Source: Eggerthella timonensis
Lineage (GTDB): Bacteria; Actinomycetota; Coriobacteriia; Coriobacteriales; Eggerthellaceae
Direction: 5' to 3'
Length of the DNA: 64,000 nt
Assembly: GCF_900184265.1 (NCBI RefSeq)
Contig: NZ_FXXA01000002.1
Location: forward strand, 2,218,539-2,282,538
This document shows positions 1 through 64,000 of this stretch, piece after piece. The notes beneath the pieces are model-generated. The model saw only the letters and a list, made by a program, of their open reading frames with translations, had not been told where the DNA came from and did no database searches. Within the stretch, counting starts at the first letter, position 1. Every line of letters begins with the position of its first letter. The translations under genes were made by a program, and so were the position numbers.

Positions 1-466
1 TGGGCTCGTCGGCCAGGATGACCGGCGCGTCCGTTGCCAGCGCGCGGGCGATGGCAACGCGCTGCTGCTGGCCGCCCGACAGTTTCAGCACGTTGCGGCG
101 CGCCTCCTCGTTCGTCAGGCCCAGCTCTTCCAGCAACGGGTAAGGAGACGAGCGCGTGATGAGGGCAACGTTCTCAGCCGGCGTGAGGTAGTCGATGAGG
201 TTGAAGCTTTGGAAGACGAACGCCACGTGGCTCTTGCGGTGCTCGGCGAGCCCCGTGTCGGCGATGTTCTCGCCGGCGAAGCGGATGGTGCCGCCGTCGG
301 GCGCGTCGAGCCCGCCCATGAGAGACAGCAGCGTCGTCTTGCCGCAACCGGACGGGCCGAGGATGGCGTAGAGCCTGCCCGCATCGAGCGTCAGCGACAC
401 GTCGCGCAGCACGGGCTGTGCGGAGCCGTAGGAGTAGCGTACGTTCTCGAGTTCCATGAGGTGCAT
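1..466 (-). CDS. ABC transporter ATP-binding protein, partial (C-terminus beyond window start)
   Basis: This is the ATPase of an FtsX/MacB-type exporter and is cut by the window edge after the Walker B region. The readable 155 residues include Walker A GPSGCGKT (about residue 38), the signature [15 protein letters not shown], and Walker B VILADEP. The ATG at 464-466 is chosen because AAAGGA precedes it by about 7 nt; a second in-frame ATG lies at 457. The stop of the upstream permease (479) sits beside this ribosome site, so the two genes are probably co-translated. It is the last visible gene of the minus-strand module RR, kinase, permease, ATPase. The substrate is unknown; similar modules export peptides or antimicrobials, which is inference. 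Confidence 0.93.
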
Positions 467-478
467 GACTGGTCCTTT

Positions 479-1954
479 CTAGCTCATCTTCGTGAGTATC
501 TCTTTGGGCTTGAGGCGCAGCACCGGCAGCGCTGCTGCGGCCACCGAGCCCACGATGAGCACGCCGCCCGCCAAGTAGACGCCGACAAGCGCCGCAGGGT
601 CGATGACGACCTCGATCTTCGTCATATCGCGCTTCTGCTCGAACCTCGGCGCCATGGAGGAGGAGTCGGCCACGCTCGTGCCGTCAAAGTTCTTGGGGCC
701 CGCAGATCCCGATCCGCCTACGTCGCCCGCCTGCTCGGTGGCGTAGTCGAGCAGCTGCGCGGCCGCCGTCTGGGCCACGAGCCCGCTCGTGAAGTACGAG
801 GCACCGAACGCGAGCACGGCCACGAGGGAGATCTCCACGAGGTACTGCGCGACGATGGCCCGCTTGGTCACGCCGAGCGACAACAGCACGCCGCTCTCAT
901 GGATGCGCTCGCGCACCCGTCCGGCCAGCACGAGATAGAGGATGATCGCGCCGATGACCACCATGACCGCGATGAGCCCGGTCATGAGGCTGTCCATGTT
1001 CTCGAGCGGCTCGATGACGGAATCGACGTTGCCCGTGTCCACGTCAACCGTGAAGTCGGTGGGGTCGAGGCCGTCGAGGTTCTTCACTTCCTCGACGATG
1101 CGGTTCACCTCGGCGGGATCGTCCACGTGGAAGTCCACGCGCTCGTAGCTCTCGCCGCCCGTCTCGGGGCGCACGTGCTGGATGACCTCGAGCGAGGTGA
1201 ACACTGCGTTGTCGATGGACCAGTTGCTCATGACGGCGCTCGCCTTGGCGGTGGGCTCGTACAGCCCCACGATCTCGACGTCTATCTTCGTGTCTTCGGG
1301 ATCGATGCCGTTCATCTGCGCTTTCGTCTCGCTCTGCTGGAGAGTGAGCCTATCGCCCACCGCGAGGCCGTTCTTCTCGGCCAGCTCCTTGCTGATGAGC
1401 GCCTTGCCGGTTTCGCCGTGCTCGAGGTGCCGCCCGTCCACGAGTTTGAGAAAGCCCTGGGCGAAGTAAGAGTCGAAAGCGGTGTCGGTTGCGCCGAAGG
1501 CGGTTGAGGTCTTGTTCATGTCGCCCGACGAGGCCAGCATCGCGCCCAGCCCTCCGCCGTCCTCCGCGTCCGATTCGACGAGATCGAGATAGGCCCCCTG
1601 CTTCTTCATGAGCACGGTGGACTGATAGGATGCGTTGTAGCCCTTGATACCGTCCACGCTTCCCATGATGCGGTCGGCCAATTCCTTCGTGATGGGCTCG
1701 CCGCGATAGAACCCCTTCGAGCCGTTCGATCCCTGCTGGACCGACTCCCATTTGCTCGCGTCGCTCGTGTTCTGCTTGAGGGCGAACGACCCGCCCAGCG
1801 CCTCGCGCACGTTGAGCTGCGCGGTTTGCGCGGCCTGCTTGATGGCCAGCCCTGACAACGCCATCGTGGCGATGACGAGCAGCAGCAGGAACAGGATGAG
1901 CGTCTTGCCCCGCTTGCGCGTGAGGTACAGCAGGGCGCGTTTGCCAAGTCCCAT
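479..1954 (-). CDS. ABC transporter permease, FtsX/MacB type
   Basis: This 491-residue protein is the membrane partner of the ATPase that follows it. A first membrane helix lies at about residues 14-36 (KTLILFLLLLVIATMALSG). A large extracytoplasmic domain of about 280 residues follows, then three C-terminal helices at about 320-345, 365-390 and 455-480. This is the four-helix MacB/FtsX layout. The protein ends in LKPKEILTKM, a typical C-terminus of the family. AAAGGAG precedes the ATG. It lies 80 bp downstream of the histidine kinase gene on the same strand. Transport substrate cannot be told from sequence. Confidence 0.9.
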   Translation of the reverse strand: MGLGKRALLYLTRKRGKTLILFLLLLVIATMALSGLAIKQAAQTAQLNVREALGGSFALKQNTSDASKWESVQQGSNGSKGFYRGEPITKELADRIMGSVDGIKGYNASYQSTVLMKKQGAYLDLVESDAEDGGGLGAMLASSGDMNKTSTAFGATDTAFDSYFAQGFLKLVDGRHLEHGETGKALISKELAEKNGLAVGDRLTLQQSETKAQMNGIDPEDTKIDVEIVGLYEPTAKASAVMSNWSIDNAVFTSLEVIQHVRPETGGESYERVDFHVDDPAEVNRIVEEVKNLDGLDPTDFTVDVDTGNVDSVIEPLENMDSLMTGLIAVMVVIGAIILYLVLAGRVRERIHESGVLLSLGVTKRAIVAQYLVEISLVAVLAFGASYFTSGLVAQTAAAQLLDYATEQAGDVGGSGSAGPKNFDGTSVADSSSMAPRFEQKRDMTKIEVVIDPAALVGVYLAGGVLIVGSVAAAALPVLRLKPKEILTKMS

Positions 1955-2018
1955 GAAGACTCCTTTCCGTTCGGTGGAATTCCACTATCGGCCAGAAAGG
2001 CGAGGATCCGGTTGAGCG

Positions 2019-2040
2019 TCGGTTTAGATTCGGTTTAGAT
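2019..2040 (-). promoter_or_regulatory. perfect 11-bp tandem repeat, candidate response-regulator box
   Basis: TCGGTTTAGAT occurs twice back to back (2019-2029 and 2030-2040). OmpR/PhoB-family regulators bind direct repeats with an 11-bp period. The repeat overlaps the kinase stop codon and lies 65 bp upstream of the permease start. It is therefore placed to let the module's own regulator control permease and ATPase separately from the kinase. Binding is inference. Confidence 0.5.
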
Positions 2041-3270
2041 GCTGCGGCCCTTGGGGAAGCGCGCCCAGAACGTGACGCGGTCGTTCGCACTGTCGAGCGC
2101 GAAGCGGATGCCGTAGCGGTCGAACGCCGTCTTCGCGATGTAGAGACCGAGGCCGCTGCCGCCCGTTGCGCGGCTGCGCGAGGCTTCGGCGCGGAAAAAC
2201 GGTTCGAACGCGCGGGCCAGCTCGTCGTCGGAGAGTTCGATGCCCGTGTTCTCCACGACGAGCGTCCCGTCGGCGAGGCGGACGGACACCTGCGCGCCGG
2301 GCGGCGAGTACGTCACGGCGTTCCCGACGATGTTCGCCAGCGCCTTGGCCACGAGCGCGCGGTTCGCCCGGACGATGGCGTCGCCCTGCACGTCGGCGTC
2401 GAATGCGAGCCCCCGCTCGGCCGCCCGCGGCGCCCACGCGTCGACGGCCTCCTGCACGAGCGCGGTCGCCGAGACGTCCTCGCAGGCGCGGTCGATGTCG
2501 TCGGCCTCCATGCCGGCGACGAGCACGATCTCGCCGACGAGCCCTTCGAGGCGCTCGGCGGTCTCGAGCGCCACCGGCAGGTGCTTGTCGCGGTCGGCGA
2601 AGTCGCCGATACCGTACAGCATGCACTCGATCTGGGCCTTGAGGGCGCACAGGGGCGTCTTCAGCTCGTGGGACACGGCGGCGAAGAAGTCGCGGCGCTG
2701 CCGCTCGGCGCGCTTGGCATCGGCCACGTCGGCGACGAGCCGGTTGATGATGCGGCTCACGCCCCAGGCCACGAGCACGGCCGCGGCGAGGATGGCCGTG
2801 ACGACGGCGGGCAGCATGCTCCAGAACGCCGAAGGCAGCTCGCCGGCGGCGGGCAGGTTGGCCACGATGGTGAGGTAGCCGCTGTCCTGGTCGGCGAACC
2901 GCACGTTGGTCGACAGGGCGACGGCCGATTCGCTTCCCGCGTCCGGCTCGGTGCCGAAACGGGACGAGTCGTTGCCCACGACGAGCACGGCGGTTGCGTT
3001 GTTCTCGATGCAGAAGTCGTAGATGGGCTGGGCCGCATCGGCGTAGGGCGTTTCGGCGAGCTGCGCGCCGAGCGCGTCGAGGCGTTCGTGCACGCGCGAT
3101 GTGGCCACGTTCTCGTAGCTGGCGGGCAGCGCCACGGCCACGAGCGCGTAGATGAGCGCGCTCGTCAGCGCGAGCGCGGCGGCCACGGCCAGGAACACCT
3201 TGAGTCCGAGGCGGCGCCGTCGCCTGCTCTCGTCGCTATGCCGCCTACGCCTCTCCAAGCTTGTACCCAA
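2035..3270 (-). CDS. sensor histidine kinase
   Basis: This is a membrane histidine kinase of about 411 residues, partner of the response regulator that overlaps its start. TM1 lies at about residues 23-45. An extracytoplasmic sensor follows to about 150, and TM2 lies at about 152-172. The H-box is FFAAVSHELKTPLCALKAQ and the N-box ALANIVGNAVTYSP. The F/G2 segment is FEPFFRAEASRSRATGGSG followed by LGLYIAK. The G1 box is degenerate (VENTGIE), as in many kinases of this group. The start is uncertain: the longest frame uses TTG at 3268-3270 inside the upstream gene and no clear ribosome site was seen. The stimulus is unknown; the linked ABC exporter suggests an envelope stress or peptide signal. 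Confidence 0.88.
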   Translation of the reverse strand: MGTSLERRRRHSDESRRRRRLGLKVFLAVAAALALTSALIYALVAVALPASYENVATSRVHERLDALGAQLAETPYADAAQPIYDFCIENNATAVLVVGNDSSRFGTEPDAGSESAVALSTNVRFADQDSGYLTIVANLPAAGELPSAFWSMLPAVVTAILAAAVLVAWGVSRIINRLVADVADAKRAERQRRDFFAAVSHELKTPLCALKAQIECMLYGIGDFADRDKHLPVALETAERLEGLVGEIVLVAGMEADDIDRACEDVSATALVQEAVDAWAPRAAERGLAFDADVQGDAIVRANRALVAKALANIVGNAVTYSPPGAQVSVRLADGTLVVENTGIELSDDELARAFEPFFRAEASRSRATGGSGLGLYIAKTAFDRYGIRFALDSANDRVTFWARFPKGRSI

Positions 3271-3916
3271 TCCCCCGAACGGTGGCCACGAGGCCGGCGC
3301 CGAGCTTCTTGCGGATGTTCATGACGTGGATGTTGACGATCTTCGGATCGCTGGCGAACTCGTAGTGCCACACGAGGGAGAGCAGCTCGTCGCGCGTGAA
3401 CACCCGGCCGGGATGGGCGAGCAGCAGCTCGAGCACGTCGAATTCGGTGCGGGTAAGCTCCACGGGAGTTCCGCCGCGGCTCGCCGTGCGGCCGGCGGGG
3501 TCGAGCGCTACGTCGCCGCAGCGCAGCAGTCCGTCGGCGCCGTCGGCCGGAGCGTGCGCGGCCCGGCGCAGCAGGGCCTCGGCGCGCCGCAGGACCACCT
3601 TCACGGAGAACGGCTTCGTCACGTAGTCGTCGGCAAGAAGCTCGAAGCCGCGCAGCTCGTCGGACTCGGCACCGAGCGCCGTGAGCATCATGACGGGGAC
3701 GTCGGATTCCTGCCGTATGAGCTCGCACACGGCGAAGCCGTCGATCTTCGGCAGCATGAGGTCGAGCACGACGAGGTCGCAAGGCCGCGCGCGGAACGCC
3801 GCGATGCCCTCCATCCCGTCGGCGGCGAGCGCCACGTCGTGGCCCGCGCTCTTGAACACCTCGGCGAGCACGGTGCGGATGGCTGGTTCGTCTTCGATGA
3901 TCAGCATGTGGGCCAT
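3245..3916 (-). CDS. OmpR/PhoB-family response regulator
   Basis: This 223-residue regulator has a receiver domain with acidic residues IIEDE at 6-10, phospho-acceptor Asp52 in VVLDLMLP, Thr79 and Lys101 (VTKPF). A winged-helix DNA-binding domain occupies about 125-222 and ends in TVRGIGYKL, the usual OmpR-type ending. It is the first gene of the minus-strand module and overlaps the kinase by 26 bp, so the pair is translationally coupled. It faces the divergent response regulator at 4100 across about 180 bp. The likely target is the 11-bp tandem repeat ahead of the permease. Confidence 0.95.
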   Translation of the reverse strand: MAHMLIIEDEPAIRTVLAEVFKSAGHDVALAADGMEGIAAFRARPCDLVVLDLMLPKIDGFAVCELIRQESDVPVMMLTALGAESDELRGFELLADDYVTKPFSVKVVLRRAEALLRRAAHAPADGADGLLRCGDVALDPAGRTASRGGTPVELTRTEFDVLELLLAHPGRVFTRDELLSLVWHYEFASDPKIVNIHVMNIRKKLGAGLVATVRGIGYKLGEA

Positions 3917-4045
3917 GGGGCACCTCCTGCGCGCATGGTATCACAGCCCCTCGCTGCTGCGCCCGAACGACACAGGTTCTGCGAACGGCTCGCCGGATCC
4001 GCGCGAAACCCCCGTCCCGCGAGGGCGGTCGGCGTCGCTCCTTGC

Positions 4046-4077
4046 TACAATGGAGGCGTTCCCCGCCCGATGCGGGG
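4046..4077 (+). promoter_or_regulatory. possible -10 element and leader hairpin ahead of the second two-component module
   Basis: TACAAT at 4046-4051 resembles a sigma-A -10 box. No good -35 was found 16-18 bp upstream. It is followed by a small hairpin with arms CCCCGC and GCGGGG at about 4061-4077. Together they lie within 55 bp of the ATG at 4100. The 3917-4099 gap holds nothing else recognisable. Confidence 0.35.
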
Positions 4078-4099
4078 CCGAAGCGAGGGAAGGGGAGCG

Positions 4100-4795
4100 A
4101 TGCCGAGCGTACTCATAGTCGACGACGACGCGGATCTGTCAGCCATCGTGGCGCGCTACCTCGAAAGCGAGGGGTTCGCGGTCGTGCGCGCCGCGAGCGC
4201 CGAGGAGGCCTACGACGTGCTGGGCGCCCGTCCGTTCGACCTCGTGCTGCTCGACATCAACCTGCCGGGCGACGACGGCTTCGCGGCGTGCGAGGCCCTT
4301 CGGCGCGCGAGCGACGTGCCCATCGTGTTCGCGTCGGCGCGCACGAGCGAGACGGACCGCATCGTCGGGCTCGACACGGGCGGCGACGACTACCTGCCCA
4401 AGCCCTACTCTCTGCGCGAGCTGCTCGCGCACGTGAACGCGCTGCTCAGGCGCTCTCGGGGTCGCTCCGGCGGCGCGGGACGGCCGCTCGTCGCGGGGCC
4501 GTTCGCCCTCGACGAAGCCGCCGGGACGCTCGCGAAGGACGGCGTCGTCGCGGCGCTGTCGCCCAAGGAGTTCGCGCTCGCCCGCTTCCTGATCGCGCAC
4601 GAGGGCGAGGTGGTGTCGAAGGAGCGCCTGCTGGCCGAGGTATGGGGCGCGTTCTCGGAGGTGGAGCCGCAGACGGTGTCGGTGCACATGAGCTGGCTGC
4701 GCGCGAAGGTGGAAGACGATCCTTCCCGCCCGGCCCATTTCAAGACCGTGCGGGGGAGGGGCTACCGCTTCGACGCCGAGGGCGGCGCGTCGTGA
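4100..4795 (+). CDS. OmpR-family response regulator (second module)
   Basis: This 231-residue regulator has a receiver domain with IVDDD at 6-10, phospho-acceptor Asp52 (LLDINLP), Ser79 in place of the usual Thr, and Lys101 (YLPKPYS). The C-terminal winged helix ends in KTVRGRGYRF. The ATG at 4100 is preceded by GGGGAGCG and begins directly with MPSVLIVDDD; a longer frame upstream has no homologous content. It overlaps the kinase by GTGA. Its likely target is the CTTAA direct repeat ahead of the ABC genes at 6034. Confidence 0.95.
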   Translation: MPSVLIVDDDADLSAIVARYLESEGFAVVRAASAEEAYDVLGARPFDLVLLDINLPGDDGFAACEALRRASDVPIVFASARTSETDRIVGLDTGGDDYLPKPYSLRELLAHVNALLRRSRGRSGGAGRPLVAGPFALDEAAGTLAKDGVVAALSPKEFALARFLIAHEGEVVSKERLLAEVWGAFSEVEPQTVSVHMSWLRAKVEDDPSRPAHFKTVRGRGYRFDAEGGAS

Positions 4796-5970
4796 CGGCG
4801 ACTTCGCGCGAGGGCGCGCGCATCGCGCGACGGCTTGTCGGCATCGCCGCCGCCGCGACGCTCGCCCTCGCCCTGACGGCGCTCGCGGCCACGGCCCTGC
4901 TCGCGGGCGACGGGCCGGCCGCCGAGATGCGGGCGCAGACCGTGGAGCTGAACGCGGCCCGCGCCGAGCTGCCCGAAGGCGCGGACGCGGAGGCCGCCGA
5001 CGCCGCGCTCTCGCGCGCGCAGGATGCGCTGCGAGCGGCCGCCGACGCGCGCGGCGGCCTCCCCGTCGCGCTCGTCTGGGCGCTCGCCGCGCTCGGCGCG
5101 GCATTCGCATGGGGCGTCGTCGCCTACCTTTACGTCGGCGTCGTGCGTCCCTTCATGCGGTTGGAGGCGTTCGCGCAGGACGTGGCGACGGGCAACCTCG
5201 ACGCCCCGCTCGCCTATGAGCGCAGCAACCCGTTCGGCCGATTCACCTGGGCGTTCGACAATATGCGTGTGGAGATCAAACGCGCCCGCGCCGCCGAGGC
5301 CGAGGCTGTGGAGCGGGGCAAGACGGCCGTCGCCGCGCTGTCGCACGACATAAAGACGCCCATCGCGTCCATCCGCGCCTACTCCGAGGCGCTCGAGCTG
5401 GGCCTCGCGCGCACGCAAGCGGAGCGCGAGGGCTACGCGCGCACCATCGCGCGCAAGTGCGACGAGGTGACGTCGCTCACCGACGACCTGTTCCTCCACG
5501 CGCTTGCCGACCTCGACCGCATCCAGGTGCGCTGCGAGGAAGCGCCCATCGCCCGCGTCGTGGCTCGGGCGGTCGCGGACTTCGACGCGGGCGGCAGAGT
5601 GACGCTCGGGCGCCTCGACGAGGCGCAGGCGAGCTGCGACCCGAAGCGCCTCGAGCAGGCGATCGGGAACCTGTTGGCGAACGCCGCCAAGTACGCGCCC
5701 GGCGCGGACGTGGAGGTGGAGGGCGTCCTCGACACCGCCGCGCGCGCCTATCGCGTGCGCGTGCGCGACCGCGGCCCCGGCATCCCGCCCGAGGACCTGC
5801 CGTTCGTCACCGACCGTTTCTACCGCGGCTCGAACGCCGGCGATGCGCCGGGCGCGGGCCTCGGGCTGTTCATCGTGCGCTACCTGGTTGAGCAGATGGG
5901 AGGCGGCTTAAGCCTCGAGAACGCCGAGCCCGGCCTCGCCGCCATCCTCGAATTCCCCCTCGCATCTTAA
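4792..5970 (+). CDS. sensor histidine kinase, HAMP-containing
   Basis: The protein has 392 residues and a GTG start overlapping the regulator stop (GTGA). TM1 is at about 16-40 and a short extracytoplasmic loop of about 50 residues follows, rich in Ala and Glu. TM2 is at about 95-115, then a HAMP-like linker. The H-box is ALSHDIKTPIASIRAYSEAL (about 180). The N-box is AIGNLLANAAKYAP, G1 is VRDRGPGIPP, and G2 is GAGLGLFIVRYLVEQMGG. The short external loop suggests signal sensing in the membrane or through the permease, as in Bce-type kinases; this is inference. All catalytic boxes are present. Confidence 0.93.
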   Translation: MTATSREGARIARRLVGIAAAATLALALTALAATALLAGDGPAAEMRAQTVELNAARAELPEGADAEAADAALSRAQDALRAAADARGGLPVALVWALAALGAAFAWGVVAYLYVGVVRPFMRLEAFAQDVATGNLDAPLAYERSNPFGRFTWAFDNMRVEIKRARAAEAEAVERGKTAVAALSHDIKTPIASIRAYSEALELGLARTQAEREGYARTIARKCDEVTSLTDDLFLHALADLDRIQVRCEEAPIARVVARAVADFDAGGRVTLGRLDEAQASCDPKRLEQAIGNLLANAAKYAPGADVEVEGVLDTAARAYRVRVRDRGPGIPPEDLPFVTDRFYRGSNAGDAPGAGLGLFIVRYLVEQMGGGLSLENAEPGLAAILEFPLAS

Positions 5971-5981
5971 GGACGCCTTAA
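5966..5981 (+). promoter_or_regulatory. CTTAA direct repeat with 11-bp period, candidate response-regulator site
   Basis: CTTAA occurs at 5966-5970 and 5977-5981, giving an 11-bp period like the repeat at 2019-2040 but with a different sequence. It overlaps the kinase stop codon and lies 53 bp before the ABC ATPase ATG. Its position mirrors the repeat in the neighbouring module. Binding by the regulator at 4100 is inference. Confidence 0.45.
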
Positions 5982-6033
5982 TGTTCGCGCGGCTACGATG
6001 CCTTCCAACGAATAGGCGAGACGAGAGGGCATC

Positions 6034-6807
6034 ATGAAGAATCCCATCATCCAAACCGAGCGGCTGTGCAAGAGCTACGCGGCCGACGGAGTGCAGACCC
6101 ACGTGCTGAGCAACGTCGACCTGACGCTCTACGAAGGCGATTTCACCGCCATCATGGGGCCGTCGGGCTCCGGCAAGTCCACGCTTCTGTACTGCCTTTC
6201 CGGCATGGACGCCCCGACGGCCGGCGACGTGCGCTATCGAGGCTCGTCCATCACCGGCTTGCGCGAGCGCGACATGGCCGAGCTGCGCGCGCAGCGCTTC
6301 GGGTTCGTGTTCCAGCAGGCTCACCTTGTGTCGAACCTCACGCTGTTCGAGAACGTGGCCGTACCCGGCTACCTGAAGGCCGGCCGCTCGGCTGCCGACA
6401 CGCGCGCGGTCGCGCAGGCGTTCGTCGAGCGCATGGGGCTCGATGCCGACGCGCATCATCTTCCCAGCCAGGCCTCCGGCGGCCAGCAGCAGCGCTGCGC
6501 CGTGGCGCGCAGCGTGGTGAACGATCCCGACATCGTGTTCGCCGACGAGCCCACCGGCGCGCTCAACCGTGCCAACACGCTCGAGGTGCTCTCGCTGCTT
6601 TGCGAGCTGAACGGCAGCGGCCAGTCGATCTGCATGGTCACGCATGACGTGCTGTGCGCCCTGCGTGCGAACCGCGTGCTGTACCTGGAGGACGGCTCGA
6701 TCAAAGGCGAGCTCGAGCTGCCGGCCTTCCGCGGCGACGGCGGCGGCGCCTACCTCAAGGCCCGCGACGCCCAGGTGAACGCCTGGCTGTCGTCGTTGGC
6801 TTGGTAG
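6034..6807 (+). CDS. ABC transporter ATP-binding protein (second module)
   Basis: This 257-residue ATPase has Walker A GPSGSGKST (about residue 43), the Q-loop VFQQAHLV, and Walker B DIVFADEPTGALN followed by the H-loop region MVTHD. The signature reads ASGGQQQRCAVARS, so the first residue of the usual LSGGQ is Ala. A C-terminal tail (GELELPAFRGDGGG onward) extends past the core fold. It is followed after 10 bp by its permease. The export substrate is unknown; the linked kinase and regulator suggest induction by that substrate. Confidence 0.94.
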   Translation: MKNPIIQTERLCKSYAADGVQTHVLSNVDLTLYEGDFTAIMGPSGSGKSTLLYCLSGMDAPTAGDVRYRGSSITGLRERDMAELRAQRFGFVFQQAHLVSNLTLFENVAVPGYLKAGRSAADTRAVAQAFVERMGLDADAHHLPSQASGGQQQRCAVARSVVNDPDIVFADEPTGALNRANTLEVLSLLCELNGSGQSICMVTHDVLCALRANRVLYLEDGSIKGELELPAFRGDGGGAYLKARDAQVNAWLSSLAW

Positions 6808-6817
6808 GGGGTGCGAG

Positions 6818-9259
6818 ATGGCGCTCATGCGAACGCTCGTCGCGGCCGGCCTCAAACGGGGGAAGGGCTCGTTCGCGGGCATCTTCCTGCTCATGGCCCT
6901 CACCGCCGCCGCGCTCACCTTCACCGTGAGCATGTACGCGGACTTGAACGCCCGCGAGGAGGCCGCGCTTGCCGAGATCGGGGCGGGCGACGTGTATGCC
7001 GTCGATATGGCGACGAACCTCACTGACGAGGTGGCCGCCGAGGTGGAGGCGCTGTCCGAGGTAAGCGAGGCACGGTTGAACGGCGCCCTCTCCGTTCCCG
7101 TGAGGTTCTACGATGCGGGCGGCGAGGCCGTGGACAAGAACCCCACCTCGGGTACCGCGCTTGTGGCTTGGGGCGACGCCCTCGGCTTCCGCCTGTTCTC
7201 CGACGACGGGACGCGTCTCGTCGTCGGGGCTTTCGAGCCGGGCCCCGACGAGGTCTACGTGCCGGCGTCGCTCAAGGTCGCTCCTGGCGTTCAGGTAGGC
7301 GACGAGCTGGAAGTGCTGGTGGGCGACGAGGCGCGTCGCTTCACCATCGCGGGCTTCTTCGAGGATCCTCAGCTTGGCACGCCGTTTCTGGAGATGAAAC
7401 GCTACGTGGTGGCGCAGGGAGCCTACGACGAGGTGGGCTCGCTCGTCGACGCGACCGTCGCGCAGGGCGGCGAACCGGCCGACGTTCTTTCTTCCTCGTC
7501 GAAGATGTCGGCGTATCGCATGGCCGAGATCAACGTGCGCTTGTCGGACGAGGCCCGCGCGTCGGGCACGACCTCGACCGACCTCGCCCGGCTCATCGCG
7601 GATGAGGTGGCCTGGGCGAACACGGCAACGGGCATGTTCGCCGCCGACACGCTTGCCGGCTATGCGATGATGGTCGTGGTCATCGGCGGCGCCGTCCTGG
7701 GCGTGTTCGCGCTGCTGCTGTTCGTGATAGCGCTCGTCATCTGCACGCACGCCATCGCGACGTCCATCGAGGAGGATTACGCGGATTACGGCACGCTCAA
7801 GGCCCTCGGCTTGTCGAACCGCTCGCTGCGCGGCATGCTGGGCGTGGAGTACGTGGGCGTGAGCCTTCTGGGACTCGCGGCCGGCCTCGGGTTGGGCTGG
7901 GCGCTCGTGCCTCCCGTCCTGCCGTTCTTCGCGCAATTCACCGGCGTGCTGGCGACGAACGCAGCGCCTCCTGCGGCGGCGCTGCTCCTTTTGGCAGCGC
8001 TGCTGGCGCTGGTCGCGGCCGTCGTCGTATGCAAGACGCACAAGCTCTCGCGCATCTCGCCGCTCGTCGCTTTCCGTGGCGGCGCGGTCGACGTGACGTT
8101 CCGCAGCCGGGCTGCCCGCCCGTTGGGCGGTTCCCATCTCGGTTTGGGGTTGGCCGTGCGCGCTATCGTATCGGCGAAGCGCCGCTACGTGGGGCTTGCG
8201 GGATGTGCGCTGGTCATGTGTGCATTCATCGTGCTCGTGTTCGGCATAGGCGGCGCGCTCGGCGGCCCGAATGCGGCGAAGGAGGCTTTCGGCATGTGGA
8301 CGAGCGACGTGTCGGCCACCCTCGTCTCGCCCGACGCGAGCTTCGACGAAGTGGAGCGGGTCATCGAAGAGGTCAGCCCCATAGAGAAGTCGTGGAAGGA
8401 GTCGTTCGCCATGGTGAGCTTCGGGGGCGAGAGCCACTCGTTCGCGGGCTTGAGCGACCTTTCGCTGGTGACGGGTGTGGTGGCAGGGCGTCTGCCGATT
8501 CACGACAACGAGGCGCTCATCGGCGGAAACCTTGCGAAGTCGATGGGTCTTGGCATTGGAGACGAGCTGGCTGTCGACGGGGCGGACGGCGAGGAGCGCC
8601 GCTTCGTGGTGTGCGGGCTGCTCTCCGCCATGTTCAATGCCGGCTACGGCACCATCCTCACCTACGACGGGGTGTGCGACCTGGCCGGAAAAGGCGCGGA
8701 CGTCGCCGAGACGGCGCGGCAGTACGTCCTGGCCGATCCGCAGAAGGCCGACGAGGCGCGTGCGGCCATCGAGGCGCGCTTCGGCGATGCGGTGGACGCG
8801 CGGCCTGCCGGCATGTTCAGCGATACCGAGGGCATGATCGGCCTTATCCAACAGCTGTTCACCATCATGGGCTTCGCCATGGCGACGGTCGCCGCGACGC
8901 TCGTGTTCCTCGCCGTGTCGCTCATTATCGGGCGCATGTTCACGGCCGAGCGTCACGACTTGGGCGTGTACCGCGCGCTCGGGTTCACGACGCGCGCGCT
9001 TCGCGTGCAGTTCGCCCTGCGCTTCTTCCTCGTGGCGCTCGCGGGCTGCACGGCGGGCGCAACGCTGGCGGCGCTCGGCGGCAGCTGGCTCATGGGGCAG
9101 CTGTTCGGCCTCTTCGGCGTTTCGCGCTTCGCCATCGATACGAATCCGCTCATGGTAGGCGGCCTCACGCTGGGCCTTTCGACGCTGTTCCTGATCGCCG
9201 CCTACGTGAGCGCCCGCAAGGTGAAGCGCGTGGACGTGCGCGAGCTGGTGGCGGAATGA
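6818..9259 (+). CDS. ABC transporter permease with two FtsX domains
   Basis: The protein has 813 residues. TM1 is at about 20-42, then an extracytoplasmic domain to about 275. Three helices follow at about 280-310, 340-365 and 385-405. A second half has a helix at about 455-480, a second external domain, and three C-terminal helices at about 685-715, 735-760 and 780-800. It ends in KVKRVDVRELVAE. This is the duplicated FtsX layout found in LolE-like and large Bce/Yxd-type permeases. It contrasts with the single-unit permease of the adjacent module, so the two modules are not recent duplicates. Confidence 0.92.
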   Translation: MALMRTLVAAGLKRGKGSFAGIFLLMALTAAALTFTVSMYADLNAREEAALAEIGAGDVYAVDMATNLTDEVAAEVEALSEVSEARLNGALSVPVRFYDAGGEAVDKNPTSGTALVAWGDALGFRLFSDDGTRLVVGAFEPGPDEVYVPASLKVAPGVQVGDELEVLVGDEARRFTIAGFFEDPQLGTPFLEMKRYVVAQGAYDEVGSLVDATVAQGGEPADVLSSSSKMSAYRMAEINVRLSDEARASGTTSTDLARLIADEVAWANTATGMFAADTLAGYAMMVVVIGGAVLGVFALLLFVIALVICTHAIATSIEEDYADYGTLKALGLSNRSLRGMLGVEYVGVSLLGLAAGLGLGWALVPPVLPFFAQFTGVLATNAAPPAAALLLLAALLALVAAVVVCKTHKLSRISPLVAFRGGAVDVTFRSRAARPLGGSHLGLGLAVRAIVSAKRRYVGLAGCALVMCAFIVLVFGIGGALGGPNAAKEAFGMWTSDVSATLVSPDASFDEVERVIEEVSPIEKSWKESFAMVSFGGESHSFAGLSDLSLVTGVVAGRLPIHDNEALIGGNLAKSMGLGIGDELAVDGADGEERRFVVCGLLSAMFNAGYGTILTYDGVCDLAGKGADVAETARQYVLADPQKADEARAAIEARFGDAVDARPAGMFSDTEGMIGLIQQLFTIMGFAMATVAATLVFLAVSLIIGRMFTAERHDLGVYRALGFTTRALRVQFALRFFLVALAGCTAGATLAALGGSWLMGQLFGLFGVSRFAIDTNPLMVGGLTLGLSTLFLIAAYVSARKVKRVDVRELVAE

Positions 9260-9316
9260 CGCGGGGTGCCTCCGGGGTGCTATACTGCGCTGGTACCGTT
9301 CTGGAAGGAGTGCGCC

Positions 9317-9823
9317 ATGGCGCTTGAGATACGTCCCTACCGCGAGGAGGATCTCGCGGGCATGTGCAAGGTATGGAACGAAGTGGTGGAAGCGGGAAAT
9401 GCGTTTCCCCAGATCATGCCTCTTTCCATCGATGAGGCGCACGCGTTCTTCGCCGAGCAGGCGCTGACGACGGTGGCGGTGGTCGAGGGTAAGCTGTTCG
9501 GCCTGTACATCCTGCATCCGAACAACGTCGGCCGGTGCGCGCACGTGGCGAACGCCAGCTACGCCGTGGTGTCGAGCGCTCGCGGCCTGGGCCTCGGCCG
9601 CGAGCTCGTGAAGGACTCGCTCGCACAGGCCGCGCGCCTGGGCTTCCGCGGCCTGCAGTTCAACGCGGTGGTCGCCTCGAACGCAGGAGCCGTCCACCTG
9701 TACGAGGACCTCGGCTTCGCGCGCGTGGGCACCGTGCCGCGCGGCTTCTGCAACAACATGGGCGCTTACGAGGACATGCATATCTACTACAAGGAATGCG
9801 TCGACGAGAACCGCGGCTGCTGA
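9317..9823 (+). CDS. GNAT-family N-acetyltransferase
   Basis: This 168-residue cytoplasmic acetyltransferase shows the acetyl-CoA pyrophosphate-binding motif A as RGLGLGRELVKDSLAQA (about residues 91-107). Motif B follows as GAVHLYEDLGFARVGTVPRG. The start at 9317 is chosen because GGAAGGAG ends 6 nt upstream and the product begins at the core fold (MALEIRPYREEDLAGM). A longer frame starting at 9266 lacks such support. TATACT at 9281-9286 may be its -10. The acceptor is unknown. It stands alone, convergent with the B3/B4 gene. Confidence 0.88.
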   Translation: MALEIRPYREEDLAGMCKVWNEVVEAGNAFPQIMPLSIDEAHAFFAEQALTTVAVVEGKLFGLYILHPNNVGRCAHVANASYAVVSSARGLGLGRELVKDSLAQAARLGFRGLQFNAVVASNAGAVHLYEDLGFARVGTVPRGFCNNMGAYEDMHIYYKECVDENRGC

Positions 9824-9916
9824 GGCCCGCGGTAGCCCTCGGTCGGGGGCTGGGCCTTTGGGCGAACGCGCTTGCGAGGCGCGCGGGACGTTCTTGCCGG
9901 GCGTATGCCCGTTCGT

Positions 9917-10075
9917 GGCCGAATACGACGGAAATACGTCGTACCGCCGGTCGCGTTGCAAGCGATCCGAAATAGTCGCGCCTATGATCTGGGAAAACGG
10001 AAGCGCCTGAAAGGCCGACCGCCCTCAAACGGGGCTTTCAGCCTGCGGCACGACGTATTCCCGTCGAAAACGGCC
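9917..10075. repeat. long imperfect inverted repeat (palindromic element 1)
   Basis: Arms of about 31 nt at 9917-9947 and 10045-10075 pair with few mismatches around a shared ATACGTCGT core; the loop is about 97 nt. An inner pair GCCTGAAAG / CTTTCAGCC lies inside the loop. Neither strand holds a supported gene in 9824-10128. It resembles the other long palindromes in this window in size and placement, but its loop lacks their conserved core. Confidence 0.7.
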
Positions 10076-10095
10076 GTGATTCGCGGTTTTGGCGA

Positions 10096-10122
10096 CGATC
10101 GCCGGCTGCATGTCGGCGATCG
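10096..10122. terminator. bidirectional hairpin between convergent genes
   Basis: CGATCGCCG (10096-10104) and CGGCGATCG (10114-10122) form a perfect 9-bp stem with a 9-nt loop. It lies just beyond the stop of the minus-strand B3/B4 gene and between convergent genes. There is no long T-run, so termination may be weak. Confidence 0.45.
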
Positions 10123-10128
10123 GAGCGC

Positions 10129-10854
10129 CTATCGCACGATGACCGTCTCGGGGTGCTCGCGGTCCACGACGGTGCGCACGACCACCTCGGCGCCCAGGTA
10201 GCGCTCCATGAGCCCGGCGAACTCGTCGAGCGCGGCCTCGAGGTCCGCCCGGCGCGCCGCATCGACGCTCTCGACGATGAGGAACGCGTTCTCGGAATCG
10301 TCCTTGAGCGCGGTGCGCTGGCCGTCGCGCCAGTTGAAGCAGCGGCAGACGGCTCCGGCTTCGTCGCGGTAGCACAGCTCGCCGGGAAGCGTGGGGTCGT
10401 CCTCGTCCTCGCCGAGGGGCGAAAACGCGTCGCCGCCCTCGGTCAGCCCCAGGCGGAGGTCCCCGACGAAGGCGTCGATGTCCTCGCCGCCCACCGGCAG
10501 GGCGTACTTGAGCGAGATGGCGTTGTACAGGTCGACCGACGGGGTGATGGAGCCCACGGGGTTGCCCTTCAGCACGCGCTTGAGCAGGTTCTCGATGGAG
10601 CAGCGCGCGCCTTTCTTCGTCTTGAACTTCTGATAGGCCGCGCGCCAGACCTTCACGGGCTCGTTCTCCGAGATGGTGTTGCTGGTGAGGTACACGTTCG
10701 CGCGCTCGTTGGCGTCGTGCAGGATCTTCGCGATCTCGGCAGCGTCTTCGGGCTGCACGTCATCGGCGCCCTTCATCCCGCGCACGACGATGATGCCGAG
10801 GGAGGCGTCGGGGAACAGCTCCCAAAACGAGTCTTCGGCTATGAACTTCTGCAT
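10129..10854 (-). CDS. B3/B4 tRNA-binding-domain protein
   Basis: The product is 241 residues from MQKFIAEDSFWELFPDASLG. The ATG at 10852-10854 is preferred over a longer frame to 10959 because GAAGGAGCC lies about 10 nt upstream and the domain begins immediately. Segments such as WRAAYQKFKTKKGARCSIEN, LLKRVLKGNPVGSITPSVDL and YNAISLKYALPVGGEDID match the free-standing B3/B4 fold also found in phenylalanyl-tRNA synthetase beta chains. Such free-standing proteins are thought to act on tRNA or amino acids, but the biochemical role is not settled. It is monocistronic. No membrane segment or signal is present. Confidence 0.82.
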   Translation of the reverse strand: MQKFIAEDSFWELFPDASLGIIVVRGMKGADDVQPEDAAEIAKILHDANERANVYLTSNTISENEPVKVWRAAYQKFKTKKGARCSIENLLKRVLKGNPVGSITPSVDLYNAISLKYALPVGGEDIDAFVGDLRLGLTEGGDAFSPLGEDEDDPTLPGELCYRDEAGAVCRCFNWRDGQRTALKDDSENAFLIVESVDAARRADLEAALDEFAGLMERYLGAEVVVRTVVDREHPETVIVR

Positions 10855-10975
10855 GAGGCGGGCTCCTTCGGTCGGGGCGGGACTGACGGGAACCATGATA
10901 GCAAACGTCCGCATCCGCAGGGTCCGCGCGTTTCGATCCGCAGGGCGTCCGGAGCGCATCGTGAAGCGCCTATCG

Positions 10976-11116
10976 TGGCAAGAAACCGCCGGATTCGGAG
11001 GTTTTCTGGCCCCTTCGGGCGCGCTCTGCAGGATCGCTTCCTTAAAATGCCTGGTCGAGAGGAACGGTTTCTCGCTCCGGGCGCGTGAGAGTTCCGAATC
11101 CGGTGATTTCTTGCCA
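10976..11116. repeat. long inverted repeat (palindromic element 2)
   Basis: Arms of 24 nt at 10976-10999 and 11093-11116 match at 22 of 24 positions (both contain CCGGATTCGGA). The loop carries GGTTTTCT near the left arm and AAAATGCCTGGTCG at 11044-11057; both recur in the element at 58849-59000. The surrounding gap 10855-11448 otherwise holds only the rpsP promoter; no coding region was supported there. Confidence 0.75.
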
Positions 11117-11339
11117 TCGGAGGGATGCTGCGGCGCAGCGTACGCCCCCGCTTCCTCTTCGCCCGCATGCGCGATAGCCGCGCCCGGCTCCTCATGCGCA
11201 GCACGCCGAGTCGTGTTCCAGGAGCCAAGATGCGGACGCGCCGCCCTGCCGGTCCCGCCAAACGTGGGATTTTCGAGGACGCGGGAGGTCGGGGATGCGC
11301 CCGGGACGTCCCCGCGCTACAATTCTGCTTGGTAATCGC

Positions 11340-11368
11340 TTGTCAAACGATTGATTACGCCGTATCAT
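11340..11368 (+). promoter_or_regulatory. promoter of the rpsP operon
   Basis: TTGTCA (11340-11345), a 17-bp spacer and TATCAT (11363-11368) make a good sigma-A type promoter. It lies about 80 bp before the rpsP ATG, in the only AT-richer stretch of this gap. Confidence 0.65.
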
Positions 11369-11448
11369 AAGCAATTGCTGTTTTCGCTGCACCGCATACG
11401 CGCTGCACGCATCGAATCGAATGTAAGAAGCAAAAGGAGTTCATCTTC

Positions 11449-11694
11449 ATGGCAGTTAAAATTCGCCTGGCCCGCCACGGTGCCAAGAAGCGCCCGTACT
11501 ACCGCATCGTCGTTGCCGATTCCCGCTGCCCGCGCGACGGCAAGTTCATCGAGGAAGTCGGTCGCTACAACCCCTGCACCGAGCCTGCCATGGTGCAGTT
11601 CGATCTGGAGAAGGTCGACCAGTGGATCAAGAACGGCGCGCAGCCGACCGACACGGTCGCCAGCCTGCTGAAGCGCGCTCGCGAGAACGCGTAA
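11449..11694 (+). CDS. rpsP: 30S ribosomal protein S16
   Basis: This 81-residue protein begins [20 protein letters not shown] and contains [20 protein letters not shown], the hallmark of S16. It belongs to the small ribosomal subunit body and helps 16S assembly. Length is normal for the family. AAAAGGAG precedes the ATG. It heads the operon rpsP-khpA-rimM-trmD, the standard bacterial order apart from rplS, which is not next to trmD here. Confidence 0.98.
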
Positions 11695-11699
11695 GCAGC

Positions 11700-11954
11700 A
11701 TGGCCGAGCAGACGGAAGACATCGTCGGTCTCGTCGAGTCCGTCGTGCGCCCGCTCGTCGAGTTTCCCGACGAGTTGGAGATCACGTCGAGCGATGCCGA
11801 GGACGGTTCTATTCTCGTCGAAGTTCGCGTGAACGAAGAAGATGCCGGCAAGGTCATCGGTCGCCAGGGGCGGGTCATCAAGGCTATCCGCACGCTGGCC
11901 CGTGCCGCTGCATCGCGTACGAACACCCATGTCGAAGTGGAGCTTCTCGACTAG
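11700..11954 (+). CDS. khpA: KH-domain RNA-binding protein
   Basis: This is an 84-residue single-KH-domain protein with the GXXG loop in KVIGRQGRVIKAIRTLARAA. KhpA proteins bind RNA, usually as a partner of KhpB/Jag, and link translation to envelope growth in Gram-positives. The ATG at 11700 follows the rpsP stop by 5 nt; the longer frame starting at 11622 lies inside rpsP and is rejected. The rpsP to rimM position is the usual place for this gene. Confidence 0.93.
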   Translation: MAEQTEDIVGLVESVVRPLVEFPDELEITSSDAEDGSILVEVRVNEEDAGKVIGRQGRVIKAIRTLARAAASRTNTHVEVELLD

Positions 11955-12476
11955 ATGCGCGCGTGGGCGAACGTAGCCGAGCTATCTAAAACGAAGACCT
12001 TGACAGGAGGGCTCGTCGCGCGCTGCGCGCCGGGTCTTCCTTTTTTGCTGGAGGAGGGCATGGAGGTCGCCTTCGTGCCGCCCCAGCACGACGCGCCGCG
12101 CCGTGCGCGCGTGCAATCGGTGCAGGACCTGGGTAAGGGCTCCTACCTCGTGGCGTTCGACGGGGTCGACTCCATCGGCGTCGCCGAGCTCCTGGTGGGC
12201 TGCAGCTGCCTCGTGCGCCGCGCCGACTTGCCCGAAGACGCGCTGGCCGCCGAGGCCGACACGCTCGTGGGCTTCGAGGTGCGCGATGCGCGCGCGGGCC
12301 TGGTGGGCACCGTCGAGTCGGTGGTGGAGAACCCGGGGCAGTTCCTGCTCGCCGTCGCCCGTGCGGACGGGGGAGCATCCGTGCTCGTGCCGCTCGTGGA
12401 CGCGCTCGTCGTCGATCTCGACGAGGACGCGCGCCGCATCGAAGTCGATCTGCCGGACGGCCTGCTGGAGCTATGA
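11955..12476 (+). CDS. rimM: 16S rRNA processing protein RimM
   Basis: The 173-residue product has an N-terminal RimM barrel (VAELSKTKTLTGGLVARCAP onward). A C-terminal PRC-like barrel includes LVGFEVRDARAGLVGTVESV and VLVPLVDALVVDLDEDARRI. RimM binds S19 and helps maturation of the 30S head. The ATG directly abuts the khpA stop (TAGATG), which fits translational coupling. The N-terminal GRIxxxHGLxGE motif of typical RimM is poorly conserved (VAELSKTKTLTGG), a divergence common in this lineage in my judgement. Confidence 0.87.
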   Translation: MRAWANVAELSKTKTLTGGLVARCAPGLPFLLEEGMEVAFVPPQHDAPRRARVQSVQDLGKGSYLVAFDGVDSIGVAELLVGCSCLVRRADLPEDALAAEADTLVGFEVRDARAGLVGTVESVVENPGQFLLAVARADGGASVLVPLVDALVVDLDEDARRIEVDLPDGLLEL

Positions 12477-12515
12477 CGATCATGCGGCAATACGAGCCGG
12501 CACCAACAAAGGCTA

Positions 12516-12635
12516 GGGATTCTGTGGTGAGTCAGATTGGCTTGAAGGTTCCGGGTTGCTTGAAGGAACGGCCTTAAAGGCCGTGACTGAAAGCGATCCG
12601 GGTTCTGAAAGCCAAGCTGGCCGCCACAGAATCCC
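12516..12635. repeat. inverted repeat between rimM and trmD (palindromic element 3)
   Basis: Arms of about 38 nt at 12516-12554 and 12598-12635 begin and end with GGGATTCTGTGG / CCACAGAATCCC and also share TTGGCTT. An inner hairpin ACGGCC / GGCCGT sits in the loop. The element lies within an otherwise compact operon, 22 bp before trmD, so it is probably transcribed. It could act as an RNA processing or attenuation site. Confidence 0.65.
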
Positions 12636-12657
12636 GTCACTCATGAGGGAATACCCA

Positions 12658-13392
12658 ATGATCATCGAAACGCTGTCGACGTTCCCCGACATGTACGCAT
12701 CCGTCATGGGCTCCTCCATGATGCGCATCGCCCAGGAGAAGGGCATCCTGACGTTCAAAGCGCACGACCTGCGCGATTGGACCCACGACCGCCATCGCAC
12801 CACCGACGACGACCCCTACGGAGGCGGCGACGGCCTCGTCATGAAGTGCGAGCCCATCTTCGAGGCGCATGACTCAATCGCGAGCGAGGGCCCGCGCCCG
12901 ACCACCGTGTTCCTCTCGCCGTGCGGCGAGCCTTTCGACGACGCCGTGGCGTGCGAGTTGTCGCGCGAGGAGCGCCTGCTGTTCGTGTGCGGGCACTACG
13001 AGGGTATCGACGAGCGCGCCTATGCGCTGGCCGATCGCGTGATCTCGCTCGGCGACTACGTGCTGACCAGCGGCGAGCTGGCCTCCATGGTGGTCATCGA
13101 CGCCGCCGTGCGGAAGCTCCCCGGCGTGCTGGGCGCCGAGACGGGCGCGCTCGGCGAGAGCTTCGCCGACGGCCTGCTGGAGTACCCCCAGTACACGCGC
13201 CCGGCGACGTTTCGCGACATGGACGTGCCGCCGGTGCTGCTGTCGGGCAACCATGCGGCGGTTGCGCGCTGGCGTCGGGAGCAGAGCTTGGAGCGCACCG
13301 CGCGCCTGCGCCCCGACCTGCTCGAAGACGTCGAGCTGAGCGCCGCCGACCGGAAGTTCCTCGAGGGGTTGGGGCTTGAAGCGGAGAAGTGA
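12658..13392 (+). CDS. trmD: tRNA (guanine-N1)-methyltransferase
   Basis: TrmD methylates G37 next to the anticodon using SAM and forms a knotted SPOUT dimer. The 244-residue product shows the family marks IIETLSTFPDMY, DPYGGGDGLVMKCEPIFEA and the knot segments LLFVCGHYEGIDER and ISLGDYVLTSGELA. The start at 12658 (MIIETLSTFP) is preferred over in-frame ATGs upstream because those lie in the inverted repeat; GAGGG precedes it by about 9 nt. Confidence 0.96.
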   Translation: MIIETLSTFPDMYASVMGSSMMRIAQEKGILTFKAHDLRDWTHDRHRTTDDDPYGGGDGLVMKCEPIFEAHDSIASEGPRPTTVFLSPCGEPFDDAVACELSREERLLFVCGHYEGIDERAYALADRVISLGDYVLTSGELASMVVIDAAVRKLPGVLGAETGALGESFADGLLEYPQYTRPATFRDMDVPPVLLSGNHAAVARWRREQSLERTARLRPDLLEDVELSAADRKFLEGLGLEAEK

Positions 13393-13538
13393 CCGGTGCG
13401 GATCTTCGTCCTGAGCAGGCGCAGGTTCCATGCGATCGGCCAGCGCGTGTTCGGGTCTCCGGTGTGCTAGAATGACCGATCAGGTTTCGGTGGGGCGGCC
13501 GATCGTCGGCTTGCCGGCTAATCCTATGGGGGAATCGG

Positions 13539-14975
13539 ATGCGGAACGGTTTGGACGGCACGGCGGACGTCGCCGGATGGTCGACGGCGAAGTACCTTTC
13601 TTACGCCCTGTGGCGGGCGTGGTTCTTGGTCATGTACTCCTCGCCTGTATGGGCGATGCTCGCGCATCCTGGGGCGTCCAACGCCAGCTTGTGGATGTAC
13701 GGCATCTCCACCGTGTGCTTCATCGTGACCTCCGTTCTTCTGTCCGTGCTCCACGTGAGGGCCGTCAACCTCCTCTCGCTGCGATGGTTCACCATAGCGT
13801 GCGGAGCAGGCGCGAGCGTGGGCGTGCTGTTGGAGTTCGCAGCGCTCGCAATGCAGCAGAGCCCGGAATCGGCCCTGTTCGTGGCGGGCAGTGCGCTCAC
13901 GGGTCTGTGCACGGCGCCCATCGCGGTGCGCGCTGGGCAGGTGTACGCGGCCGTCAAATCGAACGCGGCCATCGTCGCCACGCTCTTGAGCGACGTCGTG
14001 GCCGGCTTCATATTCTTCTTCTGCGTCGGCACCTGGCCCTTTCTGTGCCTCGCCACCGCGGCCGCGCTGCCGCTTCTTTCGGCGTTGGCCATCGTGGTGA
14101 TCGTCCCCACTTCGTACGAGGAGGCGATGGACGCGCGGCCCATCGATCCCGAGCGGCCCCCGTGGCGGTCGTTCGCGCGCTTCCTAGCGGCGGTGTTCCT
14201 GATCGCGCTCGTCGCCTTCCTGCAATACGGCCTGGGCAATTCATGGTTCGCTCAGGCGGAGATCGACCGCGGTCTCACGCTGGGCGTGAGCCTGCTGGTC
14301 GTTTCGTCGCTCGCTTTGGCCCTGTTCTTCACCTTCGGCCGCGAAGGAGCGTTCATCGCGCTGTACCGTCCCATCATCTTCATTCTGATCGTGTGCATCG
14401 TGGTGGCCTACCTGCTCGATTTCGGCAATCCCGTCGCCATCGGCACGACGTTTTTGGTGTATTGCCTGTTCTCGTCGTACGTGTGGGCCTTCATGTCCTA
14501 CCTGGGGCATAGCCGCTACTTCTCGCCTGTTCAGGTGTTCGGCCTCGGGCGCGGCGTGTACTCGGCAGGGTCGCTCGCCGGGTGCCTGATCGGTGTGTTC
14601 GTCCTGCCCGGCATGGACGTGGAGCGCGCGCTGCCCGTGGTCGTGGTGGCGATGGTGGCGGTGCTCATGCTGTGCGCGGTCGCCATTCGCAGGGAGGACA
14701 TCGAGTCCATCCTCATGCTTGACGCCGACGGCGGGCGGGACGTCCCTCTCGAGGAGGCCTCCGCCGGCACGCAGGCCGACGAGCTGGGCGACGTGCATCT
14801 CTCTCCGCGCGAGTTGGAAGTCTTCGCGCTGATGAAGGCCGGCCGCGATTCGGAGTACATCGCCTCCAGCCTGTGCGTGTCGCGCAACACCGCCAAGACG
14901 CACATCAGGAACATCTACGCGAAGTTCGGCGTGCATCGGCGCCAAGATTTCATCGACGTCATCCAGAAGCTCTAA
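13539..14975 (+). CDS. membrane-bound LuxR-family regulator (12-TM MFS-like sensor plus HTH)
   Basis: The 478-residue protein has about 12 hydrophobic helices between residues 20 and 385, in two blocks of six. A C-terminal LuxR HTH follows at about 417-478 (LSPRELEVFALMKAGRDSEY, SLCVSRNTAKTHIRNIYAKF). It has no receiver domain. Proteins of this build are numerous in Eggerthella and often sit next to the respiratory enzyme they control. The next operon here encodes a molybdoenzyme, so it is the likely target. TAGAAT at 13468-13473 may be its -10. Ligand sensing in the membrane is inference. Confidence 0.92.
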   Translation: MRNGLDGTADVAGWSTAKYLSYALWRAWFLVMYSSPVWAMLAHPGASNASLWMYGISTVCFIVTSVLLSVLHVRAVNLLSLRWFTIACGAGASVGVLLEFAALAMQQSPESALFVAGSALTGLCTAPIAVRAGQVYAAVKSNAAIVATLLSDVVAGFIFFFCVGTWPFLCLATAAALPLLSALAIVVIVPTSYEEAMDARPIDPERPPWRSFARFLAAVFLIALVAFLQYGLGNSWFAQAEIDRGLTLGVSLLVVSSLALALFFTFGREGAFIALYRPIIFILIVCIVVAYLLDFGNPVAIGTTFLVYCLFSSYVWAFMSYLGHSRYFSPVQVFGLGRGVYSAGSLAGCLIGVFVLPGMDVERALPVVVVAMVAVLMLCAVAIRREDIESILMLDADGGRDVPLEEASAGTQADELGDVHLSPRELEVFALMKAGRDSEYIASSLCVSRNTAKTHIRNIYAKFGVHRRQDFIDVIQKL

Positions 14976-14990
14976 AATACCTGGTCAATC

Positions 14991-15013
14991 GGCATCACCC
15001 AATGGGTGATGCC
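14991..15013. promoter_or_regulatory. perfect palindrome, candidate LuxR operator of the molybdoenzyme operon
   Basis: GGCATCACCC and GGGTGATGCC form perfect 10-bp arms with a 3-nt centre (AAT). It lies between the luxR stop and the molybdoenzyme start, 116 bp before the ATG. There is no T-run after it, so a DNA operator is more likely than a terminator, though a short hairpin terminator cannot be excluded. Confidence 0.5.
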
Positions 15014-15128
15014 CCTCATCCGCCAAGATCATGCTCCGGGAGGATGGTTTCGCCCCCTGCTCGACGGCGATAATGCGCAGCGCTTAGCGCTATGCGATTC
15101 GCCAATGAAACGAGGAGGAGGACCATCC

Positions 15129-18100
15129 ATGAGCGAAAGCTTGACCAGACGCTCGTTCGTCAAGGCAGCGTCCTTGGCGGGAGCCGCAGCTGCTCTGGGC
15201 ACGGGGTACGGCGGCAAGCTCCAGAAGACGGACAAGGCGTACGCCGCCGACGCGTCCGCAGGCCAGCGAAAGACCTACGTGACAACGTGCCGCGGCTGCA
15301 TCCAGGCATGTCCCGCCCGCGTGTACGTCGAGAACGGCATCGTGGTGAAGATCGAAGGCCATCCGTACGCGCCGACCTCGATGGGGTCGCTGTGCATGAA
15401 GGGCCTCAACCAGATCAACAACGTCTACAGTCCCCGACGCGTGCTCTACCCGCTCAAGCGTTCCGGCCCGCGCGGCGCCGAGGAGATGGCGTGGGAGCGC
15501 ATCAGCTGGGACGAGGCCATCGACCTGGCGGCGACGAAGATCGCCGAGGCCATCGAGAAGTACGGCACGTACTCGTTCTTCACCTCGGTGGGCGGCGGCG
15601 GGTCGTACGCCATGCGCCAGGCCATCACCATGAGCCATTCCCTCGGCTCGCCCACGGTGTTCGAGCCGGGCTGCGCGCAGTGCTACCTGCCGCGCTACTC
15701 CGTCGCGCTGTTCATGTACGGCGGCATGGACCAGTCCATCGCCGACGCGGCCGCGCAGGAGCCGTTCAAGGGCATCGCGAAGCGCTGGTACCAGAAGTAC
15801 GGCGTATGGGACCAGATCGACGACGAGAACAAGAAGGGCTACGCCGACGAGATAGACACGAAGATGATCGTGCTGTGGGGCGCCCAGCCCTCGGTGTCGC
15901 AGACCGCGCAATCGGGCCGCGGCATGGCCGAGCTGCGCGAAGCAGGCTGCAAGACCGTGGTGGTAGATCCCAACATGAGCCCCGACGCCGTGAAGGCCGA
16001 CGTGTGGCTGCGCGTCCGTCCCGGCGCCGACGGCGCGCTCGCGCTCTCGTGGTGGAACTACATCATCGAGCACGAGCTGTACAACGAGGAGTTCGTCAAA
16101 CAGTGGACGAACCTGCCCTTCATCATCAACGAGGATACCAAGCTGCCTTACCGTGCAACCGACATCTGGCCGGATTTCGAGCAGAGCACGCCTGCCGACA
16201 CCCCGGCCTACGTGTGCTTCGACGCCAACGCCGGCAAGCTGGCTCCCTTCGAGTACCAGGACGATTCGGTCGATCCGGAGATTTTCTGGAGCGGTTCCAT
16301 CGAGGAGTTGGGCGGAGTCGCCGCCCGCAGCGCAGGTCAGATCTACAAGGAAGCCGCTTCCGTGTGGACGCTCGAGAAGACCGAAAAGGTCACGTGGGTG
16401 CCCGCAGCCGAGAACGAGAAGGCCATCCTGCTGTACGCCGAGCCCTTGAAAGAGGGGAAGTGCGGCGGCATCTGCCACGGCGTGTCGTCCGACATGGAGC
16501 AGATCGCCCATCAGCTGCCGGTGGGGCTCTGCGGCCTCGACGCCATCATGGGCTACGTGAACAAGCCCGGCTGCACGCTGACGCAGAACTCCCGTCCCAA
16601 GACCGACGAGAACGGCCGCGTTGCGCGCCCCACCACCATCTTCCAGTACCGCAACGTGGACATCGTGCACGACTGCGGCGTAGGCTACATCGTGGGCAAC
16701 TCGCCTGAGGAGAACGCCGCGCGCCTCGAGGGCTTCAAGCCCGATCCGGACGGCTTCCCGAACCCGCGCACGGCCGAGCTGCTCTACCTCACGAACCAGC
16801 TGCGCCTGGATCGCCTTGGCATGAAGAACCACAAGGGCCTCTATCACTGGGAGCACAGCCATATCCCCTCGGTGCTCGAGGCCATCCGCACCGGCGAGCC
16901 GTACAAGCCGCGCGTGTGGTTCGACATGTCGGGCAACAAGCTGGCGATGCTCGGCAACGCGGCGTCGTGGTACGACGTGTTCCCCGAGATCGACTACTGC
17001 ATCTGCCAGCATCCCATGATCACCTCGTTCCAAGCCGAGGTGGCCGACCTCATCTTCCCGATCGAGGAGTGGCTCGAGGTGACCAGCCACGACGGCCGCG
17101 ACATCACGACCGAGGGCGAGATCAAGGATCCCTCGCCCGACACCACCGATACGGGCCAGCTCAACTTCAAGTTCGGCATGTTCCCCATCCTGCATCTGGG
17201 CGAGACGGTATCGTGCTTCGTGCCCCCCAAGAAGGTGACGGGCAAGGTGGCCGAGATCCTGAACGCCAAGCTGGAAGCCGGCCAGGACATCGTGCTGGGC
17301 GCGGTGGGGCAGGCCACGGGACGCACCTATATGGAGGAGCCCACCACCGCCGTCGACGGCTTCCTGTCCACGTCGAAAGGCGCATCGTACCTGCACGACA
17401 TCGACCGCTCGAAATTCAACCTGCGCTTCCCGCTGCCTCCCGGCGTCATGTTCGGCGAGGAGTCGGACGAGCGTATCCAGCAGTCCTTCGCGGAGCGCTT
17501 CGGCGCGCCGAGCATGGAGGCGTTGCATGGCGAGCCCGAGAAGTACCAGACGCCCGTTGCGGGCGAGGGCGGCGGCAAGCTGTGGCCCGACGGCACGCAT
17601 CACTGGTGGAGCCCTCAGGAGGAGTTCTGGGTGTACGATCAGCACGAGATGACCGCTGTCGACGGCCTGAAGGCCGGCTTCGGCACCGAGAGCCGCAAGT
17701 TCGAGGTGTACGCGCAGATGCTCGTCCAGCTTGCCAAGACCGGCTTCCCCTGCTGCTACCCGCGCGCGCAGGTGGACGTCGATCCCTCCATCGGCCAGGG
17801 CGATTACGAGGGCACCTACGCGCCCATCTGCCAGCACATCGAGCCCGCCGAGAGCCCGCTCGAAGGCACGGAGGGCTACGATCCCGAGTACCCGCTTTCG
17901 CTCACGAGCGGTCGCGTGTACTACACGCACCACGGCACGCAGCGCCAGGCCCCGTACATGCGCGAGATCTGGCCCGCTCCCGACCTCCGCATGAACAGCA
18001 AGACCGCCGAGAGGTACGGGCTTGCGCATATGGACTGGGTGAAGGCGACCTCAAGGCGCGGCTCCACGCATGCGCGGGTGTACATCACCGACGGCATGCA

Positions 18101-18464
18101 TGAGAACGTGGTATGGATGGAGCGCTTCTGGAATCCCGAGTGCTTCGATTCCTCCCAGGAGACGAAGAGCGGCGGATGGCGCGAGTGCAACGTGAACATC
18201 CTGACCAAGAACACCGCGCCGTTCAACGAGTGCTACGGCTCGTACACCAACCGCGGATTCTGCGTCAAGGTTGAGAAGGCGGAGAGGCCGCCCCGGGTGT
18301 GGGTGGAGCCGCAGGAGTTCGAGCCGTTGATGTACACGCGCAAGAACCAGTACGTCGACGCGAACCCGTTCGAGGAGACGCTGAAGGATCCTTCGGCCAG
18401 CTGGACCCCGGTCGTCACGTTCGACGAGGCGCACACGTTCGCCAACGAGACATTCGAGAAGTAG
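15129..18464 (+). CDS. TAT-exported bis-MGD molybdopterin oxidoreductase, catalytic subunit
   Basis: The 1111-residue protein starts with a TAT signal (LTRRSFVKAASLAG, cleavage near YAA at about 40). A [4Fe-4S] site CX2CX3CX27C follows at Cys54, Cys57, Cys61 and Cys89. The rest is a DMSO-reductase-family molybdopterin fold. The segment EPGCAQCYLPRYSVALFMYG (about residue 180) is where the metal ligand is expected; I cannot say whether a Cys is the ligand. It is longer than DmsA or NapA and closer in size to the large anaerobic enzymes of Eggerthella, including catechol dehydroxylases. That comparison is from memory of the family; the substrate is unknown. AGGAGGA precedes the ATG at 15129. 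Confidence 0.92.
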   Translation: MSESLTRRSFVKAASLAGAAAALGTGYGGKLQKTDKAYAADASAGQRKTYVTTCRGCIQACPARVYVENGIVVKIEGHPYAPTSMGSLCMKGLNQINNVYSPRRVLYPLKRSGPRGAEEMAWERISWDEAIDLAATKIAEAIEKYGTYSFFTSVGGGGSYAMRQAITMSHSLGSPTVFEPGCAQCYLPRYSVALFMYGGMDQSIADAAAQEPFKGIAKRWYQKYGVWDQIDDENKKGYADEIDTKMIVLWGAQPSVSQTAQSGRGMAELREAGCKTVVVDPNMSPDAVKADVWLRVRPGADGALALSWWNYIIEHELYNEEFVKQWTNLPFIINEDTKLPYRATDIWPDFEQSTPADTPAYVCFDANAGKLAPFEYQDDSVDPEIFWSGSIEELGGVAARSAGQIYKEAASVWTLEKTEKVTWVPAAENEKAILLYAEPLKEGKCGGICHGVSSDMEQIAHQLPVGLCGLDAIMGYVNKPGCTLTQNSRPKTDENGRVARPTTIFQYRNVDIVHDCGVGYIVGNSPEENAARLEGFKPDPDGFPNPRTAELLYLTNQLRLDRLGMKNHKGLYHWEHSHIPSVLEAIRTGEPYKPRVWFDMSGNKLAMLGNAASWYDVFPEIDYCICQHPMITSFQAEVADLIFPIEEWLEVTSHDGRDITTEGEIKDPSPDTTDTGQLNFKFGMFPILHLGETVSCFVPPKKVTGKVAEILNAKLEAGQDIVLGAVGQATGRTYMEEPTTAVDGFLSTSKGASYLHDIDRSKFNLRFPLPPGVMFGEESDERIQQSFAERFGAPSMEALHGEPEKYQTPVAGEGGGKLWPDGTHHWWSPQEEFWVYDQHEMTAVDGLKAGFGTESRKFEVYAQMLVQLAKTGFPCCYPRAQVDVDPSIGQGDYEGTYAPICQHIEPAESPLEGTEGYDPEYPLSLTSGRVYYTHHGTQRQAPYMREIWPAPDLRMNSKTAERYGLAHMDWVKATSRRGSTHARVYITDGMHENVVWMERFWNPECFDSSQETKSGGWRECNVNILTKNTAPFNECYGSYTNRGFCVKVEKAERPPRVWVEPQEFEPLMYTRKNQYVDANPFEETLKDPSASWTPVVTFDEAHTFANETFEK

Positions 18465-18476
18465 GAGGGATCCATC

Positions 18477-19112
18477 ATGGCGAGAAGAACCTTGGTGATC
18501 GACTTGAACCGCTGCTCAGGCTGCGATTCATGCACGGTGGCCTGCAAATTCGAGAACAACATCCAGCTAGGGACCTTCTGGAACCGCGTGCTGGCCGTCG
18601 GCCCCACGGGGGAGTACCCCGACATCGAGATGTACTGGCTTCCCATGCAGTGCCAGCAGTGCGAGAACTCGCCCTGCGTGAGCGTGTGCCCCACGGGCGC
18701 GTCGTACCGCGACCCCAACAACAACGTGGTGCTGGTGGACAAGGAGAAGTGCATCGGCTGCCAGTACTGCATGTACGCCTGCCCCTACGGCGTGCGGCAG
18801 TTCAACGAGTCTGCGGGCGTCGTGGAGAAGTGCACGCTGTGCAACCACCTGACGGCCAAGTCCGACGGCGTGGAGAACATCAACGACAGCTTCGACGAGG
18901 AGCATGCGGTGCCGCCGTGCGTGCATAACTGCTGCTGCGGCGCGCGCTACTACGGCGATCTGGACGATCCGGATTCGGCGGCTTCGAAGGCCATCGCGGC
19001 CGCCGGCGGCGAGGGCTCGGAGAACGTGCACGCGCTGAGCGATCCGTCGGGCGCGAAGCCCACGGTGCGCTACATCCTGAACCCCTCCGTGGCCCAGTGG
19101 AAGGAGCTGTGA
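18477..19112 (+). CDS. four-cluster ferredoxin-like electron-transfer subunit (DmsB type)
   Basis: The 211-residue protein has Cys motifs for four [4Fe-4S] clusters: CSGCDSCTVACKFEN, CQQCENSPCVSVCPTGA, CIGCQYCMYACPYG and CTLC with later PPCVHNCC. This is the DmsB/PhsB/NrfC build that passes electrons between a membrane anchor and the catalytic subunit. It has no signal of its own and would be co-exported with the TAT subunit. It begins 12 bp after the catalytic gene behind GGAGGGAT. Confidence 0.95.
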   Translation: MARRTLVIDLNRCSGCDSCTVACKFENNIQLGTFWNRVLAVGPTGEYPDIEMYWLPMQCQQCENSPCVSVCPTGASYRDPNNNVVLVDKEKCIGCQYCMYACPYGVRQFNESAGVVEKCTLCNHLTAKSDGVENINDSFDEEHAVPPCVHNCCCGARYYGDLDDPDSAASKAIAAAGGEGSENVHALSDPSGAKPTVRYILNPSVAQWKEL

Positions 19113-19116
19113 GATC

Positions 19117-19968
19117 ATGGAAATCGGAATCCAATGGCCCTTGGTGCTGTTCACGGTTATTTCGGGCGCGGGCTACGGCGTCTTGGCCGCCACCGGCGCA
19201 GCGCGGCTGGCGGGCAAACAGGGGGCGGCGACGTGCAAGGTGGCTCTCGTGGTCGCGATGGCGCTTCTGGGTGTCGGCGGGTTGATGAGCGTGTTCCATC
19301 TTGCGCACCCGGAGCGCTTCATGGCCGCCATCGCGAACCTGCTGTCGTTCTCCGGGATCGCTCTGGAGCTCATCGGCCTGGCGCTCGGTTTTGCCGCCGC
19401 GGCCTTGTTCCTGGTGTTCGCCTCGACGGGCAACCTCGCCGGCGAGAAGACGCTCGCCGCATGCTCGGTTGCCATCGGGGCGGTGGCAGCGTTTCTGCAA
19501 GGTTGGGCGTACTTCGAGGTCGCTGCCCAGGCGGGTTGGAGCACCCCCGCTTTGCCGGCGAGCTACCTGTTCACGTCGCTTGCGGCCGGCGTGCTGGTGT
19601 ACGCAGCGATCGCCGCTGCCAAAAAGGAGGATGCGGCGGCGCTCAAGCTGACGGGGACGATCGCTGCGACGCTCGCCGCCCTGGCCGTGGTCGCGGTTGC
19701 GGCCTACGCGGCAGCTTTGGGAGGCGCGGGCCTGCTGGAGGGCGCGGCGACGGCGTTCGTCGTGCTGGCGGCCGTCCTCGAGCTGGCGACCCTCGGCTTG
19801 GCAGCGTGGTTCGCCTTCAAGGCACCCGCTCTGACGATCGCGCTCGCCGGCGTTTTGGTCGGCGTCGGCGGATCGATCGCGCTGCGCGTGCTCATGTGGC
19901 TGGTCGCGTCGTACCAGTACAGCTTCATCTGGGACGCGGCGGCAAACCGCGGGTTGTATCTGTTCTAA
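19117..19968 (+). CDS. DmsC-like membrane anchor subunit
   Basis: The 283-residue protein is almost entirely hydrophobic with about eight membrane helices. It starts MEIGIQWPLVLFTVISGAGY and has VFHLAHPERFMAAIANLLSF, the His-containing segment typical of DmsC. It ends with a helix carrying ALRVLMWLVASYQYS. DmsC subunits oxidise menaquinol and anchor the exported complex. It starts 4 bp after the Fe-S gene. Together these three genes make a complete DMSO-reductase-type enzyme. Confidence 0.9.
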   Translation: MEIGIQWPLVLFTVISGAGYGVLAATGAARLAGKQGAATCKVALVVAMALLGVGGLMSVFHLAHPERFMAAIANLLSFSGIALELIGLALGFAAAALFLVFASTGNLAGEKTLAACSVAIGAVAAFLQGWAYFEVAAQAGWSTPALPASYLFTSLAAGVLVYAAIAAAKKEDAAALKLTGTIAATLAALAVVAVAAYAAALGGAGLLEGAATAFVVLAAVLELATLGLAAWFAFKAPALTIALAGVLVGVGGSIALRVLMWLVASYQYSFIWDAAANRGLYLF

Positions 19969-19999
19969 ACCGTTCTAAACGAGGAGAGGCGGGGTTCCC

Positions 20000-20707
20000 A
20001 TGTCGGACAATGCTTTTGCGGAAGAAGCCGTGAACAGAGACGTCGCGGTCAAGAAGGAGCAGGGCAAGATGACCTTTGACGAGAAAGTGGCCGACCTGAT
20101 GCGGTTCGTGCAGTTCGAGCCGCTTATCAGGGAGATCGATTACAAGGTGCTGGCGTACTGCTTCGAACGCAGGGGCTTGTCCGACATCGAGGAGCATATC
20201 GCAGGGCTCCCCGAGTTCAAGTCGGCGACGCGCGACCAGTACTCGCTCATCACCGAGCTGGTGCGCCACCACGGCCTGGCGTTCTACGAGCTTGACGTAT
20301 CGGGGTGCGTGGTGACCGAGGAGGACAAGGCGGGCCTGACCGAGAACGAGGTGGACGACCTGGTGGCGGGCTTCGCCTACCGAACCACCGACGTCGGACG
20401 CGAGGTCGCGGCCCGCTTGGATCCTCGTCGACGCCTGGCGGAGCTGCTCGAAGCCGCGCCTCGCCGCCGCGACGCGTACCTGGCGCTCTTGGAGTTCGTG
20501 CGGGAGAAGCGCTCGTTCGCCGAGATCGACTCGTTCATGCGCGCCTGCGGTGTGGCCGAGCTGAGCCGCGCTGCTGGCGACGGGGGCGTGCAGCCTTCCG
20601 TGTTCGTGGACAAGCTCGAGCGGGCGGGTGCCATCTCCTACGACGGGGGCTGGCAGGCGACGGATGCGGCGCTGGAGGCTTTGGAGGGCCGCCCGGGCCG
20701 CGCGTAG
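20000..20707 (+). CDS. uncharacterised protein with a C-terminal winged-helix-like segment
   Basis: I do not recognise this 235-residue soluble protein. The middle is helical and acidic. The C-terminal 70 residues (SFAEIDSFMRACGVAELSRA, then PSVFVDKLERAGAISYDGGW) look like a winged helix but this is weak. It has no signal or membrane helix. GAGGAGAGGCGGGG precedes the ATG. It sits between the anchor and the TorD chaperone, so a role in assembling or regulating the molybdoenzyme is a reasonable guess. Confidence 0.8.
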   Translation: MSDNAFAEEAVNRDVAVKKEQGKMTFDEKVADLMRFVQFEPLIREIDYKVLAYCFERRGLSDIEEHIAGLPEFKSATRDQYSLITELVRHHGLAFYELDVSGCVVTEEDKAGLTENEVDDLVAGFAYRTTDVGREVAARLDPRRRLAELLEAAPRRRDAYLALLEFVREKRSFAEIDSFMRACGVAELSRAAGDGGVQPSVFVDKLERAGAISYDGGWQATDAALEALEGRPGRA

Positions 20708-20731
20708 GGAAGAAGAGAGGACGGTTGAACC

Positions 20732-21433
20732 ATGCAAAACGAGAAAACCGGCGCCCACGCCTTCGACGAGGCATGCGGCGTGCTTGAAGAGCGGTCGGCG
20801 TTCTACCTGATGCTGGCTGGTCTGTACTACCGGCCGCTCACGCAGGAGCAGATCGACCGCATGGCCGGGCAGGACTTCTCGGCATACGCTACGGGCGAGG
20901 AGCTGTTGGACGAGGGCTTCGACGATATCCGTCGGGCGCTGCGCAAGCGTCACACGGGCACGCGGTCGATCTTGGCCACGGAATGGACGAGCACCTTCGG
21001 CGGCGCCGAGGCGTACAAGGGCCGCTACTGCGTGCCCGAGGCGTCGCTGTTCCTGGACAAGTCCGGGCTCACGTACGGCCCGGCCCGCAACGAGGTCAGC
21101 CGCGTCTACCGTGAGCAATGCCTGCGACTGGAAGACGGCGCCGGCATGGCCGAGAGCCACCTGACCTTCGAGCTGGAATTCCTGTCGGTCCTGTCGGACG
21201 CGACGGCAGAACATCTCCGCGCAGGCGAGGTTGACGAGGCCGTGCGCCTGATCGACCTGTCCCGGCAGTTCGTCGAGGAACACGTCCTGACCTGGTTCCC
21301 GCAATTGCAGGAACTTGCGTTGGCCATGCTCAAGACCCGATTCTACAAAGGCGTCATGAAGATCACGAAGGGCTACCTCGAGCTCGACCTGCGAACGCTG
21401 GACGAGCTCGAGGCCGAGGTGCAAAGATCATGA
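20732..21433 (+). CDS. TorD/DmsD-family molybdoenzyme chaperone
   Basis: This 233-residue all-helical protein has the family pattern RSAFYLMLAGLYYRPLTQEQ at the N-terminus. It also has WTSTFGG, CVPEASLFLDKSGLTYGPAR and EQCLRLEDGAGMAESHLTFE. The last two correspond to the Y-P-x-S-x-Y-L and E-P-D-H region of TorD-like chaperones in altered form. Such chaperones bind the TAT leader and insert the molybdenum cofactor before export. It overlaps the next gene by ATGA, which fits coupled expression with the operon. Confidence 0.88.
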   Translation: MQNEKTGAHAFDEACGVLEERSAFYLMLAGLYYRPLTQEQIDRMAGQDFSAYATGEELLDEGFDDIRRALRKRHTGTRSILATEWTSTFGGAEAYKGRYCVPEASLFLDKSGLTYGPARNEVSRVYREQCLRLEDGAGMAESHLTFELEFLSVLSDATAEHLRAGEVDEAVRLIDLSRQFVEEHVLTWFPQLQELALAMLKTRFYKGVMKITKGYLELDLRTLDELEAEVQRS

Positions 21434-22212
21434 ACGCGCCGCTCATGACGCGCCGCTCGCTCGTCGTGGGCGGCGTGGGCGCCGCCCTGCTTCTGGGCCT
21501 GGGAGGCGCGTCGCGCTACGCCTGGGCGACCGACAGGCAGCTCCTGCGTCCGCCCGGGGGCCAGGACGAGGATCGTTTCATCGGTTTGTGCGTACGCTGC
21601 GACCGATGCCGGCAAGCGTGCCCGATGCACGCTATCGAGAGCGCCGGCGTGGAAGACGGGCTGATCGACGTTCGAACGCCCAAGCTGAACTTCCGGACGA
21701 GCGCGCTCGGGCGCACGATCGGCACCACCGAGTACCACGAGGCCGGGTCCGGCTACTGCAACTTCTGCGACCCCGAAGGCGCAGGAGGGAAGACGAAGAA
21801 GTGCATCGCCTGCTGCCCGACCGGCGCGCTCCAGGAGTTCGACGAATTCAGCGACAAGATCGGCGTCGCGGTGATCGACCCGGTGTACTGCATCAACTTC
21901 CCCCAGATGGGGCAGACGCCCACCGGGTGCCGCCTGTGCGTGGACGCGTGCCCCTACGAGGCGGTCGCCATGAACGACCAACAGCGCCCCGAGGTGGTTG
22001 CGGACAAGTGCAACGGATGCGGCAAGTGCGAGGCAGTGTGTCCGAGCGCGTCGTACCGGCAGGTTATCGACGTGAGCACGTTGCAAGAGCGTGCGAACGA
22101 CGGCAACGAGGACTACGCGCGCTCCCTTGCGTACTGTCGGCGTACGGGCAACGTCCCGCGCGGCATCAACGTCGTCGATCGGGCCGAAAGCGTCGAAGGG
22201 CGGGCATTATGA
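21430..22212 (+). CDS. NapG-like ferredoxin-type protein
   Basis: The 260-residue protein begins with an Arg-Arg signal (TRRSLVVGGVGAALLLGLG). Four [4Fe-4S] motifs follow: CVRCDRCRQACP, CNFC with CIACCP, CRLCVDACP and CNGCGKCEAVCP. This matches NapG/MauM. With NapH it forms a quinol dehydrogenase feeding periplasmic reductases. It overlaps both neighbours by ATGA. Confidence 0.92.
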   Translation: MNAPLMTRRSLVVGGVGAALLLGLGGASRYAWATDRQLLRPPGGQDEDRFIGLCVRCDRCRQACPMHAIESAGVEDGLIDVRTPKLNFRTSALGRTIGTTEYHEAGSGYCNFCDPEGAGGKTKKCIACCPTGALQEFDEFSDKIGVAVIDPVYCINFPQMGQTPTGCRLCVDACPYEAVAMNDQQRPEVVADKCNGCGKCEAVCPSASYRQVIDVSTLQERANDGNEDYARSLAYCRRTGNVPRGINVVDRAESVEGRAL

Positions 22213-23171
22213 AAACCGATTCGATTCCGCTCGACGAGGTCGAAGGCGTTTCTGCCGCCCCATCCGCTGTCGATTCCCCCTCAGCCGCCGACGAAGCCGT
22301 GCGGCCGATCGAGAAGCCACGTGCGCGCCGGATCGTCGTGGCTGCGGCGTTCGCCGTCGTGTGCGCCGGCATCGTGCTCAACCTCGGCACCGGGACCCTC
22401 TCATCGTTCGGGTGGGAATCGATAGCGTCCATATGCCCGCTGGGAGCCATTGAAACCATGGTGGCGAGCAAGCTGCTCGTTCCTCGCGCGCTGGTGTTCT
22501 TGGCGGTGGCAGCCGTGGTCGCGATCGCGTTGGGGAAGGTTTTCTGCTCGTGGGCGTGCCCGGTGCCCGGCGTGAAGTCGGTCGTCGACAGCGTTCGCGG
22601 CAAGACGGCCCGCATTGCGACGCGCAAGGGCGTCTCCGACGGAGAGCCGACGTCGATCCACGTGGAGGGCGGCGCGTCGTGCCCCTCGTGTTCCTCGTGC
22701 GTTTCGCGGGCGCGGTTCGACTCTCGGCACCTCGTATTGGGGGGAACCCTGCTCAGCGCCGCGGTGTTCGGCTTCCCGGTGTTCTGCCTCGTGTGCCCTA
22801 TCGGTCTGACGTTCGCCACCGTCGTGGCGTTCGTGCAGCTGTTCGGGATGCAGACGCTGTCCTGGGGATTGCTCTTGTTTCCGCTCATCCTCGTTCTGGA
22901 GCTGACGGTATTGCGCAAGTGGTGCTCGCGCTTTTGCCCGCTGGGGGCCCTGATGTCGCTGCTCAGCTTGCCGAATCGCTGGCTGCGCCCCAAAGTCGAC
23001 GAATCCCGGTGCCTGCGCGGCAAGGGCGTGGACTGCCAGGTCTGCACGGGCGTGTGCCCGGAGGAGCTCGATCCGCACGTTGCGGAAGGGATGCACGACT
23101 GCTCGAAATGCGGCGATTGCGCGGCGAACTGTCCTGCGAAAGCCATCAGCTTCCCCGCTCGCCGAGCCTGA
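22209..23171 (+). CDS. NapH-like membrane quinol dehydrogenase
   Basis: The 320-residue protein has about 55 cytoplasmic residues, then membrane helices at about 42-60, 85-105, 175-195, 205-230. Conserved CSWACPVPG and CSRFCPLGA motifs of the NapH/NosR/CcoG family are present. A C-terminal pair of ferredoxin sites follows (CQVCTGVCPEELDP and CSKCGDCAANCPAKAISFP). The start at 22209 overlaps the napG-like stop; the longer frame to 21588 lies inside that gene. It is the last gene of the operon before a strong terminator. Having both this module and a DmsC anchor is unusual. Confidence 0.92.
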   Translation: MKTDSIPLDEVEGVSAAPSAVDSPSAADEAVRPIEKPRARRIVVAAAFAVVCAGIVLNLGTGTLSSFGWESIASICPLGAIETMVASKLLVPRALVFLAVAAVVAIALGKVFCSWACPVPGVKSVVDSVRGKTARIATRKGVSDGEPTSIHVEGGASCPSCSSCVSRARFDSRHLVLGGTLLSAAVFGFPVFCLVCPIGLTFATVVAFVQLFGMQTLSWGLLLFPLILVLELTVLRKWCSRFCPLGALMSLLSLPNRWLRPKVDESRCLRGKGVDCQVCTGVCPEELDPHVAEGMHDCSKCGDCAANCPAKAISFPARRA

Positions 23172-23194
23172 CGTCGGCTTGAAGCGGCATCCCG

Positions 23195-23231
23195 CCCCTG
23201 CGCTGCCGCAAGCGCGGGGGCTTCTTTTTTC
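23195..23231 (+). terminator. intrinsic terminator of the molybdoenzyme operon
   Basis: CCCCTGCGCT pairs with AGCGCGGGGG around a short loop and is followed by CTTCTTTTTT. It lies 24 bp after the napH-like stop. This is the clearest Rho-independent terminator in the window. Confidence 0.85.
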
Positions 23232-23307
23232 GCACTGCTTCGTGCAGGCCCTCGCTTTCTCGCATACGGCCGTGAATTCCTGCAGCCTTTGCCGAATATT
23301 TCGCACG

Positions 23308-23320
23308 GACGCGCTATCAT
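23308..23320 (+). promoter_or_regulatory. conserved promoter block of the first signal peptidase gene
   Basis: GACGCGCTATCAT (23308-23320) recurs exactly upstream of the second signal peptidase gene at 24026-24038. TATCAT is the likely -10. Downstream, CGCTTCGAAAGGATAG, carrying the ribosome site, is also shared. No clear -35 at standard distance was found. Confidence 0.5.
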
Positions 23321-23376
23321 GTATATCCGCGTCCCATTCGGACGCCACGTCCGCTTCGAAAGGATAGGCAGATTTC

Positions 23377-23943
23377 ATGAACTCCGGAGAGCACGCCGCC
23401 GTCCAGGAGCCCGGCCTGCTGCGCCGCTTCCTCAACCTGCTCGTGTGGCTGGGCTTCGTCGCGCTGATGTCGTACCTGACGTTCGCCTACGTGGGGCACG
23501 CCTACGCGGTTCCCTCCGGTTCCATGGAGCAGACCATCATGACGGGCGATCGCGTGCTGGCGGAGAAGGTGAGCTACCGCTTCCGCGACCCCGAGCCGGG
23601 CGACATCGTGATGTTCCAGGATCCCGAGATACCGGGGCGGCTCCTCCTCAAGCGCTGCATCGCCGTGGGCGGGCAGACGGTGGACATCAACGACGAGGAC
23701 GGCCTCGTGTACGTGGACGGCGCGGCGGTGTCCGAGCCCTACACGGGCGGCCTCCCCACGTATTCGCTGGCCAACGGCGTCTCCTACCCCTACACGGTGC
23801 CCGAAGGCATGATGTGGATGATGGGCGACAACCGCACGAACTCGCAGGACTCGCGCTATTTCGGCGCCGTGCCCGCCTCGTCCGCCGAGGCTCGCAGCGT
23901 GGCCGTCCTTTGGCCCTTGGACGACCTCGGCCTCCTGGAGTAG
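23377..23943 (+). CDS. lepB: signal peptidase I (first tandem copy)
   Basis: The 188-residue type I signal peptidase has one N-terminal membrane helix (about 18-40). The catalytic Ser49 lies in VPSGSMEQTI and the general base Lys92 in LLLKRCIAVGG. The family box MMGDNRTNSQDSRYFG follows. It removes signal peptides on the outer face of the membrane. AAAGGATAG precedes the ATG by about 9 nt. The next gene is a close paralogue including its upstream region, so this is a tandem duplication. Confidence 0.96.
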   Translation: MNSGEHAAVQEPGLLRRFLNLLVWLGFVALMSYLTFAYVGHAYAVPSGSMEQTIMTGDRVLAEKVSYRFRDPEPGDIVMFQDPEIPGRLLLKRCIAVGGQTVDINDEDGLVYVDGAAVSEPYTGGLPTYSLANGVSYPYTVPEGMMWMMGDNRTNSQDSRYFGAVPASSAEARSVAVLWPLDDLGLLE

Positions 23944-24025
23944 CCGCGTTCGGCCGATTTGAAGGTTTCGCCCGATGATCGGGAATTTCTGCAAACTTTG
24001 TCGAACGCGCCGAACGTATTGTGCA

Positions 24026-24038
24026 GACGCGCTATCAT
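24026..24038 (+). promoter_or_regulatory. conserved promoter block of the second signal peptidase gene
   Basis: This is an exact copy of the 13-bp block GACGCGCTATCAT found at 23308-23320, here about 60 bp ahead of the second copy's ATG. It shows that the duplication included the promoter and that both copies can be transcribed independently. Confidence 0.5.
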
Positions 24039-24097
24039 ATACGCTCGCGACCTCATCCGGGCGCCGCGCGCCCGCTTCGAAAGGATAGACAGACTAC

Positions 24098-24664
24098 ATG
24101 GATTCCGGACAGCACGCCGACCGCCAGAGCCCGGGCATACTCAGAACCTTCGTCAGCCTGCTGGTCATGGTGGCCTTCGTATTCGGGCTGTCGTGGGTGC
24201 TGCGCACGTACGTGTTCCAGGCCTACGAGATCCCCTCGGGCTCCATGGAGGAGACCATCATGGTGGGGGACATGGTGTTCTCCGAGAAGGTGAGCTACTA
24301 CTTCCGCGACCCCGAGCCCGGCGACATCGTCACGTTCCAGGATCCCGAGATCCCCGGACGCGTGCTCATCAAGCGCTGCATCGCCGTGGGCGGGCAGACG
24401 GTGGACATCAACGACGAGGACGGCCTCGTGTACGTGGACGGCGTGGCGCTGTCCGAGCCCTACACCGACGGGAAGCCCAGCTACACGCTGGCCAGCGACG
24501 TCTCCTACCCGTACACGGTGCCCGAGGGGTACCTGTGGATGATGGGCGACAACCGCACGAACTCCCAAGACTCGCGATTCTTCGGCGCCATACCCGTCTC
24601 CTCGGTGACGGGCAGGGGGGCGCTCGTGTACTGGCCGCTCAACGATTTCAGCCTGCTCGACTAG
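24098..24664 (+). CDS. lepB: signal peptidase I (second tandem copy)
   Basis: Also 188 residues, colinear with the first copy. Catalytic Ser49 (IPSGSMEETI) and Lys92 (RVLIKRCIAVGG) are conserved, and the stretch from EKVSY to VDGVALSEPYT is nearly identical. The N-terminal 45 residues and the -3/-1 pocket side chains differ more (RTYVFQAYE against FAYVGHAYA). Both copies look active. They may share substrates or have split preference. Confidence 0.96.
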   Translation: MDSGQHADRQSPGILRTFVSLLVMVAFVFGLSWVLRTYVFQAYEIPSGSMEETIMVGDMVFSEKVSYYFRDPEPGDIVTFQDPEIPGRVLIKRCIAVGGQTVDINDEDGLVYVDGVALSEPYTDGKPSYTLASDVSYPYTVPEGYLWMMGDNRTNSQDSRFFGAIPVSSVTGRGALVYWPLNDFSLLD

Positions 24665-24708
24665 CGCGCTAGCCGAGGGGTACGGGTTTGATCGAGACAA
24701 GGAGAACC

Positions 24709-25674
24709 ATGTCAACCGAACATGCATCCGCAGCCGCGGACGAGGGGGCCGCAAGCCAGCTCCCGCCGACGTTCCAGGACGTCATCATGAACCTCCAGCG
24801 CTACTGGGGCGATCAGGGGTGCGTCGTGCTGCAGCCCTACGACAACGAGGTGGGCGCCGGCACGAACGCCCCGGCCACCACGCTGCGCTCGCTGGGCCCC
24901 GACACGTGGCGCACCTGCTACGTGCAGGGCAGCCGCCGCCCGACGGACGGCCGCTACGGCGAGAACCCGAACCGCACCCAGCACTACTTCCAGTTCCAGG
25001 TGCTCATGAAGCCCTCGCCCGATAACATCCAGGAGCTGTACCTGGGCTCCCTGCGCGCCATCGGCATCGACGTGGACGCGCACGACGTGCGCTTCGTCGA
25101 GGACGACTGGGAGAGCCCGACGCTCGGCGCGTGGGGCCTCGGCTGGGAAGTGTGGATCGACGGCATGGAGGTGACGCAGTTCACCTACTTCCAGCAGGTG
25201 GGCGGCTTCGAGTGCAATCCCGTGCCCGTGGAGATCGCCTACGGCCTCGAGCGCCTGACGATGTACATCCAGGGCGTCGACAGCATGTTCGACATCGTGT
25301 GGAGCCGCGGCGCCGACGGCGTGAACTTCACCTACGGCGACGTGTACCTCGAGAACGAGCGCCAGTACTCGCGCTACAACTTCGAGGTGGCCGACACTGA
25401 CTTCCTGTTCCAGGAGTTCAACGACCGCGAGGCCGAGTGCCTGCGCACGCTGGAGGCCAACCTGCCGCTTCCGGCCTACGACAGCGTGCTCAAGTGCTGC
25501 CACGCGTTCAACCTGCTCGACGCGCGCGGCGTGATCTCGGCCACCGAGCGCATGGCCTACATCCTGCGCGTGCGCACCATCGCCAAGGCGGTGTGCGCCT
25601 CGTACATGGAGCACGTGGTAGGCATCAAGCCCGCCGAGGAAGACGAGGCGGGGAAGGAGGCCGGCCGTGAGTAA
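24709..25674 (+). CDS. glyQ: glycyl-tRNA synthetase alpha chain
   Basis: The 321-residue catalytic chain of the alpha2-beta2 glycyl-tRNA synthetase is nearly all recognisable. It includes [60 protein letters not shown] and [30 protein letters not shown] precedes the ATG. A 20-residue N-terminal extension ([17 protein letters not shown]) precedes the conserved core. It overlaps glyS by 8 bp. Confidence 0.98.
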
Positions 25675-27757
25675 CCTGCATACGCTCGCGTTCGAGATCG
25701 GCACCGAGGAGATCCCGGCGTTCGACCTGCACCGCGCAACCCAGCAGTTGGAGAAGCTCGTGCCCGAGGCGCTCGACCAGGTGCGCATCCCGCACGGCGA
25801 CGTGGCCGTCTACACCACGCCGCGCCGCCTCATCGCGCTCGTGTCCGACGTGGCCGACGAGACCGCGGCCCTCGAAGAGGTGTTCCGCGGCCCGTCCGCC
25901 AAGATCGCGTTCGACGCCGAGGGCAACCCGACGAAGGCCGCCACGGGCTTCGCGCGCGGCAAGGGCGTCGAGGTCGACGCGCTGGAGCGCCGCGAGGAAG
26001 GCGGCGTGGAGTACGTGTTCGCCACCAAGAGCATCGCCGCGCGCGACGTGGCCGAGCTCTTGCCCGGCGTGCTGGAAGGCGTGATCACCGGCATCTCGTG
26101 GCCGAAGTCGTGTCGCTGGGGCACCACGAGCGAGTACTTCTCGCGCCCGGTGCGCTGGCTCGTGGCGCTGCTGGACGAGCGCGTGATCCCCGTGCGGTTC
26201 GCGGGCCTCGAGGCCGGCAACCTCACGCGCGGCCATCGCTTCCTGGCCCCCGGCCCTCACGAGGTGGCCACGGCCGCCGACCTGCTGGGCGTCGTGGAGG
26301 CAGCGCACGTGGTGTGCAGCGAGCAGGCCCGCGAGGCCGTCATCCGCGCCGGCGTGACGCAAGCCGAGCGGCGGACGGGCGCGCGCGCCGAGCTTCCTGA
26401 GAAGACGCTGCTGGAGGTCGTGAACCTCTGCGAGCAGCCCACCGTGCTCGTGGGCTCCTTCGACGAGGAGTTCCTGCGCGTCCCCGAGGAGATCATCGTC
26501 GACGCCATGCTCATGCACCAGCGCTACTTCCCGCTGTACGACGCGGACGGCAAGCTCACCAACGACTTCATCGTCGTGACCAACGGCGACCCGGCGCACG
26601 CCGACACCATCATCGACGGCAACGAGCGCGTGGTGCGCGCCCGCCTGTCCGACGCGAAGTTCTTCTACGAGGAGGATCTCAAGCACCCGCTGGAGACCTA
26701 TGTCGACCGCTTGGACGAGGTGGTGTTCCAGGAGGCCCTCGGCACGATGAAGGCCAAGGCCGACCGCATCGTGGCGCTGGCGAAGCACCTCGCCGCCGAC
26801 GCGCGGCTGGACGCCGCCGACGCCGCCGACGCCGAGCGCGCCGCGTATCTGGCCAAGGCCGACCTCGTGACGAACGCCGTCGTGGAGTTCACGAGCGTCC
26901 AGGGCGTCATGGGCTCCTACTACGCCGCTGCCTGCGGCGAGAACGACCAGGTAGCGCGCGCCATCGCCGACCACTACCGCCCGCGCTTCTCCGGCGACGA
27001 GCCGCCCGCGTCCGACGTGGGCCGGATCGTGGCCATGGCCGACAAGCTGGACACCATCTGCGGCCTGTTCGCCGCGGGGCAGGGTCCCACCGGCTCGTCC
27101 GACCCGTTCGCGCTGCGCCGCAGCGCCATCGGCATCGTGGCCATGCTTGAGGCGGGCCTGCCCGTGTCGCTGGCCGCCGCGATCGACGCGGCGCTCGGCA
27201 CCTACGAGAACGCCGGAATCGACTACGACCGCGATGCGACCCGCGCCGAGGTGGCCGACTTCTTCGTGACGCGCACGAAGGTCATGCTGCGCGACGGCGG
27301 CTGCGCTCCCGACGCTGTGGAGGCCGTGCTGGCCACGGGCGTGGAGGAGCCGGCGCAGATCATCGCCCGCACCCGCGCCCTCGAGGCCGCGCGCGTGGAC
27401 GACCCCGACACGTTCGCCGACCTGGCCACGGCCTACGCCCGCGCGAACAACCTGCGCGACGCCGATCTGGGCGTCGAGGTGGACGAGGCGCTGGCGGCCG
27501 ACGCCGAGCGCGCGCTGCTCGCCGCCGCCGACGAGGCCGCGACGCGCGTGGAGGAGGCTCTCTCCTCCGACGACTACGCGGCCGCCCTCGCGGCGCTCGC
27601 CGCCCTGCGCGCGCCCATCGACGCGTTCTTCGAGGACGTGCTCATCATGGACGAGGATCGGGCCCTGCGCGAGAACCGCCTGCGCCTGCTCAACCGCTTC
27701 GTCGCCGTGTTCGCCCACGTGGCGGACTTCGGCAAGATGGCCAAGGGCGCCAAGTAA
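25667..27757 (+). CDS. glyS: glycyl-tRNA synthetase beta chain
   Basis: The 696-residue beta chain binds tRNA and completes the alpha2-beta2 enzyme. It begins at a GTG ([20 protein letters not shown]) overlapping glyQ, with GGGAAGGAGG upstream. Family segments include [40 protein letters not shown] and [20 protein letters not shown]. The HD-like region includes [20 protein letters not shown] with [13 protein letters not shown]. Full length for the family. Confidence 0.98.
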
Positions 27758-27759
27758 CC

Positions 27760-28650
27760 ATGGACGAGTTCATCGCCTACGGAAGCTCCACCGAGTTGCC
27801 CACGATCCACGTGATCAGCGACTCGGTGGGCCTGACGGCCCAGGCGGTGGCCCGCGCGGCCGCCGCCCAGTTCGGCGTCACGAACCCCGTCATCGAGGTG
27901 CTGCCGAAGGTGCGCACCTTCGAGGAGATCACGGAGTTCATCGACGAGCACAGCGCCGTGCACAAGCGCAACACCGGCGACGGGCGCATGCTCGTGTTCT
28001 ACACGCTCGTGGACGGCTCCCTGTCGCGGCAGTTCGCCGACTACGCGGCCGCGCGCGATGACATCGTGGCCGTCGACCTCGTCACCGACGCCATCGGCGC
28101 CATCGCGCGCATGACGGGCCGCGAGCCCTCCACGAAGCCGGGCGGCCTTCACGTGGCCGACCAGTACTACTTCCGCCGCATCGAGGCCATCGAGTTCACC
28201 ATCGCCCACGACGACGGCCGCAACCCGCAGGAGCTGCACCAGGCCGACATCGTGCTGTTGGGCGTATCGCGCTCGTCGAAGACGCCCACGTCCATCTACC
28301 TGTCGCAGCAGGGCTACAAGGTGGCGAACATCCCGCTCGATCCCACCACCGAGCCGCCGGCCGAGCTCGCGCAGATCGACCGCACGCGGCTGTTCGGGTT
28401 GATGACGACCCCCGAGGTGCTCATCGGCATCCGCCAGCGGCGCCTGGGGCGGGCGAGCGCCGTCGCGTCGCGCTACGCCGATCCGGAGTACGTGTACCAG
28501 GATCTCGAGGACGCCCGCGCCCTCATGCGCAAACTGGGCTGTATTGTCATTCACACCGAAAATCGTGCCGTTGAGGAAACGGCACAGGAAATTTTGCGCT
28601 ACTATGAGCGGGCTCATCCCCCATCAGCTGATATGATGGGCTCAGCCTGA
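27760..28650 (+). CDS. ppsR: pyruvate,phosphate dikinase regulatory protein (bifunctional kinase/phosphorylase)
   Basis: This 296-residue DUF299-family protein has the P-loop-like GVSRSSKTPTSIYLSQQGYK and the N-terminal IHVISDSVGLTAQAVARAAA. These enzymes use ADP to inactivate PPDK by phosphorylating a Thr near its catalytic His, and reactivate it with phosphate. It lies 2 bp after glyS and directly before ppdK, its predicted target. Alternative names are PDRP and PSRP. A small hairpin (CCCATCA / TGATGGG, 28620-28640) lies at the 3' end of the gene. Confidence 0.95.
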   Translation: MDEFIAYGSSTELPTIHVISDSVGLTAQAVARAAAAQFGVTNPVIEVLPKVRTFEEITEFIDEHSAVHKRNTGDGRMLVFYTLVDGSLSRQFADYAAARDDIVAVDLVTDAIGAIARMTGREPSTKPGGLHVADQYYFRRIEAIEFTIAHDDGRNPQELHQADIVLLGVSRSSKTPTSIYLSQQGYKVANIPLDPTTEPPAELAQIDRTRLFGLMTTPEVLIGIRQRRLGRASAVASRYADPEYVYQDLEDARALMRKLGCIVIHTENRAVEETAQEILRYYERAHPPSADMMGSA

Positions 28651-28703
28651 GACCAGGGTTCCCAAGTTTTGTAAAGTCGGTACGTCGGGTTAAGGAGAAA
28701 AAG

Positions 28704-31442
28704 GTGACTGAAGAAGTCAAGCGAGTGTATGCGTTCGGCAAAGACGCGCAGGGCAACAACGTAACTGAGGGCAACACCAACATGAAGGCGATCCTCGGCG
28801 GCAAGGGAGCGAACCTCGCCGAGATGGCCAACATCGGGCTGCCGGTGCCTCCCGGGTTCACCATCACGTGCCAGACCTGCATGGAGTACGCCAATGCGGA
28901 CAACACGTGGCCCGAGGGCGCGCTCGACACCATCCAGGAGTACCGCGACGATCTCGAGGCCCGCATGGGCAAGAAGATCGGCGACGCCGAGGATCCGCTG
29001 CTCGTGTCCGTCCGCTCCGGCGCCCCCATGTCCATGCCGGGCATGATGGACACCGTGCTGAACCTCGGCCTCAACGACCAGTCCATCAACGGCCTGATCA
29101 AGCAGACCGACAACCCGCGCTTCGCCTGGGACTCCTACCGCCGCTTCATCCAGATGTTCTCCAACGTGGTGATGAACCTCGACGGCGACCTGTTCGAGAA
29201 CGCCATCACGGCTATGAAGCACGCCCGCGGCGTCGCGTCCGACACCGACCTCACCGCCGAGGACCTGCAGGAGCTCGTGAGCGAGTTCAAGCAGATCTTC
29301 GCCGAGAACGTCGACGCCGAGGCGTACCCGAGCCTCGTCGTGGACGGCGCCGTGCAGTTCCCGCAGGACCCGAGCGTGCAGCTGCAGCTGGCCATCGAGG
29401 CCGTGTTCGGCAGCTGGAACAACCCGCGCGCAACCCTGTACCGCAAGCAGAACAAGATCGCCGACGACCTGGGCACCGCCGTCAACGTGCAGTCCATGGT
29501 GTTCGGCAACAAGGGCAACACGTCGGCCACCGGCGTCGCGTTCACGCGCAACCCCGCCAACGGCGAGAAGGAGTTCTACGGCGACTACCTGGTGAACGCC
29601 CAGGGCGAGGACGTCGTGGCCGGCATCCGCAACACGAGCCCCATCGCCGACCTCAAGAACGTCGAGGGACTCGAAGAGGCCGGTCGCGAGCTCGAGGAGG
29701 TGTTCGTCACCCTCGAGAACCACTTCCGCGACATGTGCGACATCGAGTTCACCATCGAGCAGGGCAAGCTCTGGATGCTGCAGACCCGCGTGGGCAAGCG
29801 CACCGCCGCCGCCGCGCTGCACATCGCCATCGAGATGGAGAAGGAGGGCCTCATCTCGAAGGAGGAGGCCGTCATGCGCGTCGATCCCGAGCAGCTCGAC
29901 CAGCTGCTGCATCCGCAGTTCGACAAGAACGCCTCCTACGACGTGATCGCCAAGGGCCTGAACGCCTCTCCGGGCGCCGCCGTGGGCGAGGCCGTGTTCT
30001 CCGCCGCCGACGCGGTGGCCGTGGCCGAGGCTGGCCGCAAGTGCGTGCTCGTGCGCTGGGAGACGAACCCCGACGACCTCGCCGGCATGATCGCCGCCGA
30101 GGGCATCCTCACCTCGCACGGCGGCAAGACGTCGCATGCGGCCGTCATCGCCCGCGGCATGGGCGCCCCGTGCGTATGCGGCGTCGAGGCGCTGCGCATC
30201 GACGCTGAGAAGAAGCAGGCCAGCGTCGTGGGAGGCGACATCGTCATCAAGGAAGGCGACATGATCTCCATCGATGGCACCACCGGTTCCGTGGTGCTGG
30301 GCGCGGTCGAGCTCGTGCTGCCCGAGATGACGGGCGACCTCGACACCATCCTCGAGTGGGCCGACGAGTTCCGCACGCTGGGCGTGCGCGCCAACGCCGA
30401 CAACCCCGAGGACGCGGAGCTCTCCCGCGGCTTCGGCGCCGAGGGCATCGGGCTCTGCCGCACCGAGCACATGTTCCTGGGCGACCGCAAGCAGATCATC
30501 CAGACCTTCATCCTCAACGAGGATCCGGCCGTGCGCGAAAAGGCCGTGAGCGAGCTGCTGGAAGCCCAGACGGGCGACTTCCTCGGCATGTTCCGCGCTA
30601 TGGACGGGCTGCCGGTCATCGTGCGCCTGCTCGATCCGCCGCTGCACGAGTTCCTCGAGAGCCCCCGCGCGCTCGACGTGGAGATCGCCAAGCTGGAGGC
30701 CACGGGCGGAGACCGCGAGACCATCGCGCAGAAGCGCATGCTCATGGAGCAGATCGACGGCATGAGCGAGGCGAACCCGATGCTGGGCCTGCGCGGCTGC
30801 CGCCTCGGCATCGTGTACCCCATCCTGCCGGTGATGCAGGTGCGCGCCATCGCGACGGCCTGCGCTCAGCTGAAGAAGGAGGGCCTCGATCCGAAGCCCG
30901 AGGTCATGATCCCGCTCGTGTCCGTGGTGGCCGAGCTCGAGAAGCTGCGCAAGGTCGCCGAGGACACCATCGCCGAGGTCGCCGCCGAGCAGGGCGTCGA
31001 GCTGGACATCCCCGTGGGCACGATGATCGAGCTGCCGCGCGCGGCCGTGACGGCCGACGAGATCGGCGCGGTGGCCGACTTCTTCAGCTTCGGCACGAAC
31101 GACCTGACCCAGACGACGTTCGGCTTCAGCCGCGACGACGTGGAGGCCGAGTTCGTCCCGCAGTACCTGGCCGAGCGCCTGCTGCCCTACAACCCCTTCG
31201 CCACCATCGATCCGGGCGTGGCGAAGCTCGTGGAGATGGGCGTCGACCTGGGTCACAAGGGCAACCCCGACCTCGTCTGCGGCGTATGCGGCGAGCACGG
31301 CGGCGACCCCGACTCCGTGAAGATGTTCCACACGATCGGCCTCGACTACGTCAGCTGCTCCCCGTACCGCGTGCCGCTGGCCCGTCTGGCCGCCGGCCAG
31401 GCCGCCCTGGCCGAGAAGATGGGCGACGGCCGCGACAAGTAG
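28704..31442 (+). CDS. ppdK: pyruvate, phosphate dikinase
   Basis: The 912-residue enzyme interconverts pyruvate, ATP and phosphate with PEP, AMP and pyrophosphate. The N-terminal ATP-grasp begins VYAFGKDAQGNNVTEGN and includes GGKGANLAEMANIGLPVPPG. The swivelling His site is ILTSHGGKTSHAAVIARGMG; the Thr two residues before the catalytic His is the usual regulatory target. The C-terminal PEP domain has LCRTEHMF, FSFGTNDLTQTTFGFSRDD and CGVCGEHGGDP. Start is GTG with AAGGAGAAAAAG upstream. Full length. Confidence 0.98.
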   Translation: MTEEVKRVYAFGKDAQGNNVTEGNTNMKAILGGKGANLAEMANIGLPVPPGFTITCQTCMEYANADNTWPEGALDTIQEYRDDLEARMGKKIGDAEDPLLVSVRSGAPMSMPGMMDTVLNLGLNDQSINGLIKQTDNPRFAWDSYRRFIQMFSNVVMNLDGDLFENAITAMKHARGVASDTDLTAEDLQELVSEFKQIFAENVDAEAYPSLVVDGAVQFPQDPSVQLQLAIEAVFGSWNNPRATLYRKQNKIADDLGTAVNVQSMVFGNKGNTSATGVAFTRNPANGEKEFYGDYLVNAQGEDVVAGIRNTSPIADLKNVEGLEEAGRELEEVFVTLENHFRDMCDIEFTIEQGKLWMLQTRVGKRTAAAALHIAIEMEKEGLISKEEAVMRVDPEQLDQLLHPQFDKNASYDVIAKGLNASPGAAVGEAVFSAADAVAVAEAGRKCVLVRWETNPDDLAGMIAAEGILTSHGGKTSHAAVIARGMGAPCVCGVEALRIDAEKKQASVVGGDIVIKEGDMISIDGTTGSVVLGAVELVLPEMTGDLDTILEWADEFRTLGVRANADNPEDAELSRGFGAEGIGLCRTEHMFLGDRKQIIQTFILNEDPAVREKAVSELLEAQTGDFLGMFRAMDGLPVIVRLLDPPLHEFLESPRALDVEIAKLEATGGDRETIAQKRMLMEQIDGMSEANPMLGLRGCRLGIVYPILPVMQVRAIATACAQLKKEGLDPKPEVMIPLVSVVAELEKLRKVAEDTIAEVAAEQGVELDIPVGTMIELPRAAVTADEIGAVADFFSFGTNDLTQTTFGFSRDDVEAEFVPQYLAERLLPYNPFATIDPGVAKLVEMGVDLGHKGNPDLVCGVCGEHGGDPDSVKMFHTIGLDYVSCSPYRVPLARLAAGQAALAEKMGDGRDK

Positions 31443-31468
31443 CCGCCCGCTTCAACCTCGCCTGATCG

Positions 31469-31498
31469 AAGGGCCCGCAGCACGCGCTGCGGGCCCTT
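31469..31498 (+). terminator. intrinsic terminator after ppdK
   Basis: AAGGGCCCGCAGC and GCTGCGGGCCCTT form a perfect 13-bp stem with a 4-nt loop, followed by CTGCG rather than a long T-run. It lies 26 bp beyond the ppdK stop. Confidence 0.75.
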
Positions 31499-31538
31499 CT
31501 GCGTGCGGGGAGCGGCCTTGTGCCCTTGCGGGGAGCCG

Positions 31539-31596
31539 CGATGTCGGCCCGAACGCACGGTTTCGAGTCGAATTCCGCGTGTTCGGGCCGACATCG
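31539..31596. repeat. 22-bp-arm palindrome between convergent genes
   Basis: Arms at 31539-31560 and 31575-31596 match at 20 of 22 positions (core GATGTCGGCCCGAAC); the loop is 14 nt. It lies 21 bp from the MFS gene stop. It could terminate that gene on the minus strand, and it belongs by size to the group of long palindromes in this window. Confidence 0.65.
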
Positions 31597-31617
31597 CCCT
31601 TGCGCGGCGCAACGAGG

Positions 31618-33111
31618 CTAGTCCTCCACCGTTTCCTTGAGCGGCGTGTTCTTCAAGAACGCCATGAGCGCGATACCCGCCGCAAGCAGCGGCACCATGA
31701 CGAAGAACACGGGCAGCAACGCGTCGTTGTAGGCGCCGGCGATGGCTGCGTGCACGTCTCCCGGAAGGGCGTTCACAACGGCGGGAGTGATCGAGTTCGC
31801 GTCGATGCCCAGCGCCTCGCCGCCTCCGAGCGGCGCCAGTCGCTCCGCCATGAGGCGCGTAAGGTTGCCCGTGAACAGCGCTCCGGCGATGGAGGAGCCC
31901 AGCGTGGTACCGATTTCGCGGAAGAGGTTCGTGGCGGAGGTCGCCGTGCCCACGATGGAGGCGGGGAACTCGTTCTGCACGATGAGCACCAGTACTTGGA
32001 AGCTCATGCCGATGCCGAATCCCACGATGCAGAGGGAGACTACGGCGAATGCCGGGGACATGTCGGCGTTCAGCATAGTCATGGCGATACCGCCCGCCGT
32101 TGCTATGGCGAAGCTCGTTACCATGATCGCCTTGTACTTGCCGTTGCGTGCGATCAGGAAGCCGGCCAGCAGCGAGGCGATGAGGTTCGCGATGCTCATG
32201 GGCACTTCCATGTAGCCGGCCGCCGTGGCGCTCATGCCGTGGGCGATCTGGAAGTACATGGGAAGATACGACATCGAGGCCATGAGGGCGAACAGGGTGA
32301 CAAGCCCGGCCAGCGTGGTCAGCACGAAGTTGCGGTTGCGGAACAGCTCGAGCGGTATGATGGGCTGTATCGCGCGCCGCTCCACCAGCACGAACAGGAC
32401 GACGAGCACGGCCGTGGCGGCTAACAGCCCGATGATCTGCGGGCTGTCCCACGCGTAGTCGATGCCGCCGAGCGAGGTGGCCAGCGTGAGCGTGCACACC
32501 GCCGCCGACACCAGCACGGTGCCGCGCACGTCGAAGGACGAGAGGCTCTCGCGCTTCTTCGGGTTCGGCAGGAACGCCACGGCCGCGACGATAGAGATCG
32601 CCGACAGGGGCACGGTGATGAGGAACGCCCAGTGCCAGCTGAGGTAGTCGGTGAACAGGCCCCCCAGCAAAGGGCCGGCCAGCATGGGCACGGCCCAAGC
32701 GATGCCCATGATGTTCATGTACAGCGGGCGCTTGCGGGCGGGTATGACGTCGGCCACGATGGCCTGGGACAGCACCATGAGTCCGCCGCCGCCCAGCCCT
32801 TGTACGGCGCGCCCCGCTATCATCTGGGTCATGTCGAAGGAGATGCCGCAGACCACCGATCCGCCGGTGAACAGCACGAGCGCGCCGACGAATATCCACT
32901 TGCGGCCGATGAGGTCGCCCAGTTTGCCGTAGATGGGCATGACGATGGTTGCCGTGAGCACGTAGGCGGTGGTCACCCACAGCATGCGGTCGACGCCGCC
33001 CAGGTCGCCCACGATGGTGGGCAGGGCCGTGGCGACGATGGTCTGCTCGAGCGAGCCGGACAGCATCGCCAGCATAAGGCCGACGAACACGAGTATCATC
33101 TTGCGATTCAC
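31618..33111 (-). CDS. MFS drug:H+ antiporter, DHA2 (14-TM) type
   Basis: The 497-residue exporter has about 14 membrane helices. Motif D1 is altered (LEQTIVATALPTIVGDLGG) and motif A is GKLGDLIGRKWIFV. An antiporter motif C-like stretch reads AWAVPMLAGPLLGGLFTDYL. This matches the EmrB/QacA family of multidrug and lipid exporters. The start is a GTG overlapping the stop of a small upstream ORF (GTGA), with AAGGAGGTGC 7 nt upstream. An operator copy lies about 190 bp before it. Regulation by the nearby MarR protein is inferred. Confidence 0.93.
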   Translation of the reverse strand: MNRKMILVFVGLMLAMLSGSLEQTIVATALPTIVGDLGGVDRMLWVTTAYVLTATIVMPIYGKLGDLIGRKWIFVGALVLFTGGSVVCGISFDMTQMIAGRAVQGLGGGGLMVLSQAIVADVIPARKRPLYMNIMGIAWAVPMLAGPLLGGLFTDYLSWHWAFLITVPLSAISIVAAVAFLPNPKKRESLSSFDVRGTVLVSAAVCTLTLATSLGGIDYAWDSPQIIGLLAATAVLVVLFVLVERRAIQPIIPLELFRNRNFVLTTLAGLVTLFALMASMSYLPMYFQIAHGMSATAAGYMEVPMSIANLIASLLAGFLIARNGKYKAIMVTSFAIATAGGIAMTMLNADMSPAFAVVSLCIVGFGIGMSFQVLVLIVQNEFPASIVGTATSATNLFREIGTTLGSSIAGALFTGNLTRLMAERLAPLGGGEALGIDANSITPAVVNALPGDVHAAIAGAYNDALLPVFFVMVPLLAAGIALMAFLKNTPLKETVED

Positions 33112-33254
33112 GAAGCACCTCCTTCTTCGCGCATAAGCGCCGACAGCTCATAGGACAGAATGCAGCTGACTGCATGTTTGGGCGCGTGCAGCGTTTCCGC
33201 CAATCGCAAGCGCTGACGGTGTACGAGACCCTTATCGCGGGGCATTTCCTTCAC
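33108..33254 (-). CDS. small ORF translationally coupled to the MFS exporter
   Basis: The 48-residue frame begins at GTG (33252-33254) with an excellent ribosome site (AAGGAGG, 8 nt spacing) and ends in GTGA overlapping the exporter start. The product MKEMPRDKGLVHRQRLRLAE onward is basic at the N-terminus and ends LSALMREEGGAS. It has no membrane helix. It may be a small regulatory protein or a leader whose translation opens the exporter start. Coding status rests on the ribosome site and coupling only. Confidence 0.55.
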   Translation of the reverse strand: MKEMPRDKGLVHRQRLRLAETLHAPKHAVSCILSYELSALMREEGGAS

Positions 33255-33301
33255 GCTGGAACCTCCTTGGTCGATGGCGTCCGGTTTGACGCAACTTAAA
33301 T

Positions 33302-33319
33302 TAGTCTGTAATCGGACAA
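33302..33319. promoter_or_regulatory. MarR-type operator copy 1
   Basis: TAGTCTGTAATCGGACAA is one of five matches to the near-palindrome TAGTCTGAAATCAGACTA (8-bp half-sites, 2-bp centre) in this locus. It lies about 50 bp upstream of the small ORF and exporter on the minus strand. Confidence 0.65.
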
Positions 33320-33411
33320 TATCATAGGGGAGTGGGAAGGGCAATCGAGCGCGCCTCTCGAGGACGTTCGCGAGAATAGGATGCGGGCGTTGCGATCAGG
33401 ACTTATGTAGA

Positions 33412-33429
33412 AAGACTGAAATCAGACTA
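33412..33429. promoter_or_regulatory. MarR-type operator copy 2
   Basis: AAGACTGAAATCAGACTA has one perfect half-site (TCAGACTA) and one with mismatches. It lies in the middle of the divergent intergenic region 33255-33592. Confidence 0.65.
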
Positions 33430-33468
33430 TATTTTGTCTCATGGTCTTATATGGGCTTCGCCCCATGA

Positions 33469-33486
33469 TAGTCTGAAATCGGGCGA
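33469..33486. promoter_or_regulatory. MarR-type operator copy 3
   Basis: TAGTCTGAAATCGGGCGA has a perfect left half-site and a degenerate right one. It lies directly upstream of the plus-strand CmpB-type gene, placed to control it. The small hairpin TATGGGC / GCCCCAT lies just before it. Confidence 0.6.
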
Positions 33487-33592
33487 ACAATTCAAGGACT
33501 TCTGAGAGGTGGGGAAGGCGATGGCGTGGTTTTCAGCGGCGGAGGGATGCGAGGCGCGTCCGAGAAGCCTTTCGAAGGGAGGGCTCGACGGT

Positions 33593-34276
33593 GTGCGCAT
33601 CGATGGGCGCGCTCGCGCCGTTGCCAAGCTCGGCTTCTTCGAGCTCTTCTGGATATTCGTCGTATGCAGCGTGCTGGGTCTTGTCCTGGAAACGATGTTC
33701 CACCTTCTGGTGTTGGGGGTGAGGCAAGACCGTGCCGGGCTTTTGTTCGGGCCGTTCTCGCCCATATATGGGTTCGGGGCGGTGCTCATGACCGTTGCCC
33801 TCAACCGCTTCCGCGCTGTTTCGCCGTTCGCGTTGTTCGTGGCCAGCGCCGTCATCGGAGGAGCGTTCGAGTTCTTCGTCAGCTGGATCATGGAGGCGCT
33901 ATTCGGCATCCATGCATGGGACTACTCGGGTACGTTTTTGTCCTTTGACGGTCGCACGAACTTCGTGTTCATGGTGGCGTGGGGCATACTGGGATCGGTT
34001 TGGATCAAGCTGTTGCTGCCGCTCGTGTTGGGGGCGATAGGTTCCATTTTGCCGCGATGGCGGGGAGGCCTGACTGCGGTATGCCTCGCGTTCATGCTGC
34101 TCGACGGCGTTATGACTGTGCAAGCGCTCGACTGCTGGTACGGGCGCTTAGCGGGCGATGCCGTAGACACCCCTTTAGAGCAGTTCTACGCGCAGTGCTT
34201 CGATGACGATCACATGCAGGCCCGGTTCCAATCCATGAGCATGAACGCGCAGGATGCCGTGCGGTCGAGAAGATAG
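33593..34276 (+). CDS. CmpB-type (putative ABC type IV) membrane protein
   Basis: The product has about 228 residues with five membrane helices and conserved stretches FFELFWIFVVCSVLGLVLET, GVRQDRAGLLFGPFSPIYGF and SAVIGGAFEFFVSWIMEALF. This is the PF06541 pattern of small membrane proteins of unknown transport role. I chose the GTG at 33593 because AAGGGAGGG lies 9 nt upstream and the protein then starts just before helix 1. Alternatives are GTG 33509 and ATG 33521, whose ribosome sites are poorer. It is divergent from the exporter and shares operators with it. Confidence 0.85.
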   Translation: MRIDGRARAVAKLGFFELFWIFVVCSVLGLVLETMFHLLVLGVRQDRAGLLFGPFSPIYGFGAVLMTVALNRFRAVSPFALFVASAVIGGAFEFFVSWIMEALFGIHAWDYSGTFLSFDGRTNFVFMVAWGILGSVWIKLLLPLVLGAIGSILPRWRGGLTAVCLAFMLLDGVMTVQALDCWYGRLAGDAVDTPLEQFYAQCFDDDHMQARFQSMSMNAQDAVRSRR

Positions 34277-34292
34277 CGTCTATTCGCCGTGC

Positions 34293-34832
34293 TCACTGCT
34301 CCGTCGGCTCGGCCGCTTCGTCCAACCCCGCGTTGAATGCGTCGGCGAAAGCCCGCATCGAGCTCGCGGCGGCCTCGATCTCGGTTGCGTCCACGGTTTG
34401 GAAAGCTCGGTTCTCCAGTTTGCGAAGCTCTTCGAACACCTTATCGCAGAAGCGCGCGCCCTCATAGGTGAGCGTGATGTCCTTGGCTCGGGCATCTTCG
34501 GCGGAAGGGCTCTCGGCTAGATAGCCTATCTCCTTGAACTTCGAGGATATGGATCCAACCGTCTGCTTGGGAAGCGATAGCGCTTCGCTGATGAAGCGCT
34601 GATTGCGGGGTGTCGCGGAGTAGTGCAGCACCATGAGCACCATGAGCGAGTTGACGTTAAGGGCATGGCGTTTGGCGAACCGGTCGTACAGCGCCGTCGT
34701 CTTGAGCATGGTTTGGGTGAGCTCGACGGTGGCCTTGAAGCTCGCAGGCAGGTTGTCGCCGTAAAGCGCCTGCAGCATCTCGTCTCGAGAAGCCTCGGCC
34801 TGCGCGTGTGCGACCGCCTTCTTCTGTCCCAT
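34293..34832 (-). CDS. MarR-family transcriptional regulator
   Basis: The 179-residue regulator has a MarR winged helix at about 60-125: NSLMVLMVLHYSATPRNQRF, SEALSLPKQTVGSISSKFKE, and the wing SAEDARAKDITLTYEGARFC. Helices on both sides form the dimer domain. GGAGGCTCC precedes the ATG. It lies between two divergent intergenic regions that carry the five shared operators, so it is the natural candidate for their ligand. Members of the family release DNA on binding phenolics, oxidants or lipids; here the inducer is unknown. Confidence 0.92.
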   Translation of the reverse strand: MGQKKAVAHAQAEASRDEMLQALYGDNLPASFKATVELTQTMLKTTALYDRFAKRHALNVNSLMVLMVLHYSATPRNQRFISEALSLPKQTVGSISSKFKEIGYLAESPSAEDARAKDITLTYEGARFCDKVFEELRKLENRAFQTVDATEIEAAASSMRAFADAFNAGLDEAAEPTEQ

Positions 34833-34990
34833 GGAGCCTCCTTAGCCTTCTTAGGCGCTCGTCGGCGCCTGTTTTCGCCCATCGTCCACTATAACGTATT
34901 TTCGGGCCCTCTGTTCCGAATCGATACTGATCAGGAGGAGTTTGATAGCATTCATTCTTGTTCCGGCTTCCCTGTACGTACATGTGAATT

Positions 34991-35008
34991 TTGCCTGAAA
35001 TCAGACTA
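34991..35008. promoter_or_regulatory. MarR-type operator copy 4
   Basis: TTGCCTGAAATCAGACTA has a perfect right half-site. It lies in the 343-bp region between the marR gene and the acyltransferase operon, about 160 bp upstream of marR. Confidence 0.62.
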
Positions 35009-35048
35009 AATACTGTGGATCTTCCTGTCTCCGAAGTCGTTCTTGCCG

Positions 35049-35071
35049 TATAATAGCCTGTAATCGGTCTA
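35049..35071 (+). promoter_or_regulatory. -10 box overlapped by MarR-type operator copy 5
   Basis: TATAAT at 35049-35054 is a consensus -10; the -35 is weak. The operator TAGCCTGTAATCGGTCTA (35054-35071) begins on its last base and covers the expected transcription start of the plus-strand operon at 35176. A repressor bound here would block RNA polymerase. This is the most direct link between operator and promoter in the locus. Confidence 0.65.
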
Positions 35072-35175
35072 TTGTAGGCAACTTCGGATTGATTCGGACT
35101 CGAGATGGCCTTAGCGCGCCTGCTTCGGACGATCTTGATCGACCGACCCGATCGTCGAGAGAGAGGAGGGGAGCC

Positions 35176-35661
35176 ATGGGGCTTTTCAGGTGCGCGGCGT
35201 ACCTCGCAGCGGCAGGGGCGACGTCGTTCGTCCTAGGGCGCGCGCTTCCATCAGCTTGGCTTCGAGAGCCGCGCGGAATATTCCGCTGCTTTCCGTTCGA
35301 GCGGGAAGGGCGTCTCTATGATCGGATCGGGGTGAAGCGTTGGCAGGGCAAGCTGCCGGATATGAGCAGGATTCTCCCCGGCTTCCTACCGCCCAAGAGA
35401 ATCGGACCGACCGGCGGCGACCTTTCCGAGATGGTGAGGGAGACCTGCGTGGCAGAGCTTTGCCATTGGGCGCTCTGTGCAGCGGGCGTTGCGTGCCTTT
35501 GGCTGTGGCCCGGTGCGGGAGGCATCGCCGTCTTCGCTGCGTATGCGGCGGGGAACGCGCCTTTCATCCTGGCGCAACGATGCAACCGGCCTCGGCTCGT
35601 CCGTCTCGAGGAGAAACGGCGGGCTCGGTGGGGCGGCGGAAGGGAAGGGGTTCTTTCATGA
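35176..35661 (+). CDS. CrtO-like (glycosyl-diaponeurosporenoate acyltransferase family) membrane protein
   Basis: The 161-residue protein has an N-terminal membrane helix (about 5-25). The conserved block FPFEREGRLYDRIGVKRWQG, LPDMSRILPGFLPPKRI follows, then two hydrophobic helices at about 100-140. This matches small acyltransferases typified by staphyloxanthin CrtO, which acylate a sugar on a membrane lipid. The ATG at 35176 follows GAGAGGAGGGG. It overlaps the glycosyltransferase by ATGA, so sugar transfer and acylation are probably linked. No carotenoid synthesis gene is in view, so a different lipid acceptor is likely. Confidence 0.8.
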   Translation: MGLFRCAAYLAAAGATSFVLGRALPSAWLREPRGIFRCFPFEREGRLYDRIGVKRWQGKLPDMSRILPGFLPPKRIGPTGGDLSEMVRETCVAELCHWALCAAGVACLWLWPGAGGIAVFAAYAAGNAPFILAQRCNRPRLVRLEEKRRARWGGGREGVLS

Positions 35662-37460
35662 GGATGCTGATCTTGAGCTGCAGCACCGGGAAGGGGCATG
35701 ATTCGTGTGCCATGGCCGTCAAGGAGCACTTCGAGGATCGAGGGTGGGCATGCGAGATGGATGACGCGCTCGGATTTGCCTCTCCGCGGCTCTCACGGTT
35801 TTTGAACTGGGGTCACTCCACGATGTACCGGCATCTTCCCTGGCTTTTCCGTGTGGGCTACCGATTCTCCGAGCGGCATCCCGACGCGTTTTGGAGAAAG
35901 CTCGGGATATACCGGGTGTTCGGACTCGGAACCGAGCGTATGATCGAGCGCATTGAGACGGGCTGCTTCGACGCCGTTGTCTGCACCCATGCGTTCGCAG
36001 CCGTGATGCTGACGGACGCTGTCGGACGGCGTCCCTTATCGGTCGCAACCTTCCTGATCGGAACCGACTACACCTGCAATCCAGGTACGAAAGACACGAT
36101 GCTCGATCGTTACTTCGTGCCCGACCCTTCACTTGCCGGTCTCTACGCATGCCCGGCGATAGCGAAAGAGCGCGTGATCGGCTCGGGTATACCACTGCGG
36201 AAGGAATTCTATCTCCGAACGCCCCGAACGCTCGCTCGCCGCGAGCTCGGCATACCCGAAGATGTGCCGCATGTGCTCGTGATGTGCGGGAGCATGGGAT
36301 GCGGGCCGATGGAAAGGCTCGTGCAAGGTCTCGAGCGCGAGACGGCGGGCGATGTATGCGTTACCGTCGTATGCGGCACGAACCGGCGACTGCGACTGAA
36401 GCTCGCCAAACGCTACGAGGGAAACCCCGATGTGCGTGTTCGAGGGTTTGCGAACGACGTGCCGCTGCTCATGGACTCGGCCGATCTGTGCCTCACCAAA
36501 CCCGGTGGGCTCACGGTCGCCGAAGCCGCCGTTAAGGAGCTGCCCATGGTTCTCGTGGATGCCGTGGCGGGGTGCGAGGAGCCCAACCGAAAGTTCTTTG
36601 TGCGCAGCGGCGGCGCGGTAACGGGCGAGAGCGTTCGCGAGCTCGTCGCCGCCGCCGTCGGCCTGCTGGCGCGGCCCGGTGAGCTCGAAAAGATGAGGGC
36701 CCGGCTCGCCTCCCTGCCGGGGAGGGACGCACCCGCCGTGCTTTGCGAGCAGGTGGAAGGGTTCGTGCGGGATAGGAAATCGGCCGCGGTCCGCGCCCAG
36801 GCGTCGGTTCGGCCACGAAAGGAAGTCGCCATGCTGTTAGGTACGCCTTGCCTCGACGTTCATGCAAGGGGGATCGCATCGCCTGCTGCCGAGCGGCAGG
36901 CGATGATCGCCGCCGCCACCCGGCTCATCGCGCGGGAGGGGGTTGCACTCGTCACCCTTTCGCGCGCCGCCGAGGAAGCCGGCGTCGAGCACGACGCGGT
37001 CTCGAGAAGTTTCGCCAGCTCGGAAGAGCTCAAGAAAGCGGGGCTTGCCGAATTGGCCGTGCGAATCGAACGGCATTTCGAGCGCCTCTTCCTGCTAGTG
37101 GGAAGAGAGGGGCGCGAAGACGCCTTCTTGTTCTCGAGCCCGGCGACCGTTTGGGCCGACGATTTGGCCGCCGCGCTCGATTCGTTGCTGGGAGATCCTC
37201 GCGCCGCCGAGGAAGCGGCGGCGCTTTGCTCGACGGCGATGCGGGATCCCGAGGTCAATTCCGTCGTGCGGGGTGCGCTCAGGTTCTTCGTGCGAATCTG
37301 CGCGCCCTTCGTGGGAAGGCGAAAAGCGCGGATGCTCTGCCTTATCGTGGAAGGAGCCGTTGTCGACACATGCCTGTTCGGCGAGCCGTTCGATGCGGGC
37401 GAGCTGAGCGAAGCGGTCGCATCGATGTTCGCGTCGCCCGCTGCGCGTCTAGCGGGTTGA
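35658..37460 (+). CDS. MGDG-synthase-like glycosyltransferase fused to a TetR regulator
   Basis: The 600-residue frame has two parts. Residues 1 to about 385 are a GT28 lipid glycosyltransferase: N-domain MLILSCSTGKGHDSCAMAVK, then VMCGSMGCGPMERLVQGLER and the donor site LCLTKPGGLTVAEAAVKELP. Residues 392-600 are a full TetR protein: AERQAMIAAATRLIAREGVA, AEEAGVEHDAVSRSFASSEE, then an all-helical ligand domain. No stop separates them. An internal ATG at 36831 (residue 392) has AAAGGAAG 6 nt upstream, so a free 209-residue TetR may also be made. The start overlaps the acyltransferase stop (ATGA). A fusion of a lipid-modifying enzyme with a regulator is unusual. Confidence 0.88.
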   Translation: MRMLILSCSTGKGHDSCAMAVKEHFEDRGWACEMDDALGFASPRLSRFLNWGHSTMYRHLPWLFRVGYRFSERHPDAFWRKLGIYRVFGLGTERMIERIETGCFDAVVCTHAFAAVMLTDAVGRRPLSVATFLIGTDYTCNPGTKDTMLDRYFVPDPSLAGLYACPAIAKERVIGSGIPLRKEFYLRTPRTLARRELGIPEDVPHVLVMCGSMGCGPMERLVQGLERETAGDVCVTVVCGTNRRLRLKLAKRYEGNPDVRVRGFANDVPLLMDSADLCLTKPGGLTVAEAAVKELPMVLVDAVAGCEEPNRKFFVRSGGAVTGESVRELVAAAVGLLARPGELEKMRARLASLPGRDAPAVLCEQVEGFVRDRKSAAVRAQASVRPRKEVAMLLGTPCLDVHARGIASPAAERQAMIAAATRLIAREGVALVTLSRAAEEAGVEHDAVSRSFASSEELKKAGLAELAVRIERHFERLFLLVGREGREDAFLFSSPATVWADDLAAALDSLLGDPRAAEEAAALCSTAMRDPEVNSVVRGALRFFVRICAPFVGRRKARMLCLIVEGAVVDTCLFGEPFDAGELSEAVASMFASPAARLAG

Positions 37461-37477
37461 CGGGGGCTCGCGGTGCA

Positions 37478-37496
37478 CCCCCCCCCCTTTTTTTTT
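37478..37496 (+). repeat. C10-T9 homopolymer tract
   Basis: Ten C followed by nine T lie just after the fusion gene stop and 84 bp before mocA. The T-run could finish a terminator, but no strong stem was seen. Long C-runs are prone to slippage. Confidence 0.6.
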
Positions 37497-37579
37497 CTCG
37501 TTTCCCAAAGACTACCCGTTCGGGTGATGCGGGCAGGGTATAGAGGCTCCTACACTTGCAGTGAGGAAAGGAGGAGCCG

Positions 37580-38197
37580 ATGCAGGTGTTTCCGAACGCG
37601 TGCGCGGCCGTGCTGGCCGCTGGCGCGTCGACGCGCATGGGCGCATGCAAGCTGACGCGGCCGTTCGCCGGGTCGACGCTGCTCGAGCGGGCGCTGCGGG
37701 CCGCGCGCGGGTGCGCTGCGGCAGAGACGGTCGTGGTGACGGGCGCCCATCGCGACGCCGTCGCGCGCTCGGCGCAGGAGGCGGGGGCGCGCGAGGCGTT
37801 CAACCCCTCGTGGGAGCGCGGGCAGTCGACCTCGGTGCGCACGGCGGCGCGCTTCGCCGCGGCGCACGGCTACGACTTGCTGCTGGTCATGGTGGCCGAC
37901 CAGCCCTACGTGGAGGCGGCGCACCTCGACGCGCTGCTGCGCGCGTACGCGGCGGGCGGCGCCCATGCCTGCGTCACGCAGGGTGCGCTTCGCCGCGGCA
38001 ACCCGTGCCTGTTCGACCGGGCGTGCTTCCCCCTGCTCGAGGAGCTGGAGGGCGACGAGGGCGCGCGCTCGATGCTGCGCGCGCATCCGGAGCTTGCCGT
38101 GCGCGCCGTGCCGGCGGCGGACGCGCGCGTGCTCGACGACGTGGACACGCCCGACGAGCTCGCCCGCATCGAGGAGGCGATCCTCGGTGGGCGCTAG
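37580..38197 (+). CDS. mocA: MocA-family molybdenum cofactor cytidylyltransferase
   Basis: The 205-residue nucleotidyltransferase has the NTP loop AAVLAAGASTRMGACKL and the metal site MVADQPYVEAAH. Also present are GALRRGNPCLFDRACFPLLE and DDVDTPDELARIEEA at the end. MocA links CMP to molybdopterin, giving the cofactor form used by xanthine-oxidase-family hydroxylases, which is exactly what this island encodes. GAAAGGAGGAG precedes the ATG. It overlaps the next gene by 11 bp. Confidence 0.9.
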   Translation: MQVFPNACAAVLAAGASTRMGACKLTRPFAGSTLLERALRAARGCAAAETVVVTGAHRDAVARSAQEAGAREAFNPSWERGQSTSVRTAARFAAAHGYDLLLVMVADQPYVEAAHLDALLRAYAAGGAHACVTQGALRRGNPCLFDRACFPLLEELEGDEGARSMLRAHPELAVRAVPAADARVLDDVDTPDELARIEEAILGGR

Positions 38198-39437
38198 GCG
38201 CCCGGCGGGCGCGCCGCCGATCGACCGCGCGCAGTTCCCCGTGCTCGAGCGCCGCATCGGCCGCGACGGCGCGCGCCCGCTCGCGTACCTCGACAGCGCG
38301 GCCACCTCCCTCGTGCCGCTGCGCGTGACCGACGCCGTGACGCGTTTTTTGCACACGAGCTGCGCCAACATCCACCGCGGCGCGCACACGCTGGCCGAGG
38401 AGGCCACCGACGCCTACGAGTGCGCGCGCGAGCGCCTTGCGGCCCACCTGGGCGTGGGCGACGCGTCGCGCGTCGTGTTCACGCACGGGGCCACCGAGTC
38501 GCTCAACCTGGCGGCGCTCGGCTGGGCGGAGCATGCGCTCGGACCGGGCGACGTCGTGGCCGTGGCCGAGGACAACCATCACGCCAACATCGTGTGCTGG
38601 CAGATGCTGGCCGAGCGCCGCGGCGTCGAGATCGCCTGGATACCCGTCGATGCGGACGGACGGCTCGACTACGGCGCCTGGTGCCGCATCGCCGAGCGCG
38701 GCCCCAAGCTGGCAGCGCTGTCTCAGCAGTCGAACGTCGTCGGCTGGGAACAGCCCGACCTGGCCCGCATCATGGACGACGCGCGCCTGGCCGGGGCCTT
38801 CACGGCGCTCGACGGCGCGCAGGTCGTCGGCCACGAGGCGGTGGACCTCGCCGCCCTGTCCGTCGACTTCTACGCGCTGTCGGCGCACAAGATGCTGGGG
38901 CTCACCGGCATCGGCGCGCTCGCGTGCTCGCCGCGCGCCCTCGAGGGCATGCGGCCGGCGCTCGGGGGCGGCGGCATGGTGGCGCAGGTAGACGCCCGCG
39001 GCTACGCGGTCGCGCCGGGCCCGCAGGGCTTCGAGGCGGGCACGCCCGCCATCGCCGCCGCGGTCGCCTGGGACGAGGCGCTGCGCATGCTGGAGGAGGC
39101 GGGCATGGAAGCGGTCCGGCGCCACGTGGCCGCGCTGGCCTCCCGCGCGCAGCGCGGGCTCGCGGCGCTGCCGGGCGTGCGCGTGCTGGGCGGGACGTCG
39201 CCCGCCAGCGCCTCGCTCGTGAGCTTCACGGTGGACGGCGTGCACCCCCACGACGCGAGCGCGGCCCTCGACGCCGAGGGCGTGCTCGTGCGCGCCGGCC
39301 ATCACTGCGCCAAGCCGCTCCATGCAGCCCTCGGCGCGCGGGCCAGCGTGCGCGCCAGCTTCGCGGGCTACTCGAGCGACGAGGACGTGGACGCGCTGCT
39401 GCGCGCTGCGGCGCGCCTCGTCGAGCGGGGGGCGTGA
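38187..39437 (+). CDS. cysteine desulfurase, group II (SufS/CsdA type)
   Basis: The 416-residue PLP enzyme begins at a GTG (38187) overlapping mocA, with GAGGAGG 9 nt upstream; an upstream frame to 37965 lies inside mocA. It shows YLDSAATSLVPLRVTDAVTR, TSCANIHRGAHTLAEEATDA, the PLP lysine in ALSAHKMLGLTGIGAL and the catalytic Cys in LVRAGHHCAKPLHAALG. It releases sulfur from cysteine. In this context it could serve both Fe-S assembly with the next gene and sulfuration of the molybdenum centre through the XdhC-type protein. Confidence 0.95.
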   Translation: MGARRPAGAPPIDRAQFPVLERRIGRDGARPLAYLDSAATSLVPLRVTDAVTRFLHTSCANIHRGAHTLAEEATDAYECARERLAAHLGVGDASRVVFTHGATESLNLAALGWAEHALGPGDVVAVAEDNHHANIVCWQMLAERRGVEIAWIPVDADGRLDYGAWCRIAERGPKLAALSQQSNVVGWEQPDLARIMDDARLAGAFTALDGAQVVGHEAVDLAALSVDFYALSAHKMLGLTGIGALACSPRALEGMRPALGGGGMVAQVDARGYAVAPGPQGFEAGTPAIAAAVAWDEALRMLEEAGMEAVRRHVAALASRAQRGLAALPGVRVLGGTSPASASLVSFTVDGVHPHDASAALDAEGVLVRAGHHCAKPLHAALGARASVRASFAGYSSDEDVDALLRAAARLVERGA

Positions 39438-39850
39438 GGGCCGTGCGCATCGACGACGAGCGCATCGTGGAACGGTACCGCCGCCCGCGCTGCAAGGGGT
39501 TCGAGGGCGCCTACGACGGCGCGGCGTCGGGCGACAACCCGTTCTGCGGCGACGCCCTCGAGGTGCGCGTGGCCCTCGAGCGCCGCGACGGCGGCATGGC
39601 GGTCGCCCGCGCGGCGTTCGACGGTTACGCGTGCTCGCTGTGCACGGCGAGCGCCGACGTGCTCATGGAGCGCGCGGCGGGCATGTCGGCGGACGAGGCT
39701 GCCGCCTTGACGGGCGACGACGTGCTGCGCTGGTGGGGCGGCCTCGAGGTGGGCCGCACGCGCAGGGGCTGCGTCGACCTGCCGGTCTCGGTGTTCAAGC
39801 GGGCGCTCGAGGCCGCGCTCGAACGCCCGCGGGCGAGTTTGCTACAATAG
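39434..39850 (+). CDS. SufU/IscU-like Fe-S scaffold or sulfur acceptor
   Basis: The 138-residue protein has the three Cys regions of SufU: NPFCGDALEVRV, YACSLCTASADVLME and RRGCVDLPVSVFKRAL. SufU accepts sulfur from the group II desulfurase, its upstream neighbour. A GTG at 39434 overlaps that gene (GTGA); a second GTG at 39443 is possible. Pairing within the hydroxylase island suggests a dedicated sulfur supply for its two [2Fe-2S] and one [4Fe-4S] clusters. Confidence 0.88.
   Translation: MRAVRIDDERIVERYRRPRCKGFEGAYDGAASGDNPFCGDALEVRVALERRDGGMAVARAAFDGYACSLCTASADVLMERAAGMSADEAAALTGDDVLRWWGGLEVGRTRRGCVDLPVSVFKRALEAALERPRASLLQ
39843..39848 (+). promoter_or_regulatory. possible -10 of the MalT-like regulator gene
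   Basis: TACAAT lies at the end of the scaffold gene, 58 bp before the regulator ATG, and looks like a -10 box. No convincing -35 was found. Confidence 0.35.
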
Positions 39851-39905
39851 GCTGCCAGGGGATGCACGGCGCCGCCGGCAGGCGGCGGGGCAAAAGGGGG
39901 AGAAC

Positions 39906-42515
39906 ATGGGCGAGAGCGAGCCGGCCGACGGCATGCGCGACATCGTACTGCTGCCGTCGAAGATCATCGTCCCGTCGCGGGCAGCCCACGTGGTGGAGCG
40001 CCCGGCGGTCACCGAGAAGCTCGCGGCGGCGATCTCGTGCCCGCTGACCGCGGTGGTGTCGCCTGCGGGGTTCGGCAAGACCACGGCGGTGGTGTCGTGG
40101 CTGCGCACGCTGGACGGCGTGCCGTGCGCCTGGTACCTGCTCGACGCCGAGGATGCCGCGCTCGACCGCTTCTGGCTCTACCTCGTCACCGCGCTGCGCC
40201 GCGCCGACGAGCGCATCTGCCAGTCGTTCGACGACGTGCGCCTGCCCGACGACTTCTCGAAGCTGCGCCCCGCGCTGGACGCGCTCATCATCCAGATGGC
40301 CGAGTACGGGCGCGATTTCGTGTGCGTACTCGAGGACTTCCACGAGGTGCACGAGGACGCAGGAGTCCACGAGAGCGTGCACTACCTGCTGAAGCACCTG
40401 CCGCCGAACGCGCACTTCGTGGTGACCTCGCGCCAGGCGCTCAGGTTCCCCACCGCCAAGATGCGCGTGGAGGGCGCGCTCAACGAGGTGGGCGAGGCCG
40501 ACCTGCGCCTGTCCGCCGACGAGACGGGCGCGCTGCTCGCGGGCATGGGCATGCGCCTGGGGGCCGAGCAGGCGAGCGCCGTGCACGAGGCGACGGCCGG
40601 CTGGGCAACGGGCATCCGGCTCGTGGCGCTGCTGTGCGGCGACGGGTCGCGGACGCAGGTGGACGAGGCCCTGGCCTGCGCTCGCGTCAGCATCAACGAC
40701 TACCTGTTCGAGGAGGTGTTCAGCGTGCTGCCCGCCGAGCGGCGGCGGTTCCTCGCGGCCACGTCGGTGGTGGGGTCGTTCTGCCTGCCCCTGGCCGAGC
40801 GCATCACGGGCCTGTCGCGCGAGGAGGCGGCCGGTCAGGTGGACTACCTCGTGCGCAACGGCCTGTTCATCGAACGGTTCGAACGCAAGGAGGGCGAGGA
40901 CTGGTACCGCTACCACCCGCTGCTGGCCGACCTGCTCCACCAGCGCCTCGACCGCATGGACGACCTCGACCCCGGCTCGCTGGGAGCCGCCGCGTGCGCG
41001 TGGCTCGAGGAGCACGGCTACTTCGACTCGGCGGTGGAGGTGGCGGCCGATCAGGAGGACTTCGGGCGCGTGCGACAGATCATCGTCGACAACTGGAAGC
41101 GGCTGTACATGAGCGACAGCCACTACACCGTGCTGCGCTGGGCGTCGTTCCTTCCCGAGGCCGAGATCATGGCGAGCCCGCTTCTGTGCGCGGTGCTGGC
41201 CATGCCGTTCGCGCTGAAGGGCGAATCCGAGCGCGCCAACGCCTGCTTGGAGAACGCCATCGCGCGCCTGCACGACGACGAGGACTTCCTGTTCGCGCTA
41301 TGCCTCGTGCAGAAGGCGTTCGTAGCGTCGTTTAAGAACGATTGGGGGCATATGCGCCAGTTCGCGACGCAGGCGCTGAAGTACCTGCCGGCCGACGAGT
41401 TCTACCTGCGCAGCATGATGCTGCAGGTGGAGGCGTCGTCCAGCGCGGCATTCGACCTGCTGGGCGCGAAGGCGGCGTTCGCGAAATCGCTGGCCATGCA
41501 GCTGGACTACGGCAACAAGTGCCTGTCGAGCTCGGCTTTCTGCAACCTGTCGCGCATCTGCGCGAACCTCGGCCACGTGCAGGAGGCGCGCCACTACGCC
41601 GATCGCGCGCTCGCGCTGTACCCTGAGCAGGAGCGGCGCTTCAAGCCCATGCTGGGCTACGCCTACCTGTCCGTCATGCTGTGCTCCTACGAGGAGGGCG
41701 ACCTCGAGCGGGCCCTGCGCGAGCACGAGACGTACCTGGTGGTGTCCTCGGAGGGCGTCGTGCCGGGCAGCGCCGCCGAGGAGGCGCTGCTCTTGGCGAA
41801 GATCCGCTACCGCACGGGCGTCCCGGGCGCGCGCGAGGGGTTCTTCGCGGCGATGGCGATGGACGAGGAAGGGGCGATCCTTGCGGCTCCTTCGTTCGCC
41901 ATGGCGAGCGACTGGTGCCGGGCGTTCCGCACGCGTGCCCTCGAGGAGGCGTCGTCCCCGTTCGAGAACCGCACCACGGGCGTGTTCCGCGCCATGCTGG
42001 CGTACTGCCTGGACGCGGTGGCGCGCTACGAGGACGCGTGCGCGTTCGCCGATGCGACGGAGGCGGAGGACCGTTCGGTGTTCGTGCGCGCCTCGGCCGT
42101 GGCCTGCGCGTTCTCGGAGAAGGTGGCGCGCCTCGGCCGTGCGGACGCCTACTTCGAGCGCGCTGCGCGCCATGCCCGCGACTCGAAGCTCGACAGCGCG
42201 CTTGCCGAGAACATCGCGTTTCTGCGCCCGGCTGCGCAGCGCTTCCTCGCGCAGACCGAGGACGCCGCGCTCGCGGGCTACGTGCGCGGCCTGCTCGACG
42301 CCGACGTCGACGCGGGCGAGGCCTCGCGCCTCACCGAGCGCGAGGCGGACGTGATGCGCTGCATCGCCGCGGGGCTGACCATCGCCCAGGCGGCGGACGA
42401 GCTGTTCGTCTCGCGCGAGACGGTGAAGAAGCACCTGGCGAACATCTACGGCAAGCTGGGCGTGCACTCCAAGATGCAGGCGGTCGCCCTCCTGCGCGAC
42501 GCCGGCGTCATCTAG
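39906..42515 (+). CDS. MalT-like LuxR-family regulator (STAND ATPase)
   Basis: The 869-residue regulator has an N-terminal NTPase with Walker A SPAGFGKTT (about 52-60) and Walker B FVCVLEDFHEV. A winged-helix and helical-repeat sensor middle follows. The C-terminal LuxR HTH (about 808-869) contains LTEREADVMRCIAAGLTIAQ and FVSRETVKKHLANIYGKLGV. Such proteins need ATP and an inducer to activate nearby promoters. It lies directly upstream of the hydroxylase structural genes, its likely target. The inducer is unknown but may be the enzyme's substrate. Confidence 0.94.
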   Translation: MGESEPADGMRDIVLLPSKIIVPSRAAHVVERPAVTEKLAAAISCPLTAVVSPAGFGKTTAVVSWLRTLDGVPCAWYLLDAEDAALDRFWLYLVTALRRADERICQSFDDVRLPDDFSKLRPALDALIIQMAEYGRDFVCVLEDFHEVHEDAGVHESVHYLLKHLPPNAHFVVTSRQALRFPTAKMRVEGALNEVGEADLRLSADETGALLAGMGMRLGAEQASAVHEATAGWATGIRLVALLCGDGSRTQVDEALACARVSINDYLFEEVFSVLPAERRRFLAATSVVGSFCLPLAERITGLSREEAAGQVDYLVRNGLFIERFERKEGEDWYRYHPLLADLLHQRLDRMDDLDPGSLGAAACAWLEEHGYFDSAVEVAADQEDFGRVRQIIVDNWKRLYMSDSHYTVLRWASFLPEAEIMASPLLCAVLAMPFALKGESERANACLENAIARLHDDEDFLFALCLVQKAFVASFKNDWGHMRQFATQALKYLPADEFYLRSMMLQVEASSSAAFDLLGAKAAFAKSLAMQLDYGNKCLSSSAFCNLSRICANLGHVQEARHYADRALALYPEQERRFKPMLGYAYLSVMLCSYEEGDLERALREHETYLVVSSEGVVPGSAAEEALLLAKIRYRTGVPGAREGFFAAMAMDEEGAILAAPSFAMASDWCRAFRTRALEEASSPFENRTTGVFRAMLAYCLDAVARYEDACAFADATEAEDRSVFVRASAVACAFSEKVARLGRADAYFERAARHARDSKLDSALAENIAFLRPAAQRFLAQTEDAALAGYVRGLLDADVDAGEASRLTEREADVMRCIAAGLTIAQAADELFVSRETVKKHLANIYGKLGVHSKMQAVALLRDAGVI

Positions 42516-42532
42516 CCTCCTCGCCGCCGCGC

Positions 42533-42566
42533 GCCGCCGGGGGCGCCTGCCCCCCGGCTCGGCGGC
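42533..42566 (+). terminator. GC-rich hairpin after the regulator gene
   Basis: GCCGCCGGGGGC pairs with GCCCCC plus GGCGGC across a small bulge; there is no T-run. It separates the regulator from the hydroxylase operon and may be a weak terminator. Confidence 0.4.
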
Positions 42567-42594
42567 ACCTCGCGCGGTCCCCTCGGCCTCGACT

Positions 42595-42605
42595 CCCCCC
42601 CCCCC
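42595..42605 (+). repeat. C11 homopolymer in the hydroxylase promoter region
   Basis: Eleven C lie about 100 bp upstream of the small-subunit ATG, followed by GATATACC. The position allows slippage to change promoter spacing. The rest of the 42516-42705 gap shows no clear operator. Confidence 0.55.
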
Positions 42606-42705
42606 GATATACCTCGTTGGAAGACCCGGCGTGCAGGAGGGGAGGGTATGCGCTCGCACGTCCGGATGCAAGGGACGTATGAAACGACAGAAGGAGGAGA
42701 GGCTC

Positions 42706-43416
42706 ATGGGCAACGACGTGTCGCGCCGTGACTTTCTCAAGGTCGGCGGGTTCGCCGGCTTCGCGGCGGGGGCGGCGGGACTCGGGATCGGCTCGATCCT
42801 GGGAACTCCGGCCGAGGCTCACGCCGAGGCGATCACCGTCACCGATTTCGTGTACACCTGCCCGCTGTGCGGGCAGAAGACCGCCGACTACGACGCCCTC
42901 GTGAAGCATTTCGAGGAGACCCACCCTCAGGCGGCCGTGCCGACGTGCGCGGCGCTGTCCATCAACGGGACGGACGTCAAGGTGCAGGTGGAACCCCACT
43001 GGACGTTGCGCGAGACGCTGCTGAAGGCCGTGGGCCTGACCGGCAACGCCAAGCAGATGTGCGATCGCGGTGCCTGCGGCTCGTGCACGGTGCTCGTCGA
43101 CGGCGTGCCCGCGCTGTCCTGCACGACGCTTGCGGTGGAGTGCGAGGGCAAGCGCATCGAGACGTCGGAGGGCATCGCCGCCGACGCGAAGTGGCGCCCG
43201 CTCGTGGAGGCGTACGCCAAGCACGACGCCGCCCAGTGCGGCTACTGCACGCCCGGCCAGTTCACCGTGGCGAAGTACATCATCGAGAAGTACGGCGCGC
43301 CCACCGACGAGCAGATCCGCGCCGAGCTGGCGGGCAACATCTGCCGCTGCGGCACGTACTCGCGCCACGTGCAGGCGATCCAGGAAGCGGCCGCCGCGAT
43401 CGAAGGAGGCAACTGA
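42706..43416 (+). CDS. TAT-exported [2Fe-2S] subunit of a molybdenum hydroxylase, with C2H2 finger-like motif
   Basis: The 236-residue subunit starts with a TAT signal (SRRDFLKVGGFAGFAAG, cleavage near AHA, about 40). A CX2CX12HX4H motif follows at Cys52, Cys55, His68 and His73 (YTCPLCGQKT and HFEETH). Then comes the plant-type [2Fe-2S] site Cys119, Cys124, Cys127, Cys139. The helical [2Fe-2S] site is Cys178, Cys181, Cys213, Cys215. The last two domains are standard for XdhA/PaoA/HcrC small chains; the finger-like insert is not. AGGAGGAGAGG precedes the ATG at 42706. It overlaps the large subunit by TGATG. Confidence 0.95.
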   Translation: MGNDVSRRDFLKVGGFAGFAAGAAGLGIGSILGTPAEAHAEAITVTDFVYTCPLCGQKTADYDALVKHFEETHPQAAVPTCAALSINGTDVKVQVEPHWTLRETLLKAVGLTGNAKQMCDRGACGSCTVLVDGVPALSCTTLAVECEGKRIETSEGIAADAKWRPLVEAYAKHDAAQCGYCTPGQFTVAKYIIEKYGAPTDEQIRAELAGNICRCGTYSRHVQAIQEAAAAIEGGN

Positions 43417-45713
43417 TGGGCGAGACGAGCGTGTGGGAGCCCGAGGGCACCAACCAGGACCGCGCCGACTTCAAGGTGGTGGGCACGTGGGACCATCCGG
43501 GCCGCCAGTCGTGGGACATGGTGTCGGGCGCGGCCAAGTACCCCACCGACCTGTGGATGGAGGGCACGCTGACCGCGATGGCGCTGAGGTGCCCCTACGG
43601 CCACGCGAAGATCAAGAGCCTCGACATCGCCGAAGCCGAGAAGATCGAGGGCGTCAAGCTCGTGCTCACCTACGAGGACGAGGAGCTGGCCAGCATGCCG
43701 AAGTACCGTCCGGCGTACTTCGAGTTCGGCGGCAGCCCGCTTCTGGGCGACGAGGCCGAGTTCGAGGGCGACGAGGTGGGCGCCGTCGTGGTGGCCGTGA
43801 ACGAGGAGGTGTGCAAGCAGGCCCTTGCCGCCATCAAGGTGGAGTGGGAGGTGCTGCCGTTCATCCTCGACGCGCGCGAGGCGGCCAAGCCCGGCGCGCC
43901 CATCCTGCGTCCCGAGATGAACCCCGACTCCAACATGACCGGCAACACGTTCGGCGCCGCCGTGGAGTGGGAGCAGGGCTGCGTGGAGGACGGGTTCAAG
44001 GAGGCCGACCACATCGAGGTCGTCGACTACGGCCGCCCCATGTGGAGCCAGTTCCGCCCCATGCCGCCGGCGTACTTCTCCTACTGGGCGGACGACCCGT
44101 GGGGCAACCCCGACGGCGAGAAGATGTGCTACGTGACGAACCACGCGCACTTCCCCTCGAACGGCCCCATCGTGTCGGCGTTCATGGGCGCCGGCTCGCA
44201 CGCCGACAAGTACCGCGCGCTGTCGCCCTACATGGCGGCGCGCTACTGCGACTTCGTGGAGAAGCGCGGCGCGCAGTTCGCGCCGGTGCTGTCCAAGCGC
44301 TTGGGCGGCACGCCCGTTCGCTACGTGCAGTCGCGGCGCGAGTCGTTCGACGCGGCGGTGCCCCAGACCTACCTCACCGTGCGCATCGGCTTCAAGGACG
44401 ACGGCACGCTCGTGGCGGTGCAGTCGGAGAACGTGCATCAGACGGGCGCCCGCGGCGGCTACGGCGACAAGACGCACGGGCACCTCGTGCTGCCGCCGAA
44501 CGCGCAGGGCTTCAAGCAGACGGTCAGCCCCAACGTGTACTCGGAGATGGCCTACTACGTGACGAACGGCGCCTGCACCACGGCCGATCCGGGCCAGCCC
44601 ATGTACGAGCCGGTGAACCTCGCGTTCGCCAAGATGGCCGACGTGCTGGGCATGGACGTGAGCGACGTCATCATGAAGAACGTGCGCGTGACCGACCCGT
44701 CGCTCACCGCCTGCATGGACGCGGCGCGCGAGGCCTTCGACTGGGCGGGCAAGTGGCACCTCGCCGGCGAGCGCACGCTTGAGGACGGCCGCCTGCACGG
44801 CGTGTCGTGCCGCTACGCCGCCTCGCAGACCTGGGGCATGATCTCCTACAACATCAACCTGCGCATGGGCGTGGACGGCAAGATCTACATGCCCTATGCA
44901 GAAGCCCTCATCGGCACGTACTGGCCCGACGCGGTGCAGCTGGTCATCGCCGAAGAACTGGGATGCAAGCTGGAAGACGTCATCGTCTACTATTCCCCGA
45001 ACTACAACAACTGGCAGGAGGGCGACGCGGCCGATCGCGGATCCACGTGCACGTGGGCGGCGAAGGAGGCGGCCGTGCTGCTGAAGCAGCAGATCCTGGC
45101 CACGGGCGCGGCGGCCATGGGCGTGACGGCCGACGAGGTGGACCTCGTCGACTCGCTCATCACCCTCAAGGCCGACCCGACCAAGCAGATGCCCATCGTG
45201 GGGATGGGCCAGCTGGCCGTGGGGTACTGCGGCAAGCCCAAGGTGCCGTTCCAGACCGACGTCATCCGCACGATGAACGTGGACATGTGCGAGGTGGCCG
45301 TCGATCCCGAAACGGGCCTCGTGGAGATCCTCGACTACGTGGTGGCGCACGACTTCGGCAAGGTCATCCGGCCCTCGTCGGCGCTCGGCCAGATCGAGAA
45401 CGCCATCACCATGAACTCGGGCCGCGCGCTGCGCGAGGAGCTGATCTGGGACGAGGCCACCGGCGTGCTGCTGAACGGCAACATGTACGACTACAAGGTG
45501 CCCACCATCCTCGACCAGCCCAAGATCGAGCCCGTGCCCGTGGAAACCCGCTGCGGCGGCGGTGCGTACGGCTCCACCGGCGTGGCGCACGCGCACGCGA
45601 ACCCGGGCCTCGTGGGCCAGGCCATCCAGAACGCCACCGGCGGAGACTTCATCGACATGGTTCCCTACACGCCCGACAAGGTGCTGGCCGTGCTCGGGAA
45701 GATCGAGCAGTAG
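43416..45713 (+). CDS. molybdenum-binding catalytic subunit, xanthine-oxidase family
   Basis: The 765-residue subunit has the two-part aldehyde oxidase fold (KVVGTWDHPGRQSWDMVSGA at the start). Mo-cofactor segments include HQTGARGGYGDKTHG, EPVNLAFAKMADVLGMDV and VETRCGGGAYGSTGVAHAHA, the last carrying the region of the catalytic Glu in relatives. It has no export signal and would travel with the TAT small subunit. The active-site loop FRPMPPAYFSYWADDPWGNP differs from xanthine dehydrogenases. The substrate cannot be assigned; aromatic aldehydes, hydroxybenzoyl-type or N-heterocyclic substrates are all possible. Confidence 0.92.
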   Translation: MGETSVWEPEGTNQDRADFKVVGTWDHPGRQSWDMVSGAAKYPTDLWMEGTLTAMALRCPYGHAKIKSLDIAEAEKIEGVKLVLTYEDEELASMPKYRPAYFEFGGSPLLGDEAEFEGDEVGAVVVAVNEEVCKQALAAIKVEWEVLPFILDAREAAKPGAPILRPEMNPDSNMTGNTFGAAVEWEQGCVEDGFKEADHIEVVDYGRPMWSQFRPMPPAYFSYWADDPWGNPDGEKMCYVTNHAHFPSNGPIVSAFMGAGSHADKYRALSPYMAARYCDFVEKRGAQFAPVLSKRLGGTPVRYVQSRRESFDAAVPQTYLTVRIGFKDDGTLVAVQSENVHQTGARGGYGDKTHGHLVLPPNAQGFKQTVSPNVYSEMAYYVTNGACTTADPGQPMYEPVNLAFAKMADVLGMDVSDVIMKNVRVTDPSLTACMDAAREAFDWAGKWHLAGERTLEDGRLHGVSCRYAASQTWGMISYNINLRMGVDGKIYMPYAEALIGTYWPDAVQLVIAEELGCKLEDVIVYYSPNYNNWQEGDAADRGSTCTWAAKEAAVLLKQQILATGAAAMGVTADEVDLVDSLITLKADPTKQMPIVGMGQLAVGYCGKPKVPFQTDVIRTMNVDMCEVAVDPETGLVEILDYVVAHDFGKVIRPSSALGQIENAITMNSGRALREELIWDEATGVLLNGNMYDYKVPTILDQPKIEPVPVETRCGGGAYGSTGVAHAHANPGLVGQAIQNATGGDFIDMVPYTPDKVLAVLGKIEQ

Positions 45714-45726
45714 AGGAGGAGCACCT

Positions 45727-46665
45727 ATGAAACACTACAAGCATCAGCAGGCCGCCTCGGCCAAGGAGGCGGCGTCGAGCGCCGCGTCGGGCACGGCCGC
45801 GCTCATCGCGGGCGGCACCGACCTCTTGGGCACGTTGAAGGACGAGATCCTGCCGACGTACCCCGACACGGTGATCGACCTCAAGACGATCCCCGACATG
45901 GACGGCATCGCCGAGGACGGCGACGCGGTGCGCATCGGCGCGCTGGCGAAGCTGGCCGACGTGGCCGACAGCGACGCGGTGAAGAACGGCTGCGCGGCCT
46001 TGGCCGAGGCTTGCGCCCGCGCCGCGTCGCCCACCATCCGCCACATGGGCACCATCGGAGGCAACGCGTGCCAGATGCACCGCTGCTGGTACTTCCGCAC
46101 GCCCGACGACCGCTTCCACTGCAAGCGCAAGGGCGGCGACTGGTGCCCGGCGCGCGTGGGCGACAACCGCTACCACTCCATCTTCGGCGACCAGGACGGC
46201 TGCTACGCGGCTAGCTCGCACGATACGGCGCCGGCGCTCGTGGCGCTGGGGGCCACCGTGGTCACCACGAAGCGCGAGGTGCCTGCCGAGGAGTTTTTCA
46301 AGGCCAACGGCGCGCGCTCGAACGTGCTGGAGGACGGCGAAGTGGTCACCGAGTTCAAGGTGCCGAAGGCGGCCAAGAGCGCGTTCCAGAAGTTCGCGCT
46401 GCGCAAGTCCATCGACTTTCCCGTCGTGAACTGCGCGGTGGCGCAGGGCGGGGACGGTACGGTGCGCGTGGTGCTGGGCGGCGTGTACCCGGCTCCCGTG
46501 CGCTCGTCCGAGGCCGAGGCCGCGGTGGCCGACGGCGTGAGCGAGCAGGCGGCCGCGCAGGCGGGCGACGCCGCAGTGGCGGCGTGCAAGCCGCTCGGCA
46601 AGAACGCCTACAAGGTGGAGATCGCGCGCACGCTGGTGAAGCGCACGCTCATGGACATCGTCTAG
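45727..46665 (+). CDS. FAD subunit of the molybdenum hydroxylase with an extra [4Fe-4S] loop
   Basis: The 312-residue CO-dehydrogenase-type flavoprotein has the FAD site LIAGGTDLLGTLKDE and TIRHMGTIGGNACQ. An inserted loop holds Cys120, Cys132, Cys140 and Cys159, spaced like the [4Fe-4S] ligands of 4-hydroxybenzoyl-CoA reductase beta (HcrB) and PaoB. Downstream SSHDTAPALVALGA continues the fold. The loop usually tunes electron flow, and in HcrB it enables reductive chemistry. AGGAGGAGC precedes the ATG at 45727. No signal peptide is present. Confidence 0.94.
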   Translation: MKHYKHQQAASAKEAASSAASGTAALIAGGTDLLGTLKDEILPTYPDTVIDLKTIPDMDGIAEDGDAVRIGALAKLADVADSDAVKNGCAALAEACARAASPTIRHMGTIGGNACQMHRCWYFRTPDDRFHCKRKGGDWCPARVGDNRYHSIFGDQDGCYAASSHDTAPALVALGATVVTTKREVPAEEFFKANGARSNVLEDGEVVTEFKVPKAAKSAFQKFALRKSIDFPVVNCAVAQGGDGTVRVVLGGVYPAPVRSSEAEAAVADGVSEQAAAQAGDAAVAACKPLGKNAYKVEIARTLVKRTLMDIV

Positions 46666-46689
46666 GCGATGCGCGACGGGAGGTGCGAT

Positions 46690-47763
46690 ATGGACGAAGG
46701 CAACGGCGGCGTCCGCGCGTCGGAGCGCGAGTGGAGCGACGCCTACGGGCGGCTGCGGGACTACGCGGCGGCGCACGAGGGCATCCGGCTGGCTCCGAGG
46801 AGCCTGACGGTGCCGCCCGAGGCGCGGCCCGAGTTCTACGATCTGGTGGAGCAGGTGCAGCGGGGCTTGACGGAGGAGGTGCTGGGGCCCGAGGCCGAGC
46901 GCGTGCGCGAGGCCGCGCGGCGCTGCGCCGCGATGCGCGGGCGGGTGCTCGACCGAAGCGGGCTCGCCGCGTTCCACCTTGCGCCCACGCTGGAGAGCCT
47001 CATGTCCGATGCGGACAAGACGCTCGCCAAGCCGGCGTTCGCGCTCGTGCTCGACGCGGTAGGGCAGGGGTCGTCGCCCGAGGAGCTGGAGGCGGCCGCG
47101 CGTCGCGCGCTGCCGCCGTTCTGCTCGTCGCTGCTGCGCAACGCCTACGAGGCGTGGGCCTACCTCGGCGTGGTGGCGGCGCTCGAGCCGACGAGGTTCT
47201 ACGCGGCGCTGTCGTCGGACACCGAGGAGGTGCGTGCCGTGCGCACGGACGAGGTGTGGGCGTCCTCCCAGGTGACGTCGCCTGAGCGGCGGATCCCCGA
47301 AGCGGTGTTCGAGACGGCCGACGGGCGCGTGTTCGCCATGAAGAGCGAGGCGGCCCGCGAGCTGGACTACTACGGCGTGCGCATCGAGCGGCGACGCGAC
47401 AGCTCGGCCGGCGGCAACACCGTTGGGCTCATGGGCCATCGCGTGCTGCTGCTGTACCGCCTGGGCAGCGTGGACGACGTGACCGTGACGGTCGATCGGC
47501 AGAAGCGCGTGCAGACGCCCATCGACCTCATGTGCGAGGTGCTCGAGCCGCACGACATGAGCTATCCCGCGTACGTGAGCGCGTTCGTCGAGCGCATCAA
47601 CGCCGCGCGCTCGCGACGGCCCGTGCAGGTGATCACGTTCGACGCCTCCGGGGAGTTCGCGCCCGGGCTGCTGGACGACGAGGCTGTGGCGCCCGTGCAG
47701 CGGCGTACGGTGGGGTTCGACGAGGAGAAGCTCGCGGACATCGCGAGGACATTGAACGACTGA
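46690..47763 (+). CDS. uncharacterised protein in the hydroxylase operon
   Basis: I do not recognise this 357-residue soluble protein. The N-terminal half is helical and charged (ASEREWSDAYGRLRDYAAAH, HLAPTLESLMSDADKTLAKP). The C-terminal half has beta-rich stretches (ESAV-like FETADGRVFAMKSEAARELD, then GGNTVGLMGHRVLLLYRLGS). It has no signal, membrane helix or Cys cluster. The ATG at 46690 is chosen because GGGAGG lies 6 nt upstream; an in-frame ATG at 46669 is less supported. It sits between the FAD subunit and the haem lipoprotein, so an assembly role is plausible but unproven. Confidence 0.82.
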   Translation: MDEGNGGVRASEREWSDAYGRLRDYAAAHEGIRLAPRSLTVPPEARPEFYDLVEQVQRGLTEEVLGPEAERVREAARRCAAMRGRVLDRSGLAAFHLAPTLESLMSDADKTLAKPAFALVLDAVGQGSSPEELEAAARRALPPFCSSLLRNAYEAWAYLGVVAALEPTRFYAALSSDTEEVRAVRTDEVWASSQVTSPERRIPEAVFETADGRVFAMKSEAARELDYYGVRIERRRDSSAGGNTVGLMGHRVLLLYRLGSVDDVTVTVDRQKRVQTPIDLMCEVLEPHDMSYPAYVSAFVERINAARSRRPVQVITFDASGEFAPGLLDDEAVAPVQRRTVGFDEEKLADIARTLND

Positions 47764-47790
47764 TGAAGACCCGCTAGAAACGGAGGAACC

Positions 47791-48291
47791 ATGAAAGCAA
47801 CGAGAGAGTACCGGGCCGCGCGCCTCGGGGCGCTTGCCTGCGCGCTCGTGTTGGCGCTCGCGGCGGTCGGCTGCGCCCCGCAGGGTGCGGGCGAGGACGC
47901 CTCGAACGGCGCGCCGGCCACGAACGACACGGCGGTGGAAGGGGAGTACAAGCCCTTCGACCCCGCAGTGGAGGCCGAGAACACGAGCGGCAAGGCCATC
48001 GAGGGCTCCGAGGAGGAAGAGCTGCAGCAGGAGCGCATCGCCGGCGGCAGCGTGGGCGCGGTGACGTCGCAGAACCTCGAGCCGCTCGAGGGCATCGTGG
48101 AGGCGAGCGACGGCGACTACGTGCCGAACTACGGCATGGCGGGCGAGCCGCCCGCCATGGGCCACGACGACAACGGGTCGGACTGCCTGAGCTGCCATGA
48201 CGGCTCGAGCGCCGCCGCGCAGCAGCCGTCGAGCCATGCGGGCCAGAACCTGGCGAACGAGGAATGCGCCTCCTGCCACGCCGAGCGGTAA
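47791..48291 (+). CDS. dihaem c-type cytochrome lipoprotein
   Basis: The 166-residue lipoprotein has a signal peptide ending LALAAVGC (lipid Cys28). A long acidic low-complexity linker follows, with two CXXCH haem sites near the end (GSDCLSCHDG and NEECASCHAER). It would sit on the outer face of the membrane and could take electrons from, or give them to, the exported hydroxylase. Ribosome site GGAGG precedes the ATG. The haem domain is very small, more a tether-plus-haem shuttle than a classical cytochrome. Confidence 0.88.
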   Translation: MKATREYRAARLGALACALVLALAAVGCAPQGAGEDASNGAPATNDTAVEGEYKPFDPAVEAENTSGKAIEGSEEEELQQERIAGGSVGAVTSQNLEPLEGIVEASDGDYVPNYGMAGEPPAMGHDDNGSDCLSCHDGSSAAAQQPSSHAGQNLANEECASCHAER

Positions 48292-48364
48292 GGGGGTTGG
48301 GCTTCGCGCCGCCGCGGGAGACGGTTGGCCCGCGGCGGCGCCCGACGAGGAGAAAGGGGTCGTC

Positions 48365-49537
48365 ATGCGCGAGATACGCTACGACGTGGACCGATGGTTC
48401 GAGGCGGGGCGCGACGTCGCGCTGGCCCAGGTGACGAAGACCTGGGGGTCCTCGCCGCGCGTGCCGGGGTCGGTGATGGCGGTGAGCGATCGCGGCGGCA
48501 TCGCCGGGTCGGTGTCGGGCGGCTGCATCGAAGGCAGCGTCATCCAGGCGGCGCTCGACTGCCTCGAGGGCGTGCGCGATGCCAGCCTCGAGCGCTTCCA
48601 TGCTTCGACTGCGCGCGCCCAAGAGGTGGGGCTGTCGTGCGGCGGCAACATCGAGGTGCTCGTGGCGCGCCTCGACCGGGCGCTGTTCGAGGCGGAATGC
48701 GCCGAGCTCGACGCGGAGCGCCCGTACGTGCGTGCGAGCCTCGTCGAGCCGGCGGACGGGGACGGCGCGGGCGCGAGCTTCCTGCTCGTGTCGCCCGATG
48801 CGGCCGCGGCGGAAGGGCGCGTGGGCCTGCGCGCCTTCGCGGCGCCGGGCTGCGAAGGATGGCGGGTGGTCGCGCCGCGCGATGCGGAGGAGCGCCTCGG
48901 GCGCGCCGTGCTCGCAGAGGCGGCCCAGGGCGTATGCGCCTGCGCGCCGACGGAGGGCGCGGGGCTCGTGCGGACGGGTGCCGGCACGTTCTTCTTCGCG
49001 CGCACGAACCCGCAGCCCCAGCTCGTGTGCGTGGGCAGCGTGCACATCTCCATCCATCTGACGCGCATGGCGAAGATGCTGGGCTATCGCACCGTCGTCA
49101 TCGACCCGCGCGGTGCGTTAGCCACCGAGGAGCGGTTTCCCTTCGTCGACGAGCTCGTCCACGCCTGGCCTCAGGAGGCGTTCAAAACGCTGCGCCTCAC
49201 CGCGTCGACGGCGCTGTGCGCGCTCACGCACGACCCGAAGATCGACGTGCCCGCGCTGGCGGTCGCGCTCGATTCGCCGGCGTTCTACATCGGCTCGCTC
49301 GGGCGCTACACCACGCAGCTCGCGCGCTACCGCCAGCTCGTATGCGAGGGCTACGACGACGAGGCCATCGGCCGCGTGTACGGGCCCATCGGGCTCGACC
49401 TCAAAGGCCGCGAGCCGGCCGAGATCGCGCTGTCGGTGATGGCCGAGATCACGGCCGTGCGCCACGGAGCGGCCTTCCCGATGTCCACGATGCTCGCCTC
49501 CGCGCGCCGCGCCGAGGCGGAGCGCGCCGGTGCGTAG
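48365..49537 (+). CDS. xdhC: XdhC/CoxI-family molybdenum hydroxylase maturation factor
   Basis: The 390-residue protein has the XdhC N-domain (TWGSSPRVPGSVMAVSDRGG, SVSGGCIEGSVIQAAL). Its C-terminal Rossmann domain contains QLVCVGSVHISIHLTRMAKM, ALTHDPKIDVPALAVAL and FYIGSLGRYTTQLARYRQLV. XdhC proteins bind the cofactor, help its sulfuration by a desulfurase and insert it. The ATG at 48365 follows GAGGAGAAAGGGG. Its presence with mocA and a desulfurase completes the maturation set of this island. Confidence 0.93.
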   Translation: MREIRYDVDRWFEAGRDVALAQVTKTWGSSPRVPGSVMAVSDRGGIAGSVSGGCIEGSVIQAALDCLEGVRDASLERFHASTARAQEVGLSCGGNIEVLVARLDRALFEAECAELDAERPYVRASLVEPADGDGAGASFLLVSPDAAAAEGRVGLRAFAAPGCEGWRVVAPRDAEERLGRAVLAEAAQGVCACAPTEGAGLVRTGAGTFFFARTNPQPQLVCVGSVHISIHLTRMAKMLGYRTVVIDPRGALATEERFPFVDELVHAWPQEAFKTLRLTASTALCALTHDPKIDVPALAVALDSPAFYIGSLGRYTTQLARYRQLVCEGYDDEAIGRVYGPIGLDLKGREPAEIALSVMAEITAVRHGAAFPMSTMLASARRAEAERAGA

Positions 49538-50039
49538 CCGGGCGGCGGCCGCGGCGTGTGCGGCGGCGTTCGCGCTGACGGGAGCGCTCGCACTGGCCGG
49601 TTGCGCTGCGGATGCGGGCGAGGGCGAGGCGGCGCCGGCCGTGCAGGTCGTCACCGCGGCGGAGGCGCACGGCCTCATGACGTCGGACCGCGTGGCCGTG
49701 CTCGACGTGCGTACGCAGGAGGAGTACGACGCGTCGCACATCGTGAACGCGCGCCTGCTGCCGCTCGACTCCGTCGACGAGGCGGCGGCTGCGGCCGTCG
49801 CTCCCGACAAGGACGCGCTCGTGCTCGTGTACTGCCGCACCGGCGTGCGCTCGGCCGAGGCGAGCGCCAAGCTGGCCGAGCTCGGCTACACCCAGGTGCG
49901 CGACTTCGGCGGCATCGAGTCGTGGCCGTACGCCACCGTCGACGCCGAGGATGGCGAGGACGCGGGCACCGTGGTCAACGACGATCTCCCCGTGGGCGTG
50001 AAGGTGGTGTGCGGCAAGACGAAGCCGGTGCCGGAGTGA
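49530..50039 (+). CDS. rhodanese-domain lipoprotein
   Basis: The 169-residue protein starts at GTG overlapping xdhC by 8 bp. Its signal peptide ends LALAGC (lipidated Cys) and a single rhodanese domain follows with the catalytic Cys in LVYCRTGVRSAEASAKL. Being exported, it would handle sulfur outside the membrane, unlike cytoplasmic MoaD-linked rhodaneses. Its stop codon is the first base triplet of a large perfect inverted repeat. Confidence 0.9.
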   Translation: MRSRAAAAACAAAFALTGALALAGCAADAGEGEAAPAVQVVTAAEAHGLMTSDRVAVLDVRTQEEYDASHIVNARLLPLDSVDEAAAAAVAPDKDALVLVYCRTGVRSAEASAKLAELGYTQVRDFGGIESWPYATVDAEDGEDAGTVVNDDLPVGVKVVCGKTKPVPE

Positions 50040-50133
50040 GACAAAGGGACGGGGTAATTGTCTCATTCCCGCATGCTCCGAGAGGGCCGCGACGTGCTGC
50101 AGAATGAGACAATTACCCCGTCCCTTTGTCTCA
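50037..50133. repeat. perfect 31-bp inverted repeat supplying both convergent stop codons
   Basis: Arms 50037-50067 and 50103-50133 are perfect reverse complements (outer sequence TGAGACAAAGGGACGGGG) with a 35-nt loop. The first TGA is the rhodanese stop and the last TCA is the Kef stop on the other strand. Similar GAGACA...GGGACGG palindromes are scattered in other genomes and linked to REP-associated transposases, as I recall. No transposase is in this window. It likely also acts as a bidirectional terminator. Confidence 0.85.
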
Positions 50134-52473
50134 CTCCGCCGGCTCAGCCAGGGCGCGCGCGGCCGCCGTCTCGCCCACGAGCCAGATGCGGTCGTCGGGG
50201 AACAGGCGCGTGTTGCGGCTCGGCTTCATCTTGAGCAGCTTCTCGTGCTCGTGCGCCACCACGAGGCAGCCGAACGCTCCCTTGAAATCCACGGCTGCGA
50301 TGGTCTTGCCGACGAACGGCGATCCTGCTTCCACGGAAAGCGGCACGCACGCGAGATCGAGCTTGTCGGGATGGGAGGCCGCGTACTCGTCGAACGCGAC
50401 GCTCACGGCGTCGGCCTCGTCGATGGAGTCCTCCTTGAGCAGGGTTTGCAGGTAGGCGTCCACCTCGTCCTCGGTGCCGAGGAACGTCAGCACGTCGCCC
50501 TCGCGGATGCCGAGCGCATCGGACGGGTCGTTGATGCGCCGCGTCAGCTCCTCCTTGGTCAGCCGCGCGAGAGCCTGCGAGCCGATGCGCTCGCCGTCGC
50601 GCTCGATGGCCATGAGGTCCAGGTTGTGCGCGATGCCGAACAGGAAGTCGCTCGACCGCTCGGAGCCCAGCCGCCGCAGCGTACGGGACGCCTCAACCTC
50701 CACCACGTACAAACGCTCCTCCACCCAATGGGCGCGCTCCTCCTCGTCGATGTTCGCCAAGCGCTCGGCCAGGATGGATTCGTTGAGGTTGCCCACGAAG
50801 CTCGTCTCCAGCTTGAGGAACCACGAGTGCAGCGTGCGCGAGCGCGCGAGCAGAAGCGAGCACATCGCCGCCAGCGCGAACATCCACACCGACTGGCGCG
50901 CGCCGGCCGCATGCACGATGTAGGCCACCACGCCGCAGGAGGCCGCGGCGCCGGCCAGCATGAGCGCGGCCAGCGGCACGTGGTTGCGACGGCTCTTCAT
51001 CCACAGCACCCCGAACTCGTTCTTGCGCCCCGTGTAGAAGAGGTTCGACAGGAACAGCCCCGTCACGAAGATGCCCGCGCCGGCCAGCAGCGGGTTCAGC
51101 ACGGCCTCGTCCACGTAGCCCGACAGCAGCGGAAGCGCCACCTTCATGAGCACTTCCACCGAGGCGATGCCGGCCAGCACCACGAGCCCCAGCTTGAGGG
51201 CCCAGCGCTTGAGGTAGTCAACCCACAGGTTCGGCTCGCCCTCGTCGTCCTGCGCGCGCCTCAGGTGCTTGCGGCGCAGCGCGAACAGCCGGTCGGGCAG
51301 GATGCGCACGAGCAGGAGGTAGACGCGCTCGGAGTTCTTCACGAGGAAGGGCGAGGCGAGCGTCGTCACCACCGAAACGGTGACGATGACGGGGTAGAGG
51401 AAGCTCGGCGTGACCCCTGCCGCCGAACCCAGCGAGGCGATGATGAACGAGAACTCCCCGATCTGCGCCAGGCTGAGCCCGCTCATCACCGAGGTCTTCA
51501 GCGTCGCGCCCGACAGCAGGGCGCCCAGCCCGCAGAACAGCGAGCGCCCGACGAGGGCCACCGCCGAGATGACGACGATGGCGCCGAGGTTGTCCACGAC
51601 GGCCGAGGGCGTGACCAGCATGCCGACCGACACGAAGAACACGGCGCCGAACAGGTCCTTGATGGGCTTGAACAGCGCCTCGACGCGCCTGGCCTGCACG
51701 GTGCCGGCAAGGATGGACCCGGCCAGAAACGCGCCGAGGGCCGAGGAGAACCCGATGGCGTCGGCCAGCACCACCATGCCGAGGCACAGCGCGATGGACG
51801 CGATGAGCAGGATCTCGTCGTTGAGCTCGGAGCGCAGACGCTTGAGCGCGCTCGGCACGAGGATGACGCTGAGCGCGAACCACACCACGAGGTACAGCGC
51901 CATGCGCCCGATGTGCACCGCCACCGCGCCACCGTCCACCGACGCGCTCACCGCCACCGTGGACAGCACCACGAGCAAGAACACGCCCGCGATGTCCTCG
52001 ATGACCAGCACGCCGAACACGAGCTGCGCGAAGGCCTTGGTGCGCAGTCCCAGCTCGCCGAACGTCTTCACGATGATGCTCGACGACGAGATGGCCAGCA
52101 TCCCGCCGAGGAACAGGCTCGTGGACGTCGACCAGCCCAGCAGCGTGCCGCAGGCGAACCCGGCGGCGATCATCAGCGACATCTCGAAGGCCGCCGTCAC
52201 GAGCGCCGAGCGCCCCACGGTGGTCAGCTTCACCACGCTGAACTGCAGCCCCAGGCCGAACATGAGGAAGATCACGCCGATCTGCGACCAGGTCGACACG
52301 TCGGCCGTCTCCACGATGTTGGGGATCCAGCCGATGGCGGGGCTCACGAGGAACCCGGCCACCACGTAGCCCAGCACGAGCGGCTGCTTGAAGCGCTTGC
52401 AGACGATGGTGGCGACGGCCGCCACGGCGAGCAGCAGGGCGAGGTCGCTGACGAGCTGGGGAATTGACTGCAT
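50131..52473 (-). CDS. Kef/CPA2-type cation:proton antiporter with RCK-C domain
   Basis: The 780-residue protein has an N-terminal CPA2 domain of about 12-13 helices (to about 385). Signatures include LGYVVAGFLVSPAIGWIPNI, ISSSSIIVKTFGELGL and FSSALGAFLAGSILAGT. An additional four- or five-helix region (about 415-560), a cytoplasmic region, and a C-terminal RCK_C domain (about 690-775) follow. It probably exports K+ or Na+ under control of a ligand. The ATG at 52473 (MQSIPQLVSDLALLLAVAAV) is chosen for AAGGAAG upstream; a longer frame to 52542 has no support. Confidence 0.9.
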   Translation of the reverse strand: MQSIPQLVSDLALLLAVAAVATIVCKRFKQPLVLGYVVAGFLVSPAIGWIPNIVETADVSTWSQIGVIFLMFGLGLQFSVVKLTTVGRSALVTAAFEMSLMIAAGFACGTLLGWSTSTSLFLGGMLAISSSSIIVKTFGELGLRTKAFAQLVFGVLVIEDIAGVFLLVVLSTVAVSASVDGGAVAVHIGRMALYLVVWFALSVILVPSALKRLRSELNDEILLIASIALCLGMVVLADAIGFSSALGAFLAGSILAGTVQARRVEALFKPIKDLFGAVFFVSVGMLVTPSAVVDNLGAIVVISAVALVGRSLFCGLGALLSGATLKTSVMSGLSLAQIGEFSFIIASLGSAAGVTPSFLYPVIVTVSVVTTLASPFLVKNSERVYLLLVRILPDRLFALRRKHLRRAQDDEGEPNLWVDYLKRWALKLGLVVLAGIASVEVLMKVALPLLSGYVDEAVLNPLLAGAGIFVTGLFLSNLFYTGRKNEFGVLWMKSRRNHVPLAALMLAGAAASCGVVAYIVHAAGARQSVWMFALAAMCSLLLARSRTLHSWFLKLETSFVGNLNESILAERLANIDEEERAHWVEERLYVVEVEASRTLRRLGSERSSDFLFGIAHNLDLMAIERDGERIGSQALARLTKEELTRRINDPSDALGIREGDVLTFLGTEDEVDAYLQTLLKEDSIDEADAVSVAFDEYAASHPDKLDLACVPLSVEAGSPFVGKTIAAVDFKGAFGCLVVAHEHEKLLKMKPSRNTRLFPDDRIWLVGETAAARALAEPAE

Positions 52474-52625
52474 GGCTTCCTTTTCGCAGAACGGCATACG
52501 GTTTGCACAACATTCTATTGTAGCAGGAGCCCCGTCTTCCACGTGCGGCGGATCGCACGGGGAGAGGTCGGTTTCCGCGGCGCGTCTCCCTCGGGCGCGG
52601 GCAGGGGCCTGCGACGCTCTCCCTT

Positions 52626-52702
52626 GGCGCGCGGCGTTGCGGAGGATGCGTGCGCAACGCGGTCGGCGAAGCGCATGACCCCCCTCCGCAACGCCGCGCG
52701 CC
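52626..52702. repeat. perfect 20-bp inverted repeat (kef upstream region)
   Basis: Arms 52626-52645 and 52683-52702 (GGCGCGCGGCGTTGCGGAGG and its reverse complement) are perfect, with a 37-nt loop. It lies 150 bp upstream of the Kef start and only 22 bp from the next palindrome. The gap 52474-52913 holds these two elements and no supported gene. Confidence 0.75.
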
Positions 52703-52724
52703 TCAGGGACGACGCCGATCCGCG

Positions 52725-52844
52725 TGGCACAGAATCGCCGATATGAACGATTTTCGAGGGTCTGTGAAAACAGCGACCTGGGGTTTTATCGGATCATACG
52801 CGAAACCGCCTCCCAAAATCGTTCATATCGGCGATTCTGTGCCA
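52725..52844. repeat. perfect 30-bp inverted repeat with conserved loop core (palindromic element 4)
   Basis: Arms 52725-52754 and 52815-52844 are perfect reverse complements over 30 bp and include CAGAATCGCCGATATGAACG. The 60-nt loop contains GCGACCTGGGGTTTT (52773-52787) and ACGCGAAACC (52798-52807). Both recur in reverse orientation in the element at 63331-63470. It lies just beyond the stop of the DUF5692-like gene, so it may also terminate it. Confidence 0.82.
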
Positions 52845-52913
52845 GAGCCGGAAACGGCCCGCCGAAGCGGGCCGTTCGAAGAAGCGCGGTGCGTGCGGGT
52901 TGCGGACGAGTCC

Positions 52914-53912
52914 CTAGCTCTCGGCCAGCTCCGCGGGGGTGGCGCGACGCGCCATGGCCTTGTCGTAGTCCTTCGTGCCCACGAACACCTCGTTCATGTA
53001 CGGGTTCACCTTGAGCTTCCTGGCGCGGTACATGATGTAGGCGAACGCGGCGATGTTGGCCAGCAGCGCGATGACGGACACGGCCAGGTTCACGTTCGGG
53101 TTGTTCACCGACTGCACGCTGAACACGCTGTAGTCCTGGAACGCGGGGAACACCTGCGCGAACATGCACCAGAAGGCCAGCGTGAACGCGCGGTTCTGGA
53201 TCCAGCCGCCCTTGTTCCAGAAGAACGCCGCAACGGTGGGGGCCAAAAGCAGGGCCAAGCCGCAGTACCACGCGTGGGTGGGCAGGCAGTTGTACGTGTA
53301 GCAGAAGTTCCACAGGTCGTAGGCGATGATGAACACCCAGGTCATGTCGGGCCACAGCATGTCCTGGCGCTTCTTGGAGATGTAGATGCCGAACCAGCCG
53401 GTCATGCATGCGATGTTGATGATGCCGGCCAGGCCGTTGAACACGTTGTGCCAGCCGCCGTACAGCGTGATGCCCTCGGTGGACACCCAGGTGGTGCCCC
53501 AGGCGCGGATGGCGCTCTCGAAGTCGCTGACCACGGCGATGAGGATGTTGATGGCCACGATGACGAACGGGAAGCACTTGAACCAGTGCGCCTTGCCGAT
53601 CTTACCCCACGAGTACTTGATGGCCATGAAGCCGATGCAGCCGATGGTGGCCGCGTAGAGCTTCGCGTAGTGGAACCAGCTGTTCATGTGCACGTGCGTG
53701 GGGTTCGTGAGCGCCCACTCCGCCCCCATGCCCGCGCCCACCGAGATGGCCACGAAATACACCGTCAGCGCGATGGGCAGCACGATGAAGCAGAACACGC
53801 CGCCCGCCTTCGTGCGGCGCGCGATCTCGTTCACCAGGATCAACCCGATGAACACGATGGCCCAGCCGAGCCACTGGTACAGGGCGTTCTCCCCGTAGAC
53901 TTGGAACAACAT
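52914..53912 (-). CDS. DUF5692-like multi-span membrane protein
   Basis: The 332-residue protein has about nine membrane helices and many aromatic residues. Conserved-looking loops include NPTHVHMNSWFHYAKLYAAT, GGWHNVFNGLAGIINIACM and AYDLWNFCYTYNCLPTHAWY. I believe it belongs to DUF5692, a family of unknown function seen in anaerobes, from memory. The ATG at 53910-53912 is preferred over an upstream frame start because GGAGGG lies 6 nt before it. It follows the TetR gene by 109 bp on the same strand and might be co-transcribed. Confidence 0.85.
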   Translation of the reverse strand: MLFQVYGENALYQWLGWAIVFIGLILVNEIARRTKAGGVFCFIVLPIALTVYFVAISVGAGMGAEWALTNPTHVHMNSWFHYAKLYAATIGCIGFMAIKYSWGKIGKAHWFKCFPFVIVAINILIAVVSDFESAIRAWGTTWVSTEGITLYGGWHNVFNGLAGIINIACMTGWFGIYISKKRQDMLWPDMTWVFIIAYDLWNFCYTYNCLPTHAWYCGLALLLAPTVAAFFWNKGGWIQNRAFTLAFWCMFAQVFPAFQDYSVFSVQSVNNPNVNLAVSVIALLANIAAFAYIMYRARKLKVNPYMNEVFVGTKDYDKAMARRATPAELAES

Positions 53913-54021
53913 GAAAACCCTCCTTACGTAGCGTATGCTTCGCACAGGCCGCCTTCCGGCCTGCTCTTTCCGCAGATGAGATGATTGACGCCGTCGTACG
54001 CGAGCCTTGCCCGCGCGAATC

Positions 54022-54645
54022 CTAGCCGCCCTCGGGGGCGTTTTTCCTGCCCGGGCCGCGGTCCATGTGCAGCGTTTGGGCGATGATGTCCTTGAGAACC
54101 TCGTCGTCGGCGTCCGGGTGCATGCGCAGGTAGCCCACGATCCCCAGGATGAGCACGTAGAACGTCTCGTAGACGTGCTCGATGCGGATCTCGTGCAGCG
54201 CGCCGTAGTCGCGCACGGTGGTGTCCACGATGTAGGTGGCGATGCGGTCGGCCACGCGGTTCACGAAGTCGATGTAGAGCGCCGCGTTCTCGCGCGAGGC
54301 GAGCGAGCGGCGGAACGCGTCGTGCTCGAACACGCCGAGGCGCATGAGCTTCACGACGCTCGTGAGGGCGCTCTCGATATCGCCCGGATGGCGCTGCGCG
54401 TTCCAGTAGTGCGTGGCCTCGATGAAGTCGGCCACGTAGTCGTCGAGCACCGCCGAGGTGACGGCGTCCTTGTCGGGGAAGTAATGGTAGAACAGCGAGC
54501 GCGTCACGCCGACGCGGTTGGTGATGTCCTGCACGGACGTCTTCGACAGCCCCTGCTCCTCGTACAGCTCGCGGGCGGCGGCCACGATGTCGGCGCGCCG
54601 TTCGGCCGATGCCGCGTTGCGCGCCCGGTCGCTTGCGGTTTCCAT
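54022..54645 (-). CDS. TetR/AcrR-family regulator of the adjacent reductase operon
   Basis: The 207-residue regulator has the N-terminal HTH at about 17-60 (IVAAARELYEEQGLSKTSVQ, NRVGVTRSLFYHYFPDKDAV) and an all-helical ligand domain. The ATG at 54645 follows GGAGGG; the longer frame to 54807 would run through the operators. It is divergent from the cytochrome-flavoprotein operon and the region between carries three copies of one inverted repeat. The ligand may be the reductase's substrate. Confidence 0.93.
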   Translation of the reverse strand: METASDRARNAASAERRADIVAAARELYEEQGLSKTSVQDITNRVGVTRSLFYHYFPDKDAVTSAVLDDYVADFIEATHYWNAQRHPGDIESALTSVVKLMRLGVFEHDAFRRSLASRENAALYIDFVNRVADRIATYIVDTTVRDYGALHEIRIEHVYETFYVLILGIVGYLRMHPDADDEVLKDIIAQTLHMDRGPGRKNAPEGG

Positions 54646-54702
54646 GCTGCCCTCCTTGCCGCTTGCCTTCGATCCCCTGATGAGCGCAGCATACGCCCCT
54701 CG

Positions 54703-54797
54703 TTGACAGAGCGTCAATAGACACTTTCGACATTCCGTCAACGGAGGATGGGGGCGATGCGGGGCGGGGAGCCGCGCATATGTTGACGGAACGTCAG
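54703..54797. promoter_or_regulatory. three TTGAC-N5-GTCAA operators for the TetR regulator
   Basis: TTGACAGAGCGTCAA (54703-54717), TCGACATTCCGTCAA (54727-54741) and TTGACGGAACGTCAG (54783-54797) share the pattern TTGAC-N5-GTCAA. The first two are 24 bp apart, start to start. All lie between the divergent starts 54645 and 54918. This fits TetR-type control of both directions. Confidence 0.72.
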
Positions 54798-54917
54798 GCG
54801 GTGTCAAAAGCGGCTTTCTCTTCGCCGCTCAAGATGCTAGCATGCGCAGAAAGTTCAACAATGAAATAAAAAAGAAACAGAAGTGAAGTAAAGACGGAGA
54901 ACGGAGGAGGGAGACGC

Positions 54918-55601
54918 ATGGAGAGGAAGACGGGAACGGAGCCGCACGAGGCTGAGCCGGACGCGGGAGCGCACGGGGCCGCCGCGAACGGGATGCGCGC
55001 CGCCGGGGAACGCGGGTCCGACGCGGACGCGCCGCGCGCCGACGGAGGGCCGACGGGCAAGCGGAGCCGGAAGCGGAGGCGCTGGCCGATCGTCGTCGGC
55101 GTCGCGGCCGCGGTGGTGCTCGTGGCGGGAGCCGGGTTCTGGACGTGGCACGAGCAGCCGAGCTTCTGCAGCGCCATCTGCCACGATCCGATGGACGCCT
55201 ACGTGGAGGGCTACTTCGACGACGCGACGCTCATGGCGAACGCGCACGAGCGCGCCGACGTCGCGTGCCTGGAATGCCACGAGGCGAAAATCGAGGAGCA
55301 GGTGGCCGAGGGGCTGGCCTGGATGCGCGGAGACTTCGCCACCGACGAGACGGGACATTTGACCGTGCAGGGCGTGACGGCCGACAAGAAGATGTGCGCC
55401 ACGGGCGGCTGCCACGACTGGGAGGACGTGAAGGCGGCCACCGAGGATTGGGGCGGCGAGGCGGGCGTGAACCCGCACGCGTCGCACCAGGGCGAGGCCA
55501 TCGACTGCAGCAACTGCCACGCCGCGCACGGCTCGTCGTATATGTACTGCAACGCCTGCCACGACTACAAGCTGCCCGACGGCTGGGAAAGCCCCCGGTA
55601 G
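54918..55601 (+). CDS. membrane-anchored pentahaem cytochrome c (NapC/NrfH-like)
   Basis: The 227-residue protein has a 55-residue cytoplasmic tail rich in Gly, Asp and Arg, one membrane helix (about 57-77) and five haem sites. These are Cys84-X3-Cys88-His, Cys117-X2-Cys120-His, Cys160-X4-Cys165-His, Cys197-X2-Cys200-His and Cys211-X2-Cys214-His. The CX3CH form of the first site occurs in NrfH; CX4CH occurs in some cytochromes c3. The role would be quinol oxidation and transfer to the exported flavoproteins. GGAGGAGGGAG precedes the ATG. Confidence 0.92.
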   Translation: MERKTGTEPHEAEPDAGAHGAAANGMRAAGERGSDADAPRADGGPTGKRSRKRRRWPIVVGVAAAVVLVAGAGFWTWHEQPSFCSAICHDPMDAYVEGYFDDATLMANAHERADVACLECHEAKIEEQVAEGLAWMRGDFATDETGHLTVQGVTADKKMCATGGCHDWEDVKAATEDWGGEAGVNPHASHQGEAIDCSNCHAAHGSSYMYCNACHDYKLPDGWESPR

Positions 55602-55620
55602 GGCGCGAGAAGGAGGAGCG

Positions 55621-56118
55621 ATGAAGAAGAAGACGGCAGCGGCCGTATGCGGGGCCGCCGTGCTCGCGGCGGGCATGTCGGGCTGCGGCGCGGGGTTCGA
55701 GGGATCGGGGTCGAAGGACGCGGCGAGCGCCGAGCAGCTGGCCCTGCGCCTGGACGACCCGTGGGCGCAGGAGGTGCGGGCGGACCCGGCCGCGAAGGCC
55801 GAGGGCAACCTCGCCGACGGCGTGTACACGGGCACGGGCAAGGGGATGGAAGGCCCCATCACCGTCACGCTGCTCGTGCAGGACAACCGCATCGCCTGTT
55901 TGGAAACCACTCAGGAGGGCGAGAGCCAGAGCCGCGGCGGCTACGAGGCCATCCGCGACGGCAGATTCGCGGCCATGATCGAGGCCGCGCAGGGCGCCGA
56001 CATCGACGCGGTGAGCGGCGCCACCATCACGACGGCGGGCGTCAAGCAGGCGGTGGAGGACGCGCTTTCGCAGGCGGAAGCCGCGGGCGCAACGCAGGAT
56101 GAGGAGGGGTCCCGATGA
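55621..56118 (+). CDS. FMN-binding lipoprotein
   Basis: The 165-residue lipoprotein has a signal ending GMSGC (Cys22) and an FMN-bind domain with the covalent flavinylation motif DAVSGAT (Asp129 to Thr135). The Thr would carry FMN attached by ApbE; no apbE gene is in this window. It overlaps the flavoprotein by ATGA. It can pass electrons from the cytochrome to the FAD protein on the cell surface. Confidence 0.93.
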   Translation: MKKKTAAAVCGAAVLAAGMSGCGAGFEGSGSKDAASAEQLALRLDDPWAQEVRADPAAKAEGNLADGVYTGTGKGMEGPITVTLLVQDNRIACLETTQEGESQSRGGYEAIRDGRFAAMIEAAQGADIDAVSGATITTAGVKQAVEDALSQAEAAGATQDEEGSR

Positions 56119-57974
56119 CGGAGCAGGCACCTGAGCGGGGACGCGCGCACGCGGCGCTGTCCCGGCGCGACTTCTTGACGAAGGCGGGCGCGGCGATGGG
56201 CGCCGCGGCCGCCGCGGCGGCGATGCCGGGCGCCGCATACGCCGTGCAGGAGGGCGCGATCGGCGATTGGGCCGCCGACGGCTCGAAGGACGCGGCCGTG
56301 CCCGACAGCGCCGCCACGAACGCCTCGTGGTCGGACGGCACGTACCGCGAGCATAACGGCGCGGCCTTCCCGGCCGACGACGCGAGCCCCATTCCCCCGC
56401 GCGCGATCCCCGCGTCGTGGGACTACGAATGCGACATCTGCGTGGTGGGCGCAGGCGGCGGCGGGCTGAACGCGGCGGCGCGCGCGGCCGAGCAGGGCGC
56501 GCGGACCATCTGCGTGGAGGCCATGGGCCTGCACGGCGGCAACGCCCAGGAGGCCGGCATGTGCGCCATCCTCGGCGGCTCGAAGCTGCAGGAGTCGAAG
56601 CGCTTCGCGTTCCCGTCCTACCCGTTCGACGCGCGCAAGCTGGCCGACTGGGCCATCGACGAGTACCACTACGCGGCCGACCCGCACCTCATCTACCGCA
56701 TCGCCGAGGCGGGCGGCACGTGCATCGACTGGATGGGCGACTGCGGCGTGCGCTGGCGCTTGGGCGAGGTGCCGGTGTACGTGGCGCCGAAGAACTCGAC
56801 GCTCGACCACCACGTGCTGAAGATGAAGGACGCCACCGACGCCATGTTCAGCTTCGGCCAGAAGCACGGCGTGCAGTACCTCTTCCAGAGCCCGGCCGAG
56901 GCGCTCGTGCAGGACGGCGACGGGAGGATCGTGGGCGTGGTGGTGCGCGAGGGTTACGGCGAGGAGAAGTACATCCACGCCGAGCGCGCCGTCATCCTCA
57001 CGGCGGGCGGGTTCTGCAACAACAAGGCGCTCTTGCAGCGCTACATCCCCACGGCGGCCATGGGCTGCGCTTCGAGCTACCTCACGGCGGGCGAGACCGG
57101 CGAGTGCTTCCGCATGGGCCTGGGCGTGAACGCCGACGTGTCGGGCTTCAACAGCTCGGCCAGCTTCGACGGCGGCGTCGATTGGGAGGCCGAGGGCGGC
57201 CAGTGGGCGCGCTTCCTCTACGACGGCATGACGCAGCTGTCGCGCCAGCCGTGGTTCACCGTCGACCGCTGCGGCAACCGCCTGCGCTACATGGACAGCC
57301 GCGTGGGCGAGGACGGCGCGAACGCCATCTACGCGCTGGGCGATCTGGCCACCATCCAGATGACCCCGCCGGGGCACCGCTCCTACATCGTCTTCGACGC
57401 GCACTACGAGGACCATCTGGCGGGGTTCGCGCAGGAGCACTGCCGCAAGCTCATCACGCCGGACCTCGAGCAGATCGACAAGGTGCCCGAGCACTACCGC
57501 GACTGGCACCACGGCGTCGAGGACGCCATCGAGGCAGACGTGCTGAAGAAGCGCGACACGCTCGAAGAGCTGGAGCGCGACCTCGGGTTCGCCCCCGGCG
57601 TGCTCGTCGAGGCCGTGGAGAGGTGGAACGAGGCGTGCGAGCGCGGCGAGGACGACTATATGTACCCCATGCCGCCCGAATGGCTGCACGCCATCAAGGA
57701 CCCGCCGTTTTTCGGCTGCCGCATCGGCGGCAACCTGTACGGCACGAAGGCGGGCCTCATGATCAACGACGAGATGCAGGTGATCTCGACGAAGGGCACC
57801 GTGATCCCCGGCCTGTACGCCGGCTGGCACACGGCCGGCGGCGCGTGCGGCGAGAACAGCTACATCGGCGATCCCATCCTGGGCTCGCTCTTGGGCGACG
57901 TGAGCCTGGCGTTCTGCGGCGGGTACCTGTGCGGCACGTACGCGGTTGCCAACGAGATGAAGGGAGGGGAGTAG
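56115..57974 (+). CDS. TAT-exported FAD-dependent reductase (fumarate reductase/FAD_binding_2 family)
   Basis: The 619-residue flavoprotein has a TAT signal (LSRRDFLTKAGAAMG, cleavage near AYA). Its FAD nucleotide site is ICVVGAGGGGLNAAARAAEQ. The substrate-binding cap follows, and the C-terminal FAD contact is ENSYIGDPILGSLLGDVSLA. It resembles soluble fumarate/urocanate-type reductases and the Eggerthella Cgr2-like enzymes in layout, but substrate residues were not identified. Its partner FMN lipoprotein and pentahaem cytochrome form a complete quinol-to-substrate chain. Confidence 0.92.
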   Translation: MTEQAPERGRAHAALSRRDFLTKAGAAMGAAAAAAAMPGAAYAVQEGAIGDWAADGSKDAAVPDSAATNASWSDGTYREHNGAAFPADDASPIPPRAIPASWDYECDICVVGAGGGGLNAAARAAEQGARTICVEAMGLHGGNAQEAGMCAILGGSKLQESKRFAFPSYPFDARKLADWAIDEYHYAADPHLIYRIAEAGGTCIDWMGDCGVRWRLGEVPVYVAPKNSTLDHHVLKMKDATDAMFSFGQKHGVQYLFQSPAEALVQDGDGRIVGVVVREGYGEEKYIHAERAVILTAGGFCNNKALLQRYIPTAAMGCASSYLTAGETGECFRMGLGVNADVSGFNSSASFDGGVDWEAEGGQWARFLYDGMTQLSRQPWFTVDRCGNRLRYMDSRVGEDGANAIYALGDLATIQMTPPGHRSYIVFDAHYEDHLAGFAQEHCRKLITPDLEQIDKVPEHYRDWHHGVEDAIEADVLKKRDTLEELERDLGFAPGVLVEAVERWNEACERGEDDYMYPMPPEWLHAIKDPPFFGCRIGGNLYGTKAGLMINDEMQVISTKGTVIPGLYAGWHTAGGACGENSYIGDPILGSLLGDVSLAFCGGYLCGTYAVANEMKGGE

Positions 57975-57975
57975 C

Positions 57976-58701
57976 ATGATGCAGCGTTTGAAGGGCATGG
58001 CCCGCCCCTACGCGATACTGTTCCTGATCGCGCTCGCGGTGGCGGTGGTGGGCCGCATCGGGCTGGCCGCGATGGATCTGACCGGAACGCTTTCCTACGA
58101 CTACATCTCGGCGGCCGACGTGCCCATCTTGGACGTCGTGTGCTCCATCCTCACCGGCTCGGCGCTCGTGGCGTTCATGTACGCGGCGTCGCTCGCGATG
58201 GTCGTGTCCACGGCGGGCGTCGCGCTGTACGGCCTCTTGTTCGCGCGCCGCGACGACGGCGCCGGCAGGCCCGCGACGGCGTTTCTGTGGGGCTGGGCGA
58301 CGGCGCTCGCGGCCATCGTGTGCCTGCTGGTCACCGTGAGCGGGATCCTGTCGGCCGTGCAGGTGGCGTCCATGAGCTCGAAGCTGCCGAGCGCGCCGGT
58401 GCTCGCAATCGCGCTCATCGGGTTCGCGGCGTTCCTCGGCACGCTTCTGGGCGCGGCGTCCATGACGGTGTGCGCGTGCCTCGCGCGGGCGCGCGACGAG
58501 AAGCGCGCGGGCTGGAACCTGGTGCTCGCGGCCTTCGCGTGCGGGCTCGTGGTCATGGCGCTCACCGTGGGCACGTTCTCGGCCCTCAATGCGGCGTCGA
58601 TCAGCCTGTCCGCCGTCGGCGGCTGGTTCGCCGCCGACGTCGTCGTGAACCTGGCCATCATGTTCGGGATGGGCGCGCTTGTGAAGAAGGCCCGCGCGTA
58701 G
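57976..58701 (+). CDS. uncharacterised membrane protein of the reductase operon
   Basis: The 241-residue protein has about six membrane helices: about 12-32, 50-80, 105-130, 145-170, 180-200 and 210-235. It has no recognised family. It starts 1 bp after the flavoprotein stop, so it is co-translated. A role as a membrane anchor, substrate uptake protein or second quinol module is possible. No His ligand pattern for haem b was seen. Confidence 0.82.
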   Translation: MMQRLKGMARPYAILFLIALAVAVVGRIGLAAMDLTGTLSYDYISAADVPILDVVCSILTGSALVAFMYAASLAMVVSTAGVALYGLLFARRDDGAGRPATAFLWGWATALAAIVCLLVTVSGILSAVQVASMSSKLPSAPVLAIALIGFAAFLGTLLGAASMTVCACLARARDEKRAGWNLVLAAFACGLVVMALTVGTFSALNAASISLSAVGGWFAADVVVNLAIMFGMGALVKKARA

Positions 58702-58782
58702 GCTGCTCGGGGCGCGGGGGGCGGGGACCGAAGGCGTGCGGCCGCGATCCTGCGCCCTGCAGCCGCGTTGGTCGCGCTGGTC

Positions 58783-58845
58783 GTGCTGCGTGCTGCGTGC
58801 TGCGTGCTGCGTGCTGCGTGCTGCGTGCTGCGTGCTGCGTGCTGC
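58783..58845. repeat. nine tandem copies of GTGCTGC
   Basis: GTGCTGC repeats nine times without interruption (63 bp). The 7-bp unit is not a multiple of three, so changes in copy number would shift any frame. It lies in the 348-bp gap after the reductase operon, just before a palindromic element. No gene is supported across it. Confidence 0.9.
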
Positions 58846-58848
58846 GCA

Positions 58849-59000
58849 AACTTTGGCACGTTCGAGCCGTTTTGGCTAGGTTTTCTCGGAGCCGGGAGCG
58901 ATGCCCCCGGCTCCTTCGTTTATAACGCCTGGTCGGAAACCTGCACCTCTTGATAGTTCGCGTTTGGGGATAGCCATATCGGCTCGGACGTGCCAAAACT
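58849..59000. repeat. long inverted repeat with internal terminator-like hairpin (palindromic element 5)
   Basis: Arms of about 30 nt at 58849-58878 and 58971-59000 match at most positions (TTTGGCACGTTCGAGCCG side). The loop holds GGTTTTCT, a strong hairpin GGAGCCGGG / CCCGGCTCC (58888-58914) followed by TTCGTTTAT, and TATAACGCCTGGTCG (58921-58935). The last and GGTTTTCT recur in the element at 10976. The hairpin could end the reductase operon. Confidence 0.72.
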
Positions 59001-59049
59001 CGCCGCGAGCCGACGGCCTCGCCGGTCCGCGCTCGCGGTCGGGCTCGCC

Positions 59050-59985
59050 TCACTCCCTGGGCTGCAGCTGGCCGAGGGCGGCTTTGCGCTCGGCCTCCTT
59101 GCGGGCTTGGACGTCGGCGATGACGACGCGCCAGGCACGGGCGAGCGCGCGGCGCTGGCGGTCGTCCAGACGGCTCCACAGCTGGGTGCGCGCCAGCAGG
59201 TCGATGGTGCGCGCGATGACCCTCTGCTGCCGCTCGCCGCGCGGCGTGGCGGCCAAGAAGACGGCCTTGCGGTCGTGCGGGCTGGCCAGCCGCTGCGCCC
59301 AGCCCTGCTCAACGAGGCGGTCCGCCGCGCGCGCCACGGCGACGGGCGTCATCTGCAGCTGGGTGGCCACGTCGCCGATGCGCAGCGGCTCGCCCACCTC
59401 GCCGAGGCGCTGGAGCACGCGGCACTCGCCCAGCGACGCGCCGCACGAGGCGCGCAGGGCGTCCTCCATCCCGCGCTTCACGAGCTCGAGCGACACGAGC
59501 GCGCGCGAGGCCGCGTAGGGCGACGACGCGTCGCCGGACAGCGGCGGGTCGATGCTGGCGCCGGCGGCGATGGACGCCTCGAGGATGTCGCGGTACGCGG
59601 CGTCCTCGGTGGGGAACAGGGCGTAGAGGCGCTCGACGATGGCCGCGTTGACCTCGGCCACATGGCGCACGCCCGCTTCGGAGATACGCGCGGTGCGCAC
59701 GCGAGCGTCCGCGCCGTCGCCGCTGCGCACGGCCAGCCCGGCGACGACGAGCGCGTTCATCGCCTGAGTCACCACGTTGGGCTTGAGGTCGAGCAGCTTG
59801 CCGAGATTCGACTGCGCCACCCCCTCGGGGCGCGCGGCCAGCAGCTTCACGAGCATGCGGTACTGGGTCGTGTTGAGGTCGCTCGCCTGCGCCAGCCCGC
59901 TTTTGAGCGCGCGATGGGTGAGGTCGAACGCGACGAAGAACGTCGAGTCGAGAGAGAGGTCGCGCTCGGTTCCGATCCCGTCCAT
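59050..59985 (-). CDS. regulator with two MarR domains in one chain
   Basis: The 311-residue protein contains two consecutive MarR winged helices. The first (about 15-150) has QYRMLVKLLAARPEGVAQSN, GKLLDLKPNVVTQAMNALVV. The second (about 160-305) has ECRVLQRLGEVGEPLRIGDV, ATQLQMTPVAVARAADRLVE, and the wing SPHDRKAVFLAATPRGERQ. Single MarR proteins dimerise; this one could bind a palindrome as a pseudo-dimer. The two halves are divergent, so the duplication is old. It has a promoter and a possible operator directly upstream. Confidence 0.9.
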   Translation of the reverse strand: MDGIGTERDLSLDSTFFVAFDLTHRALKSGLAQASDLNTTQYRMLVKLLAARPEGVAQSNLGKLLDLKPNVVTQAMNALVVAGLAVRSGDGADARVRTARISEAGVRHVAEVNAAIVERLYALFPTEDAAYRDILEASIAAGASIDPPLSGDASSPYAASRALVSLELVKRGMEDALRASCGASLGECRVLQRLGEVGEPLRIGDVATQLQMTPVAVARAADRLVEQGWAQRLASPHDRKAVFLAATPRGERQQRVIARTIDLLARTQLWSRLDDRQRRALARAWRVVIADVQARKEAERKAALGQLQPRE

Positions 59986-60012
59986 GCCTCAGCCTCCTTC
60001 GCGCGCTCCGCA

Positions 60013-60040
60013 ATTCGTTCATCAGTGAAACGATATTGTA
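60013..60040 (-). promoter_or_regulatory. -10 box and near-palindrome upstream of the double-MarR gene
   Basis: On the minus strand TACAAT (60040-60035) is followed by an imperfect inverted repeat around TTTCACTGATGAAC. It lies within 50 bp of the start and could be the autoregulatory site. Half-site matches are imperfect. Confidence 0.4.
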
Positions 60041-60269
60041 GCGCGAGCATGAGCGGTTCGGGGGAAACCCATCAGAGCGCCACTTCGCCGTCGCCGACGG
60101 CGAAGTGGGATGAGCGCGCATGCGTCCGAGCGGCAAACCCTTTCTTCTCATGCACGCTTTAGTCAAGCATGCGCAGGCGTTTCGACCCGTTTTCCTTGTC
60201 GAAAGCGCGCATGGAGGCGCTGCGCCGTTCGAGCGCGCTCGAGCGGTTCCGCCCTCTTTTGCTGCCCGT

Positions 60270-62960
60270 CTAGCTCCGCGCGCGGATGCGCCCGATGGCC
60301 TTCGCCACCTCGGTCTGCACGACGGACAGCAGGGCGAAGCCGAGCACGAGCGCCCATTGCCACAGGTTCATCACCGTGCCGCCGAACGCGTCCACGATGG
60401 GCGGCACCAAGAGCACGATCAGCATGAGCGCGAGGCTGGCCGCCACGGCGAGCCCCAGCTGCGGGTTGCGCGCGCCCTCGCGGTCCCAGATGGGGTCGGT
60501 GGTGGAGCGCTGGTTGAGCGAGCGCAGCACCTGGGAGAACCCGAGCACCCCGAACGCCATCGTGCAGCCCAGTGCGTAGCCGCCGGCGTTCTGGCCCACC
60601 ACGAAGGCGACGAGCGCGAGCGCCGCGATGAACACGCCCTGGAAGATCACGCGGCGCGCGAGGCGGCCGTCCAGCAGGTTGTTCACGCGCATGGGCGGAT
60701 GCTCCATGATGTGGCGGCTGGCGGGCTCCACGCCCAGCGCCAGCGCGGGCAGCGACGCGGTGGCGAGGTTCACCCACAGGATCATGACGGCGGTGAGCGG
60801 CGCGTTCCAGTTCAGCAGCACGGCGGTGAGCAGCACCACGATCTGCGCCACGTTGTCGGCCACGAGGAAGGCCACCACCTTCTGGATGTTGCGGAACACG
60901 CGGCGGCCCTCGCGCACGGCGTAGACGATGGTGGTGAAGCGGTCGTCCATGAGGATCATGTCGGAGGCGTCCTTCGCCACGTCGGTGCCCGTGATGCCCA
61001 TGGCCACGCCGATGTCGGCCGCCTTGAGCGCGGGCGCGTCGTTCACGCCGTCGCCCGTCATGGCCGTCACCTCGCCGGCGTGCTGCAGCGCGCGGACGAT
61101 GCGCAGCTTGTGCAAGGGCGACACGCGCGCGAACACCGAGGTGTTGCGGGCCGCGTCGTCGAGGGCGGCGTCGTCCATCTCGTCGAGCTCCTCGCCGGTG
61201 ACCACGAGGTCGCCGGGGCGGTAGATGTCCAGCTCACGGCCGATGGCCCGCGCGGTCGATGCGTGGTCGCCCGTGATCATCACGGTGCGGATACCGGCGG
61301 TGCGGCAGGTTTCCACGGCCTTGCGCACGTCGGGACGCGGCGGGTCCATCATGCCCACGAGGCCGATGAGTACGAGGTCGCGCTCGATGTCGACGCCCTC
61401 GTCCGGCACGTCGGGAAGGGCGCGGGTGGCGAAGGCGAGCACGCGCAGCGCCTCGTCGGAGAGTTGCTGCGCCACGGCCAGCGCGCGGGCGCGATCCTCG
61501 TCGGTCAGCGGGCGCGCGCCGCTGCCGTCCATGATGAAGGCGCAGCGGGGCAGCAGGGAGTCGAGCGCGCCCTTCACGGCGACGACGATCTCGCCGTCGC
61601 GCTCGTGCACGGTGGACATGCGCTTGCGGTCGGAGTCGAAGGGGCGCTCGGCGAGGCGCGGGTAGGAGGAGCGCAGCGCGTGCGGGTCGATGCCGTTGTC
61701 GCGCGCCAGCACGAGCAGCGCGCCTTCGGTGGGATCGCCGATGAAGGCGGGCGCTCCCGGCGCACCGTCGTCGTCGGCGGCGAACGCGGCGTCGTTGCAA
61801 AGCACGGCGGTGAACGCGAGGTAGCCGAACAGGTCGGGGTGCTCCTCGAGGGCGGCGGCGGGCTCGAGGGCCTCGTCGCGGTCGAGGTCGGGACCCAGCG
61901 CCACCCGCACGACGCTCATGCGGTTCTCGGTGAGGGTGCCCGTCTTGTCCGTGCAGATGACGGTGGCGCCTCCCAGCGTCTCGACGGCCGGCAGGCGGCG
62001 CACGAGCGCCTCGTGGCGCGCCATGCGCTGCACGCCCAGCGCCATGGTGATGGTGGCCGTGGCCGGCAGGCTCTCGGGGATCACCGAGATGGCCAGCGAC
62101 ACGGCCAGCAGCAGCAAGGGGGCGAACGGCCGGCCGTAGGCGAGGCCGATGGCCAGCACGGCGAGCGCGGCCGCCACGCCCACGATGGTGAGGATCTTGC
62201 CGAACGAGGCCAGCTTGCGCTTGATGGGAGTGTCCAGCTCGTCGTCGCCCTCGAGCATGCCGGCGATGTGCCCGACCTCGGTGCCCATGCCCGTGGCCAC
62301 CACGATGCCCGCCCCGCGGCCCGCCGTGACGATGGCCGTGGCGAACGCCATGTTCGTCCGGTCGCCCAGCGGCGCGCCGGGCAGCACGACGGCGGAGGCG
62401 TCCTTCTCGACGGGTACGGACTCGCCCGTGAGCGCGGCCTCCTGCATGCGCAGCCCGGCCGCCTCGACGAGGCGCAGGTCGGCGGGCGCCATGCTGCCGT
62501 CGCCGAGCTGCACGAGGTCGCCCGGCACGAGGTCGCGCGCGGGCACCACCATCTCCACGCCGTCGCGCACCACGCGCGCCTCGGGCGCGCTCATCGATTT
62601 CAGCGCTTCGAGCGAGGACTGCGCTTTGCGCTCCTGCACGATGCCGATCACCGCGTTCACCACCACGATGGCGAAGATGATGCCGGCTTCGGCCCACTCC
62701 TGCAACATCGCCGACAGCACGGCCGCGACGAGGAGGATGAGGATCATGGGGTCGGTCAGCTGCTCGCGGGTCATCTGCGCCAGGGTGCGCGGAGGCTTCG
62801 CGTTCAGCTCGTTCGGGCCGTGCGCGGCGAGGCGGCGCGCGGCCTCGAGGTCGCTCAGCCCCTCGAGCGAGGAGTCGAGCTCGACGAGGACTTCGGGAAG
62901 GGGCTCCGCGTGCCAGGGTCGGGGCGCGGGCTGGTTGCTGGGTGTTTGAGGGTTCGACAT
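60270..62960 (-). CDS. P-type cation-transporting ATPase (P2 type) with an altered M6 ion site
   Basis: The 896-residue pump has the TGES loop ([15 protein letters not shown]), the phosphorylation site [15 protein letters not shown], and the hinge [20 protein letters not shown]. About ten membrane helices are present. M4 reads [16 protein letters not shown], keeping the acidic residue of PEGLPA. M6 reads [18 protein letters not shown] where Ca2+/Na+ pumps have NLVTDGLPALALG; the conserved Asp is replaced. The cation is therefore uncertain. AAAGGACC precedes the ATG. Confidence 0.95.
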
Positions 62961-63110
62961 GGAAGGTCCTTTGCGCGATCGCTGCAGCGTTGTCTGCGTT
63001 CACCATACCCGCTTGCGGCCCGCTTCAGGCGAACCGTCACGAGCCGGTAACCGATCGGGCGCTCGGATGCCGCGCGCGGCCCGTTCGCCGAGGCGGGGCT
63101 GCGAGCGCGC

Positions 63111-63221
63111 GACGTCGCGCTCCCCGCAGGCGAGCCACAAGCGCACCCCCCCCCGGCGTCGCGCTCCCCGCAGGCGAGCCAAACGCAGCCTCCCGACGTC
63201 GCACTCCCCGCGGACGAGCCG
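63111..63221. repeat. three imperfect 27-nt direct repeats
   Basis: Units at 63111-63137, 63155-63181 and 63195-63221 share GTCGCGCTCCCCGCAGGCGA with few changes. They are separated by 17 and 13 nt; a C9 run lies in the first gap. Just after, CGGGCGGGGAA-CGGCCCT occurs twice. No gene is supported in 62961-63698. Confidence 0.7.
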
Positions 63222-63330
63222 CCGGTCCTCGTCCGGGCGGGGAATCGGCCCTAGCTCGGGCGGGGAACCGGCCCTTGTCCGGCCGACTTCGCCCTCTCGC
63301 CGCCGGCGAGCACGTTTTTCCGGTCCTTTG

Positions 63331-63470
63331 TGTTGCAGAATCGGGTTTTTGGCAGGTTTCGCGTGCTTCTCCGAAGAGTTTTCGATCAAAACCCCAGGTC
63401 GCGATTTTCCGCAACCTCGAAGATGCCGTCCCGGACGGTTCAAGATTGCCAAAAAGCCGATTCTGCAACA
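63331..63470. repeat. long inverted repeat with conserved loop core (palindromic element 6)
   Basis: Arms 63331-63354 and 63447-63470 match at 23 of 24 positions and include TGTTGCAGAATCGG. The loop has GGTTTCGCGT (63355-63364) and AAAACCCCAGGTCGC (63388-63402), reverse complements of the blocks in the element at 52725. Loop conservation with different arms is clear. Confidence 0.82.
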
Positions 63471-63488
63471 CATGAGGTCTCGCCGGTC

Positions 63489-63602
63489 GCGCATCCGGCG
63501 AGATACGGCCGCGCACCCGGCGAGATATGGCCGCGCATCCGACGAGATACGGCGGCGCCCCCGGCGAGATGCGACGATTACGCACCCGGCGAGATGCGGA
63601 CG
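63489..63602. repeat. five tandem copies of a 22-nt unit
   Basis: The unit GCGCAYCCGGCGAGATACGG repeats at 63489, 63511 and 63533 with 22-nt period, then at 63555 and about 63579 with variants. It lies 100 bp before mtnA. Small reading frames across it (ISPDARP-like repeats) are by-products of the repetition. Confidence 0.75.
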
Positions 63603-63698
63603 CGAGCGCCCGGCTGCGAGCCGTGCCGCGCGGCGCGCTCCCGCAGCCGGGCGCTTTCCGGTAGAATGAGCGGCATCGAGAAGAAAGGAAGGACCCCT

Positions 63699-64000
63699 GT
63701 GACCGCGAATCTCCAGCTCGACCGCCTTCCGCGCACCGTGGAACTGGCGCGCGGAGCCGACGGCTCCGCGACGCTCGCCTACGTCGACCAGCGCCTGCTG
63801 CCCGCCGAGCTGCGCATCGCGCGGACGCGCGACTGGCGCGCGGTGGTGGGCGCGATCAAGGCGCTCGCGGTGCGCGGCGCGCCCGCCATCGGCGTGGCGG
63901 GCGCCGCGGCCGTGGCGTTGTGGGCGCAGCAAGCCGCGGCCGGCGCGACGGGCGCGGGCACGGGGCCGGGCGCGTACCGGTCAGCCCTCGAGGCGGCGGC
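63699..64000 (+). CDS. mtnA: S-methyl-5-thioribose-1-phosphate isomerase, partial (C-terminus beyond window end)
   Basis: The first 100 residues are visible. The start is GTG (63699-63701) behind AAAGGAAGGA. The protein contains ATLAYVDQRLLPAELRIART and AIKALAVRGAPAIGVAGAAA, the substrate-binding signature of MtnA and related eIF2B-like isomerases. MtnA acts in the methionine salvage pathway. The alternative is a ribose-1,5-bisphosphate isomerase-like paralogue, which the visible part cannot exclude. Confidence 0.88.
   Translation, partial: MTANLQLDRLPRTVELARGADGSATLAYVDQRLLPAELRIARTRDWRAVVGAIKALAVRGAPAIGVAGAAAVALWAQQAAAGATGAGTGPGAYRSALEAA

Follow-up and report, generated by a model that had tools for sequence, protein, structure and literature searches.

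A lineage-specific in-frame fusion of a GT28-type glycosyltransferase with a TetR-like half altered in its DNA-reading part

The genome of Eggerthella timonensis holds a gene in which a glycosyltransferase of the GT28/MGDG-synthase type and a TetR-like protein are joined in one reading frame. This gene fusion is most probably real and lineage-specific, and its two halves have fared differently: the enzyme looks intact, whereas the TetR half is changed in the part that reads DNA. To the reading that we prefer, a lineage-specific fusion in which the TetR half is attached to the enzyme without being a repressor, we give about an even chance. In this model, a CrtO-like/glycosyltransferase gene pair within a variable block lies directly before a TetR-type gene, with no stop to part the enzyme from the TetR half. 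The enzyme half would still work next to the CrtO-like protein and transfer sugar to a lipid of the membrane. The TetR half would have ceased to read its ancestral operator and, should it have a role, would act in dimerisation or ligand binding as an appendage of the enzyme, not as a repressor. The change in the DNA-reading part makes such a one-off fusion more likely than a tethered gene switch.

The fusion lies in the window, the whole stretch of 64,000 nucleotides that was analysed, and its features are collected in the table. Translation of the forward strand bears out the uninterrupted frame of 600 codons described in the earlier note, open from 35658 to 37457 with no internal stop. Three Pfam domains score above their gathering thresholds in the product: MGDG_synth at residues 14–179 and Glyco_tran_28_C at 206–300, which agree with the enzyme type that the note had proposed for the N-terminal part, and TetR_N at 417–458. 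Enzyme and TetR relatives were aligned separately, as a mixed alignment misplaced the TetR rows. With enzyme relatives as the alignment, the enzyme half is well predicted up to the end of its last helix at residue 382 and is followed by a stretch of low confidence, while in the separate model of the TetR half the first helix starts at residue 409. The structure of the TetR half was taken from this separate model and not from the full-length one, where that half is poorly predicted because the enzyme alignment (A3) holds no TetR rows. In these models the halves form what appear to be independent folded units with a flexible joint between them.

Table. Coordinates of the fusion gene, its parts and the associated features (positions in the window unless a locus is named)
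Feature	Position	Strand	Details
Variable block holding the fusion	31511..37574		6.5 kb of unrelated DNA in congener G003
Palindrome, candidate operator, upstream of the CrtO-like gene	35125..35146		9 paired positions
CrtO-like membrane protein gene	35176..35661	+	PF18927, 89.2 bits (cut-off 27.3)
Fusion gene	35658..37460	+	600 codons plus stop
Glycosyltransferase half, residues 1–382	35658..36803	+	Pfam, structure model, 39/39 invariant columns
Linker, residues 384–410	36807..36887	+	pLDDT below 50
AAAGGAAG (36818–36825) with ATG 36831, candidate internal start (residue 392)	36818..36833	+	
TetR-like half, residues 392–600	36831..37457	+	TetR_N match, model, PDB matches
Recognition segment, residues 444–451	36987..37010	+	EHDAVSRS versus PLGSTTxY in free relatives
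Paired AATGTACNNNNGTACATT palindromes, 42 bp apart	G000:C2:1366482-1366541 (in L091)		Before the free TetR paralog
MFS exporter with YoeB_toxin domain	L091 4577-6769	-	72.0 bits (cut-off 27)
MFS exporter with YoeB_toxin domain	L092 10211-12430	+	69.2 bits (cut-off 27)
MFS exporter with YoeB_toxin domain	L093 9645-11864	+	70.7 bits (cut-off 27)

The enzyme half shares both domains of the GT28/MGDG-synthase-type glycosyltransferases (PF06925 and PF04101) as well as their invariant columns. In an alignment of 20 rows picked out of 38 enzyme relatives, it keeps every one of the 39 columns that are invariant in the 19 relatives. None of the GT28-type relatives compared has a C-terminal half with a TetR fold, unlike the fusion. 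Its best NCBIfam enzyme match is NF010135, diglucosyl diacylglycerol synthase, at 127 bits, far below the equivalog cut-off of 500. The CrtO-like gene directly before it, whose start was chosen at ATG 35176 in a frame open from TTG 35089, overlaps the fusion in an ATGA, where the TGA of the former meets the ATG of the latter.

The earlier note had described the other half as a complete TetR regulator, and of this the TetR_N profile and the fold stand, while an intact regulator is not supported. Modelled with TetR relatives as the alignment, this half consists of helices only, including a helix-turn-helix (HTH), in a TetR-like fold with a mean pLDDT of 81.7. A Foldseek search of the PDB returned TetR-family regulators, with 3v6g and 3v78 as the best matches, followed by SCO7518, EbrR and RcdA; 3t6n, 3v6g and 3v78 we take to be structures of the mycobacterial regulator Rv3066. 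Among the TetR profiles against which the C-terminal part was tested, TetR_N matches above its cut-off (26.2 bits against 24) and TetR_C_31 reaches 19.4 bits against 27.4 for the TetR part alone, several free relatives likewise falling below that cut-off. A search of PHROGs gave a single weak match of unknown function at residues 407–461. The fold is thus common to the fused TetR, to the free TetR regulators of the bacterial family (the paralog at G000:C2:1366563 and its relatives) and to the solved 3t6n/3v6g/3v78, 2dg8, EbrR (3hta) and RcdA (5x5i). The free relatives differ from the fused protein in being free-standing, in retaining PLGSTTxY as well as a basic arm, and in mostly having paired palindromes at the promoter.

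The loss of DNA-reading residues is seen when columns are counted in 11 of the 12 free TetR relatives, the remaining one, L096, having been left out for its incomplete N-terminus. Of the columns invariant in these 11 proteins, the fused TetR keeps 11 of 24 in the HTH, 13 of 17 in the C-domain and two of five in the arm, and in the recognition segment it keeps none of seven. By itself, the contrast between HTH and C-domain falls short of significance (Fisher p = 0.06). Each of the 11 free relatives, on the other hand, keeps 24 of the 24–26 HTH columns that are invariant in the others, and even remoter solved regulators, counted by hand on the alignments, retain more than the fusion does (3t6n, 20/24 in the HTH and 6/7 in the segment; 2dg8, 15/24 and 5/7). 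The net charge of arm plus HTH is -1 in the fusion versus +3 to +12 in the 11 relatives. Since the fused TetR is 28–38% identical to the 12 free relatives, general divergence accounts for part of the column loss, and 2dg8 likewise retains no more than 15 of the 24 HTH columns. Judged by its residues, the TetR module has probably lost the ability to read the ancestral site; binding to another site would be possible, as TetR_N scores above its cut-off and the HTH is predicted to be folded.

The putative site of the free relatives can be approached through their promoters, where palindromes of the form AATGTACNNNNGTACATT are present in six of the seven inspected (L094 being the exception), and a pair with the 42-bp spacing precedes the free TetR gene in five of six genomes searched, G103 having none. 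The genome of the window has just two AATGTACNNNNGTACATT sites at up to two mismatches, both of them at the free paralog. A reversed-pattern control found four matches per strand here and one in G030, the other four genomes being free of them; what identifies AATGTACNNNNGTACATT is therefore its place, pairing and spacing, not its count. With as many as three mismatches allowed, no such site occurs in the window, where 0.18 would be expected by chance.

These results bear on the proposal of the earlier note, a regulator tethered to the enzyme, in which a TetR half of new DNA specificity would repress its own operon while the enzyme holds it near the membrane or the product, and in which a free TetR of 209 residues may also arise from ATG 36831. 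Such a switch we consider unlikely, and in its intact form it is not supported, given the change of all seven recognition positions, the negative net charge and the absence of the palindromic site of the relatives from the window. The passing TetR_N score and the folded HTH are in its favour, as are the palindrome upstream of the CrtO-like gene, which nine of 200 mononucleotide shuffles equal, and a further imperfect one at 34911–34934, though these palindromes are close to what chance would give. The former lies between the MarR-like and CrtO-like genes, and both may instead pertain to the MarR-like gene, which is divergent; a scan of 34700–37650 for sigma-70-like promoters gave no match, and the build is not conserved.

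The putative internal start adds little to this proposal. The motif and the ATG are there as described, but the gap after AAAGGAAG is 5 nt and not the 6 nt given previously, and the computed anti-SD pairing of -5.0 kcal/mol is ordinary. Of 244 internal in-frame ATGs, taken from 32 genes of the window, 61 do as well or better, as do five of 14 further internal ATGs within the fusion, and 26 of the 32 gene starts, which come from rough gene calls, surpass it. ATG 36831 may be used as a start, but an SD of a strength common among internal ATGs was rejected as strong evidence for it. Likewise, the linker resembles the SD-plus-start context found at the free paralog, but this pattern is generic and was discarded as a sign of homology.

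Rather unlikely, to our judgement, is a variant in which the TetR half has turned into a sensor or dimerising module and a ligand in its pocket (a glycolipid, a lipid precursor or a drug) would control the enzyme directly, without DNA.

The distribution of the fusion is narrow. The sole carrier is the genome of the window itself, be it among 138 genomes of the family or in samples of 396 each from the class and from the phylum (overlapping sets), so that the build was found in no second lineage and the check for its conservation in related genomes, which had been proposed beforehand, turned out negative. A scan of viral contigs revealed no relative, and none of the 26 matching plasmid records covers 80% of the query. 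Searches of open-licence papers turned up no GT28–TetR fusion, which agrees, as weak evidence, with the earlier statement that no protein of this build had been described. The nearest enzyme relative, from genome G103 of another genus, is 59% identical and is a protein of 409 residues with its own stop; it follows a CrtO-like gene (63%) and is followed by a cold-shock gene, both supported by Pfam, and a tblastn search of its 16-kb locus with the TetR half gave nothing better than E = 0.078. Three congeners have only distant matches to the enzyme (27–29% identity) and none to the CrtO-like protein. The case that would have spoken against the fusion, relatives in which a stop parts enzyme and TetR, was looked for and not found, because no enzyme-bearing relative was seen with a TetR gene alongside.

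In the surroundings of the gene, congener G003 aligns at 97% to 27977–31510 and 37575–40514 and to nothing in between, where 6.1 kb here stand against 6.5 kb of other genes, and two further congeners cease to align at 31508 and 31514, the contig of the latter ending soon after. The block at 31511–37574 is thus a place of gene turnover between PPDK-like and MobA-like genes. The third-position GC of its CrtO-like, enzyme, TetR-like, MarR-like and CmpB-like genes is 0.68–0.79, compared with 0.91 in its MFS gene and 0.91–0.96 in the listed flanking genes. Since the free TetR paralog (0.74, against 0.75 for the TetR half) and the G103 enzyme (0.79) have similar values, this low GC is no proof of a recent arrival. 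A C10T9 homopolymer tract lies at 37478–37496, just past the stop of the fusion and near the right edge of the block.

A fusion confined to one of the genomes examined, in a variable block, with a changed recognition segment and arm and with a G103 relative that is an enzyme without TetR, is also what would be expected of a passenger, formed when the stop of the enzyme was lost beside a decaying TetR gene and its extra 200 residues were tolerated without a role. This account is possible but doubtful, given that the TetR frame is open throughout, the confidence of its predicted fold is good and the C-domain retains most of its invariant columns (13 of 17).

That a sequencing error or a strain-specific frameshift (a wrong base count or a recent indel) joins two adjacent genes is quite improbable. 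The frame is known from one strain of the species. Stops at 36773 and 36838 interrupt the two alternative frames, the second of them 7 nt beyond the start of ATG 36831, so that the gain or loss of a single base would split the genes and an error in length could create the fusion. Nevertheless, a local alignment to the G103 enzyme stays in frame through residue 378, at about position 36791, and the longest run in 36691–36840 is GGGG. Moreover, in a survey of 33,251 columns aligned to G003 (restricted to rows of at least 800 columns and 85% identity, some parts of the window having no counterpart), indels within genes come in multiples of three, cancel one another out or fall in the final 10 bases of a gene.

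If the fusion protein is produced and put to use, as in the preferred reading of a non-repressor appendage, the enzyme would have recruited a TetR ligand-binding fold after the ancestral DNA specificity was lost. This would represent a route from regulators to metabolic control domains and offer a way into the control of glycolipids in this lineage. If the TetR half is a passenger, the gene would be a snapshot of gene fusion amid gene turnover, with its halves under different constraint.

Beyond the phylum, a pattern search across the GTDB species genomes yielded 36 loci (L053–L088), all of them clostridial by their record titles and all with stop-to-stop enzyme frames of 372–486 residues that hold no TetR part. 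In these loci, genes for CrtO-like proteins, GT28-type glycosyltransferases and PAP2-like proteins are often adjacent or overlapping. CrtO-like genes were found near at least 11 of the 36 enzymes and PAP2-like genes near at least 15, both lower bounds, as the comparison was limited to non-overlapping ORFs of at least 70 residues within about 2.5 kb. The PAP2-like label has been checked on one member, at 25.6 bits just under the Pfam cut-off of 27. The clostridial set resembles the fusion locus and that of G103 in having the CrtO-like gene directly before the enzyme, and differs from the fusion locus, where no PAP2-like gene was found. No TetR gene was detected near any of the 36 enzymes within the same limits, which leaves a transfer of the whole CrtO-like/enzyme/TetR unit from Clostridia unsupported. 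One of these loci, L076, was considered as a clostridial fusion, as its tblastn match reached residue 431 of the query, and was rejected since its enzyme frame ends without a TetR match.

A further observation concerns the neighbours of the free TetR relatives. The MFS exporter adjoining them holds an in-frame C-terminal YoeB_toxin Pfam domain in three of the four exporters scanned, from three genera, and the fourth, a protein of 533 residues in L095, is without it.
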